Shown here one piece after another: positions 1-64,000 of a DNA stretch of 64,000 nucleotides. The DNA is from Haloarcula marismortui ATCC 43049 (GTDB lineage: Archaea > Halobacteriota > Halobacteria > Halobacteriales > Haloarculaceae): NCBI RefSeq assembly GCF_000011085.1, contig NC_006396.1, forward strand, positions 1,922,001-1,986,000. Reading direction: 5' to 3'. How positions within the stretch are numbered: position 1 is the first letter of the stretch; each line of letters opens with the position of its first letter. The notes beneath the pieces were generated by a model. It saw only the letters and a program-made list of their open reading frames with translations. It made no database searches and was not told the DNA's origin. Both the position numbers and the translations under genes were made by a program.

Positions 1-407
1 GGGTTCCAGTAGGTCGAGTCCGACGGCAGCACGGATTCGAGCCAGAAGAACCAGCGAGCGTTCCCGCCCTGTTCCGGGATCAACAGCAGTCCAAGTCCAC
101 GTTCGAGAAACGCTGGCAGTGCGCTTGCGAACAGGAAGAACGTGATGAACGCGACGGTCAACACCGTTAGCACCGTCGCAACCAGCGTGAGTAGGCGTGC
201 AACCTCAGCCTGATAGGTGACCCAGCCGACCGCCGTGACAAACACGAATGCCAGCAGCATGGGCAACGCCAGCGCCGGCCGAAACAGGAAGACAAGAATC
301 GTCGCCACCAGCGTCGTCGCTATCGTGACGACGGCGAGCGTCGACCCGTCGACTCTGTCCCCGCCCGACACCGCCTCGCCCTCCGTTGTAGGTATATCCT
401 CTGTCAT
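1..407 (-). CDS. pstC: Phosphate ABC transporter permease PstC, N-terminal part (cut by window edge)
   Basis: The left edge of the window cuts this gene, leaving about 135 codons from the ATG at 407. The visible protein has a polar N-terminal tail of about 20 residues, then three hydrophobic segments (roughly residues 24-42, 45-63 and 70-95), as expected for the start of a membrane permease. It follows pstS on the same strand after a 60 bp gap, so PstC, one of the two channel subunits of the high-affinity phosphate importer, is the best assignment. The conserved permease loop lies outside the window, so the name rests mainly on position. Confidence 0.75.
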   Translation of the reverse strand, partial: MTEDIPTTEGEAVSGGDRVDGSTLAVVTIATTLVATILVFLFRPALALPMLLAFVFVTAVGWVTYQAEVARLLTLVATVLTVLTVAFITFFLFASALPAFLERGLGLLLIPEQGGNARWFFWLESVLPSDSTYWN

Positions 408-467
408 AGTATGGAAAATCGACCGACACGGCCGATAACTGTCAGATGTGGTCCGAGCCGTGGGCGA

Positions 468-1622
468 TTACACCTGGTCGGGGAGCTTGGCGCGCTCTTC
501 CTCGCGGCGGCGTGCGCCGAGCTTGAAGTAGTTGTTCGGCGCGACGAAGGTGTCCTGACCGAAGTCAGACAGGATCATGTTGATGACCGCGGCCTCTTTT
601 TTCGAGGTGCCTTCCCACGTGTACATGTGAAGGTCACGCGAGAGGGGGTATGCCGTTGAGTCGAGGCCGTTCTCGTCGTCCTGATAGCTGTAGGTCGTCC
701 CTTCCCACTCCAGCCCGACGGGGGCCAGGCCGTCCGTGTCGATAAACGCCAGCGCGAGGTAGCTGATAGCGTTGTCGGCCTGTGCGATAGCCTGTGCGAG
801 GCGCTGGTTCTGGCCATAACGGTTGGCGACGCTGGTGTCTTCCTCGGGGTTGCCAAAGACGTTGGAGACGAAGGAGGTTCGCGTCCCGGAGCCCTTGACG
901 CGGCCCAGCACCTGAATTTCGCGGTCCGGACCACCGAGTTCGCTCCAGTTGGTGAGTTCACCTTTGTAGAGGCTTTTGAGCTGGTCGCCGGTGATCTGCT
1001 CGACGCCGGCGTCGGCGATCTCCTGGGAGACGACCAGTGGCTGGCCGTCCACGCCGACGACGTGGTCGATGAACTGGTCGTAAGAGTCCCGGTCCGGGAG
1101 TTCGTCCTCGACGTTCCCGGAGGAGTTGCCCATGTCGTTCTGGCCGTTCATGACCTTCTCGACACCGGTGCCGGAGTGGGAAAGACCGACCGTGAACTGG
1201 AACGGCGGGCCGTCCTCGCCGCCGGCTTCGAACCCGTAGAGACCCGCCCAGTAGTCAGCGAGATTCTGGTCGGTGTCGATGTCGTACTCGCCGTGGGGCC
1301 AGTACTCGCTGTCACTTGCCGGTCGGTTGGCGTTCCAGTACGAGGCCGCAGTGTTGGCGATGGGGTACACCGTCGAGGAGCCGCCGGACTCGAGTGCACT
1401 GGTGTCGCTGGAGCCACCCTCTTCGGTCGCGTCCATTTCGGTTGCGTCCATCTCTGTCGCCGGCGCTTCGGTGTCCTCACTGCCGCCGGAACTTCCGTCT
1501 GACCCGGAGTCACTGCTCCCACTGGAGCAGCCAGCGATCGCAGCGATACTGGTCGCACCTGTCGTTGCGATGAATTTCCGCCGCGATACAAACTCTGACA
1601 GCCCGTTTGAGTCGTGCGCCAT
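468..1622 (-). CDS. pstS: Phosphate-binding lipoprotein PstS
   Basis: A 384-residue periplasmic-type phosphate-binding protein that delivers phosphate to the PstCAB importer outside the membrane. The N-terminus has a twin-arginine signal (RRKF at residues 14-17) and a lipobox ending at Cys32, so it is exported folded and lipid-anchored. A Ser/Gly/Glu/Thr-rich linker follows, then the binding fold with the typical early SGGSSTV-like loop and a GSGTRTSF phosphate loop. The ATG at 1622 is chosen over a TTG one codon upstream. It is first in the leftward pst series and faces the AbrB-PhoU gene across a 332 bp AT-rich gap, which suggests phosphate control. Confidence 0.93.
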   Translation of the reverse strand: MAHDSNGLSEFVSRRKFIATTGATSIAAIAGCSSGSSDSGSDGSSGGSEDTEAPATEMDATEMDATEEGGSSDTSALESGGSSTVYPIANTAASYWNANRPASDSEYWPHGEYDIDTDQNLADYWAGLYGFEAGGEDGPPFQFTVGLSHSGTGVEKVMNGQNDMGNSSGNVEDELPDRDSYDQFIDHVVGVDGQPLVVSQEIADAGVEQITGDQLKSLYKGELTNWSELGGPDREIQVLGRVKGSGTRTSFVSNVFGNPEEDTSVANRYGQNQRLAQAIAQADNAISYLALAFIDTDGLAPVGLEWEGTTYSYQDDENGLDSTAYPLSRDLHMYTWEGTSKKEAAVINMILSDFGQDTFVAPNNYFKLGARRREEERAKLPDQV

Positions 1623-1954
1623 CAACAGAAGCCAACAGGACAGCTAATAAGTAATCTGCTAAGATAGCTATATCTATTGGGTTACTACTATATAGAATTA
1701 GTATGACAAACACTCGCAAACAGGTGTGAATATAATAGCTTATTCGTCTTATTTAGGCCTCCAAGTACCCAAATACGTCGAATATGAAGGATAATTATGT
1801 ATCTCGGCGTATTAGCCGTCTTCGCCGCCACTGCCAGCAAAAATTGCCGGAGAGTCGGCGGCCAGCCGGCGAATATGTCCCCAAATATTAGAACTCCAAT
1901 ACAGTATATAGATATGAGTGGATTTATATCATCGCATGAACGAGTGTCAGTCAC
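1623..1954. promoter_or_regulatory. Divergent promoter region between pstS and the PhoU-like gene
   Basis: 332 bp without a convincing gene and clearly AT-richer than its surroundings. On the + strand a TATA-like TTTATATC at 1923-1930 lies 25-32 bp before the ATG at 1955, the spacing of a leaderless haloarchaeal promoter. On the - strand several AT-rich blocks between about 1640 and 1700 could serve pstS. It probably holds phosphate-responsive sites, but I cannot identify an operator by eye. Confidence 0.6.
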
Positions 1955-2959
1955 ATGGAGACACGCAAGGTCCAGGTGACGGGCGGGTCGACATACACCG
2001 TCTCACTACCCAAAGAGTGGGCGACAGAAAACGACGTGAGCGCGGGCAGCGTCGTCGAATTCCACGCTGAGCGGGACCTGCTGCTGCTCGCTCCACAGCG
2101 GGACAACGGCCGCGTAGAAGGGAGTCTCGACGTGGAGGGACTCGAAAACAGGCACGAACTCACGCGAGCGGTGATGACGATGTACGTCAGTGGCTTCGAC
2201 ATCATCCAGCTCGAAGCGACTCGGATAACGGCCGAACAGCGACGCATCATCCGTGATGCGACACAGGGGCTGGTCGGTCTGGAGATGATTGAGGAAACGA
2301 CCGACCGGGTCGTCCTGCAGGACCTGCTGGATTCCTCGGAGCTGTCTGTCCACAACGCGATCACGCGTATGCGGCTGGTCTCGTTGACAATGCTCTCCGA
2401 CGCTGTCGAAGCGCTCATCGAGGACGACGACGACCTCGCGGCGGACGTGATGCAACGCGACGACGACGTGGACCGCCTCTGGTACATGGTTTCGCGCGTG
2501 TTCCGCACCGTCCTCCGAAACCCAACGGCAGCTAACGAGATCGGCTTCCCGCGCGAGACCGTCTTCGACTTCCAGTCCAGCGCCCGCCAGCTAGAGCGTA
2601 TTGCCGACCACGCGACGAAGATCGCCAGCCTCTCCCAGGAAATCGGGGAGATCACCGGCGAAACAGCCGAGCTTCTCGATCAGCTGGAAGCCGAGGCCAT
2701 TGCAGTCCCCGAGACTGCGATGGACGCCCTGTTGACCGAAGACTCCGACGAGGCCGTCGAACTGGCAAACGGAGCCCGTAGCCAGATCCCCGATGTCGAC
2801 GAGACTGCCCGCGAAGTCGATGGCCAGATCCGCGAGTTCGACCCACAGAGCGCTCAGGTTCTGGGCCTAATCGTCGACTCCCTGTCCCGGACCGCCGACT
2901 ACGGCGGCAACATTGCCGAAAGCGCCCTCCAGAAGGCCGCGCCTCGACCGCAGTCCTGA
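1955..2959 (+). CDS. phoU: AbrB/SpoVT-PhoU domain phosphate regulator
   Basis: 334 residues. The first 45 or so form an AbrB/SpoVT-like DNA-binding swapped hairpin (METRKVQVTGGSTYTVSLP and onward). Residues from about 110 to the end are helical and resemble PhoU repeats. Haloarchaea commonly carry this fusion next to pst genes, where PhoU proteins repress or inhibit phosphate uptake when phosphate is plentiful. The AbrB part suggests it binds DNA itself, perhaps in the shared gap with pstS. Start: ATG with a TATA-like box 25-32 bp upstream, so a leaderless mRNA is likely. The role in phosphate control is inferred from domain content and position. Confidence 0.85.
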   Translation: METRKVQVTGGSTYTVSLPKEWATENDVSAGSVVEFHAERDLLLLAPQRDNGRVEGSLDVEGLENRHELTRAVMTMYVSGFDIIQLEATRITAEQRRIIRDATQGLVGLEMIEETTDRVVLQDLLDSSELSVHNAITRMRLVSLTMLSDAVEALIEDDDDLAADVMQRDDDVDRLWYMVSRVFRTVLRNPTAANEIGFPRETVFDFQSSARQLERIADHATKIASLSQEIGEITGETAELLDQLEAEAIAVPETAMDALLTEDSDEAVELANGARSQIPDVDETAREVDGQIREFDPQSAQVLGLIVDSLSRTADYGGNIAESALQKAAPRPQS

Positions 2960-2999
2960 CCACCCGGCACGGCAAAAACTAGAGAGCCGTCCTGCGACC

Positions 3000-3791
3000 T
3001 TAGCTTGTCGAAACGATACAGTGACGACGATGCCGCCTGATCGTATCGAGGCACGTGACGGTGTCAACAAGCGCCGGGCACGTCACCGGACAGCCGTCGT
3101 AGAGATACCGAACGAGACTGGTCCCGTCAACACCGGAGAGAGCGGCGGCCGACCGGCTGTGGAGTTGCTGTTGGCGGGTCGCTGCCGCCGCCTCACAGTT
3201 AGCTTCAATTTCAGCAAGCTGGTCGTCGATGGTGTCGAGCCGCGCCGGGTCGGTTGTGCGGCGTGCGTTCGCACCGAGTGCAGCTGCACGGCGTTCGCAG
3301 TCATCAAGCGTCGCTTGCACCGACTGTAATGACTCCCGTTCGCGTTCGAGCGCCGGGAGCAACATTTCACGTTCGTCGCGCGCCCCCTCGCTTGCAGTCA
3401 ACAGTGCCTCGTACAACTGCGCCGTCAAGCGCGTTCCCGTGGCGATCTGCGTGCCGAGTTCCGGGCCGAACTCCATCGACATATTCGCTTCTAGCGAGTC
3501 GTCGTACTCGGCTTCGAAATGTGGTACAGCCATGACCGTCTCGCGGTAGGCTTCCCGGACAGCACGCAGGCTAGTATCGGGTTTCGGCTGCCGGGCACTG
3601 AATGCCGACATCCCACCCCCGGAGGTGTCAACGGTACCCGCGGATTGGGCCGTCGGCTCAATAGATACCATCTGGGTCCGAAAACGCCTGAGCGCCGCCA
3701 GTTCAGCCTCGATACAGTCGATCTCTCGCTGAACGACAGCGAGCGCCTGCTCGATCCGCGGCTGGCTTGTCTCGGTGGTAGACACGGACAC
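3000..3791 (-). CDS. Conserved haloarchaeal protein, DUF7260-like
   Basis: 263 residues from a GTG at 3791; a second in-frame GTG lies two codons later. No signal peptide or membrane span. The protein is mostly helical with heptad-like stretches at about residues 10-45 and 140-200. Its layout (helical N-terminus, a conserved FEAEYDDSLEANMSMEFGPE-like centre, a C-terminal YLYDGCP segment with Cys residues) resembles the haloarchaeal family I remember as DUF7260; that number is unchecked. Function unknown. It is convergent with the PhoU-like gene (40 bp between stops) and has TATA-like AT-rich sequence upstream near 3825-3845. Confidence 0.7.
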   Translation of the reverse strand: MSVSTTETSQPRIEQALAVVQREIDCIEAELAALRRFRTQMVSIEPTAQSAGTVDTSGGGMSAFSARQPKPDTSLRAVREAYRETVMAVPHFEAEYDDSLEANMSMEFGPELGTQIATGTRLTAQLYEALLTASEGARDEREMLLPALERERESLQSVQATLDDCERRAAALGANARRTTDPARLDTIDDQLAEIEANCEAAAATRQQQLHSRSAAALSGVDGTSLVRYLYDGCPVTCPALVDTVTCLDTIRRHRRHCIVSTS

Positions 3792-4077
3792 TCAGCCGGA
3801 GTGTTTGCTGTCGTCGTATAGGTATTTTATATGTTCGCTATATAGACCGTCGTACCGCTACCGTCGGAATCCACAGTGGTGCGATTCGCTCCGAGCAGCA
3901 ATGTCCCTGCCAGCGACAGGTACTGTCAGCCCGGTCCGTCCATGTCGTCCGCAACGGATGCACTTTTCCCGAGTGGGGAACTACGACCTGCTGGTGGCGA
4001 TGACGAGATGTTACCCCCGCTGAGCCCCTTGTGACGATGGACTTTTCCTGAGCCACCATTTCAACTCCGAACAGCGA

Positions 4078-4461
4078 CTAAAACGGTGCAGCAGGGCCTT
4101 CGTCGGAATCTCTGTCAGCAGCTGCAGTGTCTGCCGGCGTCTCCTCATCTTCGGCACGCTCCAGCGGGCCGTCCCAGCCGTTCAGCCCCGGTGCAAAGCT
4201 TACAACGTCACCATCAAACCCTTCGTACGACGCGATGAGCCGGGCGGCCTGCACACTGGATTTGCCTTTCGGACACACTGTCACGACCTCGTCGTCGCCT
4301 TCGAACCGTTCGACTTCATCGACGAGCGACGGGAACGGGACGTTCTCGCTCTCGGGGATGTGGCCTCGCTCGAACGCGCCGGGTGAGCGGATATCGACTA
4401 CCCGGACCGTCTCCTCGTCGAGTTTCGACCGTAGCTCGTCGGCGTCGATTTCGCCGTCCAT
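4078..4461 (-). CDS. Rhodanese-like domain protein
   Basis: 127 residues: one rhodanese domain plus an acidic C-terminal tail of about 25 residues. The family signature is present (VVDIRSP near residue 21, GHIPESENVPF near 33), and the active loop CPKGKSS puts the catalytic Cys at position 63. Single-domain rhodaneses transfer sulfane sulfur or act as persulfide carriers; the substrate cannot be told from sequence. It is last in a leftward series (DUF5810-like, DUF5809-like, small membrane protein, Nudix, rhodanese), 38 bp after the Nudix gene, so probably co-transcribed. Confidence 0.88.
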   Translation of the reverse strand: MDGEIDADELRSKLDEETVRVVDIRSPGAFERGHIPESENVPFPSLVDEVERFEGDDEVVTVCPKGKSSVQAARLIASYEGFDGDVVSFAPGLNGWDGPLERAEDEETPADTAAADRDSDEGPAAPF

Positions 4462-4499
4462 ATCCAGCCGCTAGCGGGCGATACCTAAACCTTCACCGG

Positions 4500-5042
4500 C
4501 TACAGCAATCCATCAGCCTGTGCCAGCAGGATGCCTTCGATGGTCGCATCGTTAGCTGGCTCGCGACGGGCGACCGCCAGTGCCTCGTCGATGGGAACTG
4601 TCGTCACCGAGAGGAACTCGTTGTCGTCAAGTTCCCGGTCGACCGGTTCGAGGCCCTCAGCGAAGACGATGCCACGGCGGTGCCGGAGCACGCCGGTCGA
4701 ACACGAGAACTCTTCGATAAGTGAAACGCCGGCGGCCTCGAAGCCGGTCTCCTCGCGGAGTTCGCGCGCACCGGCGGCCGTGTAGGATTCGTCGTCTTCG
4801 ACGATGCCGGCCGGGAGTTCGAGGCACTGCTCACGAATGGTCGGGCGATACTGGTCGACCATGACGAGTTCGTCGCCGGTCGTGGCGACCACGACGGCCG
4901 CATCAGGGAGTTCGGCCCAGTAGTAGTCCTTCTCGGAGCCGTCGGGCTGGCGAACTCGGTCGTAACCGCCGGTGTACCAGCCGGTCTCGTACTCGCGTTG
5001 GCTCTCGACGATTGGCCACTTGTGGTCCGGTTCGCGGGTCAT
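4500..5042 (-). CDS. Nudix hydrolase, ADP-ribose pyrophosphatase-like
   Basis: 180 residues with a complete Nudix box at about residues 79-101: Gly79, the mid-box Glu and the RELREETGF segment that binds the metals. The preceding LELPAG is typical of the ADP-sugar pyrophosphatase subgroup, so hydrolysis of ADP-ribose or a similar nucleoside diphosphate sugar is likely, in the cytoplasm. The ATG overlaps the stop of the upstream gene in an ATGA arrangement (5039-5042), indicating translational coupling. Confidence 0.88.
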   Translation of the reverse strand: MTREPDHKWPIVESQREYETGWYTGGYDRVRQPDGSEKDYYWAELPDAAVVVATTGDELVMVDQYRPTIREQCLELPAGIVEDDESYTAAGARELREETGFEAAGVSLIEEFSCSTGVLRHRRGIVFAEGLEPVDRELDDNEFLSVTTVPIDEALAVARREPANDATIEGILLAQADGLL

Positions 5043-5452
5043 ACGTCCTGTCGGACCGCGACGTGGTAAAACGTGCCGTTGTGCCTGACGATGACGCCGT
5101 CGTCGGTTACAGCCCCGTCATACTGCTGGCTAAGCGCGTCTCGCTCGTCGAACGGCGAATGAGTGAACGCACCCTTGAACCCGAGCGGCCCGCGCCAGTA
5201 CGGCTCGGATTGCCCGGTCGCCGACGGAGATGCGTCGGCCAGCGCCTCGCTCGTGTACGGGAAGCGTCGCTCAGACTGGCTGCTCCAGTTGATTGCCGTG
5301 CCGTTGTCGACGCTGTACTCGCCGTCGGTCGGCGTAGCAACGGCGTAGTAAGGGTCCCCGCTCTTGAGGAGGCCCGGCAGCGCACCCAGCGCCAGCAACA
5401 GCACGACGACGGCGATGATACCGAGCAGGGTGTTCCGTGTGACCGGGCGCAT
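5039..5452 (-). CDS. Small membrane-anchored protein of unknown function
   Basis: 137 residues with one strong N-terminal hydrophobic segment (about residues 9-29), followed by a soluble domain rich in Tyr, Ser and Asp. No lipobox, so it is probably a signal anchor with the domain outside. I do not recognise the family. It overlaps the upstream gene by one base (TGATG at 5450-5454) and the Nudix gene by four, so the three genes are tightly coupled. Confidence 0.72.
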   Translation of the reverse strand: MRPVTRNTLLGIIAVVVLLLALGALPGLLKSGDPYYAVATPTDGEYSVDNGTAINWSSQSERRFPYTSEALADASPSATGQSEPYWRGPLGFKGAFTHSPFDERDALSQQYDGAVTDDGVIVRHNGTFYHVAVRQDV

Positions 5453-5865
5453 CAGATGACCTCGCGGTAGATGCGGCCGAAGGCCTGGCGACGGAGCGTC
5501 CCGACAGCAGCGCGACGTTCGTCCTGAAACGTCGCCGCGACGGCCTGCTCCGCGAAGGGCGCGGCGTGCCAGACAACGTTGTCGACGTTCTCCGCGCCGA
5601 CTAGCGTCACCTCACAGTCGGTGTCTTCGCGCCACTCTTCGAACTCCGCCATCGAGCCGACCTGAACCGCGAGCGATTCTGCGAACAGCACGTCGCGAGC
5701 GGTTTCGACGACCTCGCTGGTGACTCGCTCCTCGTAGGTCTCCGGGTCGAGACCCATCGCCTTCGCGACTTCCTTGACGACGACCTGTGCCGTCGGCCCG
5801 AACGCGTCGTAGCGCTCGCGGGCCTCGGCTGCCGATACCGGCGCGAACTGCCCCTCAGTGTCCAT
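5452..5865 (-). CDS. DUF5809-like haloarchaeal protein
   Basis: 137 residues, acidic, no signal peptide, no membrane segment. An N-terminal helical half (to about residue 65) is followed by an alpha/beta half containing CEVTLVGAENVDNVVWH-like sequence and a conserved basic C-terminus. I recognise it from memory as the haloarchaeal DUF5809 family, found next to DUF5810; unchecked. Function unknown. Its start is 23 bp after the DUF5810-like stop on the same strand. Confidence 0.72.
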   Translation of the reverse strand: MDTEGQFAPVSAAEARERYDAFGPTAQVVVKEVAKAMGLDPETYEERVTSEVVETARDVLFAESLAVQVGSMAEFEEWREDTDCEVTLVGAENVDNVVWHAAPFAEQAVAATFQDERRAAVGTLRRQAFGRIYREVI

Positions 5866-5888
5866 ACGTCCTGTTGCTGCCGGCGGGA

Positions 5889-6362
5889 CTATTCGGTTTC
5901 GTCTCCGGTCGCGCCAGCCTCGTCGCCAGCGTCGGATGCCGACGTGTCACTATCAGTGGCGTCCGCATCGTTCTCGTCGTCGCTATCGCGTAGCATCTCC
6001 CGCGTCAGGTCCCGGGCCTCGGCCAGCACCTCGCTGTCGTGGTCGCTGAGCGCGTTCGATCCCCGGTGGCGGTCCGCGCCCTGCGGGAGGTCGCCGTGGC
6101 CGTGTCCGTGCGCGTGGTCGTGGCTATGCCCATCGCTGCGGTCGACGGTATCCTCGAACACCTGTGGGAACTCCGTCTCCTCAGCGTATTCGACGACTTC
6201 GGTGGACAGTTCGTCCTCGCCGAGTTGGCCCCAGTCGGGGACGCGGTCGTCAAGCCACGCTTCATGATCATCGCCGCCGGTCATCGCGGTAAACGCGAGG
6301 TGGTTCGCCAGATGCACGTCATCGGCTTGCGGGTCGTCACACACTGGACAGGCGTATCCCAT
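5889..6362 (-). CDS. DUF5810-like zinc-finger protein
   Basis: 157 residues. The N-terminus (MGYACPVCDDPQADDVHLAN) has a CPVC pair followed by a His about 11 residues later (HLANHLAF), suggesting a small C2H2-type zinc site. The middle is acidic with a His-rich patch around residues 77-88 (HSHDHAHGHGHG), which may bind metal. The last 40 residues are Asp/Ala/Thr-rich and probably disordered. Known to me as DUF5810 in haloarchaea, function unknown. First gene of the leftward series that ends with the rhodanese gene. Confidence 0.75.
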   Translation of the reverse strand: MGYACPVCDDPQADDVHLANHLAFTAMTGGDDHEAWLDDRVPDWGQLGEDELSTEVVEYAEETEFPQVFEDTVDRSDGHSHDHAHGHGHGDLPQGADRHRGSNALSDHDSEVLAEARDLTREMLRDSDDENDADATDSDTSASDAGDEAGATGDETE

Positions 6363-6493
6363 TGGTGTGCAAAGCGTGGATGCGGAGCCGTATATGTAGT
6401 CGGGGTCTCGAAGCGGTCGTCGTTTCAGACCGGCGCTCCCGCTCTTCGCCGGGACTGCATCTGAGTATACGGACCGCGGAGTGAGGCAAGCGC

Positions 6494-6991
6494 CTACAGC
6501 AGACAGACCATTACCAAGGCGTCCTCGCCGTTGCTGTAGTAGTTCGGAATCGTCTTGCGGTGTTCGAACCCGAAGCGCCGGTAGAGCTTTCGCGCGCCGC
6601 CATTGTCGGCCCGGACCTCCAGCTTGACCGAGCCGGCACCGGTCTCGTCGATGACCTCCATCGCACGCCGCAACAGCGCGCTCGCAACCCCCTGCCGTCG
6701 GTACGCCGGCCGAACCGCGAGGTCCTTGATGTGACCGAGCGGGGTACCGTGGTTCGGCACCGTATCCGCGATGACGTAGCCTGCGACAGCGGGCGGGTCG
6801 TCGTCGTCGTTACCGGTTTCGGCGACGAGAAACCCCGTTTCGCCGAGATAGCTCTCCAGTGCAGAAAACGGCCATGGCTGTGGAAATGACGCCTGCTCGA
6901 TGCGGTGGACCTCGATGAGATCCGCACGGACGGCGCGTCGAACCGCTGGCGTATCCGGCGTCTCCGGTCCGTCAGGAGCGACCGTTGTCAC
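6494..6991 (-). CDS. rimI: RimI-type N-alpha-acetyltransferase (GNAT)
   Basis: 165 residues starting with GTG at 6991. An upstream in-frame ATG at 7087 would add 32 residues with no GNAT homology. A TATA-like CATATG core sits about 25 bp before the GTG, so I prefer this leaderless start. The acetyl-CoA loop is clear (YRRQGVASALL) and the C-terminal ARKLYRRFGFE motif is typical of RimI, which acetylates the N-terminus of ribosomal protein S18 in bacteria and of many proteins in archaea (Ard1-like). Cytoplasmic. Confidence 0.85.
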   Translation of the reverse strand: MTTVAPDGPETPDTPAVRRAVRADLIEVHRIEQASFPQPWPFSALESYLGETGFLVAETGNDDDDPPAVAGYVIADTVPNHGTPLGHIKDLAVRPAYRRQGVASALLRRAMEVIDETGAGSVKLEVRADNGGARKLYRRFGFEHRKTIPNYYSNGEDALVMVCLL

Positions 6992-7012
6992 GTGTGTACT
7001 TCGGTATGGACC

Positions 7013-7022
7013 TACATATGTG
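7013..7022 (-). promoter_or_regulatory. TATA-like box supporting the rimI GTG start
   Basis: On the - strand an ACATATGT-containing block is centred about 26 bp before the GTG at 6991. This is standard spacing for a leaderless haloarchaeal transcript and is the main reason for choosing the shorter rimI reading frame. Confidence 0.5.
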
Positions 7023-7152
7023 TTACCGCCGACCGAAGATATCCCGGGTTCTGACTGTTTGTCGATAAGTGCTGATAATTCATGCATCGATAGGGGCAGG
7101 ACAAAGTTAGAACTCCGGAAGGTTCTTTAGTCTGACGAGTCTATCTATAAGC

Positions 7153-7190
7153 GCACCCATTTTGGGTGCCACCACCCCCACCCCCACCCC
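7153..7190. repeat. Small hairpin followed by C-rich tract (G-rich on - strand)
   Basis: GCACCC/GGGTGC form a 6 bp stem with a 4-base loop (7153-7168). A tract with runs of 5, 5 and 4 C separated by single A follows (about 7170-7190); the - strand therefore has three long G runs plus two GG pairs. It lies between the aconitase terminator region and the rimI promoter. It could mark a processing or termination point, or simply be composition. Confidence 0.4.
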
Positions 7191-7406
7191 TCTTTCCAAA
7201 CTTTTCCATCGCTGCCGAGTTGTACTAGACGTAGGTTCTGCCAGAGCCGACTGCAGGCGTCGGAATGAAGGCGTCCCCCGGCTACGGAATGGGTATCATA
7301 TCTCTGGCGCTGGTGCGGTTTTAGTATCCTGTTATCTGAAGGAAACGTGGTACTAGGCTTCGTTTCTCGATAAAAAACCGCGGTCAGAAGGCGACCGCGC
7401 TGTCTC

Positions 7407-7568
7407 ACGGCGCAAAGCGCCGTTCGACCTGAAATCGATTCCTCGCTACGCTCGGAATCGCTCCGTCGCGGGTCGTTCCTCCCCGTCGTCGGGCGGCGAT
7501 GCTGCCCGACTGCCTGCGGGACCTACGGTCCCGCTCCGCTCCGGAATCTGAGGTCGCTTCGCGACCTC
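7407..7568 (-). repeat. Array of five perfect hairpins behind the aconitase gene
   Basis: Five perfect inverted repeats lie end to end in 162 bp, starting 3 bp after the aconitase stop codon: 7550-7568 (8 bp stem, 3-base loop), 7516-7534 (7 bp, loop 5), 7488-7510 (7 bp, loop 9), 7436-7460 (7 bp, loop 11) and 7407-7423 (7 bp, loop 3). In the aconitase transcript they would form consecutive stem-loops, suited to a terminator or RNA-stabilising 3' region. The gene-free gap 6992-7571 otherwise holds only the C-rich tract and the rimI promoter. Confidence 0.7.
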
Positions 7569-7571
7569 ACG

Positions 7572-9545
7572 TTAGTCGTCAGCAGGTGCAGCGCCGCCGT
7601 CGTCGTGCTGCTGCTTCGTGTGCGAGAGTTTGCCACCGGCGGCGAGGATCTCGCGTTCGCGCTCGGAGGCGTCAAGCTGGCCAGTCGCTTCCCAGTCGTC
7701 GTTCACGCGGATGGTGAACTCCGTCTGGCCGGACTTGACGGCCTCGGCCGCGTCGTCGACGACTTCGATGTCGTCGCCTTCCTCGATCTTCTCGTAGGTC
7801 TCCTCGTCGATGGTGAGCGGGACGATACCGAAGTTGAACAGGTTCGCCTTGTGGATGCGGGCGAAGCTCTGTGCAAGAACGGTCTCGATACCCAGGTACA
7901 TCGGGCACAGGGCCGCGTGTTCACGCGAGGACCCCTGACCGTAGTTCTCGCCAGCGACGAGTACGCCGCCGTCTGCTTCGAGTGCGCGCTCCGCGAACGT
8001 GTCGTCGACGCGCGAGAGCGTGAACTCGGAGAGCTTCGGGACGTTCGACCGGTACATCAGGATGTCCTGTGTGGCCGGGATGATGTGGTCCGTCGTGATG
8101 TTGTCCTCCATCTTCAGGAGGGCTTCACCACCGACTTCGGTCTCAAGCGGGTCCTTCAGCGGCACGTCGCCGATGTTCGGGCCCTTGATGAGTTCGTCGT
8201 CGACGGCGTTGTCCGGCGCGATGAGGTCCGATTCGGAGTTGCCGATGTACTGGTCGGGCATCTCCAGACCGGGTGCCTCGAGGTCGCCGAGTTCGTCGGC
8301 GAGGTCTCGCGGGTCAACGATTTCGCCTTTGATGGCCGCCGCGGTGGCGACTTCCGGCGAGCAGAGGTAGACGTTGTCGTCCTCGATACCGGAGCGACCC
8401 TCGAAGTTGCGGTTGAACGTCCGCAGGGAGACGGAATCGGAGGCCGGGACGTGACCGATGCCGATACAGGCACCACACGTCGCCTCGGAGAAGTTGACGC
8501 CAGCGGCCATCATCTCCGCGGTCCAGCCCTCGCGGGCCAGCATTTCGGAGGCCTGCTTGGAGCCGGGGGCGACGATCATCTCGGTCTTCTTGTCGATGTT
8601 GCGCCCTTCCAGCATCTTCGCGGCCGGGAGGATGTCCTCGTAGGCGCCGTTCGTACAGGAACCGATCATGACCTGCTCGACGTCGACGCCCTCGACCTCG
8701 GAGACCGGCACGACGTTGTCAGGCATGGACGGCTCGGCGATGAGCGGTTCGAGGTCCGAGAGGTCGACGACGATTTCGTCGGCGTACTCGGCATCCTCGT
8801 CGGGGCCGATGTCCTCGAAGACATCCTCGCGGCCGAGGCGTTCGAGGTAGTCCTTGGTCTGGTCGTCCGTCGGGAAAATCGACGAGGTGGCACCGAGCTC
8901 GGTCCCCATGTTGGTGATGGTGGTCCGCTCGGGGACGGTCAGCGTCTCGACGCCGGGACCGGTGTATTCCAGCACCTTGCCGACGCCGCCCTTGACCGAC
9001 AGCCGGCGGAGCAGCTCCAAGATGACGTCCTTGGCAGTCGCCCATTCGGGCAGTTCGCCTTCGAGGCGGACGTTGACGACTTCCGGCATCTCAATGTAGT
9101 AGGCGCCGCCACCCATCGCGACGGCGACGTCGAGGCCACCGGACCCGATAGCGAGCTCGCCGAGGCCGCCGGGGGTCGGTGTGTGGGAGTCGGACCCGAG
9201 CATCGTCTTGCCGGGTGCAGCGAAGTTCTCCTTGTGGACGTTGTGACAGATACCGTTGCCGGGGCGCGAGAAATGGGCCCCGAACGTGCCTGCCGCAGAG
9301 CGGAGGAAGCGGTGGTCGTCGGTATTCTTAAAGTCGAACTGATAGGTCTGGTGGTCACAGTACTGGGCGGCCAGTTCCGTCTGAACCTCTTCGAGGCCCA
9401 GCGCTTCGAACTGCAGCCAGACGAGTGTCCCGGTCGTGTCCTGTGTCAGCACCTGATCGATCTCGATCCCGATCTCTTCTCCGGGTGTTAGCTCCCCTTC
9501 GACGAGATGGTCGTCGAGAATTTTTTCCGTAAGCGTCTGTCCCAT
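7572..9545 (-). CDS. acn: Aconitate hydratase
   Basis: 657 residues. Converts citrate to isocitrate through cis-aconitate in the citric acid cycle, in the cytoplasm. The [4Fe-4S] ligands are visible in the MIGSCTNG and CGACIG motifs, and substrate-binding segments such as DSHTPTPGG and the late GSSREHAA motif are present. Both aconitase lobes are in one chain, including the swivel domain (from about residue 480). The ATG at 9545 (MGQTLTEKIL) is chosen because a TTTATA box lies 26-35 bp upstream; an alternative start at 9629 would cross that box. The gene ends in a strong hairpin array. Confidence 0.95.
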   Translation of the reverse strand: MGQTLTEKILDDHLVEGELTPGEEIGIEIDQVLTQDTTGTLVWLQFEALGLEEVQTELAAQYCDHQTYQFDFKNTDDHRFLRSAAGTFGAHFSRPGNGICHNVHKENFAAPGKTMLGSDSHTPTPGGLGELAIGSGGLDVAVAMGGGAYYIEMPEVVNVRLEGELPEWATAKDVILELLRRLSVKGGVGKVLEYTGPGVETLTVPERTTITNMGTELGATSSIFPTDDQTKDYLERLGREDVFEDIGPDEDAEYADEIVVDLSDLEPLIAEPSMPDNVVPVSEVEGVDVEQVMIGSCTNGAYEDILPAAKMLEGRNIDKKTEMIVAPGSKQASEMLAREGWTAEMMAAGVNFSEATCGACIGIGHVPASDSVSLRTFNRNFEGRSGIEDDNVYLCSPEVATAAAIKGEIVDPRDLADELGDLEAPGLEMPDQYIGNSESDLIAPDNAVDDELIKGPNIGDVPLKDPLETEVGGEALLKMEDNITTDHIIPATQDILMYRSNVPKLSEFTLSRVDDTFAERALEADGGVLVAGENYGQGSSREHAALCPMYLGIETVLAQSFARIHKANLFNFGIVPLTIDEETYEKIEEGDDIEVVDDAAEAVKSGQTEFTIRVNDDWEATGQLDASEREREILAAGGKLSHTKQQHDDGGAAPADD

Positions 9546-9570
9546 AACGTGCGTCAATGGATGGCGCGGC

Positions 9571-9580
9571 GGTATAAATC
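9571..9580 (-). promoter_or_regulatory. TATA-like box of the aconitase gene
   Basis: GATTTATACC on the - strand, 26-35 bp before the ATG at 9545. It supports that start and a leaderless or very short 5' leader. Confidence 0.55.
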
Positions 9581-9707
9581 CCGCGTATTCCGTCGTATTT
9601 TTCATATAAAAATCCGTGCCGTCGGTCACTCAGAAGCGAGTCAACAGGCCGGGACAGCGGTCGACCAGACCGGCAGGTCTTTCCACGACACTCGCACAGA
9701 ACCGCGT

Positions 9708-10169
9708 ATGTTCAAGAGTGGGCGGTTCGTCGCTGATGCTCTCGGCGACCTGAGAGACTCGCAGGTGCAACCGAACGGCGTCGACCTTACGCTCGGTGCA
9801 CTCTACGAACAGGTCGAGCCGGGGCGCATCGAACGCGGCGACAAAACTGTCGGCGAGCGACAGGAAGTTGAGCCCGACGACGGTGTCTATCACCTCGACC
9901 GGGGCGGCTACATCGTCGAGTACGCCGACCGGGTCGTCATTCCGGATGGCCACATCGGCTTTCTCCTCCCGCGGTCGTCGTTGCTCCGCAACTCCTGCAT
10001 GCTTGATACGGCTGTCTGGGACGCCGGTTACGAGGGGCGAGGCGAGGGGCTACTGGAGGTCCACCACCCAATCGAACTCGAACAGGGCGCGCGGATCGCA
10101 CAACTCGTGCTCGCTGACGCCGCTCACGAAGGGACGTACGAAGGGTCGTATCAGGGTGAAAATCTCTGA
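9708..10169 (+). CDS. dcd: dCTP deaminase / dUTPase family protein
   Basis: 153 residues beginning MFKSGRFVAD. It belongs to the trimeric dCTP deaminase-dUTPase fold that feeds dUMP to thymidylate synthesis and keeps uracil out of DNA. Family motifs are QPNGVDLTL near residue 24, LPRSSLLRNS near 86 and the active-site block VWDAGYEGRGEGLLEV, which contains the acidic residues. Whether it deaminates dCTP, cleaves dUTP or both cannot be decided by reading. Upstream in-frame starts back to 9507 would overlap the divergent aconitase gene and lack homology. A second, degenerate member lies at 51229-51651. Confidence 0.85.
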   Translation: MFKSGRFVADALGDLRDSQVQPNGVDLTLGALYEQVEPGRIERGDKTVGERQEVEPDDGVYHLDRGGYIVEYADRVVIPDGHIGFLLPRSSLLRNSCMLDTAVWDAGYEGRGEGLLEVHHPIELEQGARIAQLVLADAAHEGTYEGSYQGENL

Positions 10170-10191
10170 GATGTAATCGCAGTCCCAGACG

Positions 10192-10210
10192 TGTCTCATC
10201 GTCCGAGACA
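10192..10210 (+). terminator. Hairpin after the dCTP deaminase-family gene
   Basis: TGTCTC and GAGACA form a perfect 6 bp stem around a 7-base loop, 22 bp past the stop codon at 10169. There is no clear T tract, so it may be a terminator or just an mRNA end structure. Confidence 0.4.
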
Positions 10211-10391
10211 TGGTAGGCCATGCTGTGAATTTAAGTGGATTTCCTGAGTGCTATCGATTGGTGCTTGAAGCAACTATACCCCGGTCCACACTGCCGTTAG
10301 CCTTCAGTACCCGGAAATTACACAAGCACCGTTTTCAGGTACGACAACTGTCTGACCGGGGTTTATCATCGTTGCTGCGTGACAGTGAGAC

Positions 10392-11051
10392 ATGATAGTA
10401 GAATTTCACATCGATGCCCCCCTCTTGCAGCGAACAGCTGAAACGCTGAGTAAAGCAGCGATACGGATACAGCGACTTCACTGCGAGAGCGGCGACTGCC
10501 GTGCCGTCGCCTGGATTGGCCCCGTCGAACGGCCCGCCATCGAAGCGAATCTGGCCCAGGACGAGAGTATCACCGACTATGCCCATGTAGCGGCAGAAGG
10601 AGATGGTCACTGGTATACCCTGCATACAACTGATACGACAATCGACACGATCGGAGAATCGTTATTAAACGCGGACGGGTTCCTGCTCGGTGCCGCACAG
10701 ACCGGCGATGACTGGGTGTTTCGAGCCCGGTTCCCCGAGAAGAGTTCCGTACTGTCGTTCCGTGACACACTCGTGGCCAGTGATATCAACATCGACATTC
10801 AGACTATCACTGACGACACGGAAGCCTCCCCACAGTTCGGCGTGACGGACCCACAGCGAGAAGTGCTGTTGCTCGCGCTCAATCGTGGGTACTTCACCGT
10901 CCCGCGGGAGTCGTCCCTCTCGGACCTCGCCGCGGAGCTCGGTATCTCCAGTCAGGCCGCTTCAGAGCGGCTCCGGCGGGGGACGCGAACGCTGGTACAG
11001 AACACGCTGGCGGCCCCTGAACGGCCGCTTGTCGGCTCACCGCCGGAGTAA
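10392..11051 (+). CDS. Bat-type HTH transcriptional regulator (HTH_10)
   Basis: 219 residues. The last 60 or so carry the haloarchaeal bacterio-opsin-activator HTH: a FGVTDPQREVLLLAL lead-in, then SDLAAELGISSQAASERLRR as the recognition unit. The N-terminal 150 residues resemble the sensor-like half of this family, without a named ligand domain. Such regulators are numerous in haloarchaea and their targets usually cannot be guessed. It stands alone with 222 bp upstream. No partner gene indicates its signal. Confidence 0.85.
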   Translation: MIVEFHIDAPLLQRTAETLSKAAIRIQRLHCESGDCRAVAWIGPVERPAIEANLAQDESITDYAHVAAEGDGHWYTLHTTDTTIDTIGESLLNADGFLLGAAQTGDDWVFRARFPEKSSVLSFRDTLVASDINIDIQTITDDTEASPQFGVTDPQREVLLLALNRGYFTVPRESSLSDLAAELGISSQAASERLRRGTRTLVQNTLAAPERPLVGSPPE

Positions 11052-11246
11052 TCGGACCAGGAACGGCTTCCGGCTGGTGAAAAGCGAGGGTGGTGGGACG
11101 CTGACCCGCTGTGAGAACCGGGTCTGGGGGCGACAGATTGCCGAATAGCTGTGTTTTGCGTCGTTTGAGCTGACGGTGCGTGACGTAGCGTCTGGTCTGT
11201 CATCGGCACGCCGGTTACTTCAGACAGTGAAACTGCTCATCCGCTG

Positions 11247-11252
11247 TTATAA
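11247..11252 (+). promoter_or_regulatory. TATA box of the HalOD1 gene
   Basis: TTATAA, 24-29 bp before the ATG at 11276, fits a leaderless promoter for the small HalOD1-domain gene. Confidence 0.5.
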
Positions 11253-11275
11253 GAGAAGGGAGCGTATGGTAGGAT

Positions 11276-11554
11276 ATGAGCTCGAACGAGGGGACTGTGT
11301 ATATGCTGCGAAACCGGGCCACGGAGGGGTCCAACGACTGGGTGAGCCCCGAACCCGCAGAAGATGTTATTGCCGATGCGGTACTCGAAGCGACAGATCT
11401 GGATGCAGATGATATTGACGAGCTGGATACATACGTCAACAGCGAGTCACTCCGTGCGGTCGTCGGGGAGAGGACGACGGAGTCGCTGACGTTCACTGTC
11501 GAAGGACACGAGGTGACGATAACGGCTGACGGTGAGGTTTCTGTCGACGGGTAA
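11276..11554 (+). CDS. HalOD1 output domain protein
   Basis: 92 residues consisting of one HalOD1 domain. This small alpha/beta domain is found in haloarchaea either alone or at the end of receiver proteins, where it is thought to be an output module. The SEPAEDVIADAV-like helix and the two C-terminal strands (SLTFTVEGHEVTITADGEVSV-like) are the recognisable parts. No receiver is attached, and none lies next to it except the degenerate one at 14639, 3 kb away. Its role is unknown. Confidence 0.8.
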   Translation: MSSNEGTVYMLRNRATEGSNDWVSPEPAEDVIADAVLEATDLDADDIDELDTYVNSESLRAVVGERTTESLTFTVEGHEVTITADGEVSVDG

Positions 11555-11612
11555 CGGGCGCTGACACGTCCCCGTCCAAATGACATAAGACGGTGGCCCG
11601 AGAGCCCAAGGT

Positions 11613-11996
11613 ATGACCCGCATCGCGCTCATCGCACACGACGACGAGAAGCCCGAGATGATCGACCTGGCACAGAGTTACGAAGCAACGCTTTCGGAGT
11701 TTGACCTCGTCGGGACCGGCACGACGAGCAAGCGCATCATGGCAGAAACTGACCTCACAGTCGAGCGCAAAGAGAGCGGGCCGATGGGCGGCGACACGCA
11801 GATCGGCGCGGAAGTCGCTGAGGGCCGGATGGACGGCATCGTCTTCCTCCGGGACCCGCTGACGGCACAGCCCCACGAGCCGGACATCTCGGCGCTCCTG
11901 CGCATCTGTGACGTTCACGACGTGCCGCTGGCGACGACGCGGGCCTCTGCAGAATACATCCTCGAAGGGCTGGCACAGGACAGAGCCGACGACTAG
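11613..11996 (+). CDS. mgsA: Methylglyoxal synthase
   Basis: 127 residues. Converts dihydroxyacetone phosphate to methylglyoxal and phosphate, a bypass of lower glycolysis, in the cytoplasm. The phosphate-binding GTGTTS loop (about residues 34-39), the catalytic Asp61 in [11 protein letters not shown] and the catalytic His88 in [11 protein letters not shown] are all present, and the length is close to the usual 150. It is convergent with queC, the stops being about 30 bp apart. Nearby genes do not suggest an operon. Confidence 0.92.
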
Positions 11997-12025
11997 TTCC
12001 GCAGTCGACACCGCCTACAATCTAC

Positions 12026-12724
12026 TTACTCAGCGTACGTCGGTCGCTCCGCGTACTCGATGGGGTCCCGTTCCCCGATTCGCTGGAAGGCTTCGAGCCG
12101 GAACGCACAGGCGTCACAGGTCCCACAGGCCGGTTCGTCGTCCCGGTAGCAACTCCAGGTGTCCGCGTAGGGGACGCCGAGTTCGACGCCGCGCTCGGCG
12201 ATGTCGGTCTTGGACCACTCGACGAAGGGCGCGACGAGGGCGATGTCAGTGTCGGGCTTCGTTCCGGCGTCGATGACGCCCTGAAAGGCGTCGAAGAAGG
12301 CGGGCCGACAGTCCGGATATCCCGAGAAATCCTCACTGTGTGCGCCGATGAAGACGGCTCCGCAGTCGTTGGCCTCGGCGTAGGAGACCGCCATCGAGAG
12401 GAGGTTCGCGTTCCGGAACGGGACGTACGAGGTCGGAATCTCGTCGCTGTCGGTGTCAGCGTCCGCTACCTCCATCGAGTCGTCGGTCAGCGACGACGCG
12501 CCGATCTGGGTGAGGTGGCCGGTTTCGACGTGGAGGAAGTCAGCCGCGTCGACGTGGTCGGCCAGCGCGCTGGCACACTCGTACTCCCGGTCCTCGGTGT
12601 TTTGCCCGTAGCTCGTATGCAGCAGGTACAGGTGGTCGTAACCGCGGGTCTGTGCTTCGTAGGCCGCCGTGGCGCTGTCCATGCCGCCCGAGGCGAGCAC
12701 GACAGCGCGGGTGTCATCAGTCAT
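12026..12724 (-). CDS. queC: 7-cyano-7-deazaguanine synthase QueC
   Basis: 232 residues. Makes preQ0 from 7-carboxy-7-deazaguanine, ammonia and ATP; in archaea preQ0 is inserted at tRNA position 15 and turned into archaeosine. The PP-loop ATPase motif SGGMDS is at residues 12-17, and the zinc site is the four-Cys cluster CYRDDEPACGTCDAC near the C-terminus. It is last of the leftward queD-queE-queC operon, 19 bp after queE. All key residues are intact. Confidence 0.95.
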   Translation of the reverse strand: MTDDTRAVVLASGGMDSATAAYEAQTRGYDHLYLLHTSYGQNTEDREYECASALADHVDAADFLHVETGHLTQIGASSLTDDSMEVADADTDSDEIPTSYVPFRNANLLSMAVSYAEANDCGAVFIGAHSEDFSGYPDCRPAFFDAFQGVIDAGTKPDTDIALVAPFVEWSKTDIAERGVELGVPYADTWSCYRDDEPACGTCDACAFRLEAFQRIGERDPIEYAERPTYAE

Positions 12725-12743
12725 CTGTTGTCGGTCAGGTCAG

Positions 12744-13526
12744 TCAGGTGCCCGGTGCGTCGTTCCAGAGGTCGACGTGGAGTCGCGGCGTGTATCGGTA
12801 GCCGTGCTCCAGCGCAAGGTCAGCGACCGTCTCCCGGGTCGCTTCGAGCTGGTCTCGCGTCTGGCCTTCCGGCATCAGCAGCACGTCGTCGTCACGAACG
12901 CAGGTAGACGCGGCGTCGCGGAGTCGCTTGAGGAGGCGCTCGATTTCGGCCATATCCTCGCGCCCTGTGACGACGAACTTCAGTTGCGTGTCGTAGGTTT
13001 CGACGAGTTCGGCCAGCGTCGGCACGTCGAGCCGGCGCTCCTCGTGGCGGTCCGCCCACTCGCCGTTACCGTCGGGGTCGCGGTCGGCCGTCGGCGTGCT
13101 GGAGGCCAGTTTCGGGCTGACACTGGCGAGGTCGATAGGGGCGTCCGGGACGACGGTCCCGTTGGTCTCGACCGTCGTGTGATACCCCCGGTCGGTCAGC
13201 CGTGCCAGCAAGTCCTCGCTCGAATCGTGAATGAGCGGTTCGCCGCCGGTCAGGACGACGTGGTTGGCGTCGTACTCCTCGATAGCCGCGAGCACGTCAT
13301 CGACGGTAAACCAGTCATGGGTCGGCTCCCACGAGGTGTGATAGGAGTCACAGAACCAGCACCGCAGGTTACAGCCGCTGGTCCGGACGAACACGCTCGG
13401 GACGCCCGCCAGTCGGCCCTCGCCCTGAAGGGACTGGAACAGTTCGTTGATGGGGAGGTCACCCGACTCTGCGTCGGCGTCGGTCCCCTCGATATCGACC
13501 CCGGGCGCGTCGTTTGCGACCGGCAT
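12744..13526 (-). CDS. queE: 7-carboxy-7-deazaguanine synthase QueE
   Basis: 260 residues, a radical SAM enzyme that contracts 6-carboxy-tetrahydropterin to 7-carboxy-7-deazaguanine. The iron-sulfur motif is CNLRCWFC (Cys52, Cys56, Cys59), preceded by the substrate-recognition LFQSLQGEGRLAGVPSVFVR-type block, and the SAM-binding LTGGEPL motif follows. It begins inside the queD stop (TGATG at 13524-13528), so translation is coupled. About 15 N-terminal residues look unconserved. Confidence 0.95.
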   Translation of the reverse strand: MPVANDAPGVDIEGTDADAESGDLPINELFQSLQGEGRLAGVPSVFVRTSGCNLRCWFCDSYHTSWEPTHDWFTVDDVLAAIEEYDANHVVLTGGEPLIHDSSEDLLARLTDRGYHTTVETNGTVVPDAPIDLASVSPKLASSTPTADRDPDGNGEWADRHEERRLDVPTLAELVETYDTQLKFVVTGREDMAEIERLLKRLRDAASTCVRDDDVLLMPEGQTRDQLEATRETVADLALEHGYRYTPRLHVDLWNDAPGT

Positions 13527-13975
13527 CAGCGGATACAGAGTTCGCTTGTCTCCCGAACAGAGACGGCGACATCCGACACGGTCTCGGGGAGGCGGTCGGC
13601 GAGGCGCTGTTCCAGTATCGCCGCCATGACCTCGGCTGTCGGCGGGTGGTCGAGGACGACCACGGCGTCGCCGTCGCCGCTGGAGTCAAAGGCCTCGACC
13701 AGTGGGTCGCCGGCCTCAAGCAGGAAACGGTGGTCCCACTCGTCGATTACGTCCGTAATCTCGCCCTTGTCGACGACCCACCCCTCATCGGTGAGTTCGC
13801 CGGTGACGCGGACGGTTACTTCGTAGTTGTGTCCGTGCGGGCGCGAGCATTTCCCGTCGTGATGGAGCAATCGATGGCCCGCAGAGATCCGGAGCGGCCG
13901 GTCACCGCCGACGACGAGTTCGCGTTCGCCAGCGTCGGCGAGTGTGTTATCGGCCTTCGATAGTCGCTGAGACAT
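13526..13975 (-). CDS. queD: 6-carboxy-5,6,7,8-tetrahydropterin synthase QueD
   Basis: 149 residues of the PTPS fold. Makes 6-carboxy-tetrahydropterin from dihydroneopterin triphosphate, the first committed step to preQ0. The zinc ligands His34, His47 and His49 and the catalytic Cys43 lie in SAGHRLLHHDGKCSRPHGHN; WDHRFLL and the C-terminal ETSELC complete the signature. First gene of queD-queE-queC. The 231 bp upstream hold its promoter but no motif I can name. Confidence 0.94.
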   Translation of the reverse strand: MSQRLSKADNTLADAGERELVVGGDRPLRISAGHRLLHHDGKCSRPHGHNYEVTVRVTGELTDEGWVVDKGEITDVIDEWDHRFLLEAGDPLVEAFDSSGDGDAVVVLDHPPTAEVMAAILEQRLADRLPETVSDVAVSVRETSELCIR

Positions 13976-14206
13976 ATCACGGTATTATCGGTCGGTGGCT
14001 TAACTCTCACGGGAACTGGCCCGCAAGTGTCTCGGTAACACGGAACTGAGATAGAAGGGACTTCAGTAGTCATTCTCCGACAGTATGCGTGCAGTGGCGG
14101 ACGCGCATCGAGAGCAAATAGACAGTAGCTAATCGGACAGCGTTCACCGCAGGATGGTGCTCAGCAATCTCCAAAGCCGGTTCCGCGTCTTAGTATGGGT
14201 GCCAGA

Positions 14207-14497
14207 TTACTCAGAGATTGTTCCGTCGTCAACGGCCGCAAGTCGTCGGTTCATCGCTCGGAGATACTCGGCGGCAGCGTCGGGATCGTCGGTATCGAGC
14301 GCGGTGTACACTTGCTCACAGCCGTGGAGCAACTGCGAGCGCAACTCACACTCCGGGAGTTTGTTCCGGCTGACCGTCTCGACCGTCGCAACCGTCTGCC
14401 GAGCCGTATCGAACTCCGCGCCGCTGATCGCCGTCTCTCCCTCTTCAGCGAGTTGTGTCAGCACCGCGTGTACGTCGCTGGGCAGATCTCTGGACAC
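14207..14497 (-). CDS. Small conserved haloarchaeal helical protein (DUF8101-like, unsure)
   Basis: 96 residues from a GTG at 14497; the frame stays open to 14599, but that extension is basic and unlike haloarchaeal coding sequence. The protein is helical and acidic, with VSRNKLPECELRSQLLHGCE and YLRAMNRRLAAV as likely conserved blocks, which I associate loosely with DUF8101. No membrane segment or catalytic motif. It is divergent from the receiver-like gene at 14639. Function unknown. Confidence 0.6.
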   Translation of the reverse strand: MSRDLPSDVHAVLTQLAEEGETAISGAEFDTARQTVATVETVSRNKLPECELRSQLLHGCEQVYTALDTDDPDAAAEYLRAMNRRLAAVDDGTISE

Positions 14498-14638
14498 AGA
14501 CGCTGTTAGGTATGCACAGTGATAACGGTCGTGTTGAATGCACAGCGGAAAACGCGGCACAAGCCCCAGACGACAGTTATGATTGCTTCCGAGATGCACT
14601 GACGGTGGTTTTAATCTGTCCTGTCCCTAGCGTGTACT

Positions 14639-15013
14639 ATGACGACCGATCGGCTGTTATTGGTCGAAGACAGCGATTTTCTCGGGACACAACTACAGGA
14701 CGCACTTCGGGGCTACAATTTCGCCGTCGCCGTCGTTTCGACTGCCCGTGAAGCAGCACGACACGTTGCCCAGAACGAGGTCGACTGTGTCGTAACGAAC
14801 TACGACCTGCCGGATGAAACTGGTATTGCGCTGGCCAGGGATCTACCCGACTCACTGCCGGTCCTCCTGCTGACAACGACCGAACTGAAATCGATTGCGG
14901 CCGAGGCGCTGGAGGCCGGTGTAACCGATTTCGTGCACAAAGACAACATTGTCGGAGAGATGAATATCGTGGCCAATCGGGTCTCCGTGGTAGTCCGTGC
15001 AGGCCGGGAGTGA
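14639..15013 (+). CDS. Receiver-domain protein lacking the phosphoacceptor Asp
   Basis: 124 residues forming one CheY-like receiver and nothing else. The acidic pocket (Glu10, Asp11), a Thr at about 79-80 and the conserved Lys101 are present. The phosphoacceptor position is Asn54 (codon AAC) in VVTNYDLP, where the related protein encoded at 48061-49335 has Asp in IVSDYDMA. It should therefore not be phosphorylated normally and may be a constitutive or protein-binding receiver. Rightward, 51 bp before the next gene, with which it may be co-transcribed. Confidence 0.82.
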   Translation: MTTDRLLLVEDSDFLGTQLQDALRGYNFAVAVVSTAREAARHVAQNEVDCVVTNYDLPDETGIALARDLPDSLPVLLLTTTELKSIAAEALEAGVTDFVHKDNIVGEMNIVANRVSVVVRAGRE

Positions 15014-15064
15014 CCTCGAAACACGGCAGTCGGCAGCGGTGGCCCATGTTGCGAGGGACTATCG

Positions 15065-15805
15065 GTGGCGAACATCGGCGTAAGGGATAGGTCACTGCAG
15101 CCCACAGAGTCGGGTGTGACACGACGTGCCGTCGAACGAGAGTTCGAACGTTACCTCTCGCAGTTCGTCGACGAGACGTACGCGGCGTTTGACGTGGCAG
15201 CCGTGCTACGCGGGTCAAACGGGAGCGGAGGCCGCGTTGCGGGCAAACTGCTGAACAACAGCCGCCCACTAGAGCGCCACGTCATCCGGCCGAAACTCCA
15301 GTCCTACCAGCAACAGATACTCGACCAGCTGGAGCCGGTGCTCGATTACGCCGCCACTGACGCGGCGTTCGACACCTATGCTGACGAAGTGCTGGCCCGG
15401 GACATCTACTGGGACGCGCTCCGGGACACCGTCCGTGGCGACCGACGAGACCAGATTCGGGAGCGACTGCTGGCCCGCCAGCAGTCGTTTGGCGATGACC
15501 TCGAACCGCTGGTGGCCGCCGACAGCGACGACTTCTGGACTGCTGTCACCGACGCATACGACCAGGAGATGGCGACGGATATTGTCCAGACACACTTCGA
15601 GTTCTCCGTCCCACTACAGGAGGACCAGAACGCCTTCGCCTTCGAACTAAGCATCGACCCCGGCGAGGTACTGGGCGGTCTCGCACGGGCCCTCCCCACG
15701 CTCGATGTCGAGTTCACCGACGAGGCATTGCGATCGATGCGACGGGCTGAACAACAGGTCATTCCGTCGGCGAAGGCTGACGTAGAACAGGCGTACGAGT
15801 CATAG
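15065..15805 (+). CDS. Conserved protein of unknown function
   Basis: 246 residues from a GTG at 15065; another in-frame GTG at 15116 (VTRRAVEREF) is equally possible and may be the true start. No signal peptide or membrane span. The sequence is acidic and mostly helical, with a Gly/Ser/Asn loop near residues 50-60 and a more beta-like region near 185-215. I do not recognise the family and see no catalytic motif. It follows the receiver-like gene on the same strand after 51 bp. A strong 9 bp inverted repeat lies 80 bp past the stop. Confidence 0.65.
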   Translation: MANIGVRDRSLQPTESGVTRRAVEREFERYLSQFVDETYAAFDVAAVLRGSNGSGGRVAGKLLNNSRPLERHVIRPKLQSYQQQILDQLEPVLDYAATDAAFDTYADEVLARDIYWDALRDTVRGDRRDQIRERLLARQQSFGDDLEPLVAADSDDFWTAVTDAYDQEMATDIVQTHFEFSVPLQEDQNAFAFELSIDPGEVLGGLARALPTLDVEFTDEALRSMRRAEQQVIPSAKADVEQAYES

Positions 15806-16270
15806 AACCCTCGTCGCCGGATGTCGGTTTCTACAGTACGCGCTCCCGGCTGGTGTTCCTCAGAAGTTCAGTCCGAAAGTGGACACGACGGCCGCCTTGG
15901 CACGTGGACGGCCGTCGCGTCAGGTATTGGTGTTGGTGTTGACTGACGACGGCAGGGATGGTTTACTCACGTCGGCTCGGTCTCGGACTCCGCGAGACCG
16001 AATAGCATGGGAGCTTGGCAGCGAACGCCGGTGACAGCGTTCACATGCGGGCTTCAGTACGTAGACCAATCGACCTGCCATCGATTTCCATGTACCCATA
16101 TGGTAAATAACCTACGGAATATGTTACTTCTATACTGAGTAAATCATTATAGTCCGCCGTCAGCGACTAGAACACCGGAACGCAGGTGGGGTCGAAAATA
16201 CTAGAAATCTGGTAATTCTTTGGCACAGGTCACGGGAGTCGAACGTGGCGGTGAAGCGGGCGGCGTCGCG
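15806..16270. other. Gene-free gap between convergent genes
   Basis: 465 bp without a credible gene. It holds two inverted repeats in its left half (15886-15917 and 15979-15999) and an AT-rich block at about 16075-16165 that contrasts with the high-GC flanks. The convergent neighbours mean no protein-gene promoter is needed here, so the AT-rich block is unexplained and could drive a small RNA. Confidence 0.5.
15886..15917 (+). terminator. 9 bp perfect inverted repeat after the gene at 15065
   Basis: CGACGGCCG (15886-15894) and CGGCCGTCG (15909-15917) pair perfectly around a 14-base loop, 80 bp past the upstream stop. A second 7 bp hairpin (GGTCTCG/CGAGACC, 15979-15999) follows. They probably act as mRNA ends for the rightward gene. 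Confidence 0.45.
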
Positions 16271-17599
16271 TCAATCGCCGAAAGGCCAATCTCCTGTAAT
16301 CCGCATCCCTTCGGCGAGGTTCTGTGCTTCGAGCGCATTGGCGATCTCCGCGGGGTCTTTGTGAGCAGGCCGTGCAGAGTCGTCCGCAAGCGCCACAGCA
16401 AGTTCGGTTAGAAGGACGGCCTGTTCGCGGAACGTCCGGGGTTCCAGTTTGTCCAGCGTATCGGCGTGGGTGTGGCCCCAGCCACGTCCCTCGCCGCCGG
16501 TTTCGCTGGTCACGTGATAGCCGGGGACGCCCCGCTGCACGAACGGCCAGTGGTCGCTATGGGGGCCTTGCTCCGGCGTGAGCGAAATGGGGTGGTCAAG
16601 GCGGTCAGCCACGTCCTCGGCAGCGGCGGTAAGTGCGTCGAAGCCGTGGGTGTAACACTTCAACGTGCGACCCTGAACGACGCCGTCGAAGTTGAGCACG
16701 GCCGTTACGTCGTCGAGGGTAGTTTCGCCGGCCAGCCGATTCGAGCCGACAAGTCCGACCTCCTCGGCACCGAAGGCGACGAACTCCACGCGCGTCGCCA
16801 GTTCGTCCTCGCGGCCGGCCAGCGCGCGGGCCACCTCAACGACCATCGCCGTCCCGGCCCCGTTGTCCATCGCCCCTTCCGCGATGTCGTGGGCGTCGGC
16901 GTGGCTGGTCACCAGCAGTCGCTCGTCCGTGTCCGGTCCCAGTTCGGCGTGGACGTTCTGGCTCGTCGCCTTGGGGGTCTCGCAGTCGACGCTGAGGGTG
17001 ACGTTTTCCCCGGCGTATCGGCGAGCCAGCCGTGCGCCCGTCTCGCTTGCGACGCCGATAGCCGGAATCTCGCCGATTGGTGCGTCCGCGGTGCCGACGC
17101 TCCCGGTCGGTGGCAGCACGCCGTCGACGTGGTTACGGTAGATGAACCCCGCGGCTCCCGCCTCGACAGCGTGGTAGTACTTTTCCCGCCGGTGGATATA
17201 CCGGTCGTACCAGTCTGGCACGTCCGAGCGGGCCAGCACTATCTGGCCCTCGCAGTCAGCGTCTTCGAAATCCTCTGGGAGACCGTGACCGACATCGACC
17301 AGTTCGCCGGTCACCTCGCCGGCCGGCGACCGCGGGAGGGCGATGCACTCGTGGGCCTGTGTCGCCACCGGTGACCCGCCGGCGTGGACGGCGCTGTCGC
17401 CCCGCTCCCAGCCCTGTATCCCGAACTCAGAGAGCCGAGCGTCGCGGGTGTATTCCGCCAGCGCGTCTCGGGTCGCTTCTGCGGCCGCCCGTTCGCCGCC
17501 GCTGCCCGCCATCCGGTTCCCGATGTCGACCAGCGTCTCCAAGTGGTCCCACCCGACCGTGCTGGTGAACGTTTCTCCGATCCAGTCAGTGTCGTCCAT
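16271..17599 (-). CDS. M28 family zinc peptidase with PA domain
   Basis: 442 residues, no signal peptide, so probably a cytoplasmic aminopeptidase or carboxypeptidase-like enzyme. A PA-like insert spans about residues 80-205. The M28 metal ligands can be followed: the SHADAHD block (His233/His237), Asp245 in MDNGAG, the Glu pair at 279-280 in FGAEEVGL, Asp305 in NFDGV and the late His in GWGHTHADT. Substrate specificity is not evident. It is convergent with the gene at 15065. Confidence 0.88.
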   Translation of the reverse strand: MDDTDWIGETFTSTVGWDHLETLVDIGNRMAGSGGERAAAEATRDALAEYTRDARLSEFGIQGWERGDSAVHAGGSPVATQAHECIALPRSPAGEVTGELVDVGHGLPEDFEDADCEGQIVLARSDVPDWYDRYIHRREKYYHAVEAGAAGFIYRNHVDGVLPPTGSVGTADAPIGEIPAIGVASETGARLARRYAGENVTLSVDCETPKATSQNVHAELGPDTDERLLVTSHADAHDIAEGAMDNGAGTAMVVEVARALAGREDELATRVEFVAFGAEEVGLVGSNRLAGETTLDDVTAVLNFDGVVQGRTLKCYTHGFDALTAAAEDVADRLDHPISLTPEQGPHSDHWPFVQRGVPGYHVTSETGGEGRGWGHTHADTLDKLEPRTFREQAVLLTELAVALADDSARPAHKDPAEIANALEAQNLAEGMRITGDWPFGD

Positions 17600-17661
17600 A
17601 CGTCTCGGTGGGGCCGTGCCGGCTTTGAAATTGGGGGTCGCCGAGCCGAAATCGGCGGCGG

Positions 17662-17994
17662 TTACGACGACGCGAGCGGGCCGTATCGACTGGTGAGTCC
17701 ATATCCAAGAACAGCCAGTGCAGTGACAGCGAGGCCGAAGCAGAGTAAGGAAAGAAGCAAATCAAGCGGCGTGACGGCTATGACCGGCTGGTTCAAGAGG
17801 CGGTAGAACGCCGAAAAGAGCCCGCTACCGAGGACACTCGCGGCGAGAAACCCGCCGAAACTGGCGAGCCCGACGGCAAAGGCGGCGACGGTGCAGTACC
17901 GCTGGGACAGGTCGCGCCGTCTGGCGTCGGCGTACACCAGCGCGGTGACCGCTGGCGACACGAACAGGGCGACGACAACCGGGAGGAGGGTCAT
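17662..17994 (-). CDS. Small membrane protein, three predicted spans
   Basis: 110 residues with hydrophobic segments at about 3-21, 35-58 and 76-99, and charged loops (YADARRRDLSQRY) between the first two. No known motif. Reads toward the M28 gene, whose start is 62 bp further on, so they may be co-transcribed. Function unknown; haloarchaeal genomes hold many such proteins. Confidence 0.65.
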   Translation of the reverse strand: MTLLPVVVALFVSPAVTALVYADARRRDLSQRYCTVAAFAVGLASFGGFLAASVLGSGLFSAFYRLLNQPVIAVTPLDLLLSLLCFGLAVTALAVLGYGLTSRYGPLASS

Positions 17995-18075
17995 ACCCGG
18001 ACAGTTGGCTGCAGGGCTACATAAGACCGGCTCCCGGTAACTGGCCGCTCAGCAGTCCGGGGTTGCCGTCCTCGG

Positions 18076-18083
18076 TATTTTAT
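18076..18083 (+). promoter_or_regulatory. TATA box of the alcohol dehydrogenase gene
   Basis: TATTTTAT at 23-30 bp before the ATG at 18106, consistent with a leaderless mRNA. Confidence 0.5.
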
Positions 18084-18105
18084 CCGGGCCGCGCGAAGCA
18101 ACCTC

Positions 18106-19173
18106 ATGCGCGCGGCAGTGCTTGAGGCGTACGGCGAACCGCTGGCCGTCCGGGACCGCGACCCGCCGACGCCGAACCCGGACGGGGCCGTCGTCGCGGT
18201 CGAGGCGTGTGGGATCTGTCGGAGCGACTGGCACGCCTGGCAGGGCCACGGCGACTGGGCCGACGACGACGTGCCGATAGGGCAGGTGCTGGGTCACGAA
18301 CCGGCGGGTCGCGTCACCGCAACGGGCAACCAGGTGACGACAGTGTCGGTCGGCGACCGCGTCGTCGTGCCGTTCAACCTCGGCGACGGGACCTGTGGCT
18401 ACTGCCGGAACGGTCACGGCAACGTCTGTACAGACGGGTGGGCGCTGGGCTTCGAATCCGATGCGCCGGGCGCGTTTGCCGAGCAGGTCGCCGTCCCGCA
18501 GGCCGACTACAACCTCGTGGGGCTGCCCGACGGCGTCAGCTCCGACGCCGCGGCGGCGCTTGGCTGTCGATACGTCACAGCGTTCCACGCACTGGCCCAT
18601 CGGGCCGATATCGCCGCCGGGGACCGCGTCGCGGTGCATGGCTGTGGCGGCCTCGGGCTGGCAGCCGTCCAGATCGCGTCGGCACTGGGTGCGAGCGTCA
18701 TCGCCGTCGACATCCGGGACGAGCCGCTGGCGATGGCCCGTGACGCGGGCGCAAGCACCGTTGTCGACGCCAGCGCTGTCGAGGACGTGCCGGCGGCCAT
18801 CGAGGGCGAAACGGACGGCGGCGCGGAGGTGTCCGTCGATGCGCTGGGCCGAGCCGAGACCTGTCAAAACAGCGTTCGGAGCCTCCGCCCACGGGGGACA
18901 CACGTTCAGGTCGGGCTGACGACCAACGCCGAGCGCGGCGAGGTGGCGCTGCCGACCGACTGGATTACCCGCTGGGACATCGACGTGCTCGGCTCTCGCG
19001 GGATGCCGCCGTCGCGGTACGACGAACTCCTCCGACTGGTCGCTGACGGGCCACTCGACCCCGGTGCGCTCGTCACTCGCCGAGTCGCGCTAGAGGCGGT
19101 TTCGGAGCGGCTGGCGGCGATGACCGACTACGGAACCGACGGCATCGAACTGGTGACAGAGTTCGGTCGGTAG
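18106..19173 (+). CDS. Zinc-dependent alcohol dehydrogenase family protein (MDR)
   Basis: 355 residues of the medium-chain dehydrogenase family. Catalytic zinc ligands are the Cys in CGICRSDWH and the His-Glu in GHEPAG. The structural zinc lobe reads CGYCRNGHGNVC, so one of the usual four Cys is absent and this site may be empty or altered. The Rossmann motif GCGGLGLAAVQIA is followed by VIAVDIRDE; the acidic residue at the end of strand 2 favours NAD over NADP. Substrate unknown. Transcribed alone from its own TATA box. Confidence 0.88.
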   Translation: MRAAVLEAYGEPLAVRDRDPPTPNPDGAVVAVEACGICRSDWHAWQGHGDWADDDVPIGQVLGHEPAGRVTATGNQVTTVSVGDRVVVPFNLGDGTCGYCRNGHGNVCTDGWALGFESDAPGAFAEQVAVPQADYNLVGLPDGVSSDAAAALGCRYVTAFHALAHRADIAAGDRVAVHGCGGLGLAAVQIASALGASVIAVDIRDEPLAMARDAGASTVVDASAVEDVPAAIEGETDGGAEVSVDALGRAETCQNSVRSLRPRGTHVQVGLTTNAERGEVALPTDWITRWDIDVLGSRGMPPSRYDELLRLVADGPLDPGALVTRRVALEAVSERLAAMTDYGTDGIELVTEFGR

Positions 19174-19211
19174 CGGGTACGCTTTTCCCGCTTCAGCCTG
19201 ACCACCCAAGC

Positions 19212-19448
19212 ATGTCCGACATACTGCGTGACGCTGTCGTCAACCCAGTCTAGGACGCCGTCCCGTTTCTGGTCATCACCGTCCTGTGGGTTCTCGTGAT
19301 GCTCGTCCTCTACGGCCTCTTTCTCGTGACCAAGCCGGGCAATATCACCTACGACGCCTGGGTGCACGCGACGGTGTTCGTCGTCCCGGCTATCGGGTTT
19401 CTGGGGCAGGTACTCCAGCAGGCGCTGTCAGGCCAGCACCGGGCCTAA
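19212..19448 (+). pseudogene. Small two-span membrane protein gene interrupted by in-frame TAG
   Basis: Read in one frame from the ATG at 19212, the product would be 78 residues: 13 residues, an amber codon at 19251-19253, then two clear hydrophobic spans (about 19-38 and 52-70) and a TAA at 19446. The frame after the stop is a fully normal haloarchaeal membrane-protein sequence, so a point change (for example from CAG or TGG) seems recent. No start codon soon after the TAG would recover the first span. Either a nonsense mutation, a sequencing error or, much less likely, readthrough. Function unknown. Confidence 0.7.
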
Positions 19449-19457
19449 GCGGCCCCG

Positions 19458-19775
19458 TCACTTCCAGGGGTTCGGGACCAGTTCTGCTTGCACCGTTGCA
19501 CCGACAGCGAGATGCGTGTCGGTCGTCGGCTCGGCGATACAGAGCAGGACGTAGCCGTCCGCCAGATGCCGGTCCTTGAGCGCCCGCGGCGGGCGGTGAT
19601 GGACCACATCGCCGGACAGCAACCGAGCAGTACAGGTCCCACAGGCGCCAGTCCGACAGCCAAAGGGCAGCCCGATATCCGCGGCCGCCGCGGCATCGAG
19701 TATCGTCTCACCGTCCGGCACCGCAATCGTCTCGGTGCGCTCACTGTCCCGCCAGTCCAGCAGGACCTCGGTCAT
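19458..19775 (-). CDS. Plant-type [2Fe-2S] ferredoxin
   Basis: 105 residues. The cluster ligands are Cys40, Cys45, Cys48 (CRTGACGTC) and Cys79 in GYVLLC, the classic C-x4-C-x2-C spacing. It lacks the extra N-terminal domain of the main haloarchaeal ferredoxin, so it is a specialised electron carrier. It starts 22 bp after the SBP56 stop on the same strand, so the two are probably one transcript and perhaps work together. The ATG at 19775 is chosen because an upstream in-frame start would run into the SBP56 gene. Confidence 0.88.
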   Translation of the reverse strand: MTEVLLDWRDSERTETIAVPDGETILDAAAAADIGLPFGCRTGACGTCTARLLSGDVVHHRPPRALKDRHLADGYVLLCIAEPTTDTHLAVGATVQAELVPNPWK

Positions 19776-19797
19776 CGGCTGTCCAGCCACACCATCG

Positions 19798-21192
19798 TCA
19801 TTGCCACACGTCGCTGGTGCAGTCCCCGTCGGGCCACCGAATCTCGTGGGCACGAGCAGGGCCTTCGGGGAGGTCGCCGAAATCCACGAGGAAATCCCGA
19901 TCCAGCGACATCGTTCCCGTTCGCGGGTCCACGTCGGCTTTGAGCATCACTGACCCCTTCTCGGCTTCCTCGGGGAAGAACTGGTTGTCCCACGAGGAAA
20001 ACAGTGAGGTCGTCCAGTACAGCCGCTCGCCGTCGAGCGAAAGCTGGAGCATCTGCGGACCCGCGACGATATCACGACCCTGAACCTGTTCGATGTCGCC
20101 GAAGTAGCCGCCAATAGAGATGGAATCCGCCTTTCGGGGGTTGGAGGGGTCCGAGATGTCGTACATCCACACCTCCCCGTGGAGCCAGCTCGACCCGAAG
20201 AGGTAGCGGTCGTCCATCGAAATGAGGATATCCGTCACCAGTGCCGGCACCGGCATGTCCCAGCCTTCGTGCTCGCGGTCGTCGAACTCGATGACCGGCT
20301 CGGCGTGGTACCTGCCGTCCGACTCGTGGAAGTGAATGATATTCGAGGACAGCGCCGCGCCAACGTAGCCGTGGGTGCTCTCGGGCGTGTGCAAAAAGCG
20401 GGCTTCCAGCGGAATCAGGCCGTCCTCGCCAAGGTCGATGGTCTGCTCGATGACACCGTCTTCCCAGTCCCAGAAGTTGAGCCGCTGGCCGTACTTCCCG
20501 TCCTCGACATCGTCCAGATCGAAACCGGGGTAGTAGGTTTTCGGGGCGGCCCACTCCGTCGACAGCATCACGTTCTGGCGGGGCTGGTACCAGTAGTCGT
20601 AGTTCATCTCGATCTCGCCGGGCGGGTCCCACCGCCCCTGCACCTCGAAGTCGTCGTTCAGTTCGAGGAAGCCGCCGGGCAGGTCGCCGTCGGCGTCGCC
20701 CAACATGGAAATCAGAATCTCACCGTCGGGGATGCAGTGGACGGTGTGGGGCGCGGAGAGGTCGTGCTCGTACACCTCTTCCGGTTCGATGACTTTCGTC
20801 AGTTCGGGGTCGCGGCGCTCCTTTGTGTCGACGATGTGGATGCGCGAGGACCGCTGACCAGGAATGACGAGATGCCGGCGCTCCAGCCCGTCCATATGAC
20901 ACGAGGAGGAACAGGCGTTCCACCCGAAGTGGTGGAGTTCATCGCCCTTGTTCGGCATCTGGACCCGATTGATTATTTCGCTGTAGGTGTCGGAGTCGGG
21001 ATCAAGGTCAACGACAGCCAGAAAGTCCGGCGCGTCGACATCCTGACCGACGTGAAGCCCCATCACGTACGCGGTCTGTTCGGGTTCGGCCGCCTCGATG
21101 GCGGCCTGCGGAGTGGCATAGCCCGGCCCTTCGTGATCGTGGTCATGGTGGTCGTGTGTCTCGCTCTCGGCTGGCTGCTCTGCATCACTCAT
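19798..21192 (-). CDS. SBP56 family protein (selenium-binding protein / methanethiol oxidase)
   Basis: 464 residues of the seven-bladed SBP56 family. Bacterial members oxidise methanethiol to formaldehyde, hydrogen sulfide and hydrogen peroxide with copper. The family hallmark HHFGWNACSSSCH, with its conserved Cys, is at about residues 87-99, and the later SAPHTVHC and HTPESTHGYVG blocks supply the His residues thought to bind metal. The first 25 residues are His/Asp-rich (HDHHDHDHE), possibly a metal-loading tail. No signal peptide. The ferredoxin directly downstream suggests a redox partner (inference). Confidence 0.88.
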   Translation of the reverse strand: MSDAEQPAESETHDHHDHDHEGPGYATPQAAIEAAEPEQTAYVMGLHVGQDVDAPDFLAVVDLDPDSDTYSEIINRVQMPNKGDELHHFGWNACSSSCHMDGLERRHLVIPGQRSSRIHIVDTKERRDPELTKVIEPEEVYEHDLSAPHTVHCIPDGEILISMLGDADGDLPGGFLELNDDFEVQGRWDPPGEIEMNYDYWYQPRQNVMLSTEWAAPKTYYPGFDLDDVEDGKYGQRLNFWDWEDGVIEQTIDLGEDGLIPLEARFLHTPESTHGYVGAALSSNIIHFHESDGRYHAEPVIEFDDREHEGWDMPVPALVTDILISMDDRYLFGSSWLHGEVWMYDISDPSNPRKADSISIGGYFGDIEQVQGRDIVAGPQMLQLSLDGERLYWTTSLFSSWDNQFFPEEAEKGSVMLKADVDPRTGTMSLDRDFLVDFGDLPEGPARAHEIRWPDGDCTSDVWQ

Positions 21193-21304
21193 GCGTGTTA
21201 GTTACAGACACATTACATTTTATCAACGTGTTCCGGCCGAAACAGCCGCTATATGCGTCGCGGTAATGGTGGTGTCCAGAGCGATGGACGGACCACCGCT
21301 GGCT

Positions 21305-22207
21305 TCACGCCAGTTGTCGCCAGTTCCAGGTCGGTTCCCAGCCAAGCAGCCGCTCAGCTTTCGTCGTGTCAATGAGCGCCGTGTAGGGGCTTCCGTCGTC
21401 GCCCGTTTGGCCCCGGTAGTCAGCGTCGGAGTACAGCTCCGCCGCGAGTTCAGCGCTCGGTGTCTCAGCGCTGGTGTCTGGAGCCGATACCCAGAGCCGC
21501 TCGTGGCCAGCGAACGACGCCTCGATGGCTGCCTCAACGAGCGCAACGGCGTCTGTGACGTGGACATAGCCACAGAGCGTGTTGCGCTGGGTGTGGAAAT
21601 GGTCAGAGTTCCGGAGTCCGGCGAGGGTACGGTCGGCCTCGACAAACGTCTCCTGAGCCAGGTCATCGTCAACGACCCACGGGAACCGAAGCGATGTGAT
21701 GGTCTCCGGCGCGTCCGTACTCCGGCGAGCGAACCCGTCGGCGGCGATCTCCAGTGTCTGCTTCCCCATTGCATACGGGTTCGATGGCGTGAGTCGGTGG
21801 TCCTCGTCAATCGGAAGGTAGTCGACTGTTATCAGGTCCGGTTCGAACCCGCCGCCAATAGCGCTGAAACTCGACGCCAGCGCAACCGTGTCGATTCCCA
21901 GTTCGCCAGCGGCCTCCAACACATGATAGCTGGACATGACGTTGCTCTCGTAGGTCCGGTATCCCGGCGTCTGGTCGGGCGTGGGAATCATTCCGAGGTG
22001 GACGACAGTGTCGGCATCGCTCTTTGCGAGTGCACCGTACAGCTCGCCCGCATCGAGCAGGTCCGTCTTGATGTACGCGTCCGAGTGTGCCTCGTCGCAC
22101 TTGCCACGGGAGAGGTTGACCGTTCGATACCCGGCTGTGGTCAGATGGTCGAGGACGTGCTTGCCAATGCGGCCGTTGCCACCGGTGACGGCGACCGATT
22201 CAGGCAT
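21305..22207 (-). CDS. NAD-dependent epimerase/dehydratase family protein
   Basis: 300 residues of the extended SDR family. The start at 22207 puts the nucleotide motif VTGGNGRIGKHV at the N-terminus; an extension to 22234 would add nine residues. The catalytic Tyr-x3-Lys is visible as PYAMGKQTLE. Likely acts on a nucleotide sugar or related substrate; the exact one cannot be read. It lies 60 bp past the start of the next upstream-encoded oxidoreductase on the same strand. Confidence 0.85.
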   Translation of the reverse strand: MPESVAVTGGNGRIGKHVLDHLTTAGYRTVNLSRGKCDEAHSDAYIKTDLLDAGELYGALAKSDADTVVHLGMIPTPDQTPGYRTYESNVMSSYHVLEAAGELGIDTVALASSFSAIGGGFEPDLITVDYLPIDEDHRLTPSNPYAMGKQTLEIAADGFARRSTDAPETITSLRFPWVVDDDLAQETFVEADRTLAGLRNSDHFHTQRNTLCGYVHVTDAVALVEAAIEASFAGHERLWVSAPDTSAETPSAELAAELYSDADYRGQTGDDGSPYTALIDTTKAERLLGWEPTWNWRQLA

Positions 22208-22267
22208 GCGAGGGTATGCAGCAGACAGGCCCAAAGGGGTTCCGCCGGAACACGTCGCCGCCAGTCG

Positions 22268-23152
22268 TCACGCCCCAGCAAGCGCCTTCCGAACGGCGTC
22301 CTTGATCGGCGTCTGGTCGATTGGCACGGCATCCTGCAGGTCCATTTCCGGGTCGACCGTGACCGGGTTCCGCATACTCTCGGCCAGCGGCCGAGCGATG
22401 GCGTACTGTACGTCTGTCGTGAATCGAAGCCAGTGCGAGGACAGGCCCGGCGTCATCACTGGCACGGGAACAATAAACACCCGCTTGCCCTTCTCGGCGG
22501 CGGTAAGTTTCAGCAGCGACTCGTAGGACCACACCGATGGCCCGCCGATGTCGTAGGTCTCGCCACGGGTCTCGTCGGCATCGAGTAACTCCACGAGGTA
22601 GCTGATAGCGTCGTCGACGCCGATGGGCTGACACGGCGTTCGGACCCACTTGGGAACGAGCATCAGCGGCAGGCGGTCGGTCAGGTCGTCGACGATCCGG
22701 AAGCTCGCGCTCTCCGGGCCGATGATGACCGCCGCCCGGAGCACTGTCAGGTCGAACGACCCCTCCGCCAGCACCGATTCGACTTCGCGCCGCGACGCCA
22801 GATGTGGCGAGAGATTCTCCTCGTCGCCGCTGATGCCGCTGAGATAGACAACTCTGTCGACGCCCGCAGCCGACGCGGAGTCCGCGAACCGACGGGCGTA
22901 GCGACGGTCTAACTCAGCGAAGTTCTCGGAGGTGAGCGAATGGATAAGATAATACGCGACATCGATATCATCACAGAGGCCATCAAGAGAGTCCGGTTCG
23001 CCGAGGTCGCCCTCAAACGGTTCAACCCCCTCGGGAAAGGACTCTTCGCTCGCGCTCCGGGAGAACGCCACCACATCGTGGCCTGCGTCGTCCAGGGCAC
23101 GAACCAGTCGCCGTCCAATGAATCCGGTCGCACCCATAACGAGCACACGCAT
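22268..23152 (-). CDS. NAD(P)-binding atypical SDR (NmrA-like)
   Basis: 294 residues. The start at 23152 places MRVLVMGATGFIGRRLVRAL first, with a GATGFIG nucleotide-binding loop; an upstream in-frame start at 23239 adds 29 residues with no homology. YYLIHSL and VVYLSGI follow as in the complex I NDUFA9-like and NmrA-like atypical SDRs. These often bind NAD(P) without the standard catalytic triad. It precedes the other SDR gene on the same strand by 60 bp. Function not established. Confidence 0.83.
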   Translation of the reverse strand: MRVLVMGATGFIGRRLVRALDDAGHDVVAFSRSASEESFPEGVEPFEGDLGEPDSLDGLCDDIDVAYYLIHSLTSENFAELDRRYARRFADSASAAGVDRVVYLSGISGDEENLSPHLASRREVESVLAEGSFDLTVLRAAVIIGPESASFRIVDDLTDRLPLMLVPKWVRTPCQPIGVDDAISYLVELLDADETRGETYDIGGPSVWSYESLLKLTAAEKGKRVFIVPVPVMTPGLSSHWLRFTTDVQYAIARPLAESMRNPVTVDPEMDLQDAVPIDQTPIKDAVRKALAGA

Positions 23153-23267
23153 GTGTTCGTACCTTGGGTCGGAACCCCAAGGACGTTGCGGCGATTCCCG
23201 TGCAGTCCTGTCGATGTCCGGGACCACAGAACGAGACACGTGGTCTATACAGTGGGTCGCAAAAAGC

Positions 23268-23288
23268 GGGCGGCGAGGGATTTGAACC
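23268..23288 (-). repeat. Copy 2 of the tRNA-Arg 3' end (21 bp)
   Basis: 21 bases identical to the 3' end of the tRNA-Arg gene at 23505 (acceptor strand plus T arm start), in the same orientation and 217 bp beyond the tRNA end. It looks like an attachment-site copy left by an element that integrated at the tRNA. Confidence 0.6.
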
Positions 23289-23397
23289 GAGTGGAGACGG
23301 TCGCCCCCGCTTCGCTCGGTCGCTGCGACTCCCCGGGTTCAAACCGCTCTTGTACTGCTATTCGCTCGTCACGTCCGTTCCGCGCAGAATAGCGCAC

Positions 23398-23414
23398 GGC
23401 GAGGGATTTGAACC
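23398..23414 (-). repeat. Copy 1 of the tRNA-Arg 3' end (17 bp)
   Basis: 17 bases shared with the tRNA-Arg 3' part, between the intact tRNA and the 21 bp copy, same orientation, spaced 110 and 127-130 bp from its neighbours. Nothing between the copies codes for protein. Together they suggest two rounds of tRNA-directed integration or slippage. Confidence 0.55.
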
Positions 23415-23504
23415 ACGGTCGTTCCGCTTCGCTCCACTCCCTGATTCGAATCTTCGCTGCCGGTTCACCCACAGTCTCGCTGTTGCTCGGCAGGTTCGTT
23501 ACAC

Positions 23505-23576
23505 GGGCGGCGAGGGATTTGAACCCCCGACCATCTGGTCCGGAACCAGGCGTTCTGTCCGCTGAACTAGCCGCCC
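23505..23576 (-). tRNA. tRNA-Arg (anticodon CCG)
   Basis: 72 bases that fold as a full cloverleaf: acceptor stem GGGCGGC/GCCGCCC, D stem GTTC/GAAC, anticodon loop TTCCGGA giving CCG (reads CGG arginine codons), T arm GGGGG-TTCAAAT-CCCTC. The anticodon stem has one C-A mismatch at its top pair. The CCA end is not encoded. No intron. Two partial copies of its 3' end lie downstream at 23398 and 23268. Confidence 0.93.
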
Positions 23577-23620
23577 ACAGAAAACGGTATCAGACTGTCC
23601 GTCTTAACGGTTGTGAACCG

Positions 23621-24205
23621 TCAGGGTGACTCGCCGGTCTCGATAGTGAACTCGCTGGTCGGGTACGCGACACAGGTCAGGCAGTACCCCTCTTCCATGT
23701 CGTCATCCATCAGCGAGTCGTTGTTGCTGTGGCGAATGTGGTCCGTCGCCGGGCCGTCCTCAATGTGGCCGGCACAGGAGATACACTGGCCTTCGCGGCA
23801 AGCGTAGGGAAGGTCCCAGCCTTCCTCTTCGCCGGCGTCGAGAATCGTCTCGTTGTTGGCGACCTCGATTGTCTCGCCTTCCTTGGCGAATTCGATTTCG
23901 TAGTACTCGACCTCGTCGTCGGCGATGTCGTCGGGGTCGAAGCCTTCGTCTTCTTCTTCGACCGCTTCACCTTCGCCAAGTTCGCCTTCGGCCTCACCAG
24001 CCGGAATCGCTACGGCACCGCCACCACCGATAGAGCGGTTGTACGGCTCCGCAAAGTCAGTCTCGGGGACTGTCGCGGCCCGCTGCTCAAGGACCTCCTG
24101 GGAGATGTCTTCCGGTGCCTCCCAACCGGTCCCTTTGGCGTAGTGGAGCGCGACCACTATCAGGGTGAGCGTGGCCCCGGCGGCGAGTCCAACGAGTTCT
24201 ACCAT
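23621..24205 (-). CDS. Membrane-anchored [2Fe-2S] ferredoxin-like protein
   Basis: 194 residues. A hydrophobic N-terminus (about residues 3-22) anchors it, an acidic linker of about 75 residues follows, then a ferredoxin domain with ligands Cys136, Cys141, Cys144 (CREGQCISC) and Cys175 (GYCLTC). It resembles the main haloarchaeal ferredoxin domain but is membrane-tethered, so it probably passes electrons at the membrane. ATG at 24205; a GTG two codons earlier is possible. It stands alone near the tRNA-Arg gene. Confidence 0.85.
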
Positions 24206-24333
24206 GTGCACGGCTATGGAATACTGGTTTAATTAGCTGTTGTTTCAGCGCGCGAGCACCGTCGACACCGCTTGACGAAGCAGCCCTCGGCACAGAACGG
24301 GGGCACAGAAAGCAACCGCAATCGGCGGCAGGG

Positions 24334-25233
24334 CTACTCCCGTCGTGGGACCTCGTGACGACCGAAGCCGTATCGGAGTCGGCTGGCGAGGCGGCGCGCG
24401 AAGCGACCGTCGTCAGCCCGCGAGCCGAACCGCTCGGCCAGCGACTGGTAGATGAGCGGCACTGGAACTTCCTGTTCGAGCGCTTCCTGTACGGTCCAGG
24501 TACCAGTCGACCCACCCTCCACTCGGTCGGCCACGTCGCCGAGGTCATTGCCCTCCTCGCGGAACGCCTCCTCACAGAGCTCCAGCAGCCACGAACGGAT
24601 GACAGCGCCGTTGTTCCACGTGTTGGCGACTGATTCGAGGTCGAGGTCGTACCGGCCGTTAGCCAGTAGTTCGAAGCCTTCGCCGTAGGTCTGCATCAGC
24701 GCGTACTCGACGCCGTTGTGAATCATTTTGACGTAATGCCCGGAGCCCGCCGGCCCCATCCGGTCGTGGCCGTCCGGTCCGGTCGCAACGGCATCGAAGA
24801 CGGGGACCAGTTCGTCGTAGGCCCACTCCGGGCCGCCGACCATCAGCGAGAAGCCCAGATCTGCACCGGCGGGACCGCCAGAGGTCCCACAGTCGAGGTA
24901 TGCCGCGTCGGTCGACTCGGCGCGCCGGACCGAGTCCTCGAAGTATGAATTGCCGCCGTCGACCACGACGTCATCGCTGTCGAGTGTCGGAGCCAATTCG
25001 TCCAGCGCGGCGTCGACCGGGTCCCCGGCCGGGACCATCAGCCAGATCCGTTTCTCCGAGCCGAGTTTCCCCGCGAGATCCGCGATGGACGATGCCGGTC
25101 GAGCGCCGGCGTCTGCCGCGTCAGCGACGCTCTCCTCGTCGATATCGAAGACGACGACTTCGTGGCCGGCTTCGAGTACGCGGTCGACGACGATGCGGCC
25201 CATGCGTCCGAGTCCAATGACGCCAAGTTCCAT
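24334..25233 (-). CDS. gnd: 6-phosphogluconate dehydrogenase, short (GndA/YqeC-type)
   Basis: 299 residues, shorter than the 470-residue bacterial enzyme and typical of haloarchaea. Oxidatively decarboxylates 6-phosphogluconate to ribulose 5-phosphate, giving pentose phosphates and reducing power in the cytoplasm. Nucleotide loop GLGRMG at residues 7-12, then VVFDIDEE, whose Asp suggests NAD rather than NADP. GTSGGPAGA and the catalytic KMIHNGVEYAL block are intact. Divergent from the M29 gene. It lies about 130 bp from the membrane-anchored ferredoxin gene. Confidence 0.93.
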   Translation of the reverse strand: MELGVIGLGRMGRIVVDRVLEAGHEVVVFDIDEESVADAADAGARPASSIADLAGKLGSEKRIWLMVPAGDPVDAALDELAPTLDSDDVVVDGGNSYFEDSVRRAESTDAAYLDCGTSGGPAGADLGFSLMVGGPEWAYDELVPVFDAVATGPDGHDRMGPAGSGHYVKMIHNGVEYALMQTYGEGFELLANGRYDLDLESVANTWNNGAVIRSWLLELCEEAFREEGNDLGDVADRVEGGSTGTWTVQEALEQEVPVPLIYQSLAERFGSRADDGRFARRLASRLRYGFGRHEVPRRE

Positions 25234-25497
25234 ACCGAGGAGTCGCCGACCGAACAGGTAGGGGTTGCGGTTCGACAGAAAAGCGTGGCACGAACACCAT
25301 CCGTGCCGTCGTCAGTCCTGACGCCGTCGTCAATCGGCTGTCCCGGAAACGGCCCTGAGAGAATCGCCATGAGTCCTGTCCCGTACTGCACCAAGTATTC
25401 CAGCGCTGGAACGCAAAAAATTCACGGAATACACTCACATCAGCCGTGCCAACCCGGGGACCACCGCCGTTTTGTTCCGGCCACACTTGGTGGGGAT

Positions 25498-26595
25498 ATG
25501 GACGACCGAATACGCGAACACGCCCGGATTCTTGTTGACTGGAGCGCTCGCATCGACGCGGGCGACGACGTGGTCGTGGCCGTCGAGGATGGTGCGCACG
25601 ACCTCGCAGTCGCCGTGGCCGAGCAGCTCGGCGACCGCGGCGCGAACCTCCTGTCGACGTACCAGTCAGACGAACTCACGCGGGCCTATCTGCAGGCGCA
25701 CGACGGGTCGTTTACCGAGAACCCAGACTACGAACTGGCACTGTACGAGCGGGCCGACAGCGTGCTGTTCCTGAAAGGGTCACGGAATACCACCGAGACG
25801 GCCGACGTGGACAGCGACCAGCGGCAGGCGTACTCGACGGCTCGACAGGAAATCAGAGAGGCTCGGCTGGATACCGACTGGGTATCGACACAGCATCCGA
25901 CACGGGCGATGGCCCAGCAGGCCGGAATGGCGTACGCCGAATACAAGGATTTTGTCTACGACGCGACGCTACGGGACTGGGAGGCGCTGGCGGATGAACA
26001 GGCTCGTCTGAAGGAGATTCTGGACGACGGTTCGGAGGTCCGTATCGTCGCGGACGGCACTGACATCACGCTGTTCATCGATGGCCGTATCGCCGTCAAC
26101 TCCGCCGCCAGCGTGGCCTACGACTCCCACAACCTACCCTCCGGCGAGGTGTTCACCGCGCCCCACGATACCGCCGGCGTCGTCACCTTCGACGTGCCGA
26201 TGACGATACAGGGTCGTCGCGTCAAAAACGTCGAGCTGACATTCAAAGACGGTGTCGTCGTCGACTGGTCGGCCGAGCAGGGCGAGGCAGTCATCGACGA
26301 AATCATCGGGACCGACAGCGGCTCCCGCCAACTGGGTGAACTCGGTATCGGGATGAACCGCGGCGTCGACCGCGTCACCGACAATATCCTCTTCGACGAG
26401 AAGATGGGCGGGACCGTCCACCTCGCGCTCGGGCGCGCGTACGACGCCTGCCTCCCAGAGGGCGAGTCCGGCAACGACAGCGCCGTCCACGAGGACCTCA
26501 TCACGACGATGGGCGAGGGGTCGCGGCTCGAAGTCGACGGCGAGACAATTCAGAGAGACGGCGTCTTCCGCTGGGAAGACGGCTTCGAGGGGTAG
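25498..26595 (+). CDS. Aminopeptidase, M29 family
   Basis: 365 residues. Removes N-terminal amino acids with two metals, in the cytoplasm. The M29 metal-binding region is readable: GEVFTAPHD (Glu), ELGIGMNRG, and HLALGRAYD (His and Asp). An open frame extends upstream to 25162, but it overlaps gnd antisense and lacks family homology; MDDRIREHARIL at 25498 matches the usual family start. Alone on the + strand. A hairpin with a T run lies about 240 bp past the stop. Confidence 0.9.
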   Translation: MDDRIREHARILVDWSARIDAGDDVVVAVEDGAHDLAVAVAEQLGDRGANLLSTYQSDELTRAYLQAHDGSFTENPDYELALYERADSVLFLKGSRNTTETADVDSDQRQAYSTARQEIREARLDTDWVSTQHPTRAMAQQAGMAYAEYKDFVYDATLRDWEALADEQARLKEILDDGSEVRIVADGTDITLFIDGRIAVNSAASVAYDSHNLPSGEVFTAPHDTAGVVTFDVPMTIQGRRVKNVELTFKDGVVVDWSAEQGEAVIDEIIGTDSGSRQLGELGIGMNRGVDRVTDNILFDEKMGGTVHLALGRAYDACLPEGESGNDSAVHEDLITTMGEGSRLEVDGETIQRDGVFRWEDGFEG

Positions 26596-26635
26596 CTTCG
26601 CGGGACTGCGGTGCCACTCACTGAGCGTCACTGTC

Positions 26636-26746
26636 GCGGTGCTGTAGGCTGGGATTAGCTGTTGCGGTGCCGTGGCTGGAGAGTAACCGTTGCGATGCCG
26701 TGGCTGGAGAGCAGCCGTTGCGATGCTTTGGGCCGGGAGCGCCCTC
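26636..26746. repeat. Tandem 28 bp repeat, about four imperfect copies
   Basis: Unit 2 (26663-26690) and unit 3 (26691-26718) are 28 bp each and differ at three positions; a third similar unit starts at 26719 and a more diverged one ends at 26662. The shared core contains TGCGATGCCGTGGCTGGAGA. It lies just downstream of the M29 gene and codes for nothing. Confidence 0.7.
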
Positions 26747-26835
26747 CGTGGCGCGACCCGGGGGAAAGGCAGGCTTGCCTGCAGTTGTGCTGAGACTGTG
26801 CTGATGATGTACCGCGAGCGGAGCGAGCGGTTTCA

Positions 26836-26875
26836 CTCCGAGCGCGGCCGCAGGCCGCGACTCGGAGGTCGTTTT
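26836..26875 (+). terminator. Hairpin with T5 tract, end of the M29 transcript
   Basis: CTCCGAG (26836-26842) pairs with CTCGGAG (26861-26867) around an inner GCGGCC/GGCCGC stem, a very stable structure, followed by a run of five T at 26871-26875. The best intrinsic-type terminator in this window for rightward transcription. Confidence 0.65.
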
Positions 26876-26879
26876 TGTA

Positions 26880-26951
26880 CTAAATTTTTGCGAGTGGGGG
26901 TGCCCACAGGCCGCGAAGCGGCCGAGGACACCCCCCGAAGTAAAAATTTAG
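26880..26951 (-). terminator. 72 bp nested palindrome overlapping the arlJ stop codon
   Basis: Outer arms of 10 bp (CTAAATTTTT and AAAAATTTAG) enclose a 7 bp arm pair (GGGGGTG/CACCCCC), which encloses a 6 bp hairpin (GGCCGC/GCGGCC, loop GAA). All arms are perfect. The arlJ TAA sits in the outer right arm. In the leftward arlJ mRNA this forms a long nested stem, so it likely ends or protects the archaellum transcript. Confidence 0.65.
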
Positions 26952-28696
26952 ATGGAGAGGAACTGCGACACCAGCCACTTCGTGAACGTCCCAGTAATAG
27001 CGCCGATCCACGAGAGCACCACGAAATGCATGTACGTGTTGGCGTTGTGGCCGCCGTCGACGGTCCGGATCATCAGGGACGACAGCATCGCGCCGAACAT
27101 GATGATGATGATAAGCAGGAACTCGATGAGCGGGATGTTGTAGACGCTGGTGTTGATAAGCGAGGCAGCGTCGAGCCGGCTCCCGGTGCTCAGGTTGAGC
27201 GACATATCAGCGAGGATGTTGACGACCTGCAGGCCGATGAAGAAGGCGAAGGTCGACGCGGCGGTCATCCCGTAGAGGAGGCCCACAAGCGTCGTTGCCG
27301 CCTGCTTGCGCTTCTGGCGGAGTTGCAGCACCTGATTCATGTTCTCGGAGATAAGCTCGCCCAGTTGCTTTGGCGACCCACCCATCTCGCGGCCGATGAG
27401 GTACATCTCGGAGAAGGTCTGGATGAGATAGGAGCGGCAGTCCGCGGTGAAAAAGCGCCAAGCAGAGGTCGGCTCGATCCGCATATTCAGTCGTTTGTAG
27501 AGATTATCGATGTTGGGCGAGAGTGCGCCGAAGTCCTTCTTGCGGAGGGTGCGAAGCACCGCACCGGTGGTAGACTGCTTTGCGCCTTCGGTCGCACCGA
27601 GCGCACGGATGAAGTTCGGGAACTCCGAATCCCGGTCCTTGATGCGTTGTTCTTCCTGCCGGAAGGCGATGCCGGGGATGAGCATTGGCGTGATTGGCGC
27701 GGCGGCGTACAGCGGCAGCGGCACTCCGTCAAGCATGAAAAAGAGGTCGTTCAGCGTGACTGGCGAGATGCCGAGCATCCCGCCCAGCGTGATGAACACG
27801 AGCAGCATCGACAGCCCCACGCCGGCGACCATCGATTTGTTGAGCTTAGACTCAATCGGCGACGGGTACTCGACTGGGTGGAACCACACCGGGTCGTACG
27901 GGGCCATCGAGCGGATGGCGAGGTAGAAGCCAGTCTGGACAAAGACGAACATCACGATAACGGCGCTGACGGTCATCGTCGGGTTCGTCCCGGTCAGCAC
28001 CGGAAGGACGACGGCGAACACAAGCGCGAACGTCATCGACAGAATCATCGACAGGTAGAGGTCTTTCATCACTTCGAGGCTGTCGAGCGAACTCTTGTAC
28101 ACCGTCGAGTAGTGCTGGATGATCTGCTCCTGTTCGGTCAGGAGGTAGTCGTCGAGTCCCTGTCCGGCCCCGAGCGTGTACGCGAGGCGGTCAAAGAAGT
28201 CCGAAACTGCGCGGCTCGGGACCTGTTTGGCGCGGCGACGACAGGCGTCGTCGAGGCTCAGGTTCCAGGTGTCGACGAGCTGGACGATGCGGTGCATCTC
28301 CATCGCGAGTTCGCCGTACTCGTCTTCCTCGGCTAGCGTTCGGAACACCTCCATCCGGTCGATTTTCGTCGTCGCCAGCACGGTCATGTGCGTAATAAGC
28401 AGGTGAAACCGGTTGTTGAGTTCGCGCTTGCGCTGGCTCAACAGGATTTTGGGGTAGAAAATCGCCGATGCCATCACTAGGAACCCAAGCAGGGGGATCG
28501 GTGCTCGGACTGCAATGGGCTGCTCCAGCAGCAGGGCGACGACCGTAGAGATAATGAAGAAGCCGACGGCTGGCAGCAAAATGAGAAAGAGATACCGCTC
28601 CAGCGGGATCGTCATCTGGCGGTAGGACTCAACGAGCGACTGGATCGTCTCGGAAATCGTCAGGTCAAGGTCGCTTTCGGCTTCGCCCTGAGCCAT
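26948..28696 (-). CDS. arlJ: Archaellum assembly membrane protein ArlJ (FlaJ)
   Basis: 582 residues. Polytopic membrane platform of the archaellum motor, homologous to type IV pilus PilC, onto which ArlI acts to assemble and rotate the filament. Hydrophobic segments cluster at about 40-85, 230-275, 300-350 and 490-575; long cytoplasmic loops carry the GGSPKQLGELISENMNQVL block typical of the family. Last gene of the leftward arl operon, 2 bp after arlI. The stop lies inside a strong palindrome. Confidence 0.94.
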   Translation of the reverse strand: MAQGEAESDLDLTISETIQSLVESYRQMTIPLERYLFLILLPAVGFFIISTVVALLLEQPIAVRAPIPLLGFLVMASAIFYPKILLSQRKRELNNRFHLLITHMTVLATTKIDRMEVFRTLAEEDEYGELAMEMHRIVQLVDTWNLSLDDACRRRAKQVPSRAVSDFFDRLAYTLGAGQGLDDYLLTEQEQIIQHYSTVYKSSLDSLEVMKDLYLSMILSMTFALVFAVVLPVLTGTNPTMTVSAVIVMFVFVQTGFYLAIRSMAPYDPVWFHPVEYPSPIESKLNKSMVAGVGLSMLLVFITLGGMLGISPVTLNDLFFMLDGVPLPLYAAAPITPMLIPGIAFRQEEQRIKDRDSEFPNFIRALGATEGAKQSTTGAVLRTLRKKDFGALSPNIDNLYKRLNMRIEPTSAWRFFTADCRSYLIQTFSEMYLIGREMGGSPKQLGELISENMNQVLQLRQKRKQAATTLVGLLYGMTAASTFAFFIGLQVVNILADMSLNLSTGSRLDAASLINTSVYNIPLIEFLLIIIIMFGAMLSSLMIRTVDGGHNANTYMHFVVLSWIGAITGTFTKWLVSQFLSI

Positions 28697-28698
28697 CG

Positions 28699-30372
28699 TT
28701 AGTCGGGCCTAGCCATGTTGAATGGAATCCCTTCGACACCGTCGCGCTGGAAGTCCGAAATGAAGTCGTTGACTTCGTGATACCCAAGAATCCCCTCCTG
28801 AATGGCGCGTTCGATGAGGTTCGCGCGGAACTCGAGGTCGTCGTAGATGTCACGCGTGTCCTCGTAACCGAGCAGGGTCGCGATCTGCTCTTCGAGGACG
28901 AAGGAGTTGTTCATTCCCTGGAAGATGATTTCGTCCTCGACGGGGTCCCAGTTGAACACCTGCCGGGTGACGACACCGTCCATCTCCTTGGAGTAGCCCT
29001 CGATCTCCTGCACGCTCGTCACGCGGCGAAGGACCTGGTCGCCCTGCTTGACGCGGTTCTGGAACAGCGCCACGTCGGCCACGTCCATGAACGTCTCGGG
29101 GACGTTAATCGGTTCGCCGGTGAAGCGCTGAATCATTGACACGATGTCGCTCGCGTGGAAGGTCAGCATCACCGGGTGGCCGGTCTGGGCGGCCTGGAAC
29201 GCCATCCGTCCCTCCTCACCACGAACCTCACCCACGATGATGTAGTCGGGACGAGAACGCAGCGCGGCGGCGACCAGGTCGAACATGTCGATGCTGGTGC
29301 CCTCGTCTTCACCCTCACGAGTGAGGAGTTGCTGCCAGGTGTTGTGCGGCGGCAGCACCTCGGCGGTGTCCTCCGCGGTGTAGATTTTCGCGTCGTCGGG
29401 GATGAACGAAGTGATGGCGTTCAGCGTCGTCGTCTTCCCGGACGCCGTCTCCCCGACCACGAACACGGTCTGTTCGTTCTCCAGACAGAGCCAGAGATAC
29501 GCGGCCAGTTGCGGCGACAGTGTCATCCACTTGGTAATCTGAAAAATGGACAGCGGGACGTCGTCGCCCTGCCGAATCGTGAGCGAGGGGCCTTTGAGGC
29601 TCACGTCGTCGGAGTAGATGAGGTTCAGACGCGACCCGTCCGGCAGCGTCGAGTCGACGATAGGGTCCGAATCGGAGACGGGGTCACCCATCCGCTCGCC
29701 CATGTTCCGGAGCCACTGGTCGAACGATTCCTCGGTCTCCCACTCGACGGTGGTTTCGAGCATGCCGTAGACCCCGTGGTCGACGTGGCATTCGCTGCGG
29801 CCGATAACGTGAATGTCCTCGTTGGCCGGGTCGCGCATGACCGGTTCGAGTGGGCCGAGGCCGACGATGTCGCGGTTCAGTCGATAGAGGATGTTCTCGT
29901 AGGTCTCCTGTGTGACTTCGACGCTGCTCACGTCGGTCAGGTTCGACAGGCGCGTGAGGACGCCACTGTCGCTGTCCTCGTCCCGGACTTTGGTGGTCTC
30001 CTGCAGGAGTTCCTCGATACGGTCGTCGAACTGGGCCTCGTTTTCGGGCGCGGGCTTGTTGACGCTGCGCTGGAGCAGGCGGTTCCGGACCTTCCCGAAG
30101 ACGGCCCGCTCGTCCTCATCAAGTTCCGGCTCAATGGCGTAGTACTTCATGTCCTGACCCACGTCGCCGTAGATATGACAGAAGATAGGGCCACCGACCG
30201 GGTACAGCACGTTCGGCCGATTCGTCTCGTAGTCGTCGTCGGCCTCGTCGATGAGCATCGGGAACTCACCGGTGATCTGTTTGAACTTCTTCAGGTGGTC
30301 CCGCAGGTGGGGCCGCCGCGCTGCCATCTGTCGAAGTTCGTCCGACGGCTTCGCACGTCCGTGATCTGTCAT
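28699..30372 (-). CDS. arlI: Archaellum motor ATPase ArlI (FlaI)
   Basis: 557 residues, a hexameric secretion-type ATPase that powers archaellin assembly and rotation on the cytoplasmic side. Walker A GETASGKT is at residues 307-314, and the Asp/His boxes and Walker B (IIVGEVRGEEG) follow. About 150 N-terminal residues form the haloarchaeal N domain. Between arlH (13 bp gap) and arlJ (2 bp gap), all leftward. Confidence 0.95.
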   Translation of the reverse strand: MTDHGRAKPSDELRQMAARRPHLRDHLKKFKQITGEFPMLIDEADDDYETNRPNVLYPVGGPIFCHIYGDVGQDMKYYAIEPELDEDERAVFGKVRNRLLQRSVNKPAPENEAQFDDRIEELLQETTKVRDEDSDSGVLTRLSNLTDVSSVEVTQETYENILYRLNRDIVGLGPLEPVMRDPANEDIHVIGRSECHVDHGVYGMLETTVEWETEESFDQWLRNMGERMGDPVSDSDPIVDSTLPDGSRLNLIYSDDVSLKGPSLTIRQGDDVPLSIFQITKWMTLSPQLAAYLWLCLENEQTVFVVGETASGKTTTLNAITSFIPDDAKIYTAEDTAEVLPPHNTWQQLLTREGEDEGTSIDMFDLVAAALRSRPDYIIVGEVRGEEGRMAFQAAQTGHPVMLTFHASDIVSMIQRFTGEPINVPETFMDVADVALFQNRVKQGDQVLRRVTSVQEIEGYSKEMDGVVTRQVFNWDPVEDEIIFQGMNNSFVLEEQIATLLGYEDTRDIYDDLEFRANLIERAIQEGILGYHEVNDFISDFQRDGVEGIPFNMARPD

Positions 30373-30385
30373 ATCTTAGTCACCT

Positions 30386-31147
30386 CTAGGCGACACTGCG
30401 CGATTCGATGACGATGCCGGTTCCCGAGCGGACCGAGAACCCGATGGTGTCACCGACCTGTTCGCCCATGCCGGCAAATCGGAGAACGTTGATCTGCCGG
30501 CGCACGTCGTTCCCGACCTCGATCATCTCCAGTTCGATGAACACGTCAGCGATGGCCCGGAACGGGCCGATAGCCTCCTCGTCCAGCGTCGACGGGTCGA
30601 CAGTGAGCATGATGCATTTGCCCTGTGAGATGACGTCCCGGAAGTATGAGATAACTTCTAGGGCGGCCTGTCGCTCCTCGTTTTGCCGGACGAGAGCTTC
30701 GAACTTGGGGTCGTTCCTGAGGATAGCGTCGAAGGTATCGATGACGACGACATCGGCGTCCCACATCACCTCGGCCTCCATCAGCCGCTTGAGGAGTTCC
30801 TTCCGGTCGGTCTGGTCGTCTCCGCCGGTGAGGGCGTTCGATTCGCCGATGTCGGCGTGCAGGAACAACACGTCCTCATCGAGGATGTGGTCGACCATGT
30901 CATACGACAGCGAGTGCATCTGGTCGAGGAAGCTCCCAACAGTGAGTTCCGTCGAGAGGTAGGTCACTTCGTGGCCCTCTTCACAGAGGCCGTAGGTGAA
31001 CCGCTGGCTCATGGCGGATTTGCCGGCGCCGTAGTCACCCTCGACGAGGATGATGCTGCCGGGTGGGATACCGCCGCCCAGTTCCTTGTTCAGCCGGTCG
31101 TGATCGTCCAGTCCGAGCGAGAATAGGTCAGTACTTGCGATACTCAT
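30386..31147 (-). CDS. arlH: Archaellum ATP-binding protein ArlH (FlaH)
   Basis: 253 residues, a RecA/KaiC-like ATPase-fold protein that binds ATP and forms a ring with ArlI and ArlCE at the motor base. Walker A is GDYGAGKS at 37-44, and a Walker B-like [10 protein letters not shown] lies near 130. Its ATG overlaps the arlG stop in an ATGA (31144-31147), so translation is coupled. Related in fold to the KaiC-like gene at 40491 but clearly distinct. Confidence 0.94.
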
Positions 31148-31596
31148 GTGTTGAACTCGAACACCTCCTCGTCGCCGTTGACGATGAGCTTGAGCCGGTG
31201 GTCGCCGCCGCTGAGGTTGTCGTTGATGTCGATGCGGACGACCTCACCGGGCCGCCAGCTGTTGCCACCGTTTGGCTCCAGCGTTACCGTGTAATCACTG
31301 GCGAAGGTCCCGTCAACGAACACATCTACTTGCCCGGGGACCGGAGCCAACGTCTCTGAACCGGTGTTTTTGACGTGAACCGTGATTGTGTTCGCGCCGC
31401 TGTCGTAGATGGTGTCGCTACCGCTGTCGGAAATGATTTCCACGTCGGTTCGGACGTCGCTGCTCACGTCCAACCCCTGTTCCGAAACAGCGTTGCTCAG
31501 TTCGCCGATACTGCTCGTAAAGACGCCAGCCACGCTCGCGGCGATAGCCATCGACGCGATGAACAGAATCAGGTGTGAGACGGAGACGCTTGCCAT
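31144..31596 (-). CDS. arlG: Archaellum protein ArlG (FlaG)
   Basis: 150 residues: an N-terminal hydrophobic helix (about 7-28) resembling an archaellin-type anchor, then a beta-sandwich domain outside the membrane. ArlG with ArlF links the motor to the S-layer and acts as a stator component. Placed between arlF and arlH as in other haloarchaea. No signal-peptidase site is obvious. Confidence 0.88.
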
Positions 31597-31597
31597 A

Positions 31598-32035
31598 TTA
31601 GCTCACCACCATCGTTTCGGCGATGCCGTTCTCGGCGACGACTTTCACCCGGCCGGGCTGACTACTGAGCGAGGTGACGGTAATCTCTAATCGCTCCTGT
31701 GACGCCCAGATGTCCGTCGAACCGTCACCGTCGACCGTCGTGCCGTAGCCTGTGCGGTAATCGTTGTCGACCAGCAGGTCGGTCGCTTCGACCGACAGCG
31801 TCTCGGAACCGGTGTTGTCGACGGTCACGACAAGGTTGTCGTTCCCGCTGCTGTTCCACGTCGCCGACACAAGCGAGATATCGGTGTTTTGCTGGTCGAG
31901 GAGCCGGTCGCGCTGGTCCTCGCGGGCGTCGTTGACGCGTTCGAAGCCGTTCGCGGCTGCGGAGTAGAACATCCCGAAGCCGATGAACGCGGCCACGAAA
32001 ATGACGGCTGCCGAGCCGCTAACGCTGAATCCCAT
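31598..32035 (-). CDS. arlF: Archaellum stator protein ArlF (FlaF)
   Basis: 145 residues: an N-terminal hydrophobic segment (about 4-26), then a beta-rich domain expected to bind the S-layer outside the cell. The ATG at 32035 ([11 protein letters not shown]) is chosen because the frame upstream of it is basic and unlike the family. It overlaps the end of arlCE by 17 bp, and the arlG start lies 1 bp past its stop, so the three genes are coupled. Confidence 0.88.
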
Positions 32036-33704
32036 CGGAACCACCCCCCACCAGTTTCGAGAGCGCAACGGCGTCAGCGCCGCTGTCACTGTCAAGCTGT
32101 GAGATGTAGTGCAGGCTCTCCGTGTGGTGGTCGATAGACAGCCCATCCCCGGTGTCGTTCACGCCGTCGAAGCCGCGGAGGTACTCCTTGAGCTGGTCCG
32201 CGACCGACTCGTCGATCCAGTCGATAGTCTCATAATAGTCGATAGCGCGAGCCGTCTCACGGTAGCCCGAGTGCTGGACCAGGAACTCGAGCCACTCGAC
32301 GATGATGAGGTCCGCCGCGAACCCTTCCGGCATCGTCGCCAGGTAGGGTTTCCCGTCATCGTCCGCGTCCGAGCCGTCGTCTGCCGTTGCCGCATCACCG
32401 CTGCCGGTAGCCGCGGTGTCAGTCGGTTCCGGCTCTGGTTCAGGCTCTGGCTCTGCGGCCGGTTCCGGCTCTGGCTCGGGTTCAGGCTCCGCGACCGGCT
32501 CAGGCTCCGGTTCCGGCTCTGGGTCCGGTTCCGGCTCTGGTTCGGCTTCCATAGCTTCCGTCTCGGCCTCATCAATCCCATCGTCCTCGATGACCTCGTC
32601 GAAGAGGTCGTCGTCTTCCAGCCCGCCCGCGTCGCCGTCCGAATCGTCCTCGCCCAGCAGATCATCGCCCTCGTCGGCCAGCAGGTCGTCATCGTCGTCA
32701 GCAAGGAGGTCATCGTCGTCCGATTCGCCCTCAGGTTCCTCGCCCTCTGCCCACTCGGCGTCGCCGGACTCGTACTCGTCTTTGAGCTCTGCGAACGATT
32801 TGCCGCCGTCACCATCGTCGCTGTCCTCGTCCATACTCTCCCCGTCGTCCATGCTCATCCCATCGTCCATGCTCATGTCGTCCTCCGTGTCGTCGAAGTC
32901 GTCGAACTCCTCGTCGAACGACCCGCCGTCGTCCTCGAAGCCGCCCATGTCGTCGCCGCCGTCATCGGGAAACATATCGTCGACACCGCCATCGTCCATC
33001 GACATATCACCGCCAGTGTCATCCGTCAGGTCTTCGTCGAAGAACCCTTCTGCGTCGGCGTTGGCGACATCGTCGTCGATGTCCTCCTCGGTATCGTCAC
33101 TCCCGTCGTCGTCGAACAAGCCGAAAGAGCCGCCGCCTTCGCCCATGCCGCCCATGCCGCCGTCGACATCATCGGCGAAGGGGTTGACGCCACGGGTGAC
33201 CATCTCGTAGATGTCGAGCAGCTTCCGGACGTTCTCCTCGGTTTCTTCGACAGATTCGGAGATGCTCTCGTTTTCCGTCCGCACCGTGTTGACCGTCGAG
33301 GAGAGGCTACCGACCTCGTTTTCCAGTTCGTCGAGTCGGTGTTCCAGCTCGTCAGTGTCAGGCCCGCTCGCGTCCTCCATATCGCCGAACTCGTCATCAC
33401 CGAACCCACCCATGTCGTCGCCGTCGTCGTCGAGGCCGCCGAGGCCACCGAGATCGTCGCCACCACCGCCGAGATCGTCGCCACCGCCACCGTCGTCACC
33501 CATCAGGCCGCCGCCGTCGGCCATCCCGCCGCCACCGTCGTCGCTTGCGTTCTCGCTCTCGTCGTCCGATAGAATCGAATCGAACATATTCTTGATGCTC
33601 ATACCAACCAGCCCGCCGGTCAGCAGAACAAAGAGGGCGGGTGCCAGTCCAGCCAGTTCCGGTGAGACGGCTGGAGCCAGTGGCACGAGAGCGAGACTAC
33701 TCAT
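32019..33704 (-). CDS. arlCE: Archaellum switch protein ArlCE (FlaC-FlaE fusion) with long acidic linker
   Basis: 561 residues. An N-terminal hydrophobic stretch (about 17-36), a predicted coiled coil of FlaC type (about 117-170) and a C-terminal FlaD/E domain (about 451-545) are separated by about 270 residues of low complexity: Asp/Gly/Met-rich (180-300), Asp/Glu-rich, then a Glu-Pro dipeptide run at about 388-427. In euryarchaea ArlC, ArlD and ArlE form the cytoplasmic ring through which CheF passes the taxis signal. First arl motor gene, after cheY, cheC and cheD on the same strand. The repeat-rich linker may vary in length between strains. Confidence 0.9.
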
Positions 33705-33945
33705 CTCTTGTATCTCACGCTTTTTCTACTCTTGAATATTCCCCTTAGCGTATCATATTTGATAATAATATCCCATTTTCCCGGCTCAGATGGGGTAAAT
33801 TAACGATCCAAGTACTAGCCTGTTACATTTCAGATTAATTTCGAGCTGAAAGCCGGGGAACAGAGTGTGGCAGTGCGCCCCCGGCAGACGAACGGCTGTC
33901 ACCCGTCTGACGCCAGACGTTAGACACGATTACTGCTCGCAGACA
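33705..33945 (-). promoter_or_regulatory. AT-rich promoter region upstream of arlCE
   Basis: 241 bp between cheD and arlCE. The part at 33735-33780 is very AT-rich (ATATTTGATAATAATATCCC) and lies just above the arlCE start, so the arl motor genes probably have their own promoter besides any read-through from che genes. Confidence 0.45.
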
Positions 33946-34467
33946 TTACAGTGTTATCGAGTCCGTGTTCGCGCTTTTGACAATGAAATTGCCAGTGTCC
34001 GCTTCGAGTTTGACGGACCGGCCGTGGTCGCCACCCAGGTCTTCGCCGACAACGGGAACGCCGTGTTCGTCCAGCGTCTCACGCACCTTCTTGGCGTTGC
34101 GCGAACCGATAGAGGATCCGTTCTCGGAGAAGTCGAGCATATCGCTCCCGCCAGCGATTTTGGCCTCCATGGCCTCCGTCGACGCCCCGGCATCCGCCAT
34201 GGCCTCGATGAGTGCTTGGATGCCCGTGTCCGCGAACTTCGCATGGTTGCCGCCGTCGATATCAGCCGCCGACGGAAGCATGACGTGGACGAGTCCGGCC
34301 ACCGTGTTACGGGTATCATATATTGCGATCCCGATACAGGAGCCCAGTCCGCTTGTGGTTAGCATGGCCGGCTCTGTGGTCACCTTGTACTCCGCGATGC
34401 CGACTTTGATGCGCTCGGGCGTACTTTGTTCGGGACTCTCTGTTTGGCTACCATCGTATACTTTCAT
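33946..34467 (-). CDS. cheD: Chemotaxis protein CheD
   Basis: 173 residues. Deamidates glutamine side chains of transducers and interacts with CheC and, in archaea, with CheF. The catalytic Cys is in TSGLGSCIGIAIYD and the His in LVHVMLPSA, both intact. It starts inside the cheC stop codon (one-base overlap at 34467). Cytoplasmic. Confidence 0.93.
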   Translation of the reverse strand: MKVYDGSQTESPEQSTPERIKVGIAEYKVTTEPAMLTTSGLGSCIGIAIYDTRNTVAGLVHVMLPSAADIDGGNHAKFADTGIQALIEAMADAGASTEAMEAKIAGGSDMLDFSENGSSIGSRNAKKVRETLDEHGVPVVGEDLGGDHGRSVKLEADTGNFIVKSANTDSITL

Positions 34468-35684
34468 TATTTGAATATCTGTTCGACGTCCGCGCCCGTC
34501 TCGGTCGCCCGCTCGACATCGAGGTCGTTGAGGGCGGCGCGCAACTCTTTCTCGTTGGGGAGAGCGTGAATCTCAGCCTGAAACTCGATGTCGTCGGTCT
34601 GCATCTGGGAGTCGATGATAAACGCATGCTCCTGATACTGTCCGACCTGCGCCGCAAGCGGGTCCATAATCGCCCGGCCCATATCGTGGACGACCCGCGG
34701 CGGCGTATGTTCGACTGACGTCTGGAGGACGTTCGCCCAGCCGTCGACGAACCCGCTCGTCATGATATTCCCCAGCTCCTCGATGGCAGCCTTGTGCTGG
34801 TCAGTTAGCTCATCACTGTCCATTTCGATGGGCATCATCGCCTCCGCAACGTTGATTGCTGAGACCTCGTCGAACAGCACCATGAGGTAGCCACTGGGCG
34901 TCCCAGTGAACTCGACGACCGTCCCGACGAACGTGTCCGTGCCGATCTGCTTTGGCACGTCCTCAATGGGAGCGAAACTGATCTGTGTCACCTCCGATTC
35001 AGTCGGGATACCGGTCATCATTTCGACGTTGTCAGCGGCTTTTTGAGTGCCTCTGGTCGTCATCTCGTTGAACGTCTGGAGCTTGTCGATGGGGATCGCA
35101 TCGCCGTCCGTGTCGACGTGCTCTACCATCATCTCCGTGAGTGATTCGTACTCAGGGAGCATGTAGATGTAGAAATTCACCGATTCGTCGATCCATTCGA
35201 TCTCCGATTTGAACACGAACACCTGCTGGTGGTCGCCGCTCTCGGGCGCATCAGGGAGCACGTCGCTACCGGACTCCTCAATATACTCCGGCGGCGAGTG
35301 GTCGATGGTCGCACCGACGTAGTCGGCCCAGCCGTCGATGAACCCGCTCATCATGATGTTGCCGATCTCCTCGATACCGCTTCTGGCCATCGCCTCGTCG
35401 TCGCTGCTACCGGGCATCATTTCCTCGGTGATCGTCCCGGCGCTGTCAACGTCGAAGGCAAGCACAGTATCGCCCTCTAGAACGCCATCGAAAGAGAACT
35501 CGACTCCGACGAAGTCCCGGCCAGCCAGTTCTTCGCCGACATCAGCCCTGTCGAGCAGCGTGATCTTGGTGACGTCGACGACAGCATCGATGCCAGTCAT
35601 CTGGCCCATCGACTGCGTGGCCTGTTCAGCCCCCTCGTGAGCGAGTTGGTTGAACGTGCCGAGCGACTGAATATCGACGTTCAT
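34467..35684 (-). CDS. cheC: Chemotaxis protein CheC, two-domain form
   Basis: 405 residues made of two CheC units. Each has a FNQLAHEG- or FNEMTTRG-type lead and the conserved EELGNIMxSGFxDGWA block (about residues 105 and 305). CheC proteins dephosphorylate CheY-P or bind CheD. A double CheC of this length is usual for one of the three haloarchaeal CheC types. It lies directly between cheY (stop adjacent) and cheD. Confidence 0.9.
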   Translation of the reverse strand: MNVDIQSLGTFNQLAHEGAEQATQSMGQMTGIDAVVDVTKITLLDRADVGEELAGRDFVGVEFSFDGVLEGDTVLAFDVDSAGTITEEMMPGSSDDEAMARSGIEEIGNIMMSGFIDGWADYVGATIDHSPPEYIEESGSDVLPDAPESGDHQQVFVFKSEIEWIDESVNFYIYMLPEYESLTEMMVEHVDTDGDAIPIDKLQTFNEMTTRGTQKAADNVEMMTGIPTESEVTQISFAPIEDVPKQIGTDTFVGTVVEFTGTPSGYLMVLFDEVSAINVAEAMMPIEMDSDELTDQHKAAIEELGNIMTSGFVDGWANVLQTSVEHTPPRVVHDMGRAIMDPLAAQVGQYQEHAFIIDSQMQTDDIEFQAEIHALPNEKELRAALNDLDVERATETGADVEQIFK

Positions 35685-36044
35685 CTATGAGGGAACGACG
35701 TCCTCGATAGCCTCCATCACGCTGGGTTTCTGGAACGGCTTGGTGATGTACCCGTCGGCCCCCGCTTTCACGGCCTCCTTCATCTTCTCTTCCTGACCAA
35801 CGCTTGTACACATGATGACGTTCGCATCGGGATTGGAAGATTTGATTTCGTCCGTGGCCTCGATACCATCCCGGATGGGCATCACAATGTCCATCATCAC
35901 CAGGTCTGGCCCTTCTTCTTTGAACACTTCGACAGCTTCGACTCCGTTCTCGACCTCCCCAACAATCTCGTGGTCTTCTTCGAGAATCTCGCGGAGGAGG
36001 TTACGCATAAACTCTGAATCGTCGGCGATCAGTACGTCTGGCAT
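35685..36044 (-). CDS. cheY: Chemotaxis response regulator CheY
   Basis: 119 residues, one receiver domain. Acidic pocket Asp8-Asp9, phosphoacceptor Asp52 in LVMMDIVMP, then the conserved Thr/Ser (CTSVG) and Lys (ITKPF). Phosphorylated by CheA; carries the signal to CheF and the archaellum. The ATG at 36044 is chosen because an open frame further upstream is basic and shows no receiver homology. It follows the DUF7500-like gene on the same strand. Confidence 0.94.
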   Translation of the reverse strand: MPDVLIADDSEFMRNLLREILEEDHEIVGEVENGVEAVEVFKEEGPDLVMMDIVMPIRDGIEATDEIKSSNPDANVIMCTSVGQEEKMKEAVKAGADGYITKPFQKPSVMEAIEDVVPS

Positions 36045-36192
36045 GCCTATCAAGCCTACATATCGTGATGAGTTAGATAAAGGTGTCCCGTAAATTATCG
36101 CGTGTGATATCGGTGGGACCCGAAACCGGGCAACTGCGTTCCGATTCTGACCGCGATGACAGGTACAACGCCTTCGTGTGCTGGTGCCTGCT

Positions 36193-36756
36193 TTAGAACT
36201 TCGCACCGTCTCGTGCTTCGATAGCCTCAACGAGGTCTGCGATACTGTCGTCCGGCGAGAGACCGGTCGACTGGACCATCCGCTTGAAGCTCTCTGGCGG
36301 GTGTTTGACTGGGACGTTGGACTCCGAGAGCAGAATGCCGAGCACGTTCTCGACCGATGTCGACCCGTCCATCTGCCGGCCGTACCAGAGCATGAAACTC
36401 TCGAACGCGGTGATGATGTCGTTGGACACAACCTGTTGCTGGTCAACGTTCCCGTCAAACTTCGCGGTCACATCGAACCCATACCGGCTGTTTGATTTCG
36501 CCATTTGCTCGGCGAGCCACTCGTGAACGTTCGCGTCGGTAAACTCAGGAGCGTCGGGCTCGGGAGCTGGGTCCGGGTCAGGGGTGGAGTCAGACGAAAC
36601 CTGATTGCCGTAGGAATCGTTGGTTCGAACATCAGAGGAGACGACATACCGTCCTTCGTCGATCTCTGTGACGTGCTCGTCATCCGCGATGTCTAATTCT
36701 TCCGGAGAGAGGATCTTACCGTCCTCTGGATTCGGTTCGTCTGACCCCGAGGCCAT
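36193..36756 (-). CDS. Conserved haloarchaeal taxis-cluster protein, DUF7500-like
   Basis: 187 residues, acidic, no membrane segment. The first 50 residues contain KILSPEELDI and EIDEGRYVVSSD blocks, then a Pro/Asp/Glu linker, then a helical domain from about residue 90 (NVHEWLAEQMAKSNSRYGFD). I remember a similar family (DUF7500) beside haloarchaeal che genes; unchecked. First gene upstream of cheY, leftward, 148 bp away, and divergent from the archaellin-like gene, so a taxis role is plausible but unproven. Confidence 0.75.
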   Translation of the reverse strand: MASGSDEPNPEDGKILSPEELDIADDEHVTEIDEGRYVVSSDVRTNDSYGNQVSSDSTPDPDPAPEPDAPEFTDANVHEWLAEQMAKSNSRYGFDVTAKFDGNVDQQQVVSNDIITAFESFMLWYGRQMDGSTSVENVLGILLSESNVPVKHPPESFKRMVQSTGLSPDDSIADLVEAIEARDGAKF

Positions 36757-36845
36757 GCAGATACATGAGAGATGGGATGATATAATTCCGTCGCTGCTCA
36801 GGGGTAGCCGACACGGTTTTGACTGGTCGTGGATACGTTCACAGT

Positions 36846-37442
36846 GTGAGCGAACCGAACCGGCGAGAGGAGCGAGCGACCGTTAAACGGCGGGCACAGA
36901 GCTCTCTCGGGTCGATTATCCTCCTGATTGCGGCGCTCCTGATCGCCGCAGCCACGGCTGGCGTACTGTTCGAAGTAGTCGGTGGGTTTCAGTCCGACGC
37001 GGCCACGGCCAGCGACAAAAGCGCCGACCGGGTCATTGCGCGGACCGAAGTCGTCGGGAGCACTGGCCACGTTAACACGACTGGACAGAGCATCGAAGCG
37101 GTGACGCTCGTGGTGAAGCGAGCGGAAGGGGGCGGGAACATGGACCTTAGCGATGTTGTCGTTGGGACGACAATCGGGAGCGGGGCCGACGCGCCGGTGG
37201 GTTCCGCTGCTGAGGTTACGGTTACCCCACTCAGAGATGACGACGACTCACTCTCGCGGGACATCCTGAACGACGACGGCGACCGGGCAGCCTTGCGTAT
37301 CGACCTCGCGGCACTGACAGGGGTCGAGCTCCAGCCGAGCGAAAGCGGCACGATACGGTTGCTGTCACCTGACGGCGCGACGACAACGGTCAGAGTCTCG
37401 GTCCCATCGTCGCTCAACGGGAAGACAACGGTCCCGCTCTGA
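36846..37442 (+). CDS. Archaellin-like protein, divergent short paralogue
   Basis: 198 residues from a GTG. The N-terminus has a basic segment (KRRAQ), then a long hydrophobic helix (about 24-47, SIILLIAALLIAAATAGVLF), as in archaellins. The middle and C-terminal parts follow the archaellin pattern too: a GSxGADAPVG-like stretch, DDDDSLSRDILNDDGDRAAL, and a VRVSVPSSLNGKTTV ending matching [15 protein letters not shown] at the end of ArlB. Before the helix it has RRA-Q instead of the usual RG-Q, so processing by the preflagellin peptidase is uncertain. Possibly a minor or adaptor archaellin. Runs opposite to arlB. Confidence 0.78.
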   Translation: MSEPNRREERATVKRRAQSSLGSIILLIAALLIAAATAGVLFEVVGGFQSDAATASDKSADRVIARTEVVGSTGHVNTTGQSIEAVTLVVKRAEGGGNMDLSDVVVGTTIGSGADAPVGSAAEVTVTPLRDDDDSLSRDILNDDGDRAALRIDLAALTGVELQPSESGTIRLLSPDGATTTVRVSVPSSLNGKTTVPL

Positions 37443-37752
37443 CGGCCGGCAGTAGCAGCCGACCGCCCGAACAGTGTGAGCCGGCTCACGGATACCGATG
37501 CGGAGAGGCGTGCTGACCCGAGTTCTTGACGCCCGACTTCGACCAGTAGACAGCCATACCGCGTGGCGTTTGGCCGTCTGTGCATCCGGCGGCTGCTACA
37601 ATCGTCTCTCCCGAGTCTGGTCGGGAGGAAATATGGTGTGTCACACGATAACTGCGAGCCGACGCAGTTCGCTATGTCGCCGTTGACGAACGTACCGACG
37701 CACAGAAACAGACCGCACAGCGACAGAAACAGTGTGAAACACTGACCTGTGT

Positions 37753-37904
37753 ATGAGTTCGATCCGTCCAACCGAAGCACGTCGCAAATGTATCGGGCTC
37801 TCGGCGTGGGCTTCTTGTCACTGTCTGGATGTTTGGACGGGAATGTGAAACTGACACGACGTAACAGAATCGAGGTCGTACCTGCAAAAAGGTGCATGCA
37901 GTAG
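37753..37904 (+). pseudogene. Possible frameshifted start of a Tat lipoprotein
   Basis: From the ATG at 37753 one frame gives a short start with an EARRK Tat-like motif and then ends. A frame offset by one base, from 37788, gives RALGVGFLSLSGCLDGN, a textbook haloarchaeal lipobox, then stops at 37904. Joining the two by one indel gives a normal Tat lipoprotein leader, so this may be the remnant of a lost gene. The rest of the protein is missing. Short enough that chance cannot be excluded. Confidence 0.4.
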
Positions 37905-37993
37905 AGCTTCGCTTACATGATAGAACCGAACACAGAGCATAGTCGACGCCCCCACGAGATAGCTGTCGCTGGTCGCGGGTGGAAAACAGAGAG

Positions 37994-38016
37994 AAAAGTT
38001 CTGCAAGCGAAAGAAC
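37994..38016 (-). terminator. Terminator-like hairpin after arlB
   Basis: In the leftward direction GTTCT and AGAAC pair around a 9-base loop, then TTTT follows, 9 bp past the arlB stop. It matches an intrinsic-type terminator for the archaellin mRNA, which is highly expressed in motile cells. Confidence 0.5.
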
Positions 38017-38024
38017 GGCTCGCG

Positions 38025-39389
38025 TTAGACCTGCACTGCGGTTTCGCCCGATAGCGTGTTGGGCACGCTAACGCGGATTTCGGTGGTCGCGCCGGACTCT
38101 GTCGTCACTTCCAGCGTCATCGTTTCGCCGGTTTCGAGCGTCCCGGGGTTGACGATAATGCGGAAGCGGTCAGCGTCGGTCATCACCGGGAGCGAGTCAT
38201 CCTCGTCTTGGACGGCCTGTACACCGAACGTCTCACCTTCGGTGGCACTATTGCCGCCGTAGGTCAGGGTGTTCGTGCCACTGGGGCCGATTGTGGTGAT
38301 AGTCGTCTGCTCGAGATTGATCTGGTCCGCGCCGGAGCCCTTAATTGCGATGACGCTAATCTCAGAGACACCACCACCGCCAGTGCTGTAGTCCTCGTTT
38401 ACGAGTAGCACCTGAGAGGTCGTGAGTGAAACTTCAGAGCTAGCTAGACCCGTAATTTGGCCAGAACTTGTGGTTATAATTTGGTCTCCGTCGTCATTCT
38501 CTAGCGTGAGTGCGCTAGCAGTATCAATTTGATTATCGAATGGGTTGAATGACACACTGTCGCCAGTATTTTCATTCGTAATCCGAACTTCATCATTTGC
38601 AATAACGTCGAACGTCACGTCATCGCCCTGATTGATCGTGATCGTACTTGAAGCTACAGTGATGTCAGAACTTCCTGACGTGGCACTGAGCGTTTCACCG
38701 TCACTAACAATCACGTCATCACTGTTACTATCGTCACCGGTCAGGGGGAGGTACTGTTCAGTGTTTTGACTGTTCTCTAGGTCAGCACTGACCGCGCTAG
38801 TGGACTCGCCATCGTTAAGTGTAACTGAGGTGATATCAACCTCGCCGTTGACCGGGTCTTCATAAGTCCGTTGGAACGTTACAGTGTCATCGTTAGTATC
38901 AGAGTCGCCCGCAAGTGAGAGAGTATCGGTACCCTCAGACACGGTAGTTGATGCTCCGGTCTCAGTGTTTGTAACAGAGATTGTGCTGGTACTTTCCCGG
39001 GTGAATCGAATTTCGTCACCCTGCTCAACGGCAACTTCACCATCCTGCCCGTCAAGGTTTGCGAGGTTACTATCACCTGCACTGGTTGAACTGACAGTTA
39101 GCGTTGATCCTGAGTCAATCGCGAACTGAATGGTTTCTCCTTCAACAATGATCGTATCCGTCGGGCCCGAACCCGCCACAGACCCAATCTTCGACGCTAC
39201 TTGAATCTGGTTGGTCACTTGGTCGCTACTTTCTTGGCCGGTCTGTTCAGCTGAACTCTGCAGGAAGCCAGCAGTGTTGATCAGGACGCCTGCCGCAATC
39301 GCGGCGACAAGCACCATCGCGATGAACACGATGAGGGTCCCGATCCCCACTTGGCCTCGGTCTTCTGGATTTGTAATGCGTTCGAACAT
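38025..39389 (-). CDS. arlB: Major archaellin ArlB (FlaB), very large form
   Basis: 454 residues, more than twice the usual archaellin length of about 200. The N-terminal signal is [12 protein letters not shown] with cleavage expected after Gly12, then the conserved [20 protein letters not shown] helix that forms the filament core. Residues up to about 74 and from about 327 to the end match archaellins; in between lie about 250 extra Ser/Thr/Asp-rich residues coded by DNA of lower GC. Large archaellins are known in Haloarcula. The start at 39389 is set by the family N-terminus. Confidence 0.92.
38415..39165. other. AT-richer insert inside arlB
   Basis: The DNA for about residues 75-325 of ArlB has visibly lower GC than either end of the gene or the neighbours (long stretches close to even base use). 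It encodes beta-rich, Ser/Thr/Asp repeats such as [20 protein letters not shown]. It probably forms the surface-exposed domain of the filament and may have been exchanged between strains. Confidence 0.6.
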
Positions 39390-39639
39390 GTGTAGTCCGG
39401 GTCGCTCTGACCCTATCGGAACGAGTACGTACCACCTAATAACATCATCCCTCAAAATTTTATTCTTGATAACGGTGGTTTCAGCCGGTTTAGACGGTAC
39501 TTCTCAATAGTATTCAGAGTCGATTTGAACCGATTTCACGGTCGTATAGCGATCGTCGGAAAACCCGGAATCAGTATTGAAAATTAATTTTGCAAGCTGA
39601 AAGCGGCCGGTCGGCCGGTCGGGTCACACGCAGGGACAG

Positions 39640-39915
39640 TCATTCGTACGTGATGAGACTGTACATCACAAACAGATAACCGAAGGTCGTCAGCCCACTG
39701 TTGACCAGCAGCAACGAGCGGACGCCTTCGAAGTCATTGATGAACGCGCTAATCATGGTCGCGGCCGCGCCCGCGATTGCAAGCGAAAATCCCACCGAGA
39801 GGTGAAGCATCGCCTGCCGGGATGTCTGGACGTACGCCCGCATGGCCATCCCAACCATTGTCAGTCCGGCCACGACGAATACCAGCGTCGATATGGCATA
39901 GAGAAGTTCTATCAT
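39640..39915 (-). CDS. Small membrane protein, DUF7521-like
   Basis: 91 residues, three hydrophobic segments (about 3-22, 32-55, 64-86). I remember DUF7521 as a small haloarchaeal family encoded beside HTH regulators, which is the case here (HTH gene 84 bp upstream on the same strand). Start ATG 39915, with a TTTAATAA box 30-38 bp upstream. Function unknown. Confidence 0.68.
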   Translation of the reverse strand: MIELLYAISTLVFVVAGLTMVGMAMRAYVQTSRQAMLHLSVGFSLAIAGAAATMISAFINDFEGVRSLLLVNSGLTTFGYLFVMYSLITYE

Positions 39916-39998
39916 CAGCACTGTGCAGTGCTACAGCGAACCCGTTATTAAATCCATGCTCGAAAATATCTTTCGTGATAACGGCGAAAAGAGGGGCT

Positions 39999-40334
39999 CT
40001 ATCGCTCGGATAGGGTCCGCCACGCCTCGTCAAGTTTGTTGGTCACTTCCGACCGCTCTTCGATGTGGACAGTCAGTTCATCGTCGAAGTCGACCCGGAC
40101 TTCATCCACGTTCCGCCGGTACACTTTGATACGTCGGCGGTCGTCAGAGAGAATATTGTCGTGGAGTTCCAGCAGGTCATGTTCGGTCAGTTCGTCGATC
40201 CGTCGGTAACACGTCGCGATGGGGATTCCGAGTTCGTCGCTGAGCTCCTGTGCGGAGACCGGTTCATCCGTCGCGTCAAGGATTTCGGCACTGTATTTAT
40301 TGCCAAGCGTCTGAAGAATCTCCCCTGAATCCAT
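39999..40334 (-). CDS. Winged HTH regulator (ArsR-like)
   Basis: 111 residues. Winged HTH: helix pair SAQELSDELGIPIATCYRRIDEL at about residues 27-49, then a wing with a basic RRRIKVYRR strand and a C-terminal dimer helix. No metal-binding Cys pair, so not a classic ArsR metal sensor. It precedes the DUF7521-like gene, with which it pairs in other haloarchaea. Start ATG 40334, with a CTTTATTA box 27-35 bp upstream. Target unknown; its place between arlB and taxis genes suggests motility control only as a guess. Confidence 0.8.
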   Translation of the reverse strand: MDSGEILQTLGNKYSAEILDATDEPVSAQELSDELGIPIATCYRRIDELTEHDLLELHDNILSDDRRRIKVYRRNVDEVRVDFDDELTVHIEERSEVTNKLDEAWRTLSER

Positions 40335-40490
40335 CGTTATCAAATCATAAATTCAGTCAATAATAAAGGTATCGCCTGTGATATCGAGTGAAAGGAAGAC
40401 AAACACGCACTGCGGGGCGTCCGTGCGAAAACGGCGGTCTGTGTCGCTGTATCCGTCGTTCTACGGAGTAATAATGGCTCTATCGTATCG

Positions 40491-41216
40491 TTAAATTGGT
40501 GATTCTTCCTCGCTCATCATCGAGAAGGCGCTGGCGTTCTGGTGGACATCGATGCCGCCGTGGTCAATCTCCATCGGATAGATGTCCGTCTCGATGTTCT
40601 GTTTTCGCATCTTGGCGACCCAGACGTATCTGTTCACACCGGTGTCAGTCGGCGTCTGGATAAGGTAGATGTTGCCGTCAGTTAGATAGTTCTCCAGTCC
40701 GACCTCGGTGTCCGGGAAGACGGCCCCCTGTTCGTTGGTCATCAGCGTCGTGAGCCCGCTGTCGCTGAGGATGTCAGTGAACTTCAGGAGATACGTCCGC
40801 TTCTCCCTCTCGTTTTCGAAGAACAGTTCGAACATGGCAAGCGAGTCAAGCACCAGTCGGTCGTAGTCACCGTCTTCGAGTTCCTCCAGTAGAATATCCA
40901 GCGAGGAGGTGAAGTCGTTCTCGCGCAGGAGCACCTGCTTGTCGTACACCTTGATGTTCCCGTTGTCGACGTGGTCCTGCCAGTTGTCGAAGCCGAGAGA
41001 TTCGGCGGCTTCCCGGAGGTCCGACTCGTCTTCCTCGAAGGAGAGGTAGATGCCCTTCTCGTCGTACTTTTCGACGCCGTTGTAGATGTACTGGAGGCAG
41101 AGGATCGATTTCCCGGCACCAGGGTTGCCGCTCACCAGTGTCGTCGAGTTCTTCACAATGCCGCCGTTCAGAATGTCGTCGAGGCCCTCGATCCCCGTTT
41201 TGGTTTGCTCAATCAT
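40491..41216 (-). CDS. KaiC-like RecA-fold ATPase, single domain
   Basis: 241 residues. Walker A GNPGAGKS at 30-37 and a Walker B region LVLDSLAMFEL near 115, plus the MIEQTKTGIEGLDDILNGG start typical of the KaiC/RadA-like group. One domain only, so not a clock protein as such; such proteins occur in many archaea, some in signalling. It lies between the HTH gene and cheW on the same strand. An open frame to 41357 adds 47 residues without homology. Role in taxis unproven. Confidence 0.85.
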   Translation of the reverse strand: MIEQTKTGIEGLDDILNGGIVKNSTTLVSGNPGAGKSILCLQYIYNGVEKYDEKGIYLSFEEDESDLREAAESLGFDNWQDHVDNGNIKVYDKQVLLRENDFTSSLDILLEELEDGDYDRLVLDSLAMFELFFENEREKRTYLLKFTDILSDSGLTTLMTNEQGAVFPDTEVGLENYLTDGNIYLIQTPTDTGVNRYVWVAKMRKQNIETDIYPMEIDHGGIDVHQNASAFSMMSEEESPI

Positions 41217-41304
41217 AGTTTCGGAAGGAACTGGAAGTTGATTAGATACTCCTCTGTCGGGAATGTTAAAAAGTCTTGCTGGTGTGTCGCTAAACAAACT
41301 GGAA

Positions 41305-41739
41305 TCAGTCACCAGCGTGGACGATGGCGGGGTCCACCCAGATAACAAAACTGTCATCTCGCTTGATGACGCCCCGGATTGAGCCGGCGTCGTTCGCGGG
41401 GGACCGGTCGACCTGTTCAGGAGTGATCTGGACTACCTGATACACTTCGTCGACGAGCCAGCCAGCTGCACCCTGTTCCTCGACGATATCCGGGTCGAAG
41501 ACGATAATTCGCTTCTCCGCACCCTCGTCTCCAATGCCGAAGACGACTTTAGGGTCAACAATCGATGTCGTGCGCCCGCGAAGGTCCATGACGCCACGGA
41601 CGTGCGGCGGGGCGTTCGGAACGGACGTGAGTTCGCCGATATCGACGATCTCAGTCACGTAGTCGATACTCACGCAGTACGTTTCCGAGCCGAGCTGGAA
41701 CTCGAGTACTTGGCCGGTGGTGGCTGACTGTGCTGCCAT
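41305..41739 (-). CDS. cheW: Chemotaxis coupling protein CheW
   Basis: 144 residues: the CheW beta-barrel that links transducers to CheA. Recognisable blocks are VLEFQLGSETYCVSIDYV near the start and PHVRGVMDLRGRTTSIVD in the middle. Divergent from cheB across 170 bp. Cytoplasmic, at the transducer arrays. Confidence 0.94.
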   Translation of the reverse strand: MAAQSATTGQVLEFQLGSETYCVSIDYVTEIVDIGELTSVPNAPPHVRGVMDLRGRTTSIVDPKVVFGIGDEGAEKRIIVFDPDIVEEQGAAGWLVDEVYQVVQITPEQVDRSPANDAGSIRGVIKRDDSFVIWVDPAIVHAGD

Positions 41740-41909
41740 TGCAGTTCTTATCCAAACTGTCGCGGATAGTGGCGCATAAAGGTGCCTGCTGGGCTATCAA
41801 CTTTGATTACGTGGGCGGAGTATTTATTTCGGGGCCGGACGGGATTTGGAAGTAGGTATGAGGATGTCTCGTTCGCCGATGTCTCCTGTCCGACGGGAGC
41901 GTTGGTGAT
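41740..41909. promoter_or_regulatory. Divergent cheW/cheB promoter region with a short upstream ORF
   Basis: 170 bp. CCTTTATG on the - strand, 34-41 bp before cheW, is a TATA candidate for it. On the + strand TATTTATTT (41819-41827) lies 83-91 bp before cheB, so cheB mRNA should have a leader of about 60 bases. Within it a 16-codon ORF starts at 41858 and ends with TGA at 41906-41908, one base before the cheB ATG. Confidence 0.5.
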
Positions 41910-43019
41910 ATGGCAGATGGTGTCCGCGCTGTGGTCGCAGACGACTCTCACTTCATGCGGAGTGTCATCTCTGATATCCTCAGTGATGGCGGTATTGATG
42001 TCGTTGCGCAGGCGCGTGACGGCGAGGAGGCAGTATCGGCCGTTATCGAACATCGACCTGATGTCGTGACGATGGATGTCGAGATGCCGGTAATGAACGG
42101 CATTGAGGCAACCGAGCGCATCATGGCTGAGTCTCCGACGCCGGTGTTGATGCTGTCAGCCCACACCGACGAGAACGCCGATGTGACGTTCGAGGCGCTC
42201 GATAAGGGTGCGGTCGACTTCTTCACCAAGCCCGGTGGTGAGGTGTCGATGGAGATGTCACGCCTGAAAGACCAGCTGGTCGAGATGGTCAGTTCTGTCG
42301 CGGCAGTCGATGTCGGCGCGACGGGCAGCCGCAGCGGGACAGGCAGCGACAGCGGTACGGCACCGACAACCGCCGGCGGTTCGGCCACTGACCGGAGAGG
42401 GACCGGAGGCTCGTCGGGCCAGACGACCTACGTCGCGAACCCGACGCTCGTCATCGGCTCTTCGACCGGCGGCCCGAAGATGGTGGAACAGGTTATGGAG
42501 AACCTCCCCATCGAGGCCGACTTGCGGGTGCTCATCATCCAGCACATGCCGGAAGGGTTCACCGGCCGGTTCGCCGAGCGGATCAACACGCGAAGCGATT
42601 ACGAGGTTCAGGAGGCCACCGACGGGGCACGCATCGGCGGCGGCGAGGGACTTGTCGCCGCCGGTGACCGGCATATGGAGGTCAAAAACTACCGGAACGG
42701 CCGACTGCGGACGAAGTTGACACAGGACGAACCGGTCAACAGCGTCCGTCCGGCCGTCGACGTGACGATGCAGACGGCCGCAGAGACCATCGACGACCCA
42801 CTCGTCGGGCTCATCCTCACCGGGATGGGCGAAGACGGCGCGGACGGGATTCGGCGCATCAAGCAGGCCGGTGGCAAGACCATCGCACAGGACGAGGCCA
42901 CGTCCGCGGTGTACGGCATGCCAAAACGCGCCGCCGAGACGGGCTGTGTGGACACTGTCTTGCCTATCGACGACATTGCGGACGGCGTTATCGACACGAT
43001 TACCACTGAGGTGACCTGA
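41910..43019 (+). CDS. cheB: Protein-glutamate methylesterase CheB
   Basis: 369 residues: receiver domain (phosphoacceptor Asp56 in VVTMDVEMP), a Ser/Gly/Thr linker at about 125-170, then the methylesterase domain. The catalytic Ser is in VIGSSTGGP, the His in QHMPEGFT and the Asp in GMGEDGADG. Removes methyl groups from transducers to adapt the taxis response; can also deamidate. First of the rightward cheB-cheA-cheR series, 2 bp before cheA. Confidence 0.95.
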   Translation: MADGVRAVVADDSHFMRSVISDILSDGGIDVVAQARDGEEAVSAVIEHRPDVVTMDVEMPVMNGIEATERIMAESPTPVLMLSAHTDENADVTFEALDKGAVDFFTKPGGEVSMEMSRLKDQLVEMVSSVAAVDVGATGSRSGTGSDSGTAPTTAGGSATDRRGTGGSSGQTTYVANPTLVIGSSTGGPKMVEQVMENLPIEADLRVLIIQHMPEGFTGRFAERINTRSDYEVQEATDGARIGGGEGLVAAGDRHMEVKNYRNGRLRTKLTQDEPVNSVRPAVDVTMQTAAETIDDPLVGLILTGMGEDGADGIRRIKQAGGKTIAQDEATSAVYGMPKRAAETGCVDTVLPIDDIADGVIDTITTEVT

Positions 43020-43021
43020 CA

Positions 43022-45010
43022 ATGGACGACCAGTATTTAGACGCATTCATCCGTGAAAGTGAAGAAGCGATTACCGAACTCAATAACTCACTGCTCGAAC
43101 TCGAGTCTGACCCCTCCAACACGGAGGCGATGGACTCGATCTTCCGGACAGCCCACACGCTGAAGGGTAACTTCGGAGCGATGGGCTTTGACAACGCAGC
43201 AGACCTCGCGCACGCGATGGAGGACCTGCTCGACGAGATGCGCCAGGGCGAAATGGAGGTCACACCGGACCTGATGGACCTCGTCTTCGCCGGCGTCGAC
43301 CAGATAGAAGTTATCGTCGGGGAGATCGAGGAGCACGGCGAATCGGGGACGGAGACCGACGAGATGGTCGAAGAGCTCCGGGCCGTCCTCGAAGAGGGGG
43401 CCGCCGCCGCGGGTGACACCGAAACGACAGACGACGGCTCGTCGGACAGCGACGAGTCGCTCACCACGGATGCGGGCGTCAGCGATGCCGACATCGACGG
43501 CGATGCCGTCGACGAGCGGGTCCTGCAGGCCGAAATCAGTGTCGGAGAGTCGGATATGCTCGGCGTTGACTCGATGCTGGCCGTCGAGTCCATCGAGGGG
43601 CGGTTCGACATTCTCGATTCGAGTCCGAGCCGTGCCGATATCGAGGACGGCGAGTTCGAGGACACGTTCGTCCTGTACCTCGACGGCCCCGACGCGGCGA
43701 CTGTCGACGCCGAACTGGGAACGACTGGGAAGGTCGACAGCTTCGACGTAACGGACGTGACCGACGAACTGGTCAGCGGCACAGGCACCGACTCCGATGC
43801 TGCCGACGATAGCGGGGCGGGCTCGGATTCGGGTTCGGACCCCGACCCAGGGGCCGAAGAAGAACACAGCGTCGACGAAATCAAATCCGTCCGCGTCGAC
43901 GTGGACCAGCTCGACGACCTTCACGGGCTCGTCGAGCAACTGGTCACGAGCCGAATCAAGCTCCGGCGTGGCGTCGAGAAAGACGACCTCGACTCCACCG
44001 GCGAGACGCTGAACGAACTGGACAAGATCACGGCGAATCTTCAGAACACAGTGATGGATATGCGGCTCATCCCGTTGAAGAAAGTCGTCGGGAAGTTCCC
44101 GCGGCTCGTCCGGGACCTCGCACGCGAACTCGACAAGGACATCGAGTTTGAAATCGAGGGCGAGGACATCGAACTCGACCGAACCATCCTCACCGAGATT
44201 TCGGACCCGCTGATGCACATCCTGCGGAATTCAGTCGACCACGGCATCGAGTCGCCCGAAGAGCGCGAACAGGCGGGCAAGTCACGCACCGGCCACATCA
44301 CGCTCCGGGCCTCCCGCGAGCGCGACCACGTTATCATCGAAGTCGAAGACGACGGGGCCGGGCTTGACGTGGATGGCATCAGAGAGAAGGCCATCGAGAA
44401 AGGCGTCCGCTCGCCAGAGGAACTGGACGCGATGGACGACTCCGCGGTGTATGACCTCGTGTTCCATCCCGGCTTCTCGACGGCCGACGAAGTGACCGAC
44501 ACCAGCGGGCGCGGCGTCGGAATGGACGTCGTCCACGACACGGTCTCCCAGCTCGACGGGTCGGTCAGCGTCGACTCCGAACCGGGTGAGGGAACGACTG
44601 TCTCACTGCGCCTCCCGGTGACGATGGCTATCGTCAAGGTGCTGTTCGTCAAGGTCGGCGGCGAGGAGTACGGCGTCCCAATCAAGAACGTCGACGAGAT
44701 TACCGGGACGGAAGAGGCAAAGCAGGTCAACGGTCAGGAAGTCATCAAGCACAACGACGAGATCTACCCGGTCATCCACCTGGATGACACCTTCGACATC
44801 GAGGGCGAGACAGCCAACGGCGACGGGATGCTCGTCCGCATCCGCGAGTCTGAGCGCCAGGTCGCACTCCACTGTGACTCGGTCAACAGCCAGGAAGAGG
44901 TCGTCGTCAAGCCCCTGGAGGGTATCCTCTCGGGAACACCCGGCCTCTCGGGCACGGCCGTCCTCGGCGACGGGAACATCGTCCACATCCTCGACGTGGT
45001 GACGCTATGA
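43022..45010 (+). CDS. cheA: Chemotaxis histidine kinase CheA
   Basis: 662 residues. Hpt domain with the phosphorylated His45 in FRTAHTLKGN; an acidic middle region with a P2-like segment (about 160-260) and two Asp/Ser-rich linkers; a dimerisation helix pair (about 290-350); the ATPase domain (ILRNSVDHGIES, DDGAGLD, GVGMDVV); and a C-terminal CheW-like domain. Phosphorylates CheY and CheB. It overlaps the cheR start in an ATGA (45007-45010). Confidence 0.96.
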   Translation: MDDQYLDAFIRESEEAITELNNSLLELESDPSNTEAMDSIFRTAHTLKGNFGAMGFDNAADLAHAMEDLLDEMRQGEMEVTPDLMDLVFAGVDQIEVIVGEIEEHGESGTETDEMVEELRAVLEEGAAAAGDTETTDDGSSDSDESLTTDAGVSDADIDGDAVDERVLQAEISVGESDMLGVDSMLAVESIEGRFDILDSSPSRADIEDGEFEDTFVLYLDGPDAATVDAELGTTGKVDSFDVTDVTDELVSGTGTDSDAADDSGAGSDSGSDPDPGAEEEHSVDEIKSVRVDVDQLDDLHGLVEQLVTSRIKLRRGVEKDDLDSTGETLNELDKITANLQNTVMDMRLIPLKKVVGKFPRLVRDLARELDKDIEFEIEGEDIELDRTILTEISDPLMHILRNSVDHGIESPEEREQAGKSRTGHITLRASRERDHVIIEVEDDGAGLDVDGIREKAIEKGVRSPEELDAMDDSAVYDLVFHPGFSTADEVTDTSGRGVGMDVVHDTVSQLDGSVSVDSEPGEGTTVSLRLPVTMAIVKVLFVKVGGEEYGVPIKNVDEITGTEEAKQVNGQEVIKHNDEIYPVIHLDDTFDIEGETANGDGMLVRIRESERQVALHCDSVNSQEEVVVKPLEGILSGTPGLSGTAVLGDGNIVHILDVVTL

Positions 45011-45816
45011 ACAAAGGCAGCGAGCGGACTTTCAACGACCTTGTAGAGTTCATCGGCGAAGAGATGGACTTCGAGTCGGGCTTTTACAACGACTCGTATC
45101 TCGACCGCCGCATCACCGCGCGGATGCGTCGGACCGACACCGAGGACTACCAGACATACCAGCGACTGCTGGAACGCGACAACGGCGAGCGTGAGGAACT
45201 GCTCGATTCGCTGTCGATCAACGTCACCAGCTTCTTCCGGAATCCGGAGGCGTGGGAGCGACTCCGGCCGGTCCTCCGAGAACTCACGGAGAACAACCGT
45301 CGCGTCAGGCTCTGGTCGGCCCCGAGTGCCGACGGCCGCGAGCCGTATTCGGCGGCGATGCTGGCACTCGACGACCCCGAGATCGATGCCCGTCGGGTCG
45401 AGATCACGGCGACAGACATCAACGCCGACATCCTCGAAGAGGCCCGCAAGGGGACCTACGCGACCTCCCAGACGACCGACATCGCCGATGAACTGGAACC
45501 GCTGGACGATTACACGAAATACATCGAGCAGGACGGCGACACGTTTCAGGTTCGGGACCAAGTCAAAGAGATGGTCACGTTCGAGCAACACGACCTCATC
45601 CGAGGCGACCCCAAGCGCGATTTCGATCTGGTGTTCTGCCGGAACCTCCTCATCTACATCGACTCGGAGTTCAAGGTCCCCATCTTCGAGACGATCCGCG
45701 GGTCACTCCGTGAGGGCGGCTATCTCATGATCGGCATGACTGAGACGCTGCCCGCGGAGTGCCGGGATTCCTTCGAAGCGGTCGACAAACGACACCGCAT
45801 CTACCGGCGTGTGTAG
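45007..45816 (+). CDS. cheR: Chemotaxis protein methyltransferase CheR
   Basis: 269 residues. Methylates glutamates of transducers with SAM. The SAM loop reads LWSAPSADGREPYSAAM, with Ser where many bacterial CheR have Cys; DLVFCRNLLIY is the second SAM-binding block. The N-terminal helical domain is present. Coupled to cheA by a four-base overlap; the HEAT gene starts 6 bp after its stop. Confidence 0.94.
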   Translation: MNKGSERTFNDLVEFIGEEMDFESGFYNDSYLDRRITARMRRTDTEDYQTYQRLLERDNGEREELLDSLSINVTSFFRNPEAWERLRPVLRELTENNRRVRLWSAPSADGREPYSAAMLALDDPEIDARRVEITATDINADILEEARKGTYATSQTTDIADELEPLDDYTKYIEQDGDTFQVRDQVKEMVTFEQHDLIRGDPKRDFDLVFCRNLLIYIDSEFKVPIFETIRGSLREGGYLMIGMTETLPAECRDSFEAVDKRHRIYRRV

Positions 45817-45822
45817 CGACCA

Positions 45823-47055
45823 ATGAGCCTCTACGAACTGGAACGGGACGGCAATGCACAGGAACTCATCCGCCTCCTCAGGGAGAGCGACAACGAGCGG
45901 GTCAAGACTCGTGCCGCGGAGCTACTGGGGAACTTCGAGGACCACGACGACCGGCGCGACGTGGTCAACGCGCTCGTGAACGCGGCACAGAGCGATAGCG
46001 ACGCGATCACCGGGGCGGCTATCGACTCGCTTGACGAACTCGGTGACGACGCGATCACACAGCTCATCGGGAGTATGGCCGGCGTCGACCTCGAAGACGA
46101 CGCCGCCGACTGGGTGAAGGCGAAGGCGTATATGCAGGTGCTCGACGCCGACGTGCCGGAACTTCGGATGGCAGCAGCAAACGGCCTCGGGAATCTGGAC
46201 CAGGCCGACGCGGTCCCGAAGCTCGCAGAGCGCTTCGAGGACGCCGACCCGCGAGTGCGGGCGCGAGCGGCCCGGTCGGCCGGGAAGATCGGCGACTCGC
46301 GGGCAACGACGCCGCTGGAGTCCGTCCTGTCGGACCCAAAAGCTGGCGTCAGGCGCGAGGCGGCGGATGCGCTGGGGAATATCGGGAACCGACAGGCGCT
46401 TCAGGCGCTGTTGCCGCTGTACGAGGACGACGACGAGCGAGTCCGGCGCATCGCCGTCGGGGCGTTCGGGAACTTCGGCAACGACCGGCCGGTCGATTAT
46501 CTCATCGAAGCCCTCTCGGACGACTCCGCCGCCGTCCGCCGGACGGCCGTCTACTCGCTCATCGAACTTCTATCGAACGTCCCGACTGACCAGAGCCACG
46601 AGATACGGGACACCGTCGTCGAGAAGCTCTCGAACACGGACGACCGGAGCGTCGTCGTGCCGCTGGTCGAAATTCTCGAAGAGAGCACGCAGGCCGCCCA
46701 GCGGCGCAACACCGCCTGGATGCTCGGCCGGGTCACCAGCCAAGAAGAGCGTGACCGCGTCATCGAATCGCTGGTCGACGCGCTCGGCGACGACGACCAG
46801 ATGCTCCGGCAGTTCGCCGCCACCAGTCTCGCTGAACTCGGTGACGACGACAACATGGTGGAGCGACGACTGCTCAAAATCGTGCAAGACGACGGCGTCG
46901 ACCCCGATATCCGCGGACAGGCTATCTTCACCCTCGGGAAGGTCGGCAGCGAGCGGTCCCGAAAGACGCTGGATAAACTCATCGACGAGACCGAACACGA
47001 CGTGGTCAGGAAGAAGGCCTTCTCGGCCATCTCGAAGCTCGGTGGCCGCGGATGA
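45823..47055 (+). CDS. HEAT-repeat protein of the archaeal taxis cluster
   Basis: 410 residues composed of about ten HEAT/PBS-lyase-type helical repeats (for example TRAAELLGNFEDHDD, LRMAAANGLGNLDQAD, VRREAADALGNIGN), a scaffold for protein contacts. In Halobacterium salinarum a HEAT protein is encoded at the same place next to CheF and was linked to the taxis system. No enzyme residues. It lies between cheR (6 bp) and cheF1 (59 bp), so very likely in the same transcript. Confidence 0.87.
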   Translation: MSLYELERDGNAQELIRLLRESDNERVKTRAAELLGNFEDHDDRRDVVNALVNAAQSDSDAITGAAIDSLDELGDDAITQLIGSMAGVDLEDDAADWVKAKAYMQVLDADVPELRMAAANGLGNLDQADAVPKLAERFEDADPRVRARAARSAGKIGDSRATTPLESVLSDPKAGVRREAADALGNIGNRQALQALLPLYEDDDERVRRIAVGAFGNFGNDRPVDYLIEALSDDSAAVRRTAVYSLIELLSNVPTDQSHEIRDTVVEKLSNTDDRSVVVPLVEILEESTQAAQRRNTAWMLGRVTSQEERDRVIESLVDALGDDDQMLRQFAATSLAELGDDDNMVERRLLKIVQDDGVDPDIRGQAIFTLGKVGSERSRKTLDKLIDETEHDVVRKKAFSAISKLGGRG

Positions 47056-47114
47056 GTCAGCCGAGTGGATTAAGACGTGGCGGGGCGTACACGAGAGCGA
47101 TAGCTGGCTAACCG

Positions 47115-47978
47115 ATGAGCGACGGAGAACACGCACTGGTCGATACGAAGGGGAAGTTCGTTCAGGTCGTCTCGGACGGGCGGAAGCGAAACGACATCGA
47201 GTGGCTACCCGGTCGGATTTTGCTCTCGAACAAGCGGCTCGTCCTTGCGACCAACGACGGCAAGCGGACCATCCCGCTGTCGAAGGTCAGCAGCGTCACG
47301 GCCAGCCAGATGAACCAGCCACTCGCACAGGTGGACAGCTACATCAAGGTGCAGGCCGGCCGGAACGTGACGCTCATCTCGGCGAAGAAAGCCGATGAGT
47401 TTCAGGAGAAACTGTACAGCACGCTACTCGACCAGACTGTCGTCCTCGTCAACCACCCCGCAGTCAAGGGTGGCGTTGTTCAGGACGGCGGCTGGGAGAA
47501 GGGGCGGCTCAAGCTCGACGGCGACTGCATCAATCTGGCCATCGCCAGCGGCACGTTCGTCGAACTGGACATCGACGACGTGGGGACCGTCGAGGCCAAG
47601 GAGAAGACGATCCGCGGCGACGAGCGACCGCTGCTGGAGGTCGAACACACCATCGAGGGCACCAGCGTCGAAACCCACATCACGGGGACGCCCCGACACG
47701 TCTCGCTCATCGAGGGGCTCGTCCGGCAGGGCGAGCAGCGCAATATCGCCGACGACGTGGACCTCTCGGATAAGGAGACACAGGTGCTGATGGCGCTGTA
47801 CTCCGGCATCTCACCGTTCAAGATCCCGGAGTTCGTCGATATGGAGATCGAGGAAGTCGAGGACGTGTACGACCGGTTGATGGAGTCCGATATCCTCGAA
47901 CCGGTCCGGACACGCCGGGAGGTCCAACTGGAGGCCCGCGGCCGCTCGATCGCAAGCGACGCAATGGCTGACCAGTAG
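47115..47978 (+). CDS. cheF1: Taxis adaptor protein CheF (DUF439)
   Basis: 287 residues of the archaea-specific CheF family. CheF binds phosphorylated CheY and contacts the archaellum switch (ArlCE), so it is the missing link between a bacterial-type chemotaxis system and the archaeal motor. N-terminal two-thirds beta-rich (WLPGRILLSNKRLVLATNDG), C-terminal winged-helix-like part (KETQVLMALYSGISPFKIPE). A second copy lies at 50329. Confidence 0.93.
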   Translation: MSDGEHALVDTKGKFVQVVSDGRKRNDIEWLPGRILLSNKRLVLATNDGKRTIPLSKVSSVTASQMNQPLAQVDSYIKVQAGRNVTLISAKKADEFQEKLYSTLLDQTVVLVNHPAVKGGVVQDGGWEKGRLKLDGDCINLAIASGTFVELDIDDVGTVEAKEKTIRGDERPLLEVEHTIEGTSVETHITGTPRHVSLIEGLVRQGEQRNIADDVDLSDKETQVLMALYSGISPFKIPEFVDMEIEEVEDVYDRLMESDILEPVRTRREVQLEARGRSIASDAMADQ

Positions 47979-48060
47979 CGGCGATGACACCCTGAATGAG
48001 CGTGGTTTTGGAAACAGTGTACCACAAGACGGACATACGTTCGGTTTGTCATAGATTGTC

Positions 48061-49335
48061 ATGGGCGGGCCCGACAGCCACCGGATATCGGTACTGCATG
48101 TCGACGACGAACCGGGGCTCGGGGAGACAACAGCCGAATTTCTCCGACAGCAGAGCGACGGTTTCAGCGTCGAGACGGCGACCAGTACCAGCGAGGGGCT
48201 CAAGCGTCTTACCGAAGCGCCGTTTGACTGTATCGTCTCGGACTACGACATGGCAGACATGGACGGAATCGAATTTCTCAGGGCCGTCCGGGCGGAGTAT
48301 CCGGACCTGCCGTTCGTTCTGTTCACTGGGAAGGGAAGCGAGGAAGTCGCCAGTGAAGCGGTTTCGGCGGGTGTAAGCGACTACCTCCAGAAGCGGGGCG
48401 GGACCGAGCGGTACACGCTGCTCGCGAACCGTATCACGAACCTCGTCACACAACACCGTGCGGAAGAGCGCCTCAGGACACGGGTCCAGCAGCAAGAAGC
48501 CGTCGCTGACCTCGGCCAGTACGCGCTGACAGGATGTGGCCTCGATGCGTTGTTCGAACGGGCTGTCGAGTCCGTAGCAGCAGGCCTCAATACGGAGTAC
48601 AGCAAGGTGCTTGAGTACCGGCCGGCCGACAACAAGTTCCTGTTGCGTGCTGGTGTCGGCTGGCAGTCGGGGCTGGTCGGCGAGGCAGCAGTCGGGGCCG
48701 GCGAGGAATCACAGGCCGGATACACGCTCCAGACCGAAGAGCCGGTCGTCGTTGAAGACCTCCGGACGGAATCGCGGTTCAGTGGTCCGTCGCTGTTACT
48801 GGACCACGGTGTCGTGAGTGGTATCAGCGTCATCATCGGAACAACCACCGAGCCGTGGGGCGTGCTCGGGGCGCATACGAGTGAGCGGCGCCCCTTTACC
48901 AAGGACGACATCACGTTTGTCAGAGGCGTCGCAAACACCCTCACAAATGCCATCGAGCGGGAACAGCTCGAAGGAACCCTCCGGCAGGCAGAGCAACGGT
49001 ACAAGACCCTGCTGGAGAACTTCCCTGGCGGCGGCGTATTCCTGTTTGATGACGACCTTCGATACCTTATCGCTCGCGGTGAGGGGCTCAGCGCGTTCGG
49101 TCTCACGCCGGCCGACGTGGAAGGGAAGACCCTCGCAGAAGTGTTTCCGCCTGCGGTTGTCGAGAGACAGAAGCCGAAGTACCGCGCCGCACTTGACGGT
49201 GAAACACAGGTCTGGACACAGGAGTACGAGGGCAAGCAGTACCGGCTGTCAACGCTGCCAGTGACGGGTAGCAGCGACAAACAGCTCGGCATGGTTGTCT
49301 CAATGGATATCACCGGCCTGTCCGCGAGCGTGTGA
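48061..49335 (+). CDS. Receiver-GAF-PAS signalling protein without kinase domain
   Basis: 424 residues. Receiver domain (Asp61 in IVSDYDMA, so phosphorylatable), GAF domain (about 150-290), PAS domain (about 305-420), then the protein ends at MVVSMDITGLSASV, where related proteins continue into a histidine kinase. No kinase remnant is visible in the 70 bp up to rpS6e. GAF and PAS closely resemble those of the kinase at 53882-55450. It is 82 bp past cheF1, so it may supply a signal to the taxis system. A natural short form or a truncation; I cannot tell. Confidence 0.83.
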   Translation: MGGPDSHRISVLHVDDEPGLGETTAEFLRQQSDGFSVETATSTSEGLKRLTEAPFDCIVSDYDMADMDGIEFLRAVRAEYPDLPFVLFTGKGSEEVASEAVSAGVSDYLQKRGGTERYTLLANRITNLVTQHRAEERLRTRVQQQEAVADLGQYALTGCGLDALFERAVESVAAGLNTEYSKVLEYRPADNKFLLRAGVGWQSGLVGEAAVGAGEESQAGYTLQTEEPVVVEDLRTESRFSGPSLLLDHGVVSGISVIIGTTTEPWGVLGAHTSERRPFTKDDITFVRGVANTLTNAIEREQLEGTLRQAEQRYKTLLENFPGGGVFLFDDDLRYLIARGEGLSAFGLTPADVEGKTLAEVFPPAVVERQKPKYRAALDGETQVWTQEYEGKQYRLSTLPVTGSSDKQLGMVVSMDITGLSASV

Positions 49336-49404
49336 CGGTCGGTCCGACTCCAGTGAGCGGGACGGTTCGACGCGTTTTTGAATCGCGGTTGATTGAGAAC
49401 AGGT

Positions 49405-49794
49405 ATGGCAGAATTCACGGTCGCTGTCTCCGACCCGGAGGACGGCCACACCTACCAGATTGACGTTGACGGACAGGACGCAAACCGCTTCATCGGCCGC
49501 GAGCTCGGCGACGAGGTCGACGGCGGCGCTGTTGGCCTCGATGGCTACTCGCTTGAACTGACCGGCGGCTCGGACACTTCGGGTCGACCGATGCGACCTG
49601 ACGTTCGCGGCGTCACGACGAAAGAAATCATGTCCGACGGCGGCGTCGGCTTCGAGCCGACCACCGACGGCGAGCGCAAGCGGATCACCGTCCGCGGCCG
49701 CGAGGTCAGCGACGACACGCGCCAGATCAACGCAAAAATTACGGCCCGCGGCAGCGACGATGTGGCCGACCTCCTCGGCGACGACGACGAGTAA
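49405..49794 (+). CDS. rps6e: Ribosomal protein S6e
   Basis: 129 residues, component of the small ribosomal subunit in archaea and eukaryotes. The N-terminal barrel ([20 protein letters not shown]) and the [18 protein letters not shown] block are typical, and the length fits the archaeal form. ATG at 49405; an in-frame start four codons upstream is less likely. Followed 5 bp later by the DUF7112-type gene. Confidence 0.94.
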
Positions 49795-49799
49795 GTCAC

Positions 49800-50228
49800 G
49801 TGTCGGACCGCGTTCCCAGTGACCACGAAACCGTCGAGACGCATCGCGTTCCCGTCGAGTCGGTCGGTCGAACTGACCGACCACGGGTCGTGCTCCCGGA
49901 AGAACTGGCTTTCGACGACGGTGACACCATCCGCCTCGCACTTGACGGCGACCGGTACCACGCCGTCGTCGAGACGAATCTTGACGGCGAGCCGGTACTC
50001 TCACACGTTGCCGACAACCGCCGACTGGCCCGCGAACGGGACGGGACAAATCGCCTCGCAGAGTGGGTCGCCGATAGCGATGTCTCACTTGGCGGCTCAG
50101 CGCATCTCGACGTGGTCACTGACGGAACGGAGTACGGCCTCCGAACGCCGGGCAAGCGCGTCGTCTATACCGCGACCGACGGACCGGACTCCTCGCTGTC
50201 AGATATCGCTCGAAATCTCGACAACTGA
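49800..50228 (+). CDS. DUF7112-like protein next to rpS6e
   Basis: 142 residues from a GTG 5 bp after the rpS6e stop. Acidic, with an AbrB-like look in the first half (PRVVLPEELAFDDGDTIRLALDG), then mixed alpha/beta. I remember DUF7112 as the haloarchaeal protein encoded after S6e; unchecked. Function unknown, perhaps translation-linked by position. Confidence 0.7.
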   Translation: MSDRVPSDHETVETHRVPVESVGRTDRPRVVLPEELAFDDGDTIRLALDGDRYHAVVETNLDGEPVLSHVADNRRLARERDGTNRLAEWVADSDVSLGGSAHLDVVTDGTEYGLRTPGKRVVYTATDGPDSSLSDIARNLDN

Positions 50229-50328
50229 CGCCGTTGGCCGCTGTTCTCCTGAATAGACCCGATTTTTGCTGTTGATACTCGCGCGAAACGCTCAATATCA
50301 GTGCTGCTGTACTTCGGGTAACGGACGA

Positions 50329-51207
50329 ATGTCGGAATCAGTGATCGCGGATTTCGTCGGCAAATTCAACTCCGAAGTGGCCGGTCGGGGCGACCCTATC
50401 AGAGGTCGGGTCGTCCTCTCCCAGAAGCGGCTGGTACTGGCCGCAAGCGAGGACGACAAGCTGACGATTCCACTGGATTCGATTTTCGACATCGCCGTCG
50501 GGCAGGTCCCGCCCGATCTGGGCGATTTCTTCGACTCGACAGTGACGATTGCCTTCGAGCACAGGGGAAAGCGACTCGTCGCAGCCATCGAAGCCGGCGA
50601 CGAGAAAATAGAGAAGTTCGGGACGGTACTGTTCAAGGCCATCATCAATGGGACCGAGACAACGGTCAAAGAGCGCGCCCGTGTCGGTGGTCGCGTCACG
50701 GAGGAGTCGTTCAAGACCGCGAAGCTGTTTCTCACGCCCGGTAACGTCGAGTTCCGACGCAGCGACGGGTCGTTCAACGTCGACCTGAAGACAGTGTCAG
50801 ACTTCGACCGGAACACGCGGGAGATTAACGGGAAGGGCCGGCCAGTGCTGACAGTCCGGCACATGAAAGACGGGACGGCCATGACGACGCTGGCTGCGAT
50901 GGCATCGAACCGCAAGATGTCCATCCTCGGGCGCTATCTCCGCCGTGAGTACGCCGAGCTCATGGAGGAGATCGAAGACGTCGACCTCACGAAGGACAAA
51001 AAGGAGGTGCTGGTCGCAATGTACTCGACCGGCGACATGGACGGAATGCCGCTTGCGAGCATTCTCGGGAAGGACTCCTCGCAGGTGTCGATGATTCTCC
51101 AGGATCTCGCCGCTGACGGGCTCGTACAGGACGGCTCCGACGGGCCGACGCTCACGCCGACTGGGAAGGTCGTCGCCAGCCGTCACCTGGAAGATGTGAA
51201 CGCCTGA
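50329..51207 (+). CDS. cheF2: Second CheF (DUF439) taxis adaptor
   Basis: 292 residues, paralogue of the CheF at 47115: the same RGRVVLSQKRLVLAASEDDKL opening and the same KKEVLVAMYSTGDMDGMPLA C-terminal winged-helix region. H. salinarum also has two CheF proteins, one of which is more important for switching. ATG at 50329; an upstream start at 50266 adds 21 unmatched residues. It is separated from the first copy by the sensor, rpS6e and DUF7112-like genes. Confidence 0.92.
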   Translation: MSESVIADFVGKFNSEVAGRGDPIRGRVVLSQKRLVLAASEDDKLTIPLDSIFDIAVGQVPPDLGDFFDSTVTIAFEHRGKRLVAAIEAGDEKIEKFGTVLFKAIINGTETTVKERARVGGRVTEESFKTAKLFLTPGNVEFRRSDGSFNVDLKTVSDFDRNTREINGKGRPVLTVRHMKDGTAMTTLAAMASNRKMSILGRYLRREYAELMEEIEDVDLTKDKKEVLVAMYSTGDMDGMPLASILGKDSSQVSMILQDLAADGLVQDGSDGPTLTPTGKVVASRHLEDVNA

Positions 51208-51228
51208 CAGGCGACTGCCTCCGTCGTC

Positions 51229-51651
51229 TTACTCCTCGGCTCCGACAATCGTACTGACTCTGGCGTTTTCTTTGAGCTTCAGCCCTGCGCTGCCGACCGA
51301 TACTGGCACGCGCGGGAGCGCGTCGACGTGCAGAGTCGGGTGAGTCGCCCCACGTTCGAGCAGTGCCGTCCGCGGCTGGAGCGTCACCGTCGCCTCGCCG
51401 GTCAGCGACTCGTTGTACTCGACGAGGTACTGGCCGCCTCGCAGCGTCCACCACTCGTAATCGTCGTCCGGGTTCCGCTTTTCGCTTGCGTGAGGCACCA
51501 CTTCAGCCGCATCAAGCTCACCGCCGCCGAAGTCGATTCGTCCCGGTTCGACGACTTCATACACCGCAGCGACGGTGAGGTCGAACCCCGGGCTGTCGGT
51601 CTGGGTCGGTTCGTGGACGATATCCGTGACGTACTCGCCGAAGTCTGTCAT
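51229..51651 (-). CDS. dCTP deaminase/dUTPase-family protein, divergent
   Basis: 140 residues starting MTDFGEYVTDIVHEP. It resembles the gene at 9708 in the SPGFDLTVAAVYEVVEPGRI opening and WWTLRGGQYLVEYNE block, but the active-site loop reads PRTALLERGA where dCTP deaminases have RSSL, and the later acidic catalytic block is not recognisable. Probably not an active deaminase; it might bind nucleotides or do something else. Convergent with cheF2, 21 bp apart. Confidence 0.75.
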   Translation of the reverse strand: MTDFGEYVTDIVHEPTQTDSPGFDLTVAAVYEVVEPGRIDFGGGELDAAEVVPHASEKRNPDDDYEWWTLRGGQYLVEYNESLTGEATVTLQPRTALLERGATHPTLHVDALPRVPVSVGSAGLKLKENARVSTIVGAEE

Positions 51652-51755
51652 ATGCGACTGTATTCGGCGAGTGTGCCTAAAAGTGAGGCTGAGACGGGAT
51701 AGTGACTTGCAGGAGGAACGCGGCACTTTTGCCCGGCGAGTGACTCCCTCTCTGC

Positions 51756-52187
51756 ATGACCAAACACACGGAGTTTCTGGCGGGCGAGCGGCCTGAAGAC
51801 GTGCTCTTCTTCCTGCACGAGGACGCCGTCTCGAACCCGGGCGCACTGGCTGAGTACGCTGACGAAGTCGAGGACGGGCACATCCTCGTCCTGCCGGGCG
51901 ACGACGGCCGGAGTGCGTTCCAGTCGGCGACGGGCATCGACCCGATGGGGCTGGCTCAAGAGGCGATGGGCACGGAGGGCGACATTCACGACGACCTGAC
52001 CGACGCGGTCTGTCCGGTCGCCGAGGAAGAACCGGAGAGCAACCACACGACCCGGTTTGTCTTCGCCTTCGCCGAAGAACAGAACGAGGACGTAGGCGGC
52101 CTCTACGCTGAGGGCGACGTGGTCCACGCCTACGCGGTGTGTGCCTGCGGGGAACGGTACAGCGACAAGTGGGTCGTCGGGGAGTAG
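51756..52187 (+). CDS. DUF5807-like haloarchaeal protein
   Basis: 143 residues, acidic, no membrane segment. ERPEDVLFFLHEDAVSNPG and YAVCACGERYSDKWVVG are likely conserved blocks; two Cys near the C-terminus (CAC) might bind metal. I remember this as DUF5807; unchecked. Divergent from the dUTPase-like gene across 104 bp. Function unknown. Confidence 0.72.
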   Translation: MTKHTEFLAGERPEDVLFFLHEDAVSNPGALAEYADEVEDGHILVLPGDDGRSAFQSATGIDPMGLAQEAMGTEGDIHDDLTDAVCPVAEEEPESNHTTRFVFAFAEEQNEDVGGLYAEGDVVHAYAVCACGERYSDKWVVGE

Positions 52188-52188
52188 C

Positions 52189-52626
52189 TTACAGCAGGAA
52201 CGGTTCAGCCAGTCGGACGAGCAGTGCCTTCAGCAGGCCCGTGACGGGCCCGCCGTCGTGCGCATATGAAATCCCGACCTCGTCGCGGGTGATGCCGTGA
52301 CGGAGGTGCTGGACGCCGTCAATCACGAACCAGCAGCCGAGGAGCGCTCCCGTGGCGACGACCCACGTCGGGCCGGCGGCCGCGACCGTGTACGCCACGA
52401 ACCCGAACACGAGGAGGCCAAACACTACGTGGTCGGCGTAGTCGCCGACAGCGACCTGAGCGGCGTCGGCAGCGAGCCAGACACAGAAGGCCATCGCCGC
52501 CACGGCCGCGGCGTACCGTATTGAGCCGTCGAGGACCAGCAGCGTCGCGCCGACAGCGACGGCGCTACTGAGACGCTGTCGGACAGCTGTCTCGCGCCAG
52601 ATTCGCGTCTGGAGGGACTCGGGCAT
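52189..52626 (-). CDS. Membrane protein of unknown function, about four spans
   Basis: 145 residues with hydrophobic segments at about 20-37, 40-60, 64-84 and 88-105 and an amphipathic end. No motif recognised. Its stop is 1 bp after the stop of the convergent DUF5807-like gene. ATG at 52626 (MPESLQTRIW) is preferred over one nine codons upstream. Function unknown. Confidence 0.68.
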   Translation of the reverse strand: MPESLQTRIWRETAVRQRLSSAVAVGATLLVLDGSIRYAAAVAAMAFCVWLAADAAQVAVGDYADHVVFGLLVFGFVAYTVAAAGPTWVVATGALLGCWFVIDGVQHLRHGITRDEVGISYAHDGGPVTGLLKALLVRLAEPFLL

Positions 52627-52705
52627 CACCCAGAAGTGACGACTGAGGGGCAAATCAACGTTGCGTCGGGCGACGATACACCGCCCACTTCACTCGCGAG
52701 TCCAC

Positions 52706-53797
52706 CTATCGGTCGGTATCGACACCTTCCTCTTCTTCCTCAGGCAACCGCCGGAACGCGTCCACGATAGCCTGTTTCGCAACGGCCCCTTGCGTCGTCC
52801 AGTGGTGGGCGTAATCCATCATGTCGTCGTAGATGTCGGGCTTGCAGCCCGCGGCTTTCGGGTGGCCGCCGCCGTTGACCTGCTGGGCGACCTCGTGGGC
52901 GCGCTCGAAGCTGTCCGTCCCGCGAATGGAGGCAGAGCCGGCGGGTTTGACGATGACGGCGGCGTCCGCGCCCTGCTCGCGGAGGGCTTCGGCGACCTCG
53001 TTCTGCGAACAGCGGCCGTAGGTGACGCCAACTGTCCACTCGCCTACGTCGCGGAGTTCGGCCCGGTCGACGGCCTTCTCGATGAGTGCCTCCTTCTCGA
53101 CGCGCTTCTCGTCAAGGAACTCATGGAACTCCGGGGAGAGGTCGGGGCCGTGGTCCCGAACTGCCTCGATGTACTCCTCTGGCTCGCTCCAGTACGAGAG
53201 GTCTGCGAGGTCGTCGCTTCGGGGGTCGTCACGGATCCAGAGGTCGTGGTCGCGGGTGACGGCGGCGAGGTCGGCCCACTGCTCGTCGAAGTCGTAGTCG
53301 AGTTCCGACAGCGCCACGTCGGCGGTACATACCTCCTCAGAGTCGCCAACGGTGCGTTCGACGCCGGCCGCGTCCACGTCGGCGGCGAGGTCGTCGGGCC
53401 ACTGGTGGTGGTCGAACCAGACGACCCGCTCGGCGGTGTCGACCAGTGAATCGAGCGGGGCGATGTCGGACTCGCGGTCGGGACAGAGGTCACAGATGAA
53501 GACGGTCGCGTCGGGGTCGGCGTACTCGGCGGTCCATTCGAGCGCCTCCGTGAGTTCATGCGGGCCGGCGGGCAGCAGCGCGCCTTCGCCGTAGGCCTCG
53601 CGAATCAGCGCGGTACAGGCCAGTCCGTCAGCGTCGGGGTCGGCGATAACAATGACGCCGGCGTCCTGCAGCGTCTCGGCGGCTTCGGCTTCGGCTTGCT
53701 CTTCTTCGTAGGAATCCGGAATAAAGAACCCCTCACCGGGGAGTACAGATTTGCGGCCGATAGAGAGGCGGTCGTCGTCGATGAGCCAATCGTCCAT
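52706..53797 (-). CDS. DHH family phosphoesterase
   Basis: 363 residues. Motifs of the DHH superfamily are complete: DPDADG at 53-58, a CDLCPD block, DHH in WFDHHQWP and the C-terminal DHHA1 motif GGGHPKAAG. Members cleave short nucleic acids or cyclic dinucleotides with manganese. Haloarchaea have several, some RecJ-like exonucleases; the exact substrate here is open. The C-terminal tail is acidic. The frame is open to 53860, but MDDWLIDDDR at 53797 matches the family start. Confidence 0.87.
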   Translation of the reverse strand: MDDWLIDDDRLSIGRKSVLPGEGFFIPDSYEEEQAEAEAAETLQDAGVIVIADPDADGLACTALIREAYGEGALLPAGPHELTEALEWTAEYADPDATVFICDLCPDRESDIAPLDSLVDTAERVVWFDHHQWPDDLAADVDAAGVERTVGDSEEVCTADVALSELDYDFDEQWADLAAVTRDHDLWIRDDPRSDDLADLSYWSEPEEYIEAVRDHGPDLSPEFHEFLDEKRVEKEALIEKAVDRAELRDVGEWTVGVTYGRCSQNEVAEALREQGADAAVIVKPAGSASIRGTDSFERAHEVAQQVNGGGHPKAAGCKPDIYDDMMDYAHHWTTQGAVAKQAIVDAFRRLPEEEEEGVDTDR

Positions 53798-53881
53798 GCC
53801 ACAGCAAGCGGGTGGGGCGTCAAGAAGCCGTCGGGTTCGACTGTGACAGGGTGCTGCCACGGCGGTGTGTCAGCGCATCGG

Positions 53882-55450
53882 TCACGTCGTCTCGATGCCG
53901 CGAACTTCGAACCGCGCGCCGCCGTGCTCGCCGTCAGCGACGGTAACTGTCCATCCGTGGGCCTCGGCGATTTGCCTGACGATACGAAGCCCGAATCCGG
54001 TCCCGTCCGCGGCAGTCGAGTAGCCACCCTTGAAAACGTCGTCACGCTCCTCTGGCGGGATTCCGGGGCCAGTGTCCTCGACGTAGAACCCGTCCTCAAG
54101 CGCACCGACGGTCACGGTCAGGTCGCTCGCGTCCCCTTCGGCGGCGTCCAGCGACACCTCAGACTGTGGGAAGGCGTGTTCGACGGCGTTCCGAACGAGG
54201 TTTTCGAGTAGCTGTTCGAGCCGCCCCCGGTCCGCCACGACCGTCTGTTCCGACCGAACCACAAGTGTCGCGCCGTCCGTCGGAACGTTCTGCCAGCATC
54301 CGTCGACGACTGCTCCAAGGTCCAGCGACGCCGTCTCGGTGACCTCGTCCCCGCTGCTGGCGAGCGTCAGCAGGTCGTCGATGAGCCTGTTGCTCCGTTC
54401 GATGGCCGCGGCGACGTTGTCGAGGTGCTCGCTGTCGCATTCCGCCCGAGCTAGCTTTAGTCGTCCCTGCGCGACGTTGAGCGGATTCCGGAGGTCGTGG
54501 CTGACCACGCCAGCGAACTCCCGGAGACGTTCGTTCTGGCGTTCCAGCGTCCGCTGGCGCTCTCTGCGGGCTGTGACATCTTCCGACACCGCCAGCCCGG
54601 AGATGACCTCCCCATTGTCGTCCCGAACCGGGACCGTCTGGACCCGGTAGTGCTTGCCCCGATACTGCTGTTCGAAGCTGTGGGAATGACCGTCGAGCGC
54701 CTCGCGGTAGTAGTGCTCGAGTTCGTCGGCAATTGCCTCCGAAAACAGGTCGTGGGGTTTCGAGCCCTCGAAATCAGCCGGCGTGAGCCCGGCAGACGAA
54801 ATTTCGCCGCCGCCGGCGACGGTGTACCGACAGTCGCGGTCGAAGAGGAACACGCCCATCTCGGGCAGGTTCTCGATAAGGGTCTCGTACTGTGCCTTGA
54901 GCCGTTCGAGCCGTCGCTCGCGTTTCGTCCGGTTAGTTACGTCCCGCACGAGTCCCTGCACGAACCGAACTGACCCGTCGTGTGTGACCGGGCTGGCGCT
55001 GACCTCAACATAGACTGGCTCCCCGTCTGCGTCGGTGAGGCGCAGTTCAAATTCGCGGACGGTCTCGCCAGCCGCGACCCTGGAGAATCCGTCAAACGCC
55101 GCTTCTAAGCGCTCTTCCGGAACGTAGCTCCGGAAGGGAGTGTCGACCAGTTCCTCGGGAGAGTAACCGAGAAGCGATTCGATGGCCGGGGAGACGAAGG
55201 TGAACACGCCGTCGATGTCCAGCCGAAATATCGTGTCGGGACTCACCTCCGCGATCTCACGGAATCGACGCTCGCTCTCGCGCCGGCGCTGCTCAGACCG
55301 GTGGCGCTGGATAGCGTTGCCAAGCAGATTATCGACGTTCTGGACGAACGTCACGTCGTCGTCGGTGAACGTGAGTTGGTCGGTCGAGTGGGTGCCGATG
55401 ACGCCCCACGGGTCGTCGGTCTCGCCGATGACGACGCTGATACCACTCAC
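53882..55450 (-). CDS. PAS-PAS histidine kinase, GAF domain truncated at 5' end
   Basis: 522 residues from a GTG at 55450 that lies inside a GAF domain. Two PAS domains (about 60-175 and 190-300), the phosphorylated His318 in VVSHDLRNPL, and the ATPase domain (Asn box region near 430, GFGLRIVR at the end). The frame continues upstream of 55450 with clear GAF sequence to about 55545 but no start codon, where it meets the uspA gene. The 5' part of the gene therefore looks lost, probably with a receiver domain. It may be expressed as a shorter kinase or be a pseudogene. Confidence 0.78.
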   Translation of the reverse strand: MSGISVVIGETDDPWGVIGTHSTDQLTFTDDDVTFVQNVDNLLGNAIQRHRSEQRRRESERRFREIAEVSPDTIFRLDIDGVFTFVSPAIESLLGYSPEELVDTPFRSYVPEERLEAAFDGFSRVAAGETVREFELRLTDADGEPVYVEVSASPVTHDGSVRFVQGLVRDVTNRTKRERRLERLKAQYETLIENLPEMGVFLFDRDCRYTVAGGGEISSAGLTPADFEGSKPHDLFSEAIADELEHYYREALDGHSHSFEQQYRGKHYRVQTVPVRDDNGEVISGLAVSEDVTARRERQRTLERQNERLREFAGVVSHDLRNPLNVAQGRLKLARAECDSEHLDNVAAAIERSNRLIDDLLTLASSGDEVTETASLDLGAVVDGCWQNVPTDGATLVVRSEQTVVADRGRLEQLLENLVRNAVEHAFPQSEVSLDAAEGDASDLTVTVGALEDGFYVEDTGPGIPPEERDDVFKGGYSTAADGTGFGLRIVRQIAEAHGWTVTVADGEHGGARFEVRGIETT

Positions 55451-55593
55451 GACGCCGTGGTCCAGTAACAGCGGCGGGCCGCTAAAGCGGTCCTCAGTGC
55501 GCAGATCCTCGACGACGATCGGTCCCCCGGTCTGGAGCGTGTACCCGGCCGATCGGACGGTGTGGCCTATCCCGTGGCGCTTCGAGCAGCGCG

Positions 55594-56058
55594 TCAGACC
55601 TCGGTTCGCTCTGGGTTGGGCTCGCCTTCGAGCTGGCGGACCGTCAGCACCGGCATGGGAGCCTCCCGGACGAGTTCCTCGGCGACACTGCCCAGCAGAT
55701 AGCCGTGTTCGCCGTGGCGGCCACGGGTCCCGCTGACGATGACATCGGCGTCGTGTTCCATTGCGTACGTGCAGATTTCGTCGGCCGGGTCGCCCTCCCG
55801 AACAGCAGTAACGAGTTCCTCGTCTGCCTCGGCGTCGGCGGCCTCCAGAATGAACGAGAGGGCGCGGCCGCCAGTGGTCGCCAGCGCGCGCTCCAGCGCC
55901 TCGCGAACCTCTTCGGGAGTCGTCTCAACCTCGCCGGTGTCGACGACGTACAGCCCGTGGACAGTTGCGTCGAAGCGTGCTGCCAGGTCCAGCGCCGCCT
56001 CGACGGCCCGCTCTGCGCTGCCGGAGCCGTCCGTGGCGATGACCACCGTATCGAACAT
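55594..56058 (-). CDS. Universal stress protein UspA, ATP-binding type
   Basis: 154 residues. UspA fold with the nucleotide signature G-x2-G-x9-G near the C-terminus (GTRGRHGEHGYLLGS), so it likely binds ATP. Start MFDTVVIATDG at 56058; the frame upstream of it is basic. It directly adjoins the truncated GAF of the kinase, which suggests a join created by deletion or insertion. Three UspA genes lie within 2 kb here. Confidence 0.87.
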   Translation of the reverse strand: MFDTVVIATDGSGSAERAVEAALDLAARFDATVHGLYVVDTGEVETTPEEVREALERALATTGGRALSFILEAADAEADEELVTAVREGDPADEICTYAMEHDADVIVSGTRGRHGEHGYLLGSVAEELVREAPMPVLTVRQLEGEPNPERTEV

Positions 56059-56182
56059 ACACCACGCATCGAAGCCGCGACTAAATACACTGTTGGTCAC
56101 GGCGAGGGACTCGCCGTATGACACGACGTTACCGGCTCGAACCCCGGTGGATTTTTGCCGACCGGGGTCACAGTGGCGAGTG

Positions 56183-56617
56183 ATGGATATCGACCTCGTA
56201 CTCGCGCCGGTCGACGGCAGCGACCAGTCGGAACGAGCGGCCGAGTACGCGATCGCCGTTGCGGAGCGGTATGACGCCGACCTCCACCTGCTGTTCGTCA
56301 TCGACGAACGACTTCACCAGGATATCGATAGCGGCGACGTGAGCGCGACCGCGATCGCCGAGGAGCACCAGGCGTTCACCGAGAGCATCCGAGACCGGTT
56401 CCGCGACGCACACGACGGCGTGTTCGAAACGTCGTCCGCGACCGCGTTCTCAGAGACACGACTCATGCAGACGCCGGGCAGCGTCGTCCTCGACGTGGCG
56501 GAGGACCTCGATTCGGATTTCATCGTCGTCCCACGCGAGGAAGGAAGCGAAGAGGCCGTCGGGCGCGCGGCGATCTACGTCATCGAATACGCTAGCCAGC
56601 CGGTCCTCACCGTTTAG
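56183..56617 (+). CDS. Universal stress protein UspA, non-ATP type
   Basis: 144 residues starting MDIDLVLAPVDGSDQ. UspA fold, but the G-x2-G motif is replaced by VPREEGSEEAVGR, so ATP binding is doubtful. Rightward; its stop overlaps the stop of the convergent GNAT gene. Divergent from the previous uspA across 124 bp. Role in stress response only by family. Confidence 0.85.
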   Translation: MDIDLVLAPVDGSDQSERAAEYAIAVAERYDADLHLLFVIDERLHQDIDSGDVSATAIAEEHQAFTESIRDRFRDAHDGVFETSSATAFSETRLMQTPGSVVLDVAEDLDSDFIVVPREEGSEEAVGRAAIYVIEYASQPVLTV

Positions 56618-57135
56618 ATTCGGATCGCCATCTCTATTTCGAAGCTCTCGGCGCTACTGATCTCGAACCCGACCTTCTCGTACAGCGAGATCGCCGGGTC
56701 GTTCCACCGCTCGACGGTGAGCCAGACGTGGTCGATGCCTTTACTCTGTCCCTGACCCAGCAGCGTCTCGACCAGCGCTGTCCCGATACCAGCACCCTGG
56801 TAGGCCTGTAACACGAAGATAGCGAGTTCGTGCTCGTCCTCGTTGTCCGGGACCAGCGTCGCGTGGCCGGCGACAGTGTCGTCGTGTTTGGCAACGACGT
56901 TGACACAGTCGCCGTTGAGGATCGTGTCGAGCCACTCGCGGATAGCTTCCTCTTTGACCGGTGGGATGCCTTGCGCCCGGTCGGCGGGGTCGAAGTCGAG
57001 GTACATCTCGACGAGGCTCTCCGTATCGGCGTCGTCCGCAGGGATGACGTCGATGGAGCGGTCCTCGCGGTCGGTGATCGTCCGCGGTGGCTGTGGGAAC
57101 TCTTCGGCGGGTTCGTCTGGGTAGGTGCGAGTCAT
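56614..57135 (-). CDS. GNAT family N-acetyltransferase
   Basis: 173 residues. Acetyl-CoA loop YQGAGIGTALV at about 115-125 and a C-terminal ISLYEKVGFE typical of GNAT. The acceptor substrate is unknown. Its ATG overlaps the stop of the upstream uspA-like gene in an ATGA (57132-57135), and its stop overlaps that of the convergent uspA at 56614-56617. Confidence 0.87.
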   Translation of the reverse strand: MTRTYPDEPAEEFPQPPRTITDREDRSIDVIPADDADTESLVEMYLDFDPADRAQGIPPVKEEAIREWLDTILNGDCVNVVAKHDDTVAGHATLVPDNEDEHELAIFVLQAYQGAGIGTALVETLLGQGQSKGIDHVWLTVERWNDPAISLYEKVGFEISSAESFEIEMAIRI

Positions 57136-57503
57136 CGGATGAGAGTCACCGGCGTCTGTGCGTTCAGCAGGACGAACTCGACAATGGGGCCGAGCTGTAT
57201 CTTTCCGAGCGGCGAGCGGCCGCCACCGCCGAGGACGATTCTATCGAACCCTTCGCTCTCAGCGATGTTCACCAGCTCACTTCCCGGTGAGGTGCCTTCG
57301 ACACGGCGAATCGGGGGTTCGAGCCCGCTTTCGTCGATACGCTCCTGTATCCGTTGCTGGACCGCTTCGAGGTCGGCGTCGTTGTCTTCGTTGTCGAAGA
57401 CAGCGACGGTCAGTTCGTCGCCTGTTTCCGCGACGCGGTCGAGTGTTTCGGTCAGTGCCTGGTAGGACAGTTCGCTGCCTCCGACACCGAGCAGTATTTT
57501 CAT
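57132..57503 (-). CDS. UspA-like protein, third copy
   Basis: 123 residues starting MKILLGVGGSE. UspA fold with a short GGGGRSPLGKIQLGPIVEF end in place of the full ATP signature. Translationally coupled to the GNAT gene. It has no signal peptide. Divergent from the DUF5806-like gene. Confidence 0.83.
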   Translation of the reverse strand: MKILLGVGGSELSYQALTETLDRVAETGDELTVAVFDNEDNDADLEAVQQRIQERIDESGLEPPIRRVEGTSPGSELVNIAESEGFDRIVLGGGGRSPLGKIQLGPIVEFVLLNAQTPVTLIR

Positions 57504-57618
57504 AGTCGGGCCATGCATGGGAGCGGTAAAAAAGCCACCCGGCTGAACTGTCGGGGAAAGACCATGACAGCGGGGCGGCGGCGATACCCTTTTTCACCGC
57601 GGGCACGCATTCCCGGCT

Positions 57619-58350
57619 ATGACTGAGGGCGCACCGCCGGACGAGACGGATGTCGAGGCGGCAGACGACGGTTCGGCCGGCCACCAGCCGGACGACCCGG
57701 CGGCCGCGGATGACGGGGCCGACGACGGCGAGACCACGGAAAGCGGCCCCGCCGACTCGGCCACCGAGGGGACAGCACCGGCCGAGCCAACCAGCGGGAC
57801 AGCGGTTTCTGAAGCCAGTGACGTCCCGTCCGACGTACAGAAGTACGACCGCTTCAAGAAAATCGAGGGCGGGACCTACGACCGCGCGAACGATTTCCTC
57901 CGGGACCGGACGTACATCACCGCCCGCGAGTGGGCCATCGCCCGCCTCTGTGCTGACTTCCGGACCGAAACTGGCGTCGAGATGACGAAAATCGGGGAGA
58001 ACCTCCCAGAACTCGTCCCGTTCATGACGGACACGTACACGCCACAGGCGGTTAATCAGGCCCGCGCTGCCTTCGAGGACAAAGTCCGGAAGGCCGGCGC
58101 GACGTTCCTCTACGGCGCGATGTGTGACTTCTTCACCGCTGAGGACCTCGATGACGTGATGTACGAGGCTACCGAAGTCGCAAAATTCCTCCTCGAAGTC
58201 GAGGGCGTCGACCTCGCCGTCGAAGACGAGATGGAGGCCGAAGACCGGATCTCCTCGGTGATGCGGGAGGTCCGCGAGCAGTCGGCGGCGCTGCGACACG
58301 ACGAGGTGTGTTGTCCGGAGTGTGGCAATGAATTCCAGGTTGACGAGTAG
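57619..58350 (+). CDS. DUF5806-like haloarchaeal protein
   Basis: 243 residues. The first 70 are Asp/Glu/Ala/Pro/Thr-rich and probably disordered; a helical domain follows (DVQKYDRFKKIEGGTYDRAN to about 215); the end has a CCPECGNEFQ zinc ribbon half. I remember it as DUF5806, conserved in Halobacteria; unchecked. Function unknown. The next gene starts 11 bp later on the same strand. Confidence 0.75.
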   Translation: MTEGAPPDETDVEAADDGSAGHQPDDPAAADDGADDGETTESGPADSATEGTAPAEPTSGTAVSEASDVPSDVQKYDRFKKIEGGTYDRANDFLRDRTYITAREWAIARLCADFRTETGVEMTKIGENLPELVPFMTDTYTPQAVNQARAAFEDKVRKAGATFLYGAMCDFFTAEDLDDVMYEATEVAKFLLEVEGVDLAVEDEMEAEDRISSVMREVREQSAALRHDEVCCPECGNEFQVDE

Positions 58351-58361
58351 CCACGGCTGAG

Positions 58362-58787
58362 ATGGACGACATCGACCCCGACGCCCAGCCGTCGATGTCG
58401 GTCCACGAAGCGACACAGAAAGTGCTACGGACCGACCTGGCCATCGGCATCGGCGGCGCGGTGCTTGGCTATGCTGAGGCAGGGACAGCCCTGTTCGACG
58501 TACTGCCGGTGGTTGTCGGGTTCGGTCTCCTGACGGGTATCGCAGTGGCTGTCGTCGAACACGACGCAGTCCCGGGCGTCTATCCGGAGGTCGCCGCACT
58601 GGCGTCGTTCGTCGTGCTTGCCGGGGCTGTTGCCGGCCTCGTAACGCTCTCCGATGCGCCGATAACACTCGTACTCGCGGCCGTCCTCTCGGGCTTCGGT
58701 GTCGGTGTCATCGGTAACCGGGTGCTCTATGGCATCGCCTTCGACGTGCCGGCGTACCGATTGACCCAGGTGCGTGAGCAGTCATAG
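58362..58787 (+). CDS. Small membrane protein, about four spans
   Basis: 141 residues with a soluble N-terminus of 25 residues and hydrophobic segments at about 27-45, 47-65, 74-96 and 100-121. No motif recognised. 11 bp after the DUF5806-like gene, so probably one transcript with it. Function unknown. Confidence 0.68.
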   Translation: MDDIDPDAQPSMSVHEATQKVLRTDLAIGIGGAVLGYAEAGTALFDVLPVVVGFGLLTGIAVAVVEHDAVPGVYPEVAALASFVVLAGAVAGLVTLSDAPITLVLAAVLSGFGVGVIGNRVLYGIAFDVPAYRLTQVREQS

Positions 58788-58820
58788 TCACGCAGCTGGG
58801 GACCGGTCTTAGACTGGCGT

Positions 58821-59339
58821 TCAGTCAGGGAAGAACGGCTCAGGGTCCTCGTGAGTGACGGTAACTACCTCGTCGTCGCTAAGCGGTCGGATATGCGAGT
58901 ACAGTCCGTGGTCGGCGGCGACCTGCGAGAGGTCCGCGCGCTCGGTCCGGTCGTAGTATAGCGGCACGAGCACGGCGAGGTCGTCGCCACATTCCAGCGC
59001 GACAAGCAGGAACACCATCCCGTCGTCGGTCGCCCGGAACACCTCGCTGCGCTCGACGGTGCGGTCTTCGAGCGCGTCGGCGACGCGCCGGAACTCATCG
59101 CCGGGAACCACGACATCAAAGCCGAGTCGCCGGGTTTCGGGCTCGTACTCGCCGGTCTGTTCGGCCATCGTCCGCGGCTCACCGGTCAGCACCGTCACGT
59201 CGCCGGGGTGGAGTTCGATAGCCTCGCGCCCGTCGTCTCGGTACTGTGTGGCCGTCGCAGCCATATCCTCGATGACCTGCTCCCAGTGACCGACGACACG
59301 GTCGAAGGGGTTAGATTCGGGGTCGGCAGGGTCGTTCAT
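58821..59339 (-). CDS. DUF7529-like haloarchaeal protein
   Basis: 172 residues, acidic, no membrane segment; helical N-terminus ([20 protein letters not shown]) and alpha/beta rest with [18 protein letters not shown] remember it as DUF7529; unchecked. Function unknown. Convergent with the small membrane protein gene and divergent from the dipeptide transporter genes. Confidence 0.7.
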
Positions 59340-59425
59340 ACGTCGAGTGTGGCGGCGGCCGGGATAAATTGTTGGTGGGACAGTGGCACAACAGTTTTAC
59401 TGGTATTTTGAGAAGAAGGGGACAG

Positions 59426-62098
59426 ATGCGCGACCTCTTAACATTATCTGACCTCCGTACCCAGTTCGAGACGGACCGCGGCACCGTCAAAGCCGTCGAC
59501 GGCATCGACCTCACTGTCAGGGAGGGGGAAACCGTCGGTCTGGTCGGCGAATCCGGATCGGGGAAATCTGTCACAGCGTTATCGGCAATGGATATCGTCG
59601 ACGAGCCCGGGCACATCGCCGGCGGGCAGATCCGGTTTGGCGCACTTGGGACAGTCACACGGCTGTCCCGGCAGTATCCGAAGGCAGTACGGACAGCCGA
59701 CGAAGGCAGCGGCTTCATCACCATCGACGCGGCGACGGTCGACCGGAGTCGGCTCCCCGCGTCGCTTGAGACGACGGCCGATGACCGGACGCTGGCAAAG
59801 CAGTTCATTCAGGAAGCCCCAAAGAAGGCCCTCCCGGAGACCGGTGACGCGCCCGTCACGATTACCGACGGCTACGTTGACCTGACGGCAGCCCCGGAGC
59901 GGGTGATGCGGGACATCCGCGGCGGCGATATGGGGATGATCTTCCAGGACCCGATGACCTCGCTGAATCCCGCGATAACGGTCGGGGAACAGGTCGCGGA
60001 GAGCCTGCGCCTTCACCGCTACGGGAGCAAGCGAAACGACTCGTGGTTCAACGCCGTCCGTGAGATCACGCCCTCGATCAGCCGGGGCAGCGAGATGGAC
60101 GAGGAGATCCGGTCTGACGTTATCTCGCTGCTGGAGGAGGTCGGTATCCCGGAACCGGCCGACCGTGTCAACGAGTACCCCCACGAGTTCTCCGGCGGGA
60201 TGCGCCAGCGCGTGCTCATCGCCATCGCGCTGGCGTGCCGCCCGAAGCTGCTGGTCGCCGACGAGCCGACGACGGCGCTCGACGTGACCATTCAGGCGCA
60301 GATTCTGGACCTCATCGACGACCTGCAGGCGGACCTCGGGATGTCGGTGCTGTTCATCACGCACGACCTCGGCGTCGTCGCGGAGACCTGCGACCGCGTC
60401 GCCGTGATGTACGCCGGCGAAATCGTCGAGGAAGGGCCGGTCGAGGAGATATTCCAGAACCCATCACACCCGTACACGTACACGCTCCTCGAATCGATAC
60501 CGGGCGAGGGGACAGAGCGACTGACGCCAATCGAAGGGAACGTCCCCAGCCTCATCGACATGCCCAGTGGCTGCCACTTCGCCGACCGCTGTCCATGGGC
60601 CGAACCCGAGTGTCGTGAGGGCGAGATTCCGTCTCTCCAGCACGGTCCGGACGATGTCACCCACCGCTCGAAGTGCATCCACGAATCGTTCGACACGAGC
60701 GAGTACGGCACCGGCGACACCGGCGTTGCCGCGACGGAGACGACGCGAACGGACAGACAGCTCATGGAAGTCGACGGGCTGAAAAAGCACTTCTCGCGGG
60801 CCGACGACCTGCTGGACAAGTACATTGGCCGCGAGCCGGAGTCAGTCAAGGCCGTCGACGGCGTCTCGATGGACATCTACGAGGGCGAGACGCTGGGGCT
60901 CGTCGGCGAGTCCGGCTGTGGGAAATCGACGACCGGGCGAACCATCCTCCGGCTACTCGAACCGACAGATGGGAAAGTAGTTTTCGCCGGGCAAGACCTT
61001 TCGGAGCTTGATAAAAGTGGCCTGCGAGAGGTGCGTCGGGACCTGCAGATGATTTTCCAAGACCCGATGTCCAGCCTCGACCCACGGATGACCGTCGGCC
61101 AGACGATTATGGAGCCGCTGAAAATTCATGACCTCCCGGAAGACACCGGTGACGGCTCACGCCGCGAGCAGCGGGTCGAGCGCGTGGCGGACCTCATGGA
61201 GGCGGTGGGACTCGACCCAGACCAGTACGACCGCTACCCGCACGAACTGTCCGGCGGACAGCGCCAGCGCGTCGGCATCGCCCGCGCGCTCGCCGTCGAC
61301 CCCGATTTCATCGTCTGTGACGAGCCCGTTTCGGCGCTGGACGTGAGCGTGCAGGCCCAGATAATCAATCTCCTGGAGGACCTCCAGCATGAGTTCGGCC
61401 TGACGTACCTGTTCATCGCTCACGATCTGAGCGTGGTTCGCCACATCTGTGACCGCGTCGCGGTGATGTATCTCGGCGAAGTGGTCGAAGTCGCCGACAC
61501 GCCGGACCTGTTTGCGGACCCGAAACACCCCTATACGCGAGCGCTCATGTCGGCGATTCCGGAACCAGACCCGACCGTGGAAGCCGACCGGATACTGCTG
61601 AAGGGCGACGTTCCATCACCGATTGACCCACCGTCGGGCTGTCACTTCCGGACTCGCTGTCCCGAGGTCATCCCACCAGATATCGACATCGAGCAGGAGA
61701 CGTACCGCGAGGTAATGGACTACCGGCAACGGGTCGAGGACGAGGCCATCTCCATCGATGCAGTTCGGGAGCAGGCCGGAGACGCCGACAGCGCCACAGC
61801 GGCGACGGACGGCGGCGCGAACCTCACCGAGCAGCCGAGCGGCAGGGGACAGGTGCCGATGTCCGCGTTCAAACAGACGATGTTCGACCGGTTCTTCGAA
61901 ACGGACCTGGCCGGAGAGAACCGCCGCGTCGTCGAAACGTCGATTGAGCATCTCGCGGACGAGGACTGGGACGCCGCCGCATCGGTGCTACAGGATCGAT
62001 TCGAGAGCGTCTGTGAGACACAGCACCCCGAACTCCAGCCGGACTCCCACCCAGCAGCGTGTCACCTTTACGACCAGAATGACAGCGACAGTACCTGA
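59426..62098 (+). CDS. Dipeptide/oligopeptide ABC transporter, fused double ATPase (DppD-DppF type)
   Basis: 890 residues joining two ATPase halves. First half: Walker A GESGSGKS at 41-48, Q-loop Gln near 174, signature FSGGMRQR, Walker [10 protein letters not shown], then the oligopeptide-specific C-terminal extension with Cys ([14 protein letters not shown]). Second half: Walker A GESGCGKS near 510, LSGGQRQR, and its own Cys-rich extension. In the first half about 70 extra residues separate Walker A from the Q-loop. Powers peptide or similar solute import. ATG at 59426; a longer frame adds 19 unmatched residues. Confidence 0.92.
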
Positions 62099-62166
62099 AT
62101 AATATTACTTAGCTGCACATAACTCTCAGGAGATATATAGCAGAATCATTGTTCTATCCGGTACAA

Positions 62167-62174
62167 TTATAATA
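62167..62174 (+). promoter_or_regulatory. TATA box of the binding-protein gene
   Basis: TTATAATA, 22-29 bp before the ATG at 62196, so the binding protein likely has its own strong leaderless promoter within the operon. Confidence 0.55.
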
Positions 62175-62195
62175 GATCTGTTTGAACAAAGTCCC

Positions 62196-63923
62196 ATGTC
62201 ATCCGGTGATTCTATCGACAGACGAAGCTTCCTTACCGCGGCCGGCAGTGCCGCGGCAGCCGCAACGCTCGCAGGTTGTTCCGGCGACGGCGGTGATGGT
62301 GGCGGAACCGAAGGTGGAGACGGTGGCGACGGCACTGGTAGCGACGGCGGGGACGGCAGAAGCGACCAGACGCTCGTGTACGCCCGCGGTGACCACCCGG
62401 AAAACTACGACCCACAGCAGTCGACCAGCGGCGAGGTGGCGAAGGTCACCAATCAGGTGTTTGACACCCTCATCCAGTTCGCAGCCGGGAGCGGCGGCCA
62501 GCTCGAAGACGCGCTCGCAACCGACTACACTCTCGAGGGAACCACCGCAACGCTGACCCTCCGAGAGGGTGTGATGTTCCACAACGGCGAGGAGTTCACC
62601 GCGTCAGACTTCAAGGCGACCTGGCAGCGGTTCACCCAGAGCGACTACGAGTACTACCTCGGCGATGATACCCGGTCGGGGTACGGTCCGTTCACGCTTG
62701 GCGACTGGATCGAAAGCGTTGACGCGAGTCAGGACTACGAGCTGACAATCGAGCTTACACAGCAGTTCGCGCCGTTCCTGCGGAACCTCGCGATGTTCGC
62801 CTCGGCAGTCCTCTCGAAAGCCCAGATCGAATCGCTGGGCGACAGTCAGGCCGACCTCGGAAGTGAACCCGCAGGCACTGGGGCCTTCCAGTTCGATACC
62901 CTTGACAACCCGAACGAGCGTATTCGGTTGACGGCCAACAACGATTACTGGGGTGACGGCCCGAACGTCGGGACGGTCATCTTCAAGACCATCACCGAAA
63001 ACAGCACGCGAGTGCAGGACGTCATCAACGGGGCCTCACACATCACGGACAACCTCGACTCCTCCGGATTCCAGCGCGCCGAGGAAAGCGGAACGGCGAC
63101 CCTGTTGCGGAAGGACGGCATCAACCACGGCTACATGGCGATGAACATGGCGCGGTTCGAGCCGTTCCGGGACCGGCAGGTCCGCCAGGCCATCGCCCAC
63201 GCTGTCAACACCGAGGCCATCGTCAACCAGATCTATCAGGGCTTTGCAACGCAGGCCTCCCAGCCGCTCCCGCCGGACGTGCTCGGACACAACGACGACC
63301 TCGACCCGTATCCGACGGACAAGGAGCAGGCGCAATCGATGCTCGAAGAGGCGGGCTACGGCGACGGCTTCGAGTTCGAACTCGCGACGTTCTCGAACCC
63401 TCGGGGATACAACCCCAGCCCGGTCAACACGGCGAATCAGGTGAAGTCGGACCTGGAGGAAATCGGTCTGACGGTCAACATCAACCAGTTCTCCAACTTC
63501 GGGCCGTATCTGGACTACACGTCGGCCGGGAAACACGACGCGTGTTTCCTCGGCTGGTACACCGACAATGCCGATCCGGACAACTTCCTGTACGTCCTGC
63601 TGGACCCACAGGTGGAGATGGACGCCGTCCCCGACGGGCAGGACTGGGTCAGTTTCGATTCTGACGGGTACAACACCCTCAACGTGTCCGGCTGGGCCAA
63701 CACCGACTACATGGAACTCGTCCGGGAAGCCCAGCGGACCTACGCGGAGGGCGACCGCGAGACGATGTACGAAGAGGCCAGCCAGCTAGCCTACGACGAG
63801 TCTCCGTGGGTGTTCCTCGACTACGCCGAGACGCTCCGAGCAGTCAACGAGACTGTCGTTGAAGACTCCTACACCGTCAGCTCTGTCGGTGGCCCGTATC
63901 TTAACACGGTCGAGCTGCAGTAG
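62196..63923 (+). CDS. Dipeptide/oligopeptide-binding lipoprotein (SBP family 5)
   Basis: 575 residues. Tat signal with RRSF (residues 9-12) and a lipobox LAGC ending at Cys28; a Gly/Asp/Ser-rich linker follows (to about residue 56), then a family 5 binding domain (LVYARGDHPENYDPQ, then FHNGEEFTASDFKATWQR). Captures peptides or related solutes outside the cell for the double ATPase gene upstream. 97 bp after that gene; the permease gene begins 20 bp after its stop. Confidence 0.93.
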   Translation: MSSGDSIDRRSFLTAAGSAAAAATLAGCSGDGGDGGGTEGGDGGDGTGSDGGDGRSDQTLVYARGDHPENYDPQQSTSGEVAKVTNQVFDTLIQFAAGSGGQLEDALATDYTLEGTTATLTLREGVMFHNGEEFTASDFKATWQRFTQSDYEYYLGDDTRSGYGPFTLGDWIESVDASQDYELTIELTQQFAPFLRNLAMFASAVLSKAQIESLGDSQADLGSEPAGTGAFQFDTLDNPNERIRLTANNDYWGDGPNVGTVIFKTITENSTRVQDVINGASHITDNLDSSGFQRAEESGTATLLRKDGINHGYMAMNMARFEPFRDRQVRQAIAHAVNTEAIVNQIYQGFATQASQPLPPDVLGHNDDLDPYPTDKEQAQSMLEEAGYGDGFEFELATFSNPRGYNPSPVNTANQVKSDLEEIGLTVNINQFSNFGPYLDYTSAGKHDACFLGWYTDNADPDNFLYVLLDPQVEMDAVPDGQDWVSFDSDGYNTLNVSGWANTDYMELVREAQRTYAEGDRETMYEEASQLAYDESPWVFLDYAETLRAVNETVVEDSYTVSSVGGPYLNTVELQ

Positions 63924-63943
63924 CGCTCTAAGAGAACTTTCGA

Positions 63944-64000
63944 ATGAACTGGACACAGTTTCTTTTCAGGCTGGTCGAGCCGGTGGTACCGCCACGGTTC
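63944..64000 (+). CDS. Start of ABC permease gene (cut by window edge)
   Basis: 19 codons from an ATG 20 bp after the binding-protein stop (MNWTQFLFRLVEPVVPPRF). Too short to prove, but the position and an FLFRL start fit a DppB-type permease of the same operon. Confidence 0.55.
   Translation, partial: MNWTQFLFRLVEPVVPPRF

Follow-up and report, generated by a model that had tools for sequence, protein, structure and literature searches.

flaB2 of Haloarcula marismortui encodes a conserved archaellin with a divergent N-terminal helix and belongs to an exchanged archaellin cassette

Why does the archaellum locus of Haloarcula marismortui ATCC 43049, which encodes a long major archaellin, also carry a second archaellin-like gene on the opposite strand? 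We addressed this question in a 64,000-nucleotide stretch of the genome (NC_006396.1, positions 1,922,001 to 1,986,000; hereafter the window). The species has four archaellin genes, and its filaments consist of FlaA2 with some FlaB, or of FlaB alone when pNG100 is lacking; FlaB and FlaA2 are two salinity-specific archaellins, termed ecoparalogues (PMC6528647). By position and description, the gene studied here, which we call ARLX, is the published flaB2 (WP_049938970.1), which adjoins flaB on the opposite strand of chromosome I. Its existence was thus already known, and PMC6528647 adds only that its function is unknown; no experiments on flaB2 were found in the literature searched. New here are its selection, helix divergence, distribution and cassette exchange.

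ARLX (36846..37442, + strand) encodes a precursor of 198 residues with a predicted mature form of 181 residues starting at Q18, and its GTG start codon is kept in both orthologues (G004 and G027). An earlier note, made from the sequence alone, had described an archaellin-like protein and proposed a search with the Arch_flagellin profile. That search supported the description: PF01917 (Pfam) matched with 65.6 bits (E=8.7e-18, cut-off 29.5) over essentially the whole profile (positions 1-161 of 162), and the TIGR02537 archaellin/pilin N-terminus profile with 22.2 bits (cut-off 20). No pilin family, as an adhesion pilin would be expected to match, was found among the Pfam matches. The C-terminal VRVSVPSSLNGKTTV aligns with its 15-residue counterpart in ArlB, as the earlier note had observed. 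Modeled with AF2 (pLDDT 81, pTM 0.65), the mature protein comprises an N-terminal helix and a β-domain; confidence is low at the helix end, where most of residues 24-45 fall under a pLDDT of 50. The best PDB match of the model is the Halobacterium salinarum archaellum 9eq7 (E=4e-13, TM 0.69), further matches include Methanococcus 5z1l and Methanocaldococcus 7ofq, and the top 15 are all archaellum filaments or archaellins, in agreement with an archaellin fold. At the sequence level, mature residues 52-179 match residues 327-452 of the 454-residue flagellin in cryo-EM entry 9v95. Since that flagellin is identical to the ArlB of the window over 454 residues, ARLX resembles FlaB without its large insert. 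A relationship to the ArlF/ArlG stator proteins was considered and rejected: ARLX scores 35.8 bits against NCBIfam ArlG, where the cut-off is 110, and both stator genes are present elsewhere, arlG as a separate gene at 31144-31596. ARLX is an intact gene of the archaellin family with the predicted fold of that family.

The gene order is as the earlier note had read it. ARLX lies tail-to-tail with arlB (flaB; 38025..39389, − strand), the gene of the long major archaellin of 454 residues, with 582 bp between the stop codons, and head-to-head with a DUF7500 gene (36193..36756, − strand; PF24332, E=3.5e-64), whose allele is specific to the cassette delimited below. Beyond these neighbors lie arlJ to arlCE, cheD, cheC and cheY on one side, and DUF7521, a winged-helix gene, a RecA-like gene, cheW, cheB and cheA on the other. 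arlB itself has conserved ends (above 85% DNA identity in three species) and a hypervariable middle, most of which is about 45-60% identical. The GC content of this middle part is low (about 46-51%), the pattern to be expected of an insert that is exposed at the surface and diversifying.

The earlier note had singled out RRA-Q, in place of RG-Q, before the helix of ARLX. The site is indeed there: the predicted class III signal peptide of 17 residues (36846..36896, + strand) ends in RRA, with a putative prepilin-peptidase site at A17|Q18 that reads RRA|QSS instead of RG|QVG. As an oddity it is weak, in that R-A-Q-S fits the published FlaFind motif [KRDE][GA][ALIFQMVED][ILMVTAS] followed by a hydrophobic helix, as in class III signals, and Ala at −1 is also present in two ordinary archaellins. 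Gly at both −1 and +3 is a common archaellin trait rather than a strict requirement; ARLX has Ala at −1 and Ser at +3, departing from positions important for FlaK in Methanococcus, and given these residues its processing might be poor.

Judged by sequence, the helix is the stronger anomaly and RRA-Q a minor one. The statement that ARLX keeps the archaellin N-terminal helix was wrong in detail: 15 of the 33 residues (36897..36995, + strand) agree with the archaellin consensus, so that the view of RRA-Q as the only oddity of the protein was discarded. All 33 consensus residues are matched by 68 of 78 sampled archaellins and 31-32 by five more; two genes from a different genus (G141 and G142) match 20-21. 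The sample was collected by sequence similarity, chiefly within Haloarculaceae and one further family, so its counts do not stand for Halobacteria as a whole. With 15 of 33, ARLX falls outside the group of major Haloarcula arl-locus archaellins and their near-invariant helix. Among the three ARLX orthologues, 32 of the 33 helix residues are identical, an L/V exchange being the sole difference. In 391 genomes of the class, a sample that left out G141 and G142, a DNA pattern for the A-Q-S helix matched nothing but the three ARLX genes and a single gene in G418.

The upstream regions differ as well. The head-to-head intergenic or promoter region between DUF7500 and ARLX (36757..36845) contains a 22-nt TGATATAATTCCGTCGCTGCTC identical in three species. 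Upstream of arlB lies the dyad GGGTCAGAGCGACCC (39399..39413, − strand), which is conserved in most Haloarcula arl-locus archaellin genes. The full block of these loci, found for example also at L045, L039 and L048, consists of TTATCA, ATAATTTG and TATTATTA and closes with a GGGTC-N5-GACCC dyad whose distance to the ATG is about 10 nt. In ten aligned examples the dyad folds as a 5-bp hairpin, with one pair changed on both sides; this compensatory pair is that of pNG100 flaA2. The dyad could possibly act as a 5'-UTR hairpin or as an operator. Block and dyad are absent upstream of all three ARLX genes, and the block is absent at leuS-linked archaellins too. The missing block suggests that ARLX is under different control, which is no proof of low expression. 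An invertible phase switch was rejected, as ARLX has no flanking inverted repeats of at least 14 nt and the same orientation in all three species.

Orthologues of ARLX in two more Haloarcula species share 86% (G004) and 84% (G027) protein identity with it and occupy the same place in the same orientation, which answers the gene-order comparison suggested in the earlier note. Because the adjoining intergenic DNA is only about 45-65% identical between species, this conservation means that the open reading frame is not a product of chance. NG86 dN/dS was 0.13-0.17 for the whole gene across the three species and 0.009-0.016 for residues 15-63, the helix region, in the two comparisons where it was computable; synonymous sites are strongly diverged and residues fixed. 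ARLX is thus under purifying selection, although for its history the record is thin, consisting of three species that share one cassette.

ARLX and a long chromosomal ArlB (454-474 residues) occur together in three of 32 Haloarcula genomes and are both absent from the other 29; that is, ARLX is found only with a long ArlB (3/3 versus 0/29). The leuS-linked chromosomal archaellin is absent from the three ARLX genomes and present in G024 and G030. Plasmid-borne copies of ARLX were not found in the plasmid collection. Ten other Haloarcula loci have one or two archaellins of about 200 residues, co-oriented, before DUF7500, and nine of them have two extra genes between DUF7500 and cheY. H. marismortui (G000), G004 and G027 instead have the long ArlB and the inverted ARLX, without the two genes. 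These genes (about 150 and 660 residues, no Pfam match) were located at L045:10195-12698, with similar pairs in L037, L039, L041, L043, L046-L048, L050 and L137-L139; neither the ARLX cassette nor G016 contains them.

The exchanged cassette, comprising DUF7500, ARLX and long arlB, spans 3.5 kb between cheY and DUF7521 (36128..39639). The closest relative by flanking genes, G024, is about 95% identical in DNA through most of the window and carries a different archaellin set inside this interval: BLAST identity is 96.6% up to 36127 and 94.8% from 39640, whereas the stretch in between aligns only in patches of 74-77%. A six-gene tree joins G000 with G024 (100/100), whereas the DUF7500 tree joins G000 with G004 and G027 (100/100). 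The identity break and the tree conflict together indicate that the set was replaced as a 3.5-kb block, or that two old alleles persist across species. By its position ARLX could be an inverted ordinary arlB2, but the tree, in which a very long stem sets it apart from the other archaellins, gives no support to an origin from a local arlB2.

Damaged archaellin genes were also observed. On chromosome II of H. marismortui, an archaellin frame with three internal stops (G000:C9:18691-19299, L002), which has intact relatives in G023 and G029, is probably the published truncated flaA1. The arl-locus archaellins at G003:C23:341723-343490 and G008:C5:285548-287157 seem split, by frameshift, stop or assembly error.

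We propose, at roughly even odds (probability about 0.5), that ARLX functions as a specialised archaellin, is less abundant than the major ones and serves at the base, at the tip or as a partner rather than as a bulk subunit. The sequence is compatible with the minor archaellin, cap or base adaptor that the earlier note had listed, and we favour these roles. PibD is predicted to cut the precursor at RRA|Q, after which the helix would enter the archaellum pathway, the protein presumably being exported by the same route. Because this helix differs from the near-invariant helix of ArlB and FlaA2, ARLX most likely stays out of the bulk of the filament and would be placed at the base, at the tip or as a partner of long ArlB, roles that look alike from sequence and model. 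Long ArlB, DUF7500 and ARLX would be inherited together, in a single exchangeable cassette. Filaments are reported to be made of FlaA2 and FlaB (PMC6528647), and ARLX is in no PDB entry, though filaments of both FlaB and FlaA2 are present there (from its length and similarity, 9v96 probably represents FlaA2); we count this for a minor role, and a silent gene would give the same picture.

The main rival is that ARLX is a further ecoparalogue and, under other conditions, makes up a filament by itself or supplies much of one. Salinity-specific FlaB and FlaA2 set the precedent in this very species (PMC6528647), the upstream region of ARLX is its own, its predicted fold is complete, and the genomes that carry it are without the leuS-linked archaellin. 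We nevertheless regard this most serious alternative as unlikely: the ARLX helix is very unlike that of every major archaellin sampled, and the shared arl-locus upstream block is missing, though the leuS-linked archaellins lack that block too. Ranked behind it, and in our view rather doubtful, is the idea of an alternative archaellum type that consists of ~450-residue archaellins and has ARLX as its dedicated piece at the base or tip. Lacking the large insert and having a helix of its own, ARLX would start, anchor or cap such filaments, and Haloarcula species would exchange long ArlB, ARLX and DUF7500 together as a surface-type cassette. If this were true, exchange would perhaps change the salinity range or allow escape from archaellum-binding viruses.

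Alternatively, ARLX may have departed from the archaellum system and now contribute, as subunit or adaptor, to a different surface structure that is either membrane-anchored or similar to an adhesion pilus. Its Ala at −1 is reminiscent of pilin sites, for instance RAVS in Haloferax PilA, the helix departs from the archaellin consensus, and G418 has a comparable A|QSG archaellin-like gene away from any arl locus. Yet only archaellin profiles match ARLX convincingly, and over its full length, with no pilin family, and in all three species the gene is embedded in the arl/che locus, which makes this reading improbable. Its convergence with arlB and divergence from DUF7500, repeated in the three species, would also suit a regulator acting by position, whose run-out transcript or shared head-to-head promoter tunes arlB or DUF7500. 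Selection clearly acts on the protein, however, with fixed residues among diverged synonymous sites, and conservation is poor across the 582 bp that separate ARLX from arlB, so that we give such a regulator very little chance. Decay does occur in the family, as the archaellin broken by stops on contig C9 of the same genome illustrates. That ARLX is itself a relic or decaying duplicate, as the earlier note had allowed, is scarcely tenable and already contradicted, because in three species its reading frame is free of stops and frameshifts and its dN/dS lies far below 1 (about 0.01 in the helix).

The case bears on the reasons for which many archaea have more than one archaellin: here a short conserved archaellin, its helix changed, occurs strictly together with a long major one, and the two pass between species as a unit. 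The cassette shows that an archaellin set can be replaced as a block, with the conserved motor and chemotaxis genes left in place. With solved filament structures and a strain lacking pNG100 at hand, the role of an extra archaellin is directly testable in H. marismortui.

Among known systems, FlaB and FlaA2 resemble ARLX in belonging to the archaellin family and in residing in the same cell, where the same assembly machine is expected to handle them. In contrast to these proteins of 454-463 residues, with their large insert and invariant helix, ARLX has no insert and a different helix, signal site and upstream region. Halorubrum FlaB1 and FlaB2 (PMC7349177), like ARLX and ArlB, are two strongly diverged archaellins in one locus, one of them often long. 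The Halorubrum pair, however, is encoded in one operon, is present in comparable amounts in the filament and is more conserved in the N-terminal region, whereas ARLX and ArlB lie on opposite strands and the helix itself has diverged. The A|QSG archaellins of G141, G142 and G418 share with ARLX the Ala at −1, the Ser at +2 and an I-x-L-I-A helix, and those of G141 and G142 are nearest to it in the tree (five-row set, SH-aLRT 95), where long branches leave the kinship unsure; unlike ARLX, they are co-oriented in G141 and G142 and outside the arl locus in G418. Rare archaellins with a changed helix, Ala at −1 and Ser at +2 were noted at L063 (2329-2850, − strand), L075 (2333-2860, − strand) and L146 (9375-10013, + strand), two inside arl loci of another genus and one outside. 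By analogy, the hook-region archaellins of Methanococcus and Halobacterium (PMC4307647) offer a precedent for a special archaellin at the filament base, a place that ARLX may likewise occupy.
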